From contig MEEW01000005.1 in the NCBI GenBank assembly GCA_001724985.1, positions 1 to 32,853 of the forward strand: a stretch of DNA of 32,853 nucleotides, written 5' to 3'. The notes under the pieces were generated by a model. It worked only from the letters and a program-made list of their open reading frames with translations, was not told the DNA's origin and searched no databases. How positions within the stretch are numbered: position 1 is the stretch's first letter; each line of letters starts with the position of its first letter. This document shows positions 1-32,853 of this stretch, one piece after another. The position numbers and the translations under genes were made by a program. The stretch is from Phenylobacterium sp. SCN 69-14. GTDB taxonomy: Bacteria > Pseudomonadota > Alphaproteobacteria > Caulobacterales > Caulobacteraceae.

Positions 1-48
1 GCATTCCTGGCGGATCTTCTCGATCTCGTCCAGGCTCAGCGTTCTCAT
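1..48 (-). CDS. N-terminal fragment of an unidentified protein (MRTLSLDEIEKIRQEC...), runs off the window
   Basis: Reverse-strand ATG at 48..46 with an open frame to the window edge; only 16 codons visible. Confidence 0.4.
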   Translation of the reverse strand, partial: MRTLSLDEIEKIRQEC

Positions 49-101
49 GACGTCCCCCCCAATGGCTGGGCCGCAGCTTAGAGGGCGAGACGGGCCGGAC
101 G

Positions 102-785
102 CTAGTTCGGGTGAAGGGTCATCGGCGCTTCGGGATCGGTCGGGAGGGGCGCGGCCGGGGTCGGCTGGATCTGCGGCTCGGCCGGGGCGGCGGGTTCGGC
201 CAGGATCGGCGCGGGCGGCTCGAGGCGGGGCGGCGCGGGCGCGGCCACGGGAGGCGCTGCTGCGGGGCGCGGAGCAGGCGGGGCGGCCGCAAGGCGCGCG
301 GGCGCGGCTTTCGGCGGCTGCGGCGGTTCTACAGGCGCCGGCGCCGGCTCGGGCGTGGCGGTCAGGGCGGGCTGGGCCGGCTCGGCTGGGACCGGGGCTG
401 CGGCGGGCGGCGGCGGCGGAGCCTGGCGGCCGGTCAGGAGGAGGACGGCGGCGAGGCCCGCCGCGGCGGAGAGGGCCGCGCCGAGGGCGGCGAGCAGGGG
501 AAGGGAAGGCTTGCGCGCCGCCGCCACGGGAGCGGATGGCTCGACAGCCGGCTGCGGCGGCTGCGGCGGCGCGGGTGCGGGCGGTTCCGGCGTGGGGGCG
601 GCCGGCGCGGCCTGGGGTATCAGCGAGCCGCTGAGGATGCCGGGGCCCGGCGGCCGGGGAGGGGGCGGCGGCTGTCGCGGCGCCGGCGCCTTGGGCAGGG
701 GGCCGAGGCGGAAGGGCTGGGACGGGCCGGCGGCGCGCCCCCAGGGGCTGGAGCGGATGAAGGGATTGTCGTCCTGCTGGGTCAT
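102..785 (-). CDS. Pro/Ala-rich single-pass membrane protein, function unknown
   Basis: 227 aa ORF; hydrophobic segment LPLLAALGAALSAAAGLAAVLLL flanked by long Pro/Ala-rich stretches. Confidence 0.6.
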   Translation of the reverse strand: MTQQDDNPFIRSSPWGRAAGPSQPFRLGPLPKAPAPRQPPPPPRPPGPGILSGSLIPQAAPAAPTPEPPAPAPPQPPQPAVEPSAPVAAARKPSLPLLAALGAALSAAAGLAAVLLLTGRQAPPPPPAAAPVPAEPAQPALTATPEPAPAPVEPPQPPKAAPARLAAAPPAPRPAAAPPVAAPAPPRLEPPAPILAEPAAPAEPQIQPTPAAPLPTDPEAPMTLHPN

Positions 786-864
786 GGGGTGTGGCGTCTC
801 CCGCGCGGCTGGCGCGCGGGAGAAGACTATCGGCGACTGCGACCGTTCTGGGGCGGGGCGGCGA

Positions 865-1702
865 TCAGCGCGCGGCCGTGCGCATCGGACGCACCGCCTC
901 GCTCGCGCAGCCGGCGGGCTCCAGCATGGCGTGCTGGGCCAGGCAGTAGATGTCCTCGTAATGCGGGCCGGCGCTGGCCAGGCACTGGTAGAGGTTCAGC
1001 TTGGCCAGGCGGACGCACATGCCCGTCCGCGGTTCGCGCATGAGGCCGCTGGCGCGGGCCGGCTCGCCCAGGATGGTCAGGGCCGCGACCGCCAGGCCGC
1101 GGTCGATCACCGGCCCGCCGCGCCCCCCGCGGCGTCCGCCCTCGGCGAGGGCGGCCTGCAGGCGCGCGGGGTCCTCGCGCGCCGGGCGGTAGCCGGCGCC
1201 GGACACCTGCTTGACGCGGGTCAGGCGGGCGCGGGCGTCAGGGACCGAAGCCCTGGACCAGGCCTGCCTTTGCACGTCGTAGGAGGCCTGTTTGACGCGT
1301 TTGCCGCTGGCGGCGAGGGCCTCGCCCTGCCGCACCAGGGCGGCGCTGGCCCGCGCCGCGCCGGCCTCGGCGCCGGGCAGGCCGGCGGCCAGGTCGGGGC
1401 GGGCGGCGATGCGGGCGGCCAGGCCGCGGCCGTCGCGGCCCTGGGCGGCCTTGCGCACCCCGGCCACGAAGCGCGGCTCCTGCAGCGCGGCGAGAGCGGC
1501 ATAGGCGATCATGCCGCTTTCCATCTGCCTGGGCTCATAGGCGGGCGCGCGCATTGCGCATGAAGCTCTCGAACGCGCTGGCCTGCGCCTGCAGCCGCGG
1601 ATCGGCCGCCGCCGTCCCCGGCCTCGGCGCCGGGCCGCCGGTGGCGCAGGCGGCCAGGATGAGCAGCGACGCGCCCAGCGCGGCCTTCGATCGAATGTCC
1701 AT
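865..1702 (-). pseudogene. Putative lipoprotein gene with an apparent frame disruption near 1535-1560
   Basis: N-terminal frame (1702..1535) gives MDIRSKAALGASLLILAACATGG... with a lipobox then stops; the downstream frame continues AYEPRQMESGMIAYAALAALQEPRFVAGVRKA... to 865. Confidence 0.55.
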
Positions 1703-1800
1703 GTCGGACCCCTCCCGTACAAAGAGGCCCCCCTCGCAGGCGCGAGTTCAGGCGTTCATCATGAAGGAAGGGTTGCCGAGCTTGAGCGTAGAGGCGCTTT

Positions 1801-3132
1801 TCAGGAGGAAGACAGCAGGTCGCCGAAGCTCGGGGCCTCGGGCGGCTCCAGCCGGGTGAACAGCAGCTTGTCGATGCGCCGGTCGTCCATGTCGATGACC
1901 TCGACCCGCCAGCCGGAGATCTCGAACACGTCGCCCTCCTTGGGCAGTTCGCCGACCTCGTGCAGGACCAGGCCCGCGGCGGTCTGGAAGTCGCTGCTCT
2001 CGACGAAGTCGGCCTCCAGCGTCTTGGCCAGCTCGTCCACGTCGGCGCGGCCGTCGACCAGATAGCTGCCGTCCTCGCGGCGGAGGATGGCGCTGGGGGT
2101 GTCGGCGTCGTGCGCCTCGTCGAAGTCGCCGGCGATCATCTCCAGAAGGTCGGTCGGGGTGACCAGGCCCTCCAGGGCGCCGAATTCGTCGACCACCAGA
2201 GCCATGTGCAGCGGGGTCTGCTTCATCAGGCCGAAGGCGCGCAGCAGCGAGGTGGTCTCGACGATGAACAGCGGCGTGGCCATCAGTTCCTCGACGTTCA
2301 GCCGCCCGCCGCCGAGGAAGGCGTCCAGCACGTCCTTCTTGTGCACCACCCCGACGGGCTCCTCGGCGTCGGTTCCGCGCATGACGACGATGCGCGAATA
2401 GGGGCAGGCGCGGATGTCGGCCATCTGCTGGTCGATCGGGTCGGCCAGGGAAATCCAGTAGATGTCGGTGCGCGGGGTCATGGCCACGCGGACCTGGCGG
2501 TCGCCCAGGCGCAGCACCTCGCCGATCATCGCCTGTTCTTCCGGTTCGATCAGGCCGGCGCTGGTCCCCTCGGCCAGGACGGTCTCGACCTCTTCGTGGG
2601 TGATCTGCTCGCCCTTCTCGTCGCGGATGCCCAGGAGGCGCAGGACGCCGACGGTGGAGGCGGTCAGCAGGGTGACGAAGGGGCCCATCGCCTTGGCCAT
2701 CACCGACAGCGGGCGGGCGACGGCGGCGGCGATGGTCTCGGGGAAGACCAGGGCGAAGCGCTTGGGCACCAGCTCGCCGACGATCAGCGAGAGATAGGTG
2801 ATGACCACGACCACCACGGCGGTCGAGATCAGCTCCGAATAGTCGTGCAGGGCCGGGACGGTCTCCAGCATGCGGTCGAGCTCGCCGGCGATGGTCGCCT
2901 GGCCGTAGGCGCCCGAGAGGATGCCGATCAGGGTGATGCCGACCTGGACCGCGGCGAGGAACCGGGTGGGGTTTTCCGAGAGCCGCAGGGCGGCGGCCGC
3001 ACCCTTGTCGCCGCGTTCGGCCCTCGCCTGCAGTTTGGCGCGGCGGGAGGACACCACGGCCAGTTCGGACATGGCGAACAGGCCGTTGAGCACCAGCAGG
3101 AGGAGCACGACGGCCGAGGCAAGGAGGATCAT
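1801..3132 (-). CDS. HlyC/CorC (TlyC) family transporter with CNNM and CBS-pair domains
   Basis: 443 aa; N-terminal TM region (LNGLFAMSELAVVSSRRAKL), GELVPKRFAL, then MTPRTDIYWI CBS region and C-terminal CorC-HlyC domain. Confidence 0.93.
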   Translation of the reverse strand: MILLASAVVLLLLVLNGLFAMSELAVVSSRRAKLQARAERGDKGAAAALRLSENPTRFLAAVQVGITLIGILSGAYGQATIAGELDRMLETVPALHDYSELISTAVVVVVITYLSLIVGELVPKRFALVFPETIAAAVARPLSVMAKAMGPFVTLLTASTVGVLRLLGIRDEKGEQITHEEVETVLAEGTSAGLIEPEEQAMIGEVLRLGDRQVRVAMTPRTDIYWISLADPIDQQMADIRACPYSRIVVMRGTDAEEPVGVVHKKDVLDAFLGGGRLNVEELMATPLFIVETTSLLRAFGLMKQTPLHMALVVDEFGALEGLVTPTDLLEMIAGDFDEAHDADTPSAILRREDGSYLVDGRADVDELAKTLEADFVESSDFQTAAGLVLHEVGELPKEGDVFEISGWRVEVIDMDDRRIDKLLFTRLEPPEAPSFGDLLSSS

Positions 3133-3204
3133 CTAGGGTTGGTCCAGGCGAGGCCCTCATGGGACCCCGGATGCAACCTAGCGCAACCCTGGCCCGGCTC
3201 CACG

Positions 3205-3232
3205 AAAAAGGACCGCCCGGCTGGGCGGCCCT
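3205..3232 (-). terminator. Rho-independent terminator downstream of the thiolase gene
   Basis: gaccgcccggctgggcggcc stem (one mismatch) next to AAAAA on +, i.e. a U tract on the minus transcript. Confidence 0.6.
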
Positions 3233-3259
3233 TCCCGAATTCGGAGGTCTCCCGTCCTC

Positions 3260-4462
3260 TTAGAAGATTTCGAAGAGGCCGGCCGCGCCCATGCCGCCGC
3301 CGACGCACATGGTGACGACGCCGTACTTGTAACCGCGGCGCTTGCCCTCGTGCAGGATGTGGCCGGTCGCGCGGGCGCCGGTCATGCCGTAGGGGTGGCC
3401 GATGGAGATGGCCCCGCCGGAGATGTTGTACTTGGCCGGGTCGATGCCGAGCTTGTCACGGCAGTAGAGGCACTGGGAGGCGAAGGCCTCGTTCAGTTCC
3501 CACATGTCGATGTCGTCGATCTTCAGGCCGTTGCGTTCCAGCAGCTTCGGAATGGCGAAGACCGGGCCGATGCCCATTTCCTCCGGGCCGCAGCCGGCCA
3601 CGGCCATGCCGCGATAGGCGCCCAGCGGCGTGAGGCCCAGGCGCGCGGCCTCCTTGGCTTCCATCAGCACCACGGCGGCGGCGCCGTCCGAGAGCTGGCT
3701 GGCGTTGCCGGCGGTGACGTACTTGCCTTCCTTGACGAACTGGCCGCCCTTGAAGACCGGGGCGAGCTTCTGAAGGTCGGCCAGGGTGGTCGAGGGGCGG
3801 TTGCCCTCGTCCTGGGTGAGGGTGACCTCCTTTTCGGAGAACTCGCCGGTTTCCTTGTTCTGCACCATCATGATCGAGGTCAGGGGCGCGATCTCGGCGT
3901 TGAACACGCCGGCGGCCTGGGCCGCGGCGGTGCGCTGCTGGGACTGCAGGGCGTAGTCGTCCTGGGCCTCGCGGCTGACACCGTAGCGCTCGGCCACGAT
4001 CTCGGCGGTCTCGATCATCGAGACGTGGATTTCCGGCACATGCTGGTCGAGCCACTTATCGGAGGTGCGGAAGCGGTTCATCTTGTCGTTCTGGACGAGG
4101 CTGATGCTTTCGAGGCCGCCGCCGACCGCCACCTGGGCGCCGTCGTTGATGATGTACTTGGCCGCCGTGGCGATGCCCATCAGGCCCGAGGAGCACTGGC
4201 GGTCGAGGGTCATGCCGGCGACGGTGTTCGGCAGTCCGGCGCGCAGGGCCGCGCGGCGGGCGACATTGGCGCCGGACGAACCCTGCTGCAGGGCCGCGCC
4301 CATCACCACGTCGTCGATGGTGGCCGGATCGATACCGGCGCGCTCGACCGCGGCCTTGATGGCGTGGCCGCCCAGCTCGGCGGCCGAGGTGTTGTTGAAC
4401 GCGCCGCGATAGGCCTTGCCGATCGGCGTGCGGGCGGTGGAGACGATGACGGCTTCACGCAT
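3260..4462 (-). CDS. Acetyl-CoA C-acyltransferase (thiolase)
   Basis: [24 protein letters not shown]...; LDRQCSSGL active-site Cys, [16 protein letters not shown] and [13 protein letters not shown] motifs. Confidence 0.95.
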
Positions 4463-4493
4463 GGAGAGCTTCCTAGGAGTTGGGAGGTTTCGC

Positions 4494-4521
4494 CGGTCCC
4501 CGGCGCGGGCGCCGGGGACCG
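4494..4521. repeat. Perfect 13-bp inverted repeat between the fadJ-like and thiolase genes
   Basis: cggtccccggcgc-gg-gcgccggggaccg. Confidence 0.8.
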
Positions 4522-4539
4522 TCTTGGTGGGCGGCCGCC

Positions 4540-6621
<2,082 letters not shown>

Positions 6622-6678
6622 GGGGCGCATCCTCGACTGTTGGGGGAGACGGCTCGTGAGCTTGGCCGTCCTTGGATT

Positions 6679-6692
6679 CAAACGGCTGTTTA
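6679..6692. promoter_or_regulatory. Candidate fatty-acid regulator (PsrA-like) operator in the divergent fadJ/SDR intergenic region
   Basis: CAAAC-GGCT-GTTTA; close to the published PsrA-type consensus (G/C)AAAC-N2-4-GTTT(G/C). Confidence 0.35.
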
Positions 6693-6794
6693 CAGGCCCG
6701 GCCGAACGTGCGCGAGTCAAAAATCCGTTGGGTTTTCGAGCGCCGGGCGCGAGCTCATAACCGCTACCAGACATCACCTAGGGGGAAGCAAGGC

Positions 6795-7574
6795 ATGGCT
6801 CAGGGACTGTTCTCGCTGGAGGGGCGCGTGGCCCTGGTCACCGGCGGCTCGCGCGGCATCGGCAAGATGATCGCCAAGGGCTTCCTGGATGCGGGGGCCG
6901 CGCGCGTCTACATCTCCTCGCGCAAGCCGGCGGCGTGCGACGAGACGGCGGCCGAGCTGGGGGAGCGCTGCATCTCCATGCCGCAGGACGTCTCCACGGT
7001 GGAGGGCTGCCAGGCGCTGGCGAAGCGCCTGGCCGACGCCGAGCCGAAGCTGGACATCCTGGTCAACAACGCCGGCGCGGCCTGGGGCGCGCCGTTCGAC
7101 GAATTCCCCGAGAGCGGCTGGGACAAGGTGCTGAACCTGAACCTCAAGTCGCCGTTCTTCCTCACCCAGGCGCTGCACGGCGCGCTGAAGGCCGCCGCCA
7201 GCCGCGAGCAGCCGGCCAAGGTCATCAACATCTGCTCGATCGACGGCATCCGGCTCAATCCGCAGGAGACCTATTCCTATCACGCCTCGAAGGCCGGGCT
7301 GATCTATCTGACCCGCCGGGTCGCCGCCGAGCTGATCAAGGACGCCATCAACGTCACCGGCATCGCGCCGGGCGCCTTCGCCTCGGAGATGAACCGCGTG
7401 GCCCGCGACCAGGGCGAGGCGATCGCCAGGCATATCCCCTCGCGCCGCATCGGCCGCGACGAGGACATGGCCGCCGCGGCGATCTACCTGGCCAGCCGGG
7501 CCGGGGACTATGTGGTGGGCGAGACCATCGCGGTCGACGGCGGCGTGGCGCTGGCCAGCATCGGCGGGCTCTAA
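6795..7574 (+). CDS. SDR family oxidoreductase
   Basis: VALVTGGSRGIGKMIAKGF, NNAGAAWG, YHASKAGL motifs; 259 aa. Confidence 0.93.
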   Translation: MAQGLFSLEGRVALVTGGSRGIGKMIAKGFLDAGAARVYISSRKPAACDETAAELGERCISMPQDVSTVEGCQALAKRLADAEPKLDILVNNAGAAWGAPFDEFPESGWDKVLNLNLKSPFFLTQALHGALKAAASREQPAKVINICSIDGIRLNPQETYSYHASKAGLIYLTRRVAAELIKDAINVTGIAPGAFASEMNRVARDQGEAIARHIPSRRIGRDEDMAAAAIYLASRAGDYVVGETIAVDGGVALASIGGL

Positions 7575-7646
7575 ACTTCACATCGGACGGCCACGCTTTC
7601 GGCGGTTTTGCGTTATGACCTGCTCTAAGAGCAGCAGGCGCCGCGT

Positions 7647-10600
7647 TTGACCGAGTCCGACCCTAAACCGCCGAACCGCGCCGCCCGCCGTCGCTGGCGG
7701 CGCGCCCATGCCGCCGTGGCCGTGGTGATCGTCGTCACGCTGGCGGCCGGGGCTGGCGTCTACGTGACGCGGCGGGCCATCGCGCGCGAGTTGCTGGTCG
7801 GATGGCTGGACGCCCGTGGCGTGCCGGCCGACGTCGAATTCCGCGACTTCGACTATGGTGGCTTCACCGCCCGGGTGCGGGCCGGGCCGGCGGACGACCC
7901 CGACGCCAGCGTCGAGCGGGTGGAGGTGCGCTACGGCCTCACCGGGCCGTGGGCGGGACGGCCGCTGGGCGTCGAGGTCGCCTCGGTCAAGCTCTACCGG
8001 CCGGTGCTGAAGGGCGCCTTCAAGGGCGGGACGTTCAGCCTGGGCTCGCTGGACCGGGTGATCGAAGAGTTCACGCGCAAGCCGCCGCAGCCCGACGCGC
8101 GCCAGCCGCGGATCGAAATCCATCGCGGCGTGCTGTCCCTGGCCACCGACTACGGGGCGCTTAGGGCCTATGCGGACGGCCGCATGGAGGACGGCAAGCT
8201 GATGGCGCTCGACGCCCGGCTGGACCCCGCGCGGCTGAAGGGGGCGGGGCTCGATGCGGACCTCGGCCAGACGACGCTGCGGCTGGCGACGACCGGGCCG
8301 CGGGTCGACCTGGTGCTGGTCGCCCCGGTCCATGCGGCGAGCTTCCAGGGCGGCTCGGCCAAGGCGGCGCGGCTGACCCTCTCGCTGCAAGGCCCCTATC
8401 CGGACATGCGCCGCCAGCGCGGCGACGGGCGATTGTTCGTCCGCGCCGAGCTTTCGGGCGAGGAGGCGAAGCTGGGCGCCGACCGCCTGCAGGGCGTGCG
8501 GCTGACCGGCGACTTCACCGGCGCGGTGAGCGGCTGGGCGCGGACCCTGGCCCTGCAGGGCGACGGGGCGCTCAAGGCCTCGGTCGCCGGCGGACGGGTG
8601 GCCGGGACGCAGGTGGCGCGGCTGCGGGGCGACGCCTCGCTGGGCGACATCCGCTGGACCCGGTCGGCCGGCGACGTGGTTTCGGCCGAGGTCAGCTCGC
8701 GCTTCGCCGCCGACCGCGTCGTGAACGGCGACCTGATGCTGAACGCCCCCAGCGGCGACCTGGACGGCCTGATCGCCTTCGATCCAGAGCGGCTGGACGT
8801 CGCCCTGCGCGGGGCGATCCAGTCGCGCGGCGCCTGGTCGGGGCTGGGGCCGGCGCGGGCGGACGACCTCGCCGAGACCGCGGCCCTGAAGCGCGCCCTG
8901 GCGGGGTTCCAGCTCACCGCCAATTCGGTGGCGGTGAACGCCACGCGCGACGCCCTGTCGGTCAGCCTGGGGACGCCGGTGCGGCTGCGCACCGACAGCG
9001 GCGGCGAGGCGCTGCTCTACCGGTCCGGGGCGCCGGTCTACGCCAATGGCCGCGGGGCGTTCGGCCTGATGGTCAAGGGCGGCGGCCTGCCGCAGGTCGA
9101 TCTGGACGTGGCGCGCTACAGCTTCGGCGCCGGCGGCCTGGCGGCGGACCTGGCGCTCAAGGCCAAGGGCGGCTTCGCGCCGGTCTCGGGCGCGAGCCTC
9201 GATGCGGCCGGCGCGCTGCGCGTGGCGGGTGGGACGACCAGCTTCACCGCCAGCCGCTGCGTCACGGTCGAGGCGGAGCATGTGGAGCTGGGCGACAACG
9301 ACCTTGCACGGGCCGGCGGCCAGATATGTCCCGCCGGCGCGCCGCTGCTGACGCTGGCGGGCGGGCGCTGGCATGTCCGGGGGCTTGGGAAGGACCTCTC
9401 CGCCGAGCTGCCCTCGACCGAACTGCGGATCGCGGACGGCGCGGGGAGCGTCGACCTTTCCGGCGCCGGGCCGCGCATCGACGGGCGGGTGACGCTGGCG
9501 GGGGCGAAGGTCGCCGACACCGCGGCCGAGACGCGGTTCCGGCCGGTGCTGGCCTCCGGCGCGGTCCAGGCTAAGGGCGGCGCCTGGAGCGGCGGCTTTG
9601 CGCTCAGCGACCTCGCCCGCCGGCGGCTGGCCGAGGGGACCCTGGCCCAGGGCCGCGACGGGCGCAGCGGGGTGAGGTTCGACACCGGCATGCTGACCTT
9701 CGCGCCCGGCGGGCTGCAGCCGGCGGGGCTGTCGCCGATGGCCGCGGTGCTGGCCTCGCCCGCCGAGGGCCGGGCGCGGTTCGTCGGCCAGATGGACTGG
9801 GGCGAGGGCGCGCCGACCAGCCGCGGGACCCTGCTGGTCGAGCGGCTGGATTTCGTCAGCCCGATGGGGCCGGTGACGGGCCTTTCCGGCCAGGCCCAGT
9901 TCGCCAGTCTTTTGCCGCTGGAGGCCGCCCCGGGGCAGTTCCTCAAGGCCGAGAAGATCGAGAGCCTCGTGCCGCTCACCGACGTCCAGGTGAGCTTCGG
10001 GCTGGAGCGCGACGCCGTCGTGATCGAAGGCGCGCAACTGGCCATGGGCGAGGGCAAGCTGGTCTTCGACCCCTTCATATTGCCGTTCAAGCCGGGCGAG
10101 CCGTGGACGGGGGCGATCAATATCGAGGCGGTGCAGGTCAAGGACCTGGTCGAAGCCTCGCCGTTCGGCGACCGGGTGGACCTGGAGGCGCGGCTGACCG
10201 GGCGGGCGCCGTTCGAGGTGACGCCCCAGGGCGTGCGGGTGTCGGGCGGGGTGCTGCGGGCCATCGAGCCCGGGCGGCTGTCGATCCTGCGCGAGGCCTT
10301 CACCACGGTCGGCGCCGAGGGCGGCGGGGTCAGCGTTCCGGTCCCGGTCCCCGAGGAGGCCGCGCCCGAAGCCACCAATGCGATCACCGAATTCGCCTAT
10401 CAGGCGATGGAGCACCTGGCGTTCGACACCCTGGACGCCCAGGTCGACAGCCAGGACAATGGCCGCCTGGGCGTGCTGATGCACCTGAAGGGCGAACACA
10501 CGCCGCCGAAGAAGCAGGAAATCCGGCTGACGATCATGGAACTGATCCGCCAGAGCTTCATGAACCGGAGCCTGCCGCTGCCCTCGGGGACCAAGGTCGA

Positions 10601-10694
10601 CCTGACCCTCGACACGTCCATCAACCTGGACCAGATCCTGAAGGACTTCGCCGAATACCAGGCGCTCCGCGGTTCACAAGCCGTTCAGCCGTGA
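7647..10694 (+). CDS. ydbH: YdbH-family (AsmA-like) intermembrane phospholipid transport protein
   Basis: 1015 aa with N-terminal TM anchor, long beta-repeat-like body and C-terminal SILREAFTT...FAYQAMEHLAFDTLDAQVDSQDNGRLGVLMHLKGEH; followed directly by YnbE- and YdbL-like genes; TTG start. Confidence 0.85.
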   Translation: MTESDPKPPNRAARRRWRRAHAAVAVVIVVTLAAGAGVYVTRRAIARELLVGWLDARGVPADVEFRDFDYGGFTARVRAGPADDPDASVERVEVRYGLTGPWAGRPLGVEVASVKLYRPVLKGAFKGGTFSLGSLDRVIEEFTRKPPQPDARQPRIEIHRGVLSLATDYGALRAYADGRMEDGKLMALDARLDPARLKGAGLDADLGQTTLRLATTGPRVDLVLVAPVHAASFQGGSAKAARLTLSLQGPYPDMRRQRGDGRLFVRAELSGEEAKLGADRLQGVRLTGDFTGAVSGWARTLALQGDGALKASVAGGRVAGTQVARLRGDASLGDIRWTRSAGDVVSAEVSSRFAADRVVNGDLMLNAPSGDLDGLIAFDPERLDVALRGAIQSRGAWSGLGPARADDLAETAALKRALAGFQLTANSVAVNATRDALSVSLGTPVRLRTDSGGEALLYRSGAPVYANGRGAFGLMVKGGGLPQVDLDVARYSFGAGGLAADLALKAKGGFAPVSGASLDAAGALRVAGGTTSFTASRCVTVEAEHVELGDNDLARAGGQICPAGAPLLTLAGGRWHVRGLGKDLSAELPSTELRIADGAGSVDLSGAGPRIDGRVTLAGAKVADTAAETRFRPVLASGAVQAKGGAWSGGFALSDLARRRLAEGTLAQGRDGRSGVRFDTGMLTFAPGGLQPAGLSPMAAVLASPAEGRARFVGQMDWGEGAPTSRGTLLVERLDFVSPMGPVTGLSGQAQFASLLPLEAAPGQFLKAEKIESLVPLTDVQVSFGLERDAVVIEGAQLAMGEGKLVFDPFILPFKPGEPWTGAINIEAVQVKDLVEASPFGDRVDLEARLTGRAPFEVTPQGVRVSGGVLRAIEPGRLSILREAFTTVGAEGGGVSVPVPVPEEAAPEATNAITEFAYQAMEHLAFDTLDAQVDSQDNGRLGVLMHLKGEHTPPKKQEIRLTIMELIRQSFMNRSLPLPSGTKVDLTLDTSINLDQILKDFAEYQALRGSQAVQP

Positions 10695-10729
10695 GCGCCT
10701 AACTTGACCATGAGACTGGAGACGACGTC

Positions 10730-10912
10730 ATGAAGAGAACCCTGCCGCTCGCGGCGGTCCTGGCCGGAGCGGCCCTGACCGGGGCCTGCACGCCGACCGT
10801 GCGCGTGGAGGTGGCCCCGATCACCATCTACGCCAAGCTGGACGCCGATGTCCGGCTGCGCCTGGACGACGACGTCAAGGCGCTGATCACGCAGAACCCG
10901 AACCTGTTCTAA
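10730..10912 (+). CDS. ynbE: YnbE family lipoprotein
   Basis: 60 aa; GACTPTVRVEVAPITIYAKLDADVRLRLDDDVKALITQNPNLF. Confidence 0.9.
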   Translation: MKRTLPLAAVLAGAALTGACTPTVRVEVAPITIYAKLDADVRLRLDDDVKALITQNPNLF

Positions 10913-10916
10913 GGGG

Positions 10917-11288
10917 ATGAGCATGACTTTCCGCAAACTGATGGCGCCTGTCGCCGCCGTGGTCGCCAGCATCACCTTCCCCGGCGCCGCCCATGCCGAT
11001 CCCGCCGCCGCCAAGGCCGCGGTCGACGCCGCCAAGGCGCAGGGCGTGGTGGGCGAGCAGGCCGACGGCTTCCTGGGCTTCGTGAACGCCGGCGCGGCCA
11101 GCGCCGAGGTCCGCGCCGCCGTGGCCGAGATCAACGCCGGCCGCCGCGAGCTCTACAACCAGGCGGCCGCCAAGAACGGCGTCAGCCCGGCCGCCGCCGG
11201 CGCCTCGGCCTATCGCACCGTGGTCCAGGGCAAGCTGAAGGCGGGCGAATTCTACCAGGACGCCGGCGGCGCCTGGGTGAAGAAGTAG
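10917..11288 (+). CDS. ydbL: YdbL family protein (DUF1318)
   Basis: 123 aa with signal peptide; PAAAKAAVDAAKAQGVVGEQADGFLGFV; third gene of the ydbH-ynbE-ydbL arrangement. Confidence 0.88.
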   Translation: MSMTFRKLMAPVAAVVASITFPGAAHADPAAAKAAVDAAKAQGVVGEQADGFLGFVNAGAASAEVRAAVAEINAGRRELYNQAAAKNGVSPAAAGASAYRTVVQGKLKAGEFYQDAGGAWVKK

Positions 11289-11330
11289 AGGCTCCCATCC
11301 AAGCCGGGAGGGCGATCGCAAGAGGTGTCA

Positions 11331-11458
11331 CCCCGGTTTGCGAAGCAAGACCGGGGCCCATGAACGCCGGCGGGTCGGGTTATGCCGCTCGCGGCGCCAG
11401 GTTCTGAAAGATCAGGTGTTCATGGATCCCGGACAAGCGCGTGCCGCGCTTTCCGGGA
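11331..11458. repeat. Composite palindromic intergenic element (two imperfect hairpins plus an outer inverted repeat)
   Basis: ccccggtttgc-gaa-gcaagaccgggg (11331-11356); tcccggacaagcgcg-tgc-cgcgctttccggga (11427-11458); ccatgaacgcc/ggtgttcatgg inverted between them. Confidence 0.65.
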
Positions 11459-11549
11459 AGACACCGGCAAAGGCGCCGCCGCGCCACATGCGATAGCTCT
11501 GCCGGAAGGGGAGCATCTGTCGGACTTCGAGCCGTGCTTCCTGAACGCA

Positions 11550-11577
11550 AAAAGGGCGTCCTGCGGGACGCCCTTTT
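11550..11577 (-). terminator. Rho-independent terminator downstream of aceB
   Basis: aaaagggcgtcc-tgcg-ggacgccctttt perfect stem with A/T tracts on both sides (could act in both directions). Confidence 0.8.
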
Positions 11578-11651
11578 CGGTCGGGTGATCGGGGCGGGGA
11601 AGCGACCGAATTCCAAGCTTCCCCGCCCGTCACCCCATCCGCTCTCGCGGA

Positions 11652-13247
<1,596 letters not shown>

Positions 13248-13285
13248 GCTGAAATTCCTTGAATTACTCGGGGACGAAAAAAAAG

Positions 13286-13321
13286 CGAGCCCGCCCTTGC
13301 CCGTAAGCCTGGGCGGGCTCG
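13286..13321 (-). terminator. Rho-independent terminator between the DUF4170-like gene and aceB
   Basis: cgagcccgccc...gggcgggctcg 11-bp perfect stem next to an A8 run on + (U tract on minus). Confidence 0.8.
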
Positions 13322-13353
13322 AGGAGAGACATCCGGGCGCTGGGCCCCTGACC

Positions 13354-13560
13354 TCAGGCGGGCAGTACGAACTGCTCGGAGGCGATCGAATAGCGGACGG
13401 CGGCGTTGCTGCGGGTCTCCTGAGAGACGCGTTTCCACGCTTCCTTGGCTTCGTCGCGATCCTCGAACGGGCCGATTACGTGCGGGGCGCCGTTCTTCAG
13501 GGCCTTGAAGGCCATGCAGCTATATTCGCCGCCGACAACCCAATACCGTTCCTTGGTCAT
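13354..13560 (-). CDS. DUF4170-like small protein, function unknown
   Basis: 68 aa MTKERYWVVGGEYSCMAFKALKNGAPHVIGPFEDRDEAKEAWKRVSQETRSNAAVRYSIASE; family from memory. Confidence 0.7.
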   Translation of the reverse strand: MTKERYWVVGGEYSCMAFKALKNGAPHVIGPFEDRDEAKEAWKRVSQETRSNAAVRYSIASEQFVLPA

Positions 13561-13598
13561 GGTCCTCTGCTCCCCCGGCTCGCGCCGGAACCGAGTTT

Positions 13599-13637
13599 CC
13601 GGCCGGACTTTCGGAAAGCTTCCTACGGTCCGGCCGG
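13599..13637. repeat. 10-bp perfect inverted repeat downstream of aceA
   Basis: ccggccggac ... gtccggccgg, no U tract. Confidence 0.6.
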
Positions 13638-13658
13638 CCTAAGCTGACGATCAGCCGC

Positions 13659-15251
13659 TTACGCGAACTGGTTCATCGTGTTGTGGACGCCGCCGGCCTT
13701 CAGGGCCGCTTCACCGGCGAAGTACTCCTTGTGATCGTCACCGATGTCGGAGCCCGACATGTTCTGGTGCTTCACGCAGGCGATGCCTTCGCGGATCTCC
13801 TTGCGCTGGACGCCGGCGACGTAGCCGAGCATGCCGGCCGCGCCGAAGTATTCCTTGGCCAGGTTGTCGGTCGACAGGGCCGCGGTGTGGTAGGTCGGCA
13901 GGGTGATCAGGTGGTGGAAGATGCCGGCCCGCTTGGCGCCGTCCGCCTGGAAGGTGCGGATCTTCTCGTCGGCTTCGGCGGCCAGTTCGGTGCCGTCGTA
14001 GTCGACGCTCATCAGCTTCTCGCGGTCGTAGGCCGAGACGTCCTTACCGGCCGCCTTGTAGGTGTCGTAGATCTGCTGGCGGAAGTTCAGCGTCCAGTTG
14101 AAGGACGGGCTGTTGTTGTAGACCAGCTTGGCGTTCGGGATGACTTCGCGGATGCGGTCCATCATCGAGGCGATCTGCTCGACGTGCGGCTTCTCGGTTT
14201 CGATCCACAGCAGGTCGGCGCCGTTCTGCAGCGAGGTGATCGAGTCGAGGACGCAGCGGTCGGCGCCGGTGCCTTCGCGGAACTGGAAGAGGTTCGACGG
14301 GAGGCGCTTGGGACGCAGCAGCTTGCCGTTGCGGGTGATGATGACGTCGCCGTTGCCGATCTGGCTGGCGTCGACTTCGTCGCAGTCGAGGAAGGCGTTG
14401 TACTGGTCGCCCAGGTCGCCCGGCTGGTGGCTGACGGCGATCTGCTTTGTCAGGCCGGCGCCGAGGCTGTCGGTGCGGGTGACGATGACGCCGTTGTCGA
14501 CGCCCAGCTCGAGGAAGGCGTAGCGGACCGCGCGGACCTTCTGCAGGAAGTCCTCGTGCGGGACGGTCACCTTGCCGTCCTGGTGGCCGCACTGCTTTTC
14601 GTCCGAGACCTGGTTCTCGATCTGCAGGGCGCAGGCGCCGGCCTCGATCATCTTCTTGGCCAGCAGGTAGGTCGCCTCGGCGTTGCCGAAGCCGGCGTCG
14701 ATGTCGGCGATGACCGGAACGACGTGGGTCTGGAAGTTGTCGATCTGGTCGATGATCGAGGCTTCCTTGGCCTTGTCGCCGGCCGCGCGGGCGGCGTCGA
14801 GGTCGCGGTAGAGGCCGCCCAGCTCACGGGCGTCGGCCTGGCGCAGGAATGTGTAGAGTTCTTCGATCAGGGCCGGGACCGAGGTCTTCTCGTGCATCGA
14901 CTGGTCCGGCAGCGGACCGAATTCCGAACGCAGCGCCGCGACCATCCAGCCCGACAGGTAGAGGTACTTGCGGTCGGTCGACTTGAAGTGCTTCTTGATC
15001 GAGATCATCTTCTGCTGGCCGATGAAGCCGTGCCAGCAGCCCAGCGACTGGGTGTACTTGCCGGCGTCCAGGTCGTAGGCCGCCATGTCCTTGCGCATGA
15101 TGTCGGCGGTGTACTTGGCGATCTCCAGGCCGGTCTTGAACCGGTTCTGCAGGCGCATGCGGGCGACGGACTCGGGATTGATGCCGTCCCAGGTGCCGTT
15201 CTTGCTTTTGATGAGCTGGCCCATCTCGATGATATGGTCTTGGTAAGACAT
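13659..15251 (-). CDS. aceA: Isocitrate lyase (long, about 530 aa form)
   Basis: MSYQDHIIEMGQLIKSKNGTWDGINPESVARMRLQNRFKTGLEIAKYTADI; DEKQCGHQDGKVTVPHEDF catalytic region; VYNNSPSFNWTLNF. Confidence 0.96.
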   Translation of the reverse strand: MSYQDHIIEMGQLIKSKNGTWDGINPESVARMRLQNRFKTGLEIAKYTADIMRKDMAAYDLDAGKYTQSLGCWHGFIGQQKMISIKKHFKSTDRKYLYLSGWMVAALRSEFGPLPDQSMHEKTSVPALIEELYTFLRQADARELGGLYRDLDAARAAGDKAKEASIIDQIDNFQTHVVPVIADIDAGFGNAEATYLLAKKMIEAGACALQIENQVSDEKQCGHQDGKVTVPHEDFLQKVRAVRYAFLELGVDNGVIVTRTDSLGAGLTKQIAVSHQPGDLGDQYNAFLDCDEVDASQIGNGDVIITRNGKLLRPKRLPSNLFQFREGTGADRCVLDSITSLQNGADLLWIETEKPHVEQIASMMDRIREVIPNAKLVYNNSPSFNWTLNFRQQIYDTYKAAGKDVSAYDREKLMSVDYDGTELAAEADEKIRTFQADGAKRAGIFHHLITLPTYHTAALSTDNLAKEYFGAAGMLGYVAGVQRKEIREGIACVKHQNMSGSDIGDDHKEYFAGEAALKAGGVHNTMNQFA

Positions 15252-15274
15252 CTCAACTCTTCCGTTGCCTTGGC

Positions 15275-15391
15275 CTGTGACAGCCGTTGCCGCCATCTAA
15301 TCCTTGTCCGGCTTGGGATGAAGGGTTAACCCGGTGCAACAAGGCTCAGTTGTCACAGCTCGACCTTGTAAATCTTGTAAATCTGTGACAG
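15275..15391. promoter_or_regulatory. Clustered operator-like motifs in the aceA / XRE-regulator divergent promoter
   Basis: CTGTGACAG at 15275-15283 and 15383-15391, CTGTGACAA (minus) at 15358-15350, tandem TTGTAAATC at 15366-15374 and 15375-15383. Confidence 0.55.
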
Positions 15392-15400
15392 TGAGACTCC

Positions 15401-16840
15401 ATGGCGGTCTCGACCACGGATCGGAAGCTCTTCCTCGGCGCGCGGCTGAAGCGGCTGCGGCGCGATCTCGGCCTCACCCAGACGCGGATGGCCGAGGACC
15501 TGGGCGTTTCGCCCAGCTATCTGAACCTGCTCGAACGCAACCAGCGGCCGGTGACGGCCCAGGTGCTGCTGCGGCTGGCCGAGGCCTACGACCTGGACCT
15601 CAAGACCCTGTCGACCGATCCGGAGGGCGGCGGGGCGACCGGCCTGGCCGAGGTGTTCTCCGACCAGATGTTCCGCGACCTCGGGGTGGCGCGCCACGAG
15701 ATCGCCGAGGTGGCCGAGAGCGCGCCCGGCGTCTCCGAGGCCATCGTGCGGCTCTACCGCGCCTATCTCGACCAGCGGGCCCTGACCGACCTGGGCGCCA
15801 TCGGGCGGCCGGAGGAGGGGGCGGCGGCCGGGTCGTCGGTGCTGCCGTCCGACTGGGTGCGCGACTTCATCCAGGCCCAGAAGAACTATTTCGCCGAGCT
15901 GGAGGAGGCGGCCGACAGCCTGGTGGCCGAGCTGGGCGTGGAGCCGCTGGACTTCGCCGTGGCCGCGCGCGAACGGCTGGCCAAGCGCCACGGCGTCACC
16001 GTGCGGATCGTGCCGCTGGAGGTGCTGCCGGAATCGGTGCGCCGCTACGACTATCACCGCAAGCGCCTCTTCCTCTCCGAGGTGCTGACCGCGGACGGCC
16101 GCTCGTTCGCGCTGGCCTATCAGTTGGCGATCCTGGAGAACGGGCCGCTGCTGGACACCCTGGTCGAGCGGGCCGGGCCGCCGGACCGGCCGACCCGCAG
16201 CCTGCTGAAGGTGTCGCTGATCAACTACCTGGCCGCCGCCATACTGATGCCCTACGGCGCCTTCCACGAGGCGGCCGAGCGCACGGCCTACGACATCGAG
16301 CTGGTGCGCTCGCGCTTCGGGGTGTCGTTCGAGCAGGCCTGCCACCGGCTGACCACGCTCTCGCGGCCCGGCGCGCGCGGGGTGCCGTTCTTCATGCTGC
16401 GGGTGGATTCGGCCGGCAACATCTCCAAGCGGTTCGCGGGCGCGACCTTCCCGTTCTCGCGCTTCGGAGGCACCTGCCCGCGCTGGAACATCCACACCAG
16501 CTTCCGCACGCCCGGCCGCATCGTCACCCAGATCGTCGAGACCCCGGACGGCCAGCGCTACTTCACCCTGTCGCGCACGGTGGCGCGGATCGCCACGCCC
16601 TATGCGGGGGACGATTCGGAGCTGGCCATCGGCATGGGCTGCGAGCTGAAGTTCGCCGAGCGGCTGGTCTATTCGCGCGGGATCGACCTGCGCGAGCCGG
16701 CGGTGACCGCCATCGGCCCGGCCTGCCGGATCTGCGAGCGCCCGGCCTGCACCCAGCGGGCGGCCGAGCCGATCAACCGCACCCTGACGGTCGACGACTT
16801 CACCAAGTCGATCTCGCCCTATCCCTTCGCGTCGGGCTGA
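15401..16840 (+). CDS. XRE-family regulator, short-chain fatty acyl-CoA regulator type (ScfR/RamB-like) with IrrE-like domain
   Basis: HTH (LGLTQTRMAEDLGVSPSYLNLLERNQRPVTAQVLLRLA), C-terminal CRICERPACTQRAAEPINR; divergent from aceA. Confidence 0.88.
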   Translation: MAVSTTDRKLFLGARLKRLRRDLGLTQTRMAEDLGVSPSYLNLLERNQRPVTAQVLLRLAEAYDLDLKTLSTDPEGGGATGLAEVFSDQMFRDLGVARHEIAEVAESAPGVSEAIVRLYRAYLDQRALTDLGAIGRPEEGAAAGSSVLPSDWVRDFIQAQKNYFAELEEAADSLVAELGVEPLDFAVAARERLAKRHGVTVRIVPLEVLPESVRRYDYHRKRLFLSEVLTADGRSFALAYQLAILENGPLLDTLVERAGPPDRPTRSLLKVSLINYLAAAILMPYGAFHEAAERTAYDIELVRSRFGVSFEQACHRLTTLSRPGARGVPFFMLRVDSAGNISKRFAGATFPFSRFGGTCPRWNIHTSFRTPGRIVTQIVETPDGQRYFTLSRTVARIATPYAGDDSELAIGMGCELKFAERLVYSRGIDLREPAVTAIGPACRICERPACTQRAAEPINRTLTVDDFTKSISPYPFASG

Positions 16841-16901
16841 CGCCTTGCGCCGCGCAGGGCTTGCGATAGACAGGGCGGCTGAAGGGGATGGCAGGGACGG
16901 C

Positions 16902-18131
16902 ATGGCTGAACGCAAGGGCGCGCGCGCGACCGACCGCTTCCGCAGGAAGCGCGAGGCGATCCTCGACGCCTCGATCGCCATCCTCAACCAGAAGGGCGTG
17001 AAGGGGCTGACCCTGGCCGACGCGGCCGCGGCGGTGGGCCTCTCGACGACCAGCGTCACCTATTATTTCAAGCGCAAGGACGACCTGGCCGCCGCCTGCA
17101 TGGCGCGCGGCGTCGCTTGGCTGCAGGAGGCGGCCGAGACCGCGGTGGCCGAGCCGGCCCCGCGCGAGCGGCTGCACAGGCTGCTGGAGCTCTATCTGGA
17201 GCGGGTGCGGCTGGCGGTGCTGGGGCAGGCCCCGCCGCTGCCGACCCTGGCCGACCTGCGCGCCTTGAACGAGCCGCGCCGGGGCGAGGTGTTCGAGGCC
17301 TATGTGAAGCTGTTCCGCAAGGTGCGGACCCTGTTCGACGGGCCCGACACCGCCTGGCTCAGCCGCGGCCGGCGCACGGCCCGGACCCACATGCTGCTGG
17401 AGCAGCTCTTCTGGTCGGCGGCCTGGCTGCCCAAGTACGACGTCGAGGACTATCCGCGCATCCGCGAGCGGATGTTCGACATCCTGGTCGGCGGCCTGGC
17501 GGTCGAGGGCGCGGTGTGGAGCCCGGCGGCCGCGCCGCTGGCCGAGCTCGCCGCCTGCGAGCCGCAGGAGATCAGCCGCGACACCTTCCTGCTGGCGGCC
17601 ACGCGGCTCATCAACAGCCGCGGCTATCGCGGAGCGTCGGTCGACAAGATCTCGGCGGCGCTCAACGTCACCAAGGGCTCGTTCTATCATCACATCGACG
17701 CCAAGGACGATCTGGTGGTCGCCTGCTTCGACCGCACCTTCGAGGTGATGCGCCGGGTGCAGCGGCTGGCCATGAGCTTGCCGGGCGACCAGTGGCTGCG
17801 GCTGTCCAGCGCCGCGGCGGCCCTGGCCGAGTACCAGCTTTCCGACTACGGACCGTTGCTGCGGGTCTCGGCGCTGTCGGCGCTTCCCGAGCCGATTCGC
17901 GGCGAGCAGGTCGCCCATTCGGACCGGGTGTCGGACCGCTTCGCCTCGATGATCTCCGACGGCGTCGCCGAGGGCTCGATCCGGCCGGTCGACCCGGCCA
18001 TCGCCGCCCAGATGCTGAACGCCACCCTGAACGCCGGGGCCGAGCTCGGCTTCTGGGTGCCGGGCATCACCCAGAAGGCCGCGCCCTCGGTCTTCGCCCG
18101 GCCGCTGCTGATGGGGATCTTCGTCCGGTAA
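16902..18131 (+). CDS. Tandem TetR/AcrR-family transcriptional regulator (two HTH domains)
   Basis: First HTH ILDASIAILNQKGVKGLTLADAAAAVGLSTTSVTYYFKRKDDL; second HTH FLLAATRLINSRGYRGASVDKISAALNVTKGSFYHHIDAKDDL. Confidence 0.9.
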   Translation: MAERKGARATDRFRRKREAILDASIAILNQKGVKGLTLADAAAAVGLSTTSVTYYFKRKDDLAAACMARGVAWLQEAAETAVAEPAPRERLHRLLELYLERVRLAVLGQAPPLPTLADLRALNEPRRGEVFEAYVKLFRKVRTLFDGPDTAWLSRGRRTARTHMLLEQLFWSAAWLPKYDVEDYPRIRERMFDILVGGLAVEGAVWSPAAAPLAELAACEPQEISRDTFLLAATRLINSRGYRGASVDKISAALNVTKGSFYHHIDAKDDLVVACFDRTFEVMRRVQRLAMSLPGDQWLRLSSAAAALAEYQLSDYGPLLRVSALSALPEPIRGEQVAHSDRVSDRFASMISDGVAEGSIRPVDPAIAAQMLNATLNAGAELGFWVPGITQKAAPSVFARPLLMGIFVR

Positions 18132-18136
18132 GGCGC

Positions 18137-19072
18137 CTAGAGCAGCTTGATCTCGCGCAGGCGCTCCATGAGGAACGCGTCGGCGGTGATCGGCGCCCAG
18201 CCCTGGTCGGGATGCTCGGGCGTGATGCAGCCGGGCAGGGTGCGGATCTCGTAGTCCGGATTGAAGTGCAGGAAGAACGGCGTGGAATAGCGCGAGAAGC
18301 CGCGGCGCTCCGGCGCCGGATTGACCACCCGATGCGTAGTCGAGGGCAGGACGCGGTTGGTCAGGCGCTGCAGCATGTCGCCGATGTTGCAGACCAGGGC
18401 GCCGGGCGGCGGATTGATCGCCAGCCAGCCGCCGTCCTTCTCCAGCACCTCCAGCCCGGCCTCCTCGGCGCCCAGCAGCAGGGTGATGACGTTGATGTCC
18501 TCGTGCGCGCCGGCGCGGATGTTCGGGCCGTCCTGCGGCACCGGCGGATAGTGCAGCAGCCGCAGGATCGAATTGCCCTGGTCGACCGTCGTGTCGAAGA
18601 AATGGCGGTCGAGCTTCAGATAGACCGCGATCGCCTCCAGCACCTTGCGGCCCATGGCGTCCAGGGCGCCGAACAGCCAGGCGATCTCGCTCTGGAACTG
18701 CGGAACCTCGCCTGGCCAGACATTGTCGGGCATGAGGGTGCGGAAGGGATGGCCGGCCGGCAGGTCCCGGCCCATGTGCCAGAACTCCTTGAGGTCGAAG
18801 TGCTGGGCGTCCTTGGCGGTCTCGACGCCGAAGGGGGTGTAGCCGCGCTGGCCGCCGACGCCTGCGACATATTTGCGCTTCACCGCATCGGGCAGGGCGA
18901 AGAAGGCCTTGGCCGCGGCGGTCGCGGCCTCGATGCGGGCCTGGTCCAGCGGGTGGTCGGAGATCACCGCAAAGCCGTAGCGGGCGAAGGAGCCGCCGAG
19001 GTCGGCGGCGAAGCCGTCGAAGTCGGCGTCGAAACGCTGGAACGAGACCGGCTCGATGCGTCTGGTCGTCAC
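18137..19072 (-). CDS. Isopenicillin N synthase-like 2OG-Fe(II) oxygenase
   Basis: GAHEDINVITLLLG (HxD), NIGDMLQRLTNRVLPSTTHRVVNP and RYSTPFFLHFNPD motifs; GTG start at 19072 is a best guess. Confidence 0.88.
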   Translation of the reverse strand: MTTRRIEPVSFQRFDADFDGFAADLGGSFARYGFAVISDHPLDQARIEAATAAAKAFFALPDAVKRKYVAGVGGQRGYTPFGVETAKDAQHFDLKEFWHMGRDLPAGHPFRTLMPDNVWPGEVPQFQSEIAWLFGALDAMGRKVLEAIAVYLKLDRHFFDTTVDQGNSILRLLHYPPVPQDGPNIRAGAHEDINVITLLLGAEEAGLEVLEKDGGWLAINPPPGALVCNIGDMLQRLTNRVLPSTTHRVVNPAPERRGFSRYSTPFFLHFNPDYEIRTLPGCITPEHPDQGWAPITADAFLMERLREIKLL

Positions 19073-19154
19073 GTCTTGTCCTTCACCCGCGGACGCGGGA
19101 ACCTTGGCCGTAGGCGGCGCGTTCGCACCGGAAACCTCGTTAAGGAGATCACGA

Positions 19155-19826
19155 ATGCGCAACTGGACCGCCCTGGCGGCGTGTATCGTCGGCGCAGGGG
19201 CGCTGGCCGCCTGCACCACCACCGACCCCTACACCGGACAGGTCGTCCGCAACAACACCGGCACCGGCGCCATCGCCGGGGCGCTGGGCGGAGCGGCGCT
19301 GGGCTATCTGACCAACACCAACCGTAGCGAGCAGGGGCGCAAGAACGCGCTGATCGGCGCGGGCATCGGGGCGCTGGCCGGGGCGGGCGTCGGCAACTAC
19401 ATGGACCGCCAGCAGGCCGAGCTGCGGCGCGAACTGGCCGGCAGCGGCGTGGACGTCCAGCGCCAGGGCGACAACATCGTGCTGCAGATGCCGGCCGACG
19501 TGACCTTCGGCTTCGACCGCTCGGACATCCAGCCGCAGTTCTACGGCGCGCTCGACGATGTGGCGCGCAGCCTCAACGCCTATCCGCAGACCCTGGTCGA
19601 CGTGATCGGCCACGCCGATTCCACCGGCCGGGCCGAGTACAACCAGAACCTTTCCGAGCGCCGCGCCTCGGCGGTGGCCGGCTATCTGATCAATCGCGGG
19701 CTGCTGCGCGACCGGCTCTATGTCGAGGGCCGCGGATCGACCCAGCCGATCGCCGACAATTCGACCGAGGCCGGGCGCGCCCAGAACCGCCGGGTCGAGA
19801 TCGTCCTGCGGCCCTATACCGGCTGA
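19155..19826 (+). CDS. OmpA family lipoprotein (YiaD-like)
   Basis: Lipobox LAAC, Gly-zipper repeats, C-terminal OmpA domain DVIGHADSTGRAEYNQNLSERRASAVAGYLINRG...NRRVEI. Confidence 0.92.
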   Translation: MRNWTALAACIVGAGALAACTTTDPYTGQVVRNNTGTGAIAGALGGAALGYLTNTNRSEQGRKNALIGAGIGALAGAGVGNYMDRQQAELRRELAGSGVDVQRQGDNIVLQMPADVTFGFDRSDIQPQFYGALDDVARSLNAYPQTLVDVIGHADSTGRAEYNQNLSERRASAVAGYLINRGLLRDRLYVEGRGSTQPIADNSTEAGRAQNRRVEIVLRPYTG

Positions 19827-19900
19827 CGCCCTGGCCGGTTGCGCCGGCCAAGGTTCTGACCCCACATTGGCCGCGGCCGGGCGAGGCGCCTGGCCGTGGC

Positions 19901-21760
19901 GTGGGAATGCAGATGGCGGCCGAGGCGGCGGGAATGAATCTTGGGCACGCGGTCGCCCTGCTGGCCGCGGCCGTGGTGGCCGTGCCGGTGTTCCGCAAGA
20001 TCGGGCTCGGCTCGGTGCTGGGCTATCTCGCCGCCGGGGTGGTGATCGGGCCGTTCGGGCTCAAGCTGTTCAGCGACCCCGAGGCGATCCTGCACGTCGC
20101 CGAGCTGGGGGTCGTGCTGTTCCTGTTCCTGATCGGGCTGGAGATGCGGCCGGCCAAGCTGTGGAGCCTGCGCGGCGAGATCTTCGGCCTGGGCGCGGCC
20201 CAGGTGCTGCTGTGCTGCGCGCTGCTGTCGGGCGTGGCCATGCTGGGCGGCCTGCCGCCCGCCGCCGCGGTGATCGGCGCCAGCGGCTTCGTGCTCTCGT
20301 CCACCGCGGTCATCATGAAGATGCTGGACGAGCGGGGCGAGACCTCGACCGACGCCGGCCAGCGGGCGGTGTCGATCCTGCTGCTGGAGGACCTGGCGGT
20401 CGTGCCGCTGCTGGCCCTGGTGGTGGTGCTGGCTTCGATGAACGGAACCGTCGCCGAGACGGGCCGCCCGGCCTGGCAGGGCCTGCTCATCGGCCTGGGC
20501 TGCATCGCCGTGGTGGTGGCGGCCGGGCGCTGGCTGCTCAATCCCTTCTTCCAGATCCTGGCCAGGACGGGCGCGCGCGAGATCATGACCGCCGCCGCCC
20601 TGCTGGTGGTGCTGGGATCGGCGCTCTTCATGCAGTGGGGCGGGCTCTCCATGGCGATGGGGGCGTTCCTGGCCGGGGTGCTGCTGTCGGAATCGACTTT
20701 CCGCCATCAGCTCGAAGCCGATATCGAGCCGTTCCGCGGCATCCTGCTGGGCCTGTTCTTCCTCAGCGTCGGCATGTCGCTCGACCTGTCGGTGGTGGCG
20801 GCGGAGTGGGGGCTGATCGCCGTCGGCGTCTTCGCCTTCATGAGCGTCAAGGCGGCGGGCATCTACCTTGTCGCGCGCCTCTTCAAGGCGGGCCATCGCG
20901 AGGCGATCCAGCGGGCGGCCCTGTTCGCCCAGGGCGGCGAGTTCGCCTTCGTGCTCTATTCGGCCGCCGTGGCGGCGGGCGTGGTCGATGCGCGCACCAG
21001 CGCGTCCCTGACCGCGGTGGTGATCTTCTCCATGGCCCTGACGCCGCTGGTGGTGATCGTGCTCAATCGCCTGCTGCCCCCGCCCAGGGAGTCGATGGAC
21101 GGGGTGGAGGTCGCCGCCAACCTGGAAGGTCGGGTGCTGATGATCGGCTTCGGCCGTTTCGCCCAGGTGGTCTCCCAGCCGCTGCTGGCCCGCGGCATGG
21201 AGGTGGCGCTGATCGAGACCGACGTGGAGATGATCCGCGCGGCCGGGTCGTTCGGCTTCAAGGTCTATTACGGCGACGGTACGCGGCTGGACGTGCTGCG
21301 CGCCTCGGGCGCGGCCAACGCCGAGGCGATCCTGGTCTGCGTAGACAAGCCCGAGGTCGCCGACAGGATCGTCGAGCTGGTGAAGGCCGAGTTCCCGCTG
21401 GCCAAGCTGTTCGTCCGCGCCTTCGACCGCGGCCATGTCCTGCGGCTGATCGAGGCGGGCGTGGACTATCAGCTCCGCGAGACCTTCGAATCGGCCCTGA
21501 CCTTCGGGAAGAACGTGCTGATCCAGCTCGGCGTGGACGAGGTGGAAGCCGCCGACATCGTCCGCGACGTGCGCCGCCGGGACAACGAGCGCCTGGAGCT
21601 GCAGGTCGCCGGCGGCCTGCAGGAAGGGCGCTGGCTGATGCGCGGCAACATGCCGACCCCGACGCCCGAGCCGTTCTCCGTGCCGCGCAAGGACGCCCGG
21701 GCGCTCAACGAGGAGGCCGCCGACGTGCTGGAGAAGCCGCCGAAACAGCCGGCGGCCTAG
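19901..21760 (+). CDS. CPA2 family cation:proton antiporter (KefB/KefC-like) with RCK/TrkA-N domain
   Basis: Multi-TM Na/H exchanger domain then VLMIGFGRFAQVVSQPLLARGMEVALIETD Rossmann domain; GTG start. Confidence 0.92.
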   Translation: MGMQMAAEAAGMNLGHAVALLAAAVVAVPVFRKIGLGSVLGYLAAGVVIGPFGLKLFSDPEAILHVAELGVVLFLFLIGLEMRPAKLWSLRGEIFGLGAAQVLLCCALLSGVAMLGGLPPAAAVIGASGFVLSSTAVIMKMLDERGETSTDAGQRAVSILLLEDLAVVPLLALVVVLASMNGTVAETGRPAWQGLLIGLGCIAVVVAAGRWLLNPFFQILARTGAREIMTAAALLVVLGSALFMQWGGLSMAMGAFLAGVLLSESTFRHQLEADIEPFRGILLGLFFLSVGMSLDLSVVAAEWGLIAVGVFAFMSVKAAGIYLVARLFKAGHREAIQRAALFAQGGEFAFVLYSAAVAAGVVDARTSASLTAVVIFSMALTPLVVIVLNRLLPPPRESMDGVEVAANLEGRVLMIGFGRFAQVVSQPLLARGMEVALIETDVEMIRAAGSFGFKVYYGDGTRLDVLRASGAANAEAILVCVDKPEVADRIVELVKAEFPLAKLFVRAFDRGHVLRLIEAGVDYQLRETFESALTFGKNVLIQLGVDEVEAADIVRDVRRRDNERLELQVAGGLQEGRWLMRGNMPTPTPEPFSVPRKDARALNEEAADVLEKPPKQPAA

Positions 21761-21837
21761 GTCTTCTCTTCTCCATCTGATGAAATTTTTCACGCGCCCC
21801 CGTTCTCAAAGGGGGCCTTGCAGCGTAAAGGGGCGCT

Positions 21838-22572
21838 ATGGCTGGAAAGACCCGTAACGACGCCGCAGAGGCCCTGGCCGGGCTGCTCTTCGACGGCATG
21901 ACCATCATGGCCGGGGGCTTCGGCCTCTGCGGCATTCCCGAGAACCTGATCGCCGCGATCAGGGAGACCGGCGTCAAGGACCTGACGGTGGTGTCCAACA
22001 ACTGCGGCGTCGACGGCTTCGGCCTCGGCCTGCTGCTGGAGAGCGGCCAGATCAGGAAGATGATCTCGTCCTATGTCGGCGAGAACAAGCTGTTCGAGCA
22101 GCTCTATCTGTCGGGCGCGCTGGAGCTGGAGTTCAACCCGCAGGGCACCCTGGCCGAGCGCATCCGCGCCGGCGGCGCCGGCATCCCCGCCTTCTTCACC
22201 AAGACCGGGGTCGGCACCCTGGTCGCCGAGGGCAAGGAAGTCCGCGAGTTCGACGGCGAGACCTATGTGATGGAGCGCGGCCTGGTCGCCGACCTTTCCA
22301 TCGTCAAGGCCCATACCGGCGACGCCGAGGGCAACCTCGTCTATCGGAAGACCGCGCGGAACTTCAATCCGATGATGGCCACGGCCGGCAAGGTCACCGT
22401 CGCCGAGGTCGAGAACCTGGTTCCGGTCGGCTCGATCGACAAGGACCACATCCACACCCCCGGCATCTTCGTCGACCGCATCGTCAAGGGCGCGGTCTAC
22501 GAGAAGCGCATCGAGCGCGTCACCACGCGCCCCAAAGAAGCGCAATCGGGCGAAGAGAAGGCGAGCGCGTAA
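21838..22572 (+). CDS. CoA transferase subunit A (3-oxoacid CoA-transferase type)
   Basis: [60 protein letters not shown]. Confidence 0.93.
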
Positions 22573-22573
22573 G

Positions 22574-23215
22574 ATGGCCTGGACCCGTGATGAAATGGCC
22601 GCCCGCGCCGCCAGGGAACTGCGCGACGGCTTCTATGTGAACCTGGGCATCGGCATCCCGACCCTGGTCGCCAACTACATCCCGGACGGCATGCACGTGA
22701 CGCTGCAGAGCGAGAACGGCATGCTGGGCATGGGCCCCTTCCCCTATGAGGGCGAAGAGGACGCCGACCTCATCAACGCCGGCAAGCAGACCATCACCGA
22801 GCTGCCGAGCTCGTCCTATTTCTCCAGCGCCGACTCGTTCGGCATGATCCGCGGCGGCCATATCGCGCTCTCGATCCTGGGCGGGATGCAGGTTTCGGAG
22901 ACCGGCGACCTCGCCAACTGGATGGTGCCCGGCAAAATGGTCAAGGGCATGGGCGGGGCCATGGACCTGGTGGCGGGGGTAAAGCGCGTCGTCGTGGTCA
23001 TGGACCATTGCGAGAAGTCGGGCGCGCCCAAGCTGCTGAAGCAATGCAGCCTGCCGCTGACCGGCGCGGGCGTGGTCGACCTGCTGATCACCGAACTGGG
23101 CGTGTTCGAGATCGGCCGCGGCAAGAGCCCGGTGAAGCTGATCGAACTGGCGCCCGGCGTCACGCTCGACGAGGTGAAGGCCAAGACCGAGGCGGCGTTC
23201 GAGGTCGCGGTCTGA
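22574..23215 (+). CDS. CoA transferase subunit B
   Basis: [40 protein letters not shown]; catalytic-Glu SENG motif; 1 nt after subunit A. Confidence 0.94.
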
Positions 23216-23246
23216 CCGGGCCGGATTTTCCGAACTCCGGAATTTG

Positions 23247-23274
23247 AAAGGCGGCCGGCATCCGGCCGCCTTTT
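23247..23274 (+). terminator. Rho-independent terminator downstream of the CoA transferase genes
   Basis: aaaggcggccgg-cat-ccggccgcctttt. Confidence 0.85.
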
Positions 23275-23329
23275 GCATGCGTATCATCCAGGGCCGGCTG
23301 GACGGCCGGCGCATGAAAGGTGAGGCGCC

Positions 23330-23920
23330 ATGACCAAGACCCTCGGTTCCATCGCCCTGCTGGCGGCGATCGCCAGCCTGTCGTCGGTCGAGGGGGCTAA
23401 GGCGGCCCAGCTTCGGACCGCCGTGTTCGCCGGCGGCTGCTTCTGGTCGGTGGAAAAGGCGATGGAGACGCTGCCCGGCGTCACCGACGTCGTGTCCGGC
23501 TATTCGGGCGGTGACCGGCGCAACCCCACCTATCAGAACCACGAAGGCCATCTGGAGGCGGTGAAGGTCACCTACGACCCGGCCAGGATCAGCTACGCCA
23601 AGCTGGTCGACGGCTTCTTCCACAATATCGACCCCACCGACGCGGGCGGGCAGATCTGCGACCGCGGCCATGCCTACACCACGGCGGTCTTCGTCACGAC
23701 CGAGGCCGAGCGGGCCGCGGCGGCCGAGGTCAAGGCGCAGGTCGCCAGGACCCTGGGCAAGCCGGTGGCGACCAAGGTGCTGCGCGCCTCGCCGTTCTGG
23801 AAGGCCGAGGCCTATCACCAGGACTACGCGCGCCGAAATCCCGCCAGCTACAACGCCTATCGCCTGGGCTGCGGGCGTGACCGCGCGCTCAAGGCCGTCT
23901 GGGGATCGGCTTCCCGCTGA
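23330..23920 (+). CDS. msrA: Peptide-methionine (S)-S-oxide reductase MsrA with N-terminal signal peptide
   Basis: Signal-like MTKTLGSIALLAAIASLSSVEGAKAA; AGGCFWSVEKAMETLPGV catalytic motif. Confidence 0.94.
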   Translation: MTKTLGSIALLAAIASLSSVEGAKAAQLRTAVFAGGCFWSVEKAMETLPGVTDVVSGYSGGDRRNPTYQNHEGHLEAVKVTYDPARISYAKLVDGFFHNIDPTDAGGQICDRGHAYTTAVFVTTEAERAAAAEVKAQVARTLGKPVATKVLRASPFWKAEAYHQDYARRNPASYNAYRLGCGRDRALKAVWGSASR

Positions 23921-25445
23921 CCGGATCGCGCGGCGCCGGCGCAAAGCCTTCGGCGATGAACAGGCCCGCGGTCCGCTTGCGCTTGCGGTCCAGGCGCACC
24001 CCGACGATCTCGCGGCTGGAGACGCTGCGGAAGTCGTTCATCACCTCGGCCTGGTAGACCTCGTCCAGGCTGGCGACCAGCACCCTGCGGCCATAGGCGG
24101 CGGTCAGCGGCGCGGTCGTCTCGGCCTGGTTCTGCGGATGGGTCTCGCGCACCCACATGCGCAGCGGCGGCTCGCCGTCCAGGCCGAAATAGTCGCGGCC
24201 GTAATAGGCGGCGGCGTTGAACAGGAAGCGGTCGTCGACCACTACGGCGTCCAGGCTTCCCTTCGGTTCGCGCAGGGCGCGCTCGGCGATGGCCTCAGTC
24301 ATCTGCTCCCAACCCTTGGCGCGCTTGAAGGCGTTGGCGAGGCCCGCCTTGTCGGCGAAGGCCGGGTTCAGCACGCAGGCCAGGAACACGATGGCGACGG
24401 CGGCCTGGGTCGCCAGGGCGGCGATGAACCAGCCCTTGGCCCGCCAGCGCAGCAGCCATGCGGCGACCAGGATGGCGCCGGGCGCATAGCCCGCGCCCGA
24501 CCAGTTGGCGTTGGCGCGGCTGATGAACGACTGGCCGGTGACGATCAGCAGCGGCGGCAGGGTGAAGCACAACAGCAGCACGTCCTGCGAGCGCAGCCGC
24601 CGGCGCGCGGCCAGCAGGATCGTCCCGCCGATCAGCACGGCGAAGGGGATCGGCCCGAACACCCCGAACTGCGAGGCGACGAAGTCGCCCAGCTCGGCGA
24701 AGTTGAAGAGCTGGCGCCCGCCCCAGGCGGCGTTGGCGGCGGTGTGCTGCACGGTGGCGAAGCCGTGGGCGGCGTTCCAGGCGAGGTTGGGCGCCAGGGT
24801 CAGCAGGCCCGCGCCTGTCGCCAGGGCCGCCGTCGCGGGCGTCCAGGCCGCGCGCGCCTCCCGCGATAGCGCCAGGTGCAGGCCGATCCCGATCAATCCA
24901 TAGATCGCGGCGTATTTCGAGAGGAAGGCCAGGCCCATGGCCACGCCCAGGCTGGCGGCGAGGCCAAGCCGCCGGCGGCCCGCCGCGTGCGGAAGCTCGA
25001 CATAGGCCAGCAAGGCCAGGGTCAGGAAGGCGAGCAGCGGCGCATCGGTGGCCATCACCAGCGAGGAGAGCTGCACCGCCGGCATCAGCAGGTAGAGGGC
25101 CGCAGCGGCGAAGCCGGTCGCCGCCCCGTAGAGCCGCCGCCCGACGCCGTAGACGCAGAGGGTCGTGAGGGCGTGCAGCAGCGGAGCCGACAGCCGCAGC
25201 CAGGGCTCGGCGTCGCCGCCGATGCGTGTTGTGCCCCAGATCAGCCAGGCGATCATCGGCGGCTTGGAATAATAGCCCCAGTCGAGGGTCCGCGACCAAA
25301 GCCAGTACTGGGCTTCGTCGGGATAGAGCTCCAGCGGGGTCGCGAACAGCGCCGCCAGCCGCAGGGCCGTCAGCGCCGCGGTGATCATGACGACGGCGCG
25401 CCAGTGACGGTCTGGTCCGTGAACGGACGGGGTGGGGTCGGCCAC
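23889..25445 (-). CDS. Glycosyltransferase family 39 (ArnT/PMT-like) membrane protein
   Basis: Multi-TM; LFATPLELYPDEAQYWLWSRTLDWGYYSKPPMIAWLIW; GTG start at 25445 proposed (ORF is open to 25538). Confidence 0.88.
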   Translation of the reverse strand: MADPTPSVHGPDRHWRAVVMITAALTALRLAALFATPLELYPDEAQYWLWSRTLDWGYYSKPPMIAWLIWGTTRIGGDAEPWLRLSAPLLHALTTLCVYGVGRRLYGAATGFAAAALYLLMPAVQLSSLVMATDAPLLAFLTLALLAYVELPHAAGRRRLGLAASLGVAMGLAFLSKYAAIYGLIGIGLHLALSREARAAWTPATAALATGAGLLTLAPNLAWNAAHGFATVQHTAANAAWGGRQLFNFAELGDFVASQFGVFGPIPFAVLIGGTILLAARRRLRSQDVLLLCFTLPPLLIVTGQSFISRANANWSGAGYAPGAILVAAWLLRWRAKGWFIAALATQAAVAIVFLACVLNPAFADKAGLANAFKRAKGWEQMTEAIAERALREPKGSLDAVVVDDRFLFNAAAYYGRDYFGLDGEPPLRMWVRETHPQNQAETTAPLTAAYGRRVLVASLDEVYQAEVMNDFRSVSSREIVGVRLDRKRKRTAGLFIAEGFAPAPRDPVSGKPIPRRP

Positions 25446-25529
25446 GGGGCCCTCTTGCGCGGTGTCGGCGGAAACTTGCGCCTGCGAGCGTGTCTGTAAA
25501 GCGACAGCCTTCCGACAAATGAACTTCGA

Positions 25530-25566
25530 GTGACCCACGGTGACCTCATCGTCACGAATCCGTCAC
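25530..25566. promoter_or_regulatory. Four-half-site GTGAC/GTCAC array upstream of the TonB-dependent receptor
   Basis: GTGAC-N5-GTGAC-N6-GTCAC-N6-GTCAC. Confidence 0.45.
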
Positions 25567-25655
25567 CCAAAGGCGGGGTTTCCGCGCTATAGGGGCGGCC
25601 ACGAGTGGGGACTTGGGCTGGGCTCCATCCCGCTCCGATGGATGAGGGGATCTCA

Positions 25656-28600
25656 ATGCGAATGATGAACAGGCTCGCCGGCGGCGCGGCTCTGACGGCG
25701 CTCGTGTGCGCCATGTCCAGCGCGGTCTATGCGCAGGAAACCACCGGCGCCGTGCGCGGCCAGGTGACCGACGAGGCCGGCGCGGCCGTGGCCGGCGCCA
25801 CGGTCACGGTGACCCACGTCCCGACCGGCGCGACCGCGACCTCGGTGACCGGCGCCGACGGCTATTTCTCCACGCGCGGCCTGCGGGTCGGCGGCCCCTA
25901 TCGCGTGGCGGCCACCGCGCCGGAGTTCGAGCGCAGCCAGGTGACCGTCCAGTCGGTCGGCGTGGGCGACCCGGCCAACGTCAATCTGGCCATGTACCGC
26001 GCCGGTTCGGCCGAGGTCGCCGAACTGGTGGTGACCGGCGCCGTCGCCGCGCCGAGCCAGGGCGGTCCGTCCACGAACTTCTCGTCGGCGGTCATCGAAT
26101 CGCTGCCGTCGATCAGCCGCGACATCAAGGACATCGCCCGCCTCGACCCCTTCGCCACCATCGACGTGTCGAACCAGGACGCCCTGTCGTTCGGCGGCAC
26201 GAACACCCGCTTCAACCAGCTCACGGTCAACGGCGTCCGCCAGAACGACGACTTCGGCCTGAACAACAACGGCTATCCGACTCAGCGCTCGCCCTTCCCG
26301 CTGGATGCGGTCGGGGCGGTGAACGTCTCGGTGGCGCCCTACAGCCCGATCAACAACGGCTTCACCGGCGGCCAGATCAACGCCGTGCTGAAGTCGGGCG
26401 GCAATGCGTTCTCCGGTTCGCTGTTCGCCGAGAAGACCGGCCGCGACTTCCAGGGCGACACCGTGCGCGGCCAGCCGGCCGGTTCGGAGTTCGAGGAGAA
26501 GACCTGGGGCGCCACGCTGGCCGGCCCTATCATCAAGGACAAACTGTTCTTCTTCCTGGCCTATGAGAAGTTCGAGGGCGAGCTGGGCTTCGACGAAGGC
26601 CCGGCCGGCTCGGGCGCCTCGGTGATCATCCCGCGCCTCACCCCGCAGGCCATCGAGCTGTTCCGCAACGACACCAAGCGCATCTACAACTACGATCCGG
26701 GCACCTTCCTGTCGGGCGCCTTCCCGGTCGAGGACGAGAAGAAGCTCGTCAAGATCGACTGGAACATCACCGACCAGCACCGCGCCGAGTTCACCTGGCA
26801 GAGCACCGTCGGCAACTCGCTGAACGGCTCGGTCACCTCGACCTTCGCCCAGGGCAACAGCGTCACCCAGCCGCGGATCGGCCTCGACACCAACGACTAC
26901 AACAAGATCGAGGAGCTGACGGTCTACACCGCGCAACTGAACTCGCAGTGGACCGAGAACTTCTCCACCGAGCTGCGCTTCTCGCGCAAGGAAACCGACA
27001 CCCAGCAACTGCCGCTCGGCGGGCTGAGCGTCGGCGAGACCACGGTGACCGTCAACGACCTGGCCGGCGTCGCGGCCGGGGGCGGCAACGCGCAGATCCG
27101 CTTCGGCGCGGACCTCAACCGTCACGACAACTATCTGAACGTGAAGGTCGACACCTTCGAGGCGATCGCCCGCTATCACCTGGGCGTGCATGACTTCATG
27201 GCCGGCCTGCGCACCGAGAAGGACGAGGTCTTCAACGTCTTTGTGGCCAACTCGCTGGGCTCCTACACCTTCGCCAGCTACGCCGACTACCTGAACCGCA
27301 CGGCCTCCGGCTTCACCCTGACCGGCGGGGTCGACCCGACCGCGGGCACGGTCCCGGCCGCCCTGGGCACCGCGCGCCTGGGCGCGGCGCAGTTCGACTA
27401 TCGCCTGACCAGCCTCTACGCCGAGGACCGGATCCAGATCCTGCCGAACCTCGACGTCCTGGCCGGCGTGCGCTTCGACACCTATTCGATGGACGACATG
27501 CCGACCGCCAACGCGGCGTTCCTGTCGCGCAACGGGATCACCAACCAGCACAACCTGGACGGCAAGCACGTCCTGCTGCCGCGGGTGTCGTTCAACTGGC
27601 GTCCGATGGACCGCCTGAAGGTCTCCGGCGGCTTCGGCGGCTTCTCGTCCACCGGCCTGAACGTCTGGGTGTCCAACGCCTTCTCGAACAACGGCGTGAA
27701 CCAGACCAACGCGGTCTGCACCGGCACGTTCACCAATGTCGACCTGACCAAGGCGCCGGCCGGCTGCACCTTCACGCCCGGCAACGGCAACGTGAACATC
27801 GTCAGCCCGTCGTTCCAGATCCCGGTGACCTGGAAGGCCAACCTCTCGGTCGGCTACGAGTTCGACCTCGGCCGGTTCGGCGACGGCTGGCTGGTCCAGG
27901 CCGACTACATCCGCATGTCGAACCAGAACGCGCTCTACTGGTACGATCTGCGCTCCAAGCAGATCGGCGTCGCGCCGGACGGCCGCCCGGTCTATGGCCG
28001 CAACACCGTCGGCCAGACCGCGGGCAACGACTACGACTTCATGCTCGGCAACATCGACAAGGGCGGATCGGAATCCTACGCCCTGACGATCGCCAAGAAC
28101 TGGAACGAGGGCGTTCTGGAAGGCCTGGGCGGCCGGTTCGTCTACACCCACACCGAGGCCGAAGACGCCAACCCGATGGCCAGCTCCATCGCGTTCTCGA
28201 GCTACACCCGCTTCGCCACCTCCGACGCCCAGCGCCCGGCGGCGGCGACCTCGGACTACGAGATCCGCGACCGCTTCGCCTTCGACGTCTCCTATTCGCG
28301 GAAGTTCTTCGGCGACAACGAGACCTCGTTCCGCCTGTTCGCCCAGCACCGGACGGGCCTGCCGTTCAGCTACACCTTCGCCAACAGCCGCAGCGGCAAC
28401 TACGACAACGACTTCGGCCATCCGGTCTCGAGCTATTCGGGCCGCCAGGCGACGTCGAACGCGCTGCTCTACGTCCCGGCCGCGGCCGGCGGCGCCGTCA
28501 CCGCCACCAGCGATCCGCGCGTCACCTATGCGGCGGGCTTCGACGTGGCGGCGTTCAACGCCTTCCTCCAGCAGTCGGGCCTGATCGGCTACGCCGGGAA

Positions 28601-28964
28601 GATCGTGCCGCGCAACGCCTTCAACAACCCCGACGTCACCACCGTCGACATCCGCATCAGCCAGGAGCTGCCGGCCTTCTTCCCCAACGGGGCCAAGCTC
28701 GAGCTGTACATGGACATCGAGAACCTCGGGAACCTGCTGAACGACGAGTGGGGCGTGGTCGAGCAGTACGACTTCTATCGCGGCGTGCCGGTGGTGAACG
28801 TCCAGTGCGGGGCGGGCGGCGCGGCCGCCTGCGCGGCGCCGGGCGCGACCTACACCTATTCGGGCACGGGCGCCGGCGGCGCCTTCCAGCAGCCGGTGAA
28901 GCCGTTCCTGCGCAGCGAGAACTCGCTGTGGCAGATCAAGATCGGCGCGAAGTACAAGTTCTAG
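25656..28964 (+). CDS. TonB-dependent receptor, Oar-like, with carboxypeptidase-regulatory-like N-terminal domain
   Basis: Signal peptide ...AVYAQ; TTGAVRGQVTDEAGAAVAGATVTVT; plug region TNTRFNQLTVNGVRQNDDFGLNNNGYPTQRSPF; C-terminal aromatic end KIGAKYKF. Confidence 0.93.
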   Translation: MRMMNRLAGGAALTALVCAMSSAVYAQETTGAVRGQVTDEAGAAVAGATVTVTHVPTGATATSVTGADGYFSTRGLRVGGPYRVAATAPEFERSQVTVQSVGVGDPANVNLAMYRAGSAEVAELVVTGAVAAPSQGGPSTNFSSAVIESLPSISRDIKDIARLDPFATIDVSNQDALSFGGTNTRFNQLTVNGVRQNDDFGLNNNGYPTQRSPFPLDAVGAVNVSVAPYSPINNGFTGGQINAVLKSGGNAFSGSLFAEKTGRDFQGDTVRGQPAGSEFEEKTWGATLAGPIIKDKLFFFLAYEKFEGELGFDEGPAGSGASVIIPRLTPQAIELFRNDTKRIYNYDPGTFLSGAFPVEDEKKLVKIDWNITDQHRAEFTWQSTVGNSLNGSVTSTFAQGNSVTQPRIGLDTNDYNKIEELTVYTAQLNSQWTENFSTELRFSRKETDTQQLPLGGLSVGETTVTVNDLAGVAAGGGNAQIRFGADLNRHDNYLNVKVDTFEAIARYHLGVHDFMAGLRTEKDEVFNVFVANSLGSYTFASYADYLNRTASGFTLTGGVDPTAGTVPAALGTARLGAAQFDYRLTSLYAEDRIQILPNLDVLAGVRFDTYSMDDMPTANAAFLSRNGITNQHNLDGKHVLLPRVSFNWRPMDRLKVSGGFGGFSSTGLNVWVSNAFSNNGVNQTNAVCTGTFTNVDLTKAPAGCTFTPGNGNVNIVSPSFQIPVTWKANLSVGYEFDLGRFGDGWLVQADYIRMSNQNALYWYDLRSKQIGVAPDGRPVYGRNTVGQTAGNDYDFMLGNIDKGGSESYALTIAKNWNEGVLEGLGGRFVYTHTEAEDANPMASSIAFSSYTRFATSDAQRPAAATSDYEIRDRFAFDVSYSRKFFGDNETSFRLFAQHRTGLPFSYTFANSRSGNYDNDFGHPVSSYSGRQATSNALLYVPAAAGGAVTATSDPRVTYAAGFDVAAFNAFLQQSGLIGYAGKIVPRNAFNNPDVTTVDIRISQELPAFFPNGAKLELYMDIENLGNLLNDEWGVVEQYDFYRGVPVVNVQCGAGGAAACAAPGATYTYSGTGAGGAFQQPVKPFLRSENSLWQIKIGAKYKF

Positions 28965-28987
28965 GCCGCGCAGCCTGAGCTGGATCG

Positions 28988-29019
28988 AAAGGGCGGCCTG
29001 GCGACGGGCCGCCCTTTTT
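28988..29019 (+). terminator. Rho-independent terminator downstream of the TonB-dependent receptor
   Basis: aaagggcggcc...gggccgcccttttt. Confidence 0.85.
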
Positions 29020-29076
29020 CCTTGCAGCGCTTGACGGCGGGCCTGCGTCCGCCCATCTGCGCGCGTTCGACACGTC

Positions 29077-29176
29077 AGAGCATTTTCCGCCGGAGCGGCT
29101 GCCGGTTCGGCGCAGAAAATGCTCTCAATTCAAAGAGTCTTGAGCCTGATCCGATTCTATCGAAACGGATCGCGCT
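29077..29176. repeat. Two adjacent palindromic intergenic elements
   Basis: agagcattttc...gaaaatgctct (29077-29125) and gagcctgatccgatt...aaacggatcgcgctc (29142-29176). Confidence 0.7.
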
Positions 29177-29188
29177 CTAGGGGATGTC

Positions 29189-30178
29189 ATGACCGTACTC
29201 GTTCCCGCCGAATGGGCTCCGCACCGCGCCATGTGGCTGGGTTTCCCCAGCCATGAGGAGCTGTGGCGAGAAGACCTGCGCCAGGCCCAGCAGGAGGTGG
29301 CGGCCCTGGCCCGCGCCCTGGCCGGCCCCGGCGGCGAGCGCGTGCGCCTGATGACCGGCGGCGAGGCCGGCGAGGCCGATGCGCGCGCCCTGCTGGGCGA
29401 GGCCGCGGGGGTCGAGATCGTACCCGGCCGCTTCGGCGACATCTGGCTGCGCGACACCGGCCCGATCTTCGTCAAGCAGGACGGCGCGGACCTGGCCCAG
29501 GGCTTCAGGTTCAACGGCTGGGGCGGCAAGTACGTATACGCCCACGACAATGAGGTGGCCGGCCAGATCGCCGACGCTTCGGGCGTGGCGCTGAACGCCA
29601 ACGACTTCATCCTCGAGGGCGGCGCGGTCGACCACGACGGAGCCGGGAGCGTGCTGACCACCGGCCAGTGCGTGCTGAACCCCAACCGCAATGCGGGCTG
29701 GACCCAGGCCGACGCCGAGGCGGCCTTCGCCCGGGCCTTCGGCGCGACCCGGACCATCTGGCTGGGCGAGGGCCTGGCCAACGACCACACCGACGGCCAT
29801 GTCGACAACCTGGCCCGCTTCGTCGCGCCGGGCGTGGCGGTCTGCCCGGTCGCCTATGGCCGCGGCGACGTCAACGCCGACGCCTATGACGACGCGGCCC
29901 GCCGCCTGGCGGAGGCCGGGCTGAAGGTGGTGCGCGTGCCCTCGCCCGGCTGGATCGAGAGCGCCGAGGGCGGCCCGGCCCCGGCCAGCCACATGAACTT
30001 CATCATCGCCAACGGCGCGGTGGTCATGCCGACCTATAAGCCGGGCCAGGCCGCCGAACTGGCCGCCCAGGCGCTGCAGAGCGTCTTTCCAGGCCGCAAG
30101 GTGATCTCCCTGCCGTCCAACGCCATCCTGACCGGTGGCGGTTCGTTCCACTGCATCACCCAGCAGGAGCCCGCCTGA
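29189..30178 (+). CDS. aguA: Agmatine deiminase
   Basis: PAEWAPHRAMWLGFPSHEELW, GDIWLRDTGPIFV, NDHTDGHVDNLARFV, LTGGGSFHCITQQEP. Confidence 0.95.
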   Translation: MTVLVPAEWAPHRAMWLGFPSHEELWREDLRQAQQEVAALARALAGPGGERVRLMTGGEAGEADARALLGEAAGVEIVPGRFGDIWLRDTGPIFVKQDGADLAQGFRFNGWGGKYVYAHDNEVAGQIADASGVALNANDFILEGGAVDHDGAGSVLTTGQCVLNPNRNAGWTQADAEAAFARAFGATRTIWLGEGLANDHTDGHVDNLARFVAPGVAVCPVAYGRGDVNADAYDDAARRLAEAGLKVVRVPSPGWIESAEGGPAPASHMNFIIANGAVVMPTYKPGQAAELAAQALQSVFPGRKVISLPSNAILTGGGSFHCITQQEPA

Positions 30179-31056
30179 TGGCCCGCACGATCAGCGTCGC
30201 CGCCATCCAGACCAGCTACGGCATGGATCTGGACGCGAACATCAAGAAGACCGCCGACTTCATCCGCCAGGCCGCGGGGCAGGGCGCGCAGGTGATCCTG
30301 CCGTCCGAGCTGTTCCAGGGACCGTATTTCTGCGTCACCCAGGAGGAGCACTGGTTCGCCCAGGCCCATCCCTGGCGCGAGCATCCGTGCGTGACCGCCC
30401 TGGCGCCGCTGGCGGCCGAGCTGGGCGTCGTCCTGCCGATCTCGATCTTCGAGCGCGAGGGGCCGCACTATTTCAACAGCCTGGTGATGGTCGACGCTGA
30501 CGGCTCGCTCATGGGCGTCTATCGCAAGAGCCATATCCCCGATGGCCCCGGCTACCAGGAGAAGTACTACTTCCGGCCCGGCGACACCGGCTTTCGGGTT
30601 TGGGATTCGAAGTTCGGCCGCCTGGGCGTCGGCATCTGCTGGGACCAGTGGTATCCCGAGTGCGCGCGGGCCATGGCGCTGATGGGCGCCGAGGTGCTGT
30701 TCTATCCCACCGCCATCGGCTCGGAGCCGCACGACGCCAGCCTGGACACCGCCGCGCCCTGGCGGCGGGCGATGCAGGGCCACGCGGTCTCGAACGTGAT
30801 CCCGGTGGTCGGGGCCAACCGCATCGGCTTCGAGCCGTGGGACGGCTATCCGAACGGCGGCCAGGGCTTCTACGGCTCGTCCTTCATCGCCGACCATCGC
30901 GGCGATCTGGTCGCCGAACTCGGCCGGGACGACGAGGGCGTGATCGGCGCGACCTTCGATCTGGACTTCCTGCAGACCCACCGCGCCGCCTGGGGCTTCT
31001 TCCGCGACCGGCGGACGGACCTCTACGGGGCGTTGACCGGCCCGCGCCCGGCCTGA
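30178..31056 (+). CDS. aguB: N-carbamoylputrescine amidase
   Basis: Nitrilase-fold: LPSELFQGPYFC, YRKSHIPDGPGYQEKYYF, GVGICWDQWYPECARAMALMGAEVLFYPTAIG; TGATG overlap with aguA. Confidence 0.95.
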   Translation: MARTISVAAIQTSYGMDLDANIKKTADFIRQAAGQGAQVILPSELFQGPYFCVTQEEHWFAQAHPWREHPCVTALAPLAAELGVVLPISIFEREGPHYFNSLVMVDADGSLMGVYRKSHIPDGPGYQEKYYFRPGDTGFRVWDSKFGRLGVGICWDQWYPECARAMALMGAEVLFYPTAIGSEPHDASLDTAAPWRRAMQGHAVSNVIPVVGANRIGFEPWDGYPNGGQGFYGSSFIADHRGDLVAELGRDDEGVIGATFDLDFLQTHRAAWGFFRDRRTDLYGALTGPRPA

Positions 31057-31068
31057 TCTGATGGGGGC

Positions 31069-31596
31069 ATGATCGAAACGCCCCGCCTGATCCTGCGCCG
31101 CTGGCGCGACAGCGATCGCCCGGCCTTCGCGGCGATCTGCGCCGATCCGGAGGTCATGCAGTGGCTGGGCGGCGTGATGACCCGCGAGCAGGCCGACCAG
31201 CGCATCGACCGGGTCGAGGCGACTTTCGAGCAGGTCGGCTACGGCCGCTTCCTGATCGAGCGCAAGGCGGACGGCGCCTTCCTCGGCTGGTGCGGCGTCA
31301 TGCCGTGCCATGAGAGCGTGACGCCCATCGCCGGCCAGCCGGAGATCGGCTGGCGGCTGATCCGCGCCGCCTGGGGCGAGGGCTTCGCCACCGAGGCCGC
31401 CCGCGCGGCGCTGGACGACGCCTTCTCGCGCGTGGGCCTGACCGAGGTGCTGGCCTACACCACCCAGGCCAACCTGCGCTCGCAGGCGGTCATGCAGAGG
31501 CTGGGCCTGTCGCGCGAGCCGCAGCGCGACTTCGACTTCCCGGACACGCCGGAGGGCGAGGACCCGAAGACCGTGGTCTACGTGGCTTATCCCTAG
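31069..31596 (+). CDS. GNAT family N-acetyltransferase (RimJ/RimL-like)
   Basis: ETPRLILRRWRDSDRPAFAAICADPEVMQWLGG, EIGWRLIRAAWGEGFATEAARA, NLRSQAVMQRLGL. Confidence 0.92.
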   Translation: MIETPRLILRRWRDSDRPAFAAICADPEVMQWLGGVMTREQADQRIDRVEATFEQVGYGRFLIERKADGAFLGWCGVMPCHESVTPIAGQPEIGWRLIRAAWGEGFATEAARAALDDAFSRVGLTEVLAYTTQANLRSQAVMQRLGLSREPQRDFDFPDTPEGEDPKTVVYVAYP

Positions 31597-32051
31597 AACG
31601 CGATGGGCGCGAGGTTCCTAGGGACCTCGCGCGAGAAGGAAAAATCCGTGACGGAAGCGGGGGCGGTGTCGTCTCCTTCGGTCCAGATGTGGACATAGCG
31701 CCAAATCGAGCCCAGGCAGGTGATCACGTTCTCAAGGGCGCTTTGGGGCAAGAACAGACTTGCTTCCAAGCCCGTCTCCTCGGGACGACTGGCCTCGTAG
31801 TAGAAGCGGCCGACCTCCTGCAGCCCTTCAGGACTAAAGTCGATATCCGGTCCCAGAGGCGAAACCCAGATTCGAATTGATTTGGCCCGGTGGGCCTTAG
31901 GGGCGACGACTTGGCCTTCGATGTCGAGACCTCGCGTATAGAGAAGCCCGCCTTGAAAGCGTTGCTCAACTGGCGTCGACGGTGGGCTCAACCCAACGTG
32001 CAGGTTCCAGTCCCATTTCTGAATCTCGATTAGGAACCGATCCGAAGTCAT
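31593..32051 (-). CDS. Hypothetical protein, no family recognised
   Basis: 152 aa MTSDRFLIEIQKWDWNLHVGLSPPSTPVEQRFQGGLLYTRG...; visibly lower GC than neighbours; 4-nt convergent overlap with the GNAT gene. Confidence 0.65.
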   Translation of the reverse strand: MTSDRFLIEIQKWDWNLHVGLSPPSTPVEQRFQGGLLYTRGLDIEGQVVAPKAHRAKSIRIWVSPLGPDIDFSPEGLQEVGRFYYEASRPEETGLEASLFLPQSALENVITCLGSIWRYVHIWTEGDDTAPASVTDFSFSREVPRNLAPIAF

Positions 32052-32128
32052 ACGTTCGTATGTACTCGTTTTGTTCGAGGGGGGCAATCGTCCCGCATCT
32101 CGTCACTGAGTCTCCGTTCCTGACGGCT

Positions 32129-32853
32129 CTAAGCCGGACAGTTCCGCGGCGCGGCCTTGGCGCGGGCCAGCTCGGCCCTGGCCTTCCTCATGTCGGCCTG
32201 GAATTGCGGGTCGGCGTGCAGGCGGGCGACCATGGCGCCGGCCAGGGTGCGGCCGGCCTCGATGTCGCTGGCGTAGTGGACGCCGCAGATGATCCGGCTC
32301 TCGCCGATCTGCTTGCCGACCGCCAGCATGTCGTCGGCCTTGGCCGGGGCCAGCTCGGCCAGGATCAGAGACCAGCTCCAGCCGGTCATGGAATGGCCCG
32401 ACGGATAGGAGGCGTTGGTCTTCATCCAGTCCTCGCGCGGAACGCAGATCGGCCGGTCGTCGCCGATCATCGGGCGCGCGCGGTTGTAGTGGTCCTTGGC
32501 CGGCTTGCCGACGGTGCGCACGTCCAGCTCGACCCGGTGCAGGATGCGCAAGGTCGCCGGGGTCTGCTTCTCGTCGATGGAGACGCCGAGCCGGCAGGAA
32601 TACTGCTTCAGCGCCCCGCCGCCCCACAGGTCGTTGTCGACCATGGCCTGTTTCCAGCGCGGGGTGTCGTTCAGGGCCCGGGTCTCCAGATAGCGCGCGC
32701 GGTCGGCCTGGCCGATCAGGCTGTCGGGGGCCGGCGGCGGGCCGAGCAGGGTCGCGCCGTCGATGACGCCTTGGGCCAGATAGCCGGTGAGGCTGGTCGG
32801 GATCGGGTTGACCAGCGGGGCGTCCAGGCTCTCGTCGACGAGCTGCGGCGAGG
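32129..32853 (-). CDS. Class A non-specific acid phosphatase / PAP2 family protein (5' end beyond window)
   Basis: KDHYNRARPM, YPSGHSMTGWSW, SRIICGVHYASDIEAGR phosphatase signature; frame stays open to the window edge (...LTGYLAQGVIDGATLLGPPPAPDS...). Confidence 0.92.
   Translation of the reverse strand, partial: SPQLVDESLDAPLVNPIPTSLTGYLAQGVIDGATLLGPPPAPDSLIGQADRARYLETRALNDTPRWKQAMVDNDLWGGGALKQYSCRLGVSIDEKQTPATLRILHRVELDVRTVGKPAKDHYNRARPMIGDDRPICVPREDWMKTNASYPSGHSMTGWSWSLILAELAPAKADDMLAVGKQIGESRIICGVHYASDIEAGRTLAGAMVARLHADPQFQADMRKARAELARAKAAPRNCPA

Follow-up and report, generated by a model that had tools for sequence, protein, structure and literature searches.

A composite candidate operator of an ScfR/RamB-type regulator divergent to aceA in Phenylobacterium and related Caulobacteraceae

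Introduction

RamB of Corynebacterium glutamicum binds sites of the TTTGCAAA type. CoA esters act as the switch of RamB and PrpR, both of which form tetramers, and the PrpR site spans 17 bp with two 8-mers. In Paracoccus denitrificans, the site of RamB (Pden_1365) in the ramB-ms intergenic region has been proven by BLI and reporter assays; two boxes upstream of the glyoxylate operon are both necessary in vivo, and RamB brings about activation on acetate and repression on succinate (PMC10370305). In Caulobacter, aceA and aceB are upregulated 70-90-fold in the stationary phase (PMC4551563), a rise which shows that strong control is present while not identifying the controlling factor.

Here we analyzed the region between aceA and a divergent regulator gene in a window of 32,853 nucleotides (contig MEEW01000005.1) from Phenylobacterium sp. 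SCN 69-14. A preliminary description of this region had reported several short repeats and attributed them to two different factors.

Results

The regulator divergent to aceA belongs to the ScfR family

The names aceA and ScfR-type regulator given in the preliminary description were confirmed by profile searches (Table 1). The regulator combines an N-terminal HTH, an IrrE/M78-like domain and the PF09856 C-terminal domain by which ScfR membership is judged, with PF09856 at 220 bits and PF06114 and HTH_31/HTH_3 likewise exceeding their gathering scores, and it matches the MtPrpR structures at 3e-77. The ligands of a [4Fe-4S] cluster, C-X2-C-X4-C and a fourth Cys, are present in the window protein and in all its relatives (MtPrpR positions 363, 447, 450, and 455), and the equivalents of the CoA-contacting Arg159 and Arg348 are conserved. 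The ligand-tuning residue at the PrpR-155 position is Ser in the window regulator, whereas it is Phe in PrpR, His in MtRamB, and Val in the Paracoccus RamB orthologs.

Table 1. Coordinates of the features in and around the aceA-regulator intergenic region of the window.
Feature	Position	Strand	Remarks
aceB, malate synthase A, downstream of aceA	11652..13247	-	TIGR01344, 846 bits
aceA, isocitrate lyase (PRK06498 type), divergent to regulator	13659..15251	-	NF005074, 1067 bits
-35 box of predicted regulator promoter (CTGTGACAG here, first palindrome of the preliminary description)	15275..15283	+	ortholog consensus CTTTGACAA
-10 box of predicted regulator promoter (ATCTAATCC here)	15295..15303	+	ortholog consensus CTCTAACGC
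Flanking block AAAAGGC	15339..15345	+	kept with or without adjoining aceA; 5 bp outside operator
Composite ScfR/RamB-type putative operator	15350..15391	+	~40-bp element of invariant geometry in 35 Caulobacteraceae loci
Operator words	TTGTCACAG (15350), TTGTAAATC (15366), TTGTAAATC (15375), CTGTGACAG (15383)		TGT offsets 0/16/25/33
ScfR-family transcriptional regulator, 479 aa	15401..16840	+	HTH, IrrE/M78-like, ScfR C-terminal domain
Tandem double-TetR protein downstream of regulator, possible same operon	16845..18131	+	two TetR_N stretches; ORF counted from TTG, ATG at about 16902

PrpR and RamB of Mycobacterium tuberculosis resemble this system in family, domain order, the CxxCxxxxC motif with a fourth Cys, direct repeats at 9-bp intervals, and a location beside icl1/prp genes (PMC6765138). 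They differ from it in their TTTGCAAA-type palindromic words, in having Phe or His instead of Ser, and in an identity of only ~40% or less; no TTTGCAAA-type site was found in 15252-15400. The link to RamB drawn in the preliminary description was right in kind, but the Corynebacterium protein it took as a model is more distant than Paracoccus RamB. While C. glutamicum RamB shares the ScfR family and the control of acetate/glyoxylate genes, the window regulator scores 425 bits against the NCBIfam equivalog for actinobacterial RamB (NF038139), below the cut-off of 700. In a quick tree it also falls outside the Paracoccus RamB clade (Paracoccus/Hyphomonadaceae, 100 SH-aLRT), forming a clade of its own with Sphingobium and Caulobacteraceae. 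We therefore call the regulator RamB-type, after its presumed function and its neighbourhood, and assign it to neither named RamB class.

The repeats form one element of invariant geometry

The palindrome CTGTGACAG occurs, as described before, in exact copies at 15275-15283 and 15383-15391, with a near-copy, TTGTCACAG, at 15350-15358 (CTGTGACAA on the minus strand); the 33-bp register between the last two and the 9 bp from the last site to the ATG at 15401 were likewise found to be correct. The tandem of two TTGTAAATC words is exact at 15366-15383, with 0 expected, but it overlaps the last palindrome at base 15383 instead of abutting it. Over the whole window, CTGTNACAG with at most one mismatch has 5 matches, an ordinary number compared with the 6.0 expected, whereas its clustering is unusual: three matches within 117 bp were seen in none of 300 Markov-simulated windows, and a Poisson estimate gives about 1.6e-6 per stretch.

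Phylogenetic footprinting of orthologous intergenic regions, the check suggested earlier, found the motifs conserved, which supports a putative operator of the ScfR/RamB-like regulator beside aceA. All 17 same-genus orthologs align over 40 bp immediately 5' of the regulator without a gap or any variation in length, giving the footprint TGTCACAG-N4-AC-n-TTGTnA-N4-TGTAAA-N2-TGTGACAA. In 35 Caulobacteraceae loci, the element consists of four TTGTnA-type words, all in one orientation, with TGTGACAA as word 4 and TTGTnA-spacer (about 3-4 nt)-TGTAAA as words 2-3 conserved in the orthologues, and the information per column rises to 2 bits within the words, with the linkers close to background. A pattern of 20 fixed bases matched 30 loci without mismatch and 35 with up to four (named genomes included), among them the loci of Caulobacter (regulator protein identity 59-64%), which had been left out when the pattern was built. 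The pattern was present in 19 of 60 genus genomes, in a single copy in each and always before this regulator, and absent from the remaining genus genomes and from reversed controls. A relaxed pattern, comprising the outer and third words only, returned the same sole location per genome. The operator is single-target.

A block with the consensus AAAAGGC (ACAAGGC in the window) is conserved beside the operator at positions -12 to -6, with 1.0-1.8 bits per column. It may be part of an extended operator or a fifth contact, or else part of the aceA promoter.

The window displays two distinct word types, TGTnACA and TTGTAAA, from which two independent sites had been proposed, the TGTnACA palindromes serving one factor and the TTGTAAATC tandem another. 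However, the tandem belongs, together with the two proximal TGTnACA sites, to one invariant 40-bp element, whose words share an ungapped register in 35 loci and never occur apart. The word types also interchange in relatives, word 2 being TTGTCACAA in L051/L053, words 1-3 TTGTCA in L062/L067, and the third word TTGTAA in L096. Among the 30 named loci, both the exact tandem and an exact palindrome at the last site are confined to this window; one additional genome (G023/L003) also has the exact tandem. Moreover, the counterpart site of Paracoccus RamB, a single site, is made from the same mixture of words. Since the tandem repeat represents words 2-3 and the last palindrome word 4 of one site, a second factor is unnecessary, and we consider two independent sites improbable. 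A separate second-factor site was rejected, every word lying in one invariant register.

The element corresponds in position to the Paracoccus RamB site

The Paracoccus oligonucleotide that was tested can be aligned with the intergenic sequence beside the P. ferrooxidans ortholog (L149), where its last word touches the RamB ATG and its words lie, in the same reading direction, at -9, 0, 23, and 32, that is, as two 9-bp-spaced pairs. As in Paracoccus, an ScfR protein is divergent to the glyoxylate genes here, and the site has the same location and orientation, with TTGTCA/TGTAA words in one orientation, an outer register of 33 bp (32 bp in Paracoccus), and the regulator start codon beside the last word. 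The Paracoccus RamB tetramer has a [4Fe-4S] cluster and a CoA-ester pocket; for the window regulator, the Fe-S cysteines are known from the sequence. Unlike in Paracoccus, the words stand at 0/16/25/33, with an extra middle word and spacings off by 1-2 bp, the operon begins with aceA instead of aceB, and the regulator, which belongs to a separate clade, has Ser at the PrpR-155 position where Paracoccus RamB has Val. At ScfR loci further afield, three TTGTnA words spaced by 8-9 bp occupy the same place. As the 9-bp spacing recurs in Paracoccus, at distant ScfR loci and in PrpR, the tandem repeat singled out earlier reflects the ordinary word spacing of ScfR sites. On these comparisons, the operator and regulator of the window appear to be a variant of the switch already worked out in Paracoccus.

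The upstream palindrome coincides with a predicted promoter of the regulator

Alignment of the ortholog regions, with small shifts allowed, revealed two further conserved boxes. The -35 region carries 10.8 bits (shuffle maximum 4.1) and lies 74-79 bp 5' of the operator in all orthologs, while the -10 region carries 8.9 bits (shuffle maximum 4.1) and lies 55-58 bp 5' of it. The distance between promoter and operator is constant (SD about 1 bp), and the intervening sequence is variable. The Caulobacter RpoD consensus is TTGaCgS / GCtANAWC (PMC8144410), and the pair CTTTGACAA...CTCTAACGC fits it, pointing to a predicted RpoD-type promoter oriented toward the regulator. A promoter within the operator, with TTGTCA and TGTAAA as -35 and -10, was discarded because the spacing is unsuitable.

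The 15275 palindrome had been regarded as a further operator copy. At this position, the orthologues have CTTTGACAA or TGTGACAA, followed at a constant distance by CTCTAACGC; in view of this conserved -35/-10 pair, the CTGTGACAG of the window is best read as a -35 box that is palindromic by chance, and its role as an operator copy was rejected. If all three palindromes were nevertheless regulator sites, they would have to be looped over about 75-108 bp. Such looping would agree with the constant distance to the operator and with a minority of orthologs in which TGTGACAA in the -35 region resembles word 4. However, most orthologs have TTTGACAA or TTTTACAA there, with the -10 box at constant spacing, and the promoter accounts for the conservation, making looping very improbable.

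The closeness of the last site to the regulator ATG had also suggested autorepression. Because the predicted transcription start lies near 15308, ~42 bp before the operator, simple repression by covering the promoter is not expected, and self-control of the regulator, if present, would act as a roadblock.

The element stays with the regulator gene

In all aceA-bearing loci measured, the distance from the operator to the regulator ATG is 9-11 bp, while that to aceA varies from 92 to 125 bp (SD 8 bp); no conserved -10/-35 was recognised for an aceA promoter on the minus strand. The operator is kept beside isocitrate lyases whose identity to that of the window is 80-90%, ~57% or ~28%, and also where none adjoins (L051-L055, L069, L076, and L090). 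It therefore belongs to the regulator, being kept whichever isocitrate lyase adjoins, or none, and control of aceA cannot be its sole role, since it persists without an adjoining aceA in several genomes.

At least three unrelated types of isocitrate lyase accompany this regulator-operator pair (L050-L114), as if swapped in place. In 19 loci, some with aceA and some without, the gene directly 3' of the ScfR regulator encodes a double-TetR protein of 409-428 aa.

These arrangements raise the question of whether the operator serves only the regulator and the double-TetR operon, with aceA controlled elsewhere and its adjacency merely historical. Retention of the operator in at least seven genomes without adjoining aceA would fit, as would the distances, fixed to the regulator promoter and ATG and not to aceA, and the double-TetR gene that remains downstream. 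Yet across alphaproteobacteria this type of regulator adjoins isocitrate lyase or aceB genes belonging to several unrelated types, and the counterpart Paracoccus site is necessary for expression of the glyoxylate operon (PMC10370305). We therefore regard a site without a role for aceA as unlikely, though less so than the two alternatives discussed above.

A paralogous regulator adjoins aceA in other Phenylobacterium genomes

In five genomes whose window-type regulator has no adjoining isocitrate lyase, aceA lies beside a paralogous ScfR protein, Y, with 43-44% identity to the window regulator. In these genomes (G004, G021, G022, G028, and G030; loci L002, L004-L006, and L008, and L127, L132, L136, L139, and L145), the window-type regulator stands apart from aceA and retains its own operator. 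Y is divergent to a 90% identical aceA, and its word geometry is alike (0/23/31); its operator differs in a conserved TGTCAAACTTTACAG-N6-TTGTAATGTTGTAAGG and an inverted middle word. No second regulator at Y-like identity was found in the source assembly, which is incomplete (2.69 Mb, 77% complete).

Phenylobacterium lacks the key enzyme of the ethylmalonyl-CoA pathway

None of 16 Phenylobacterium genomes contained a crotonyl-CoA carboxylase/reductase over the family cut-off, and thus no ethylmalonyl-CoA pathway, so that the glyoxylate cycle should be their only route of acetate assimilation. With this key enzyme missing, the Paracoccus signal, methylmalyl-CoA of the ethylmalonyl-CoA pathway, is unlikely here, and the window regulator probably responds to a different CoA signal.

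Discussion

Our results suggest that 15350-15391 is in all likelihood a single composite operator of the adjacent ScfR/RamB-type regulator, which would control aceA-aceB as well as itself and be switched by an acyl-CoA. The regulator would be transcribed from the promoter made up of the -35 box at 15275 and the -10 box at 15295, and as a tetramer its four HTH domains could read the four TTGTnA words of the same orientation. From the operator, it would control the divergent glyoxylate genes aceA-aceB and may activate aceA. As the operator lies in the 5' leader of the regulator gene, right before the ATG, the bound protein may in addition limit its own transcription or translation by the roadblock considered above. 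A short-chain acyl-CoA in a [4Fe-4S]-dependent pocket would serve as the switch.

It is conceivable, though we put this forward tentatively, that the Caulobacteraceae rely on a distinct ScfR clade, which has a four-word operator of its own and responds to a CoA ester from outside the ethylmalonyl-CoA pathway. Regulator and operator might then form a unit that predates the isocitrate lyase and does not depend on it; the enzyme would have been swapped for unrelated types or lost repeatedly, while the operator remained fixed and some displaced regulators survived without aceA.

The analysis corrects the two-factor idea for the aceA/regulator promoter region and provides a testable single-site candidate operator for the glyoxylate switch in a family that includes Caulobacter. 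Finally, a RamB-type switch appears to be present in a genus that lacks the source pathway of the Paracoccus signal, and its signal would accordingly have to be a different one.
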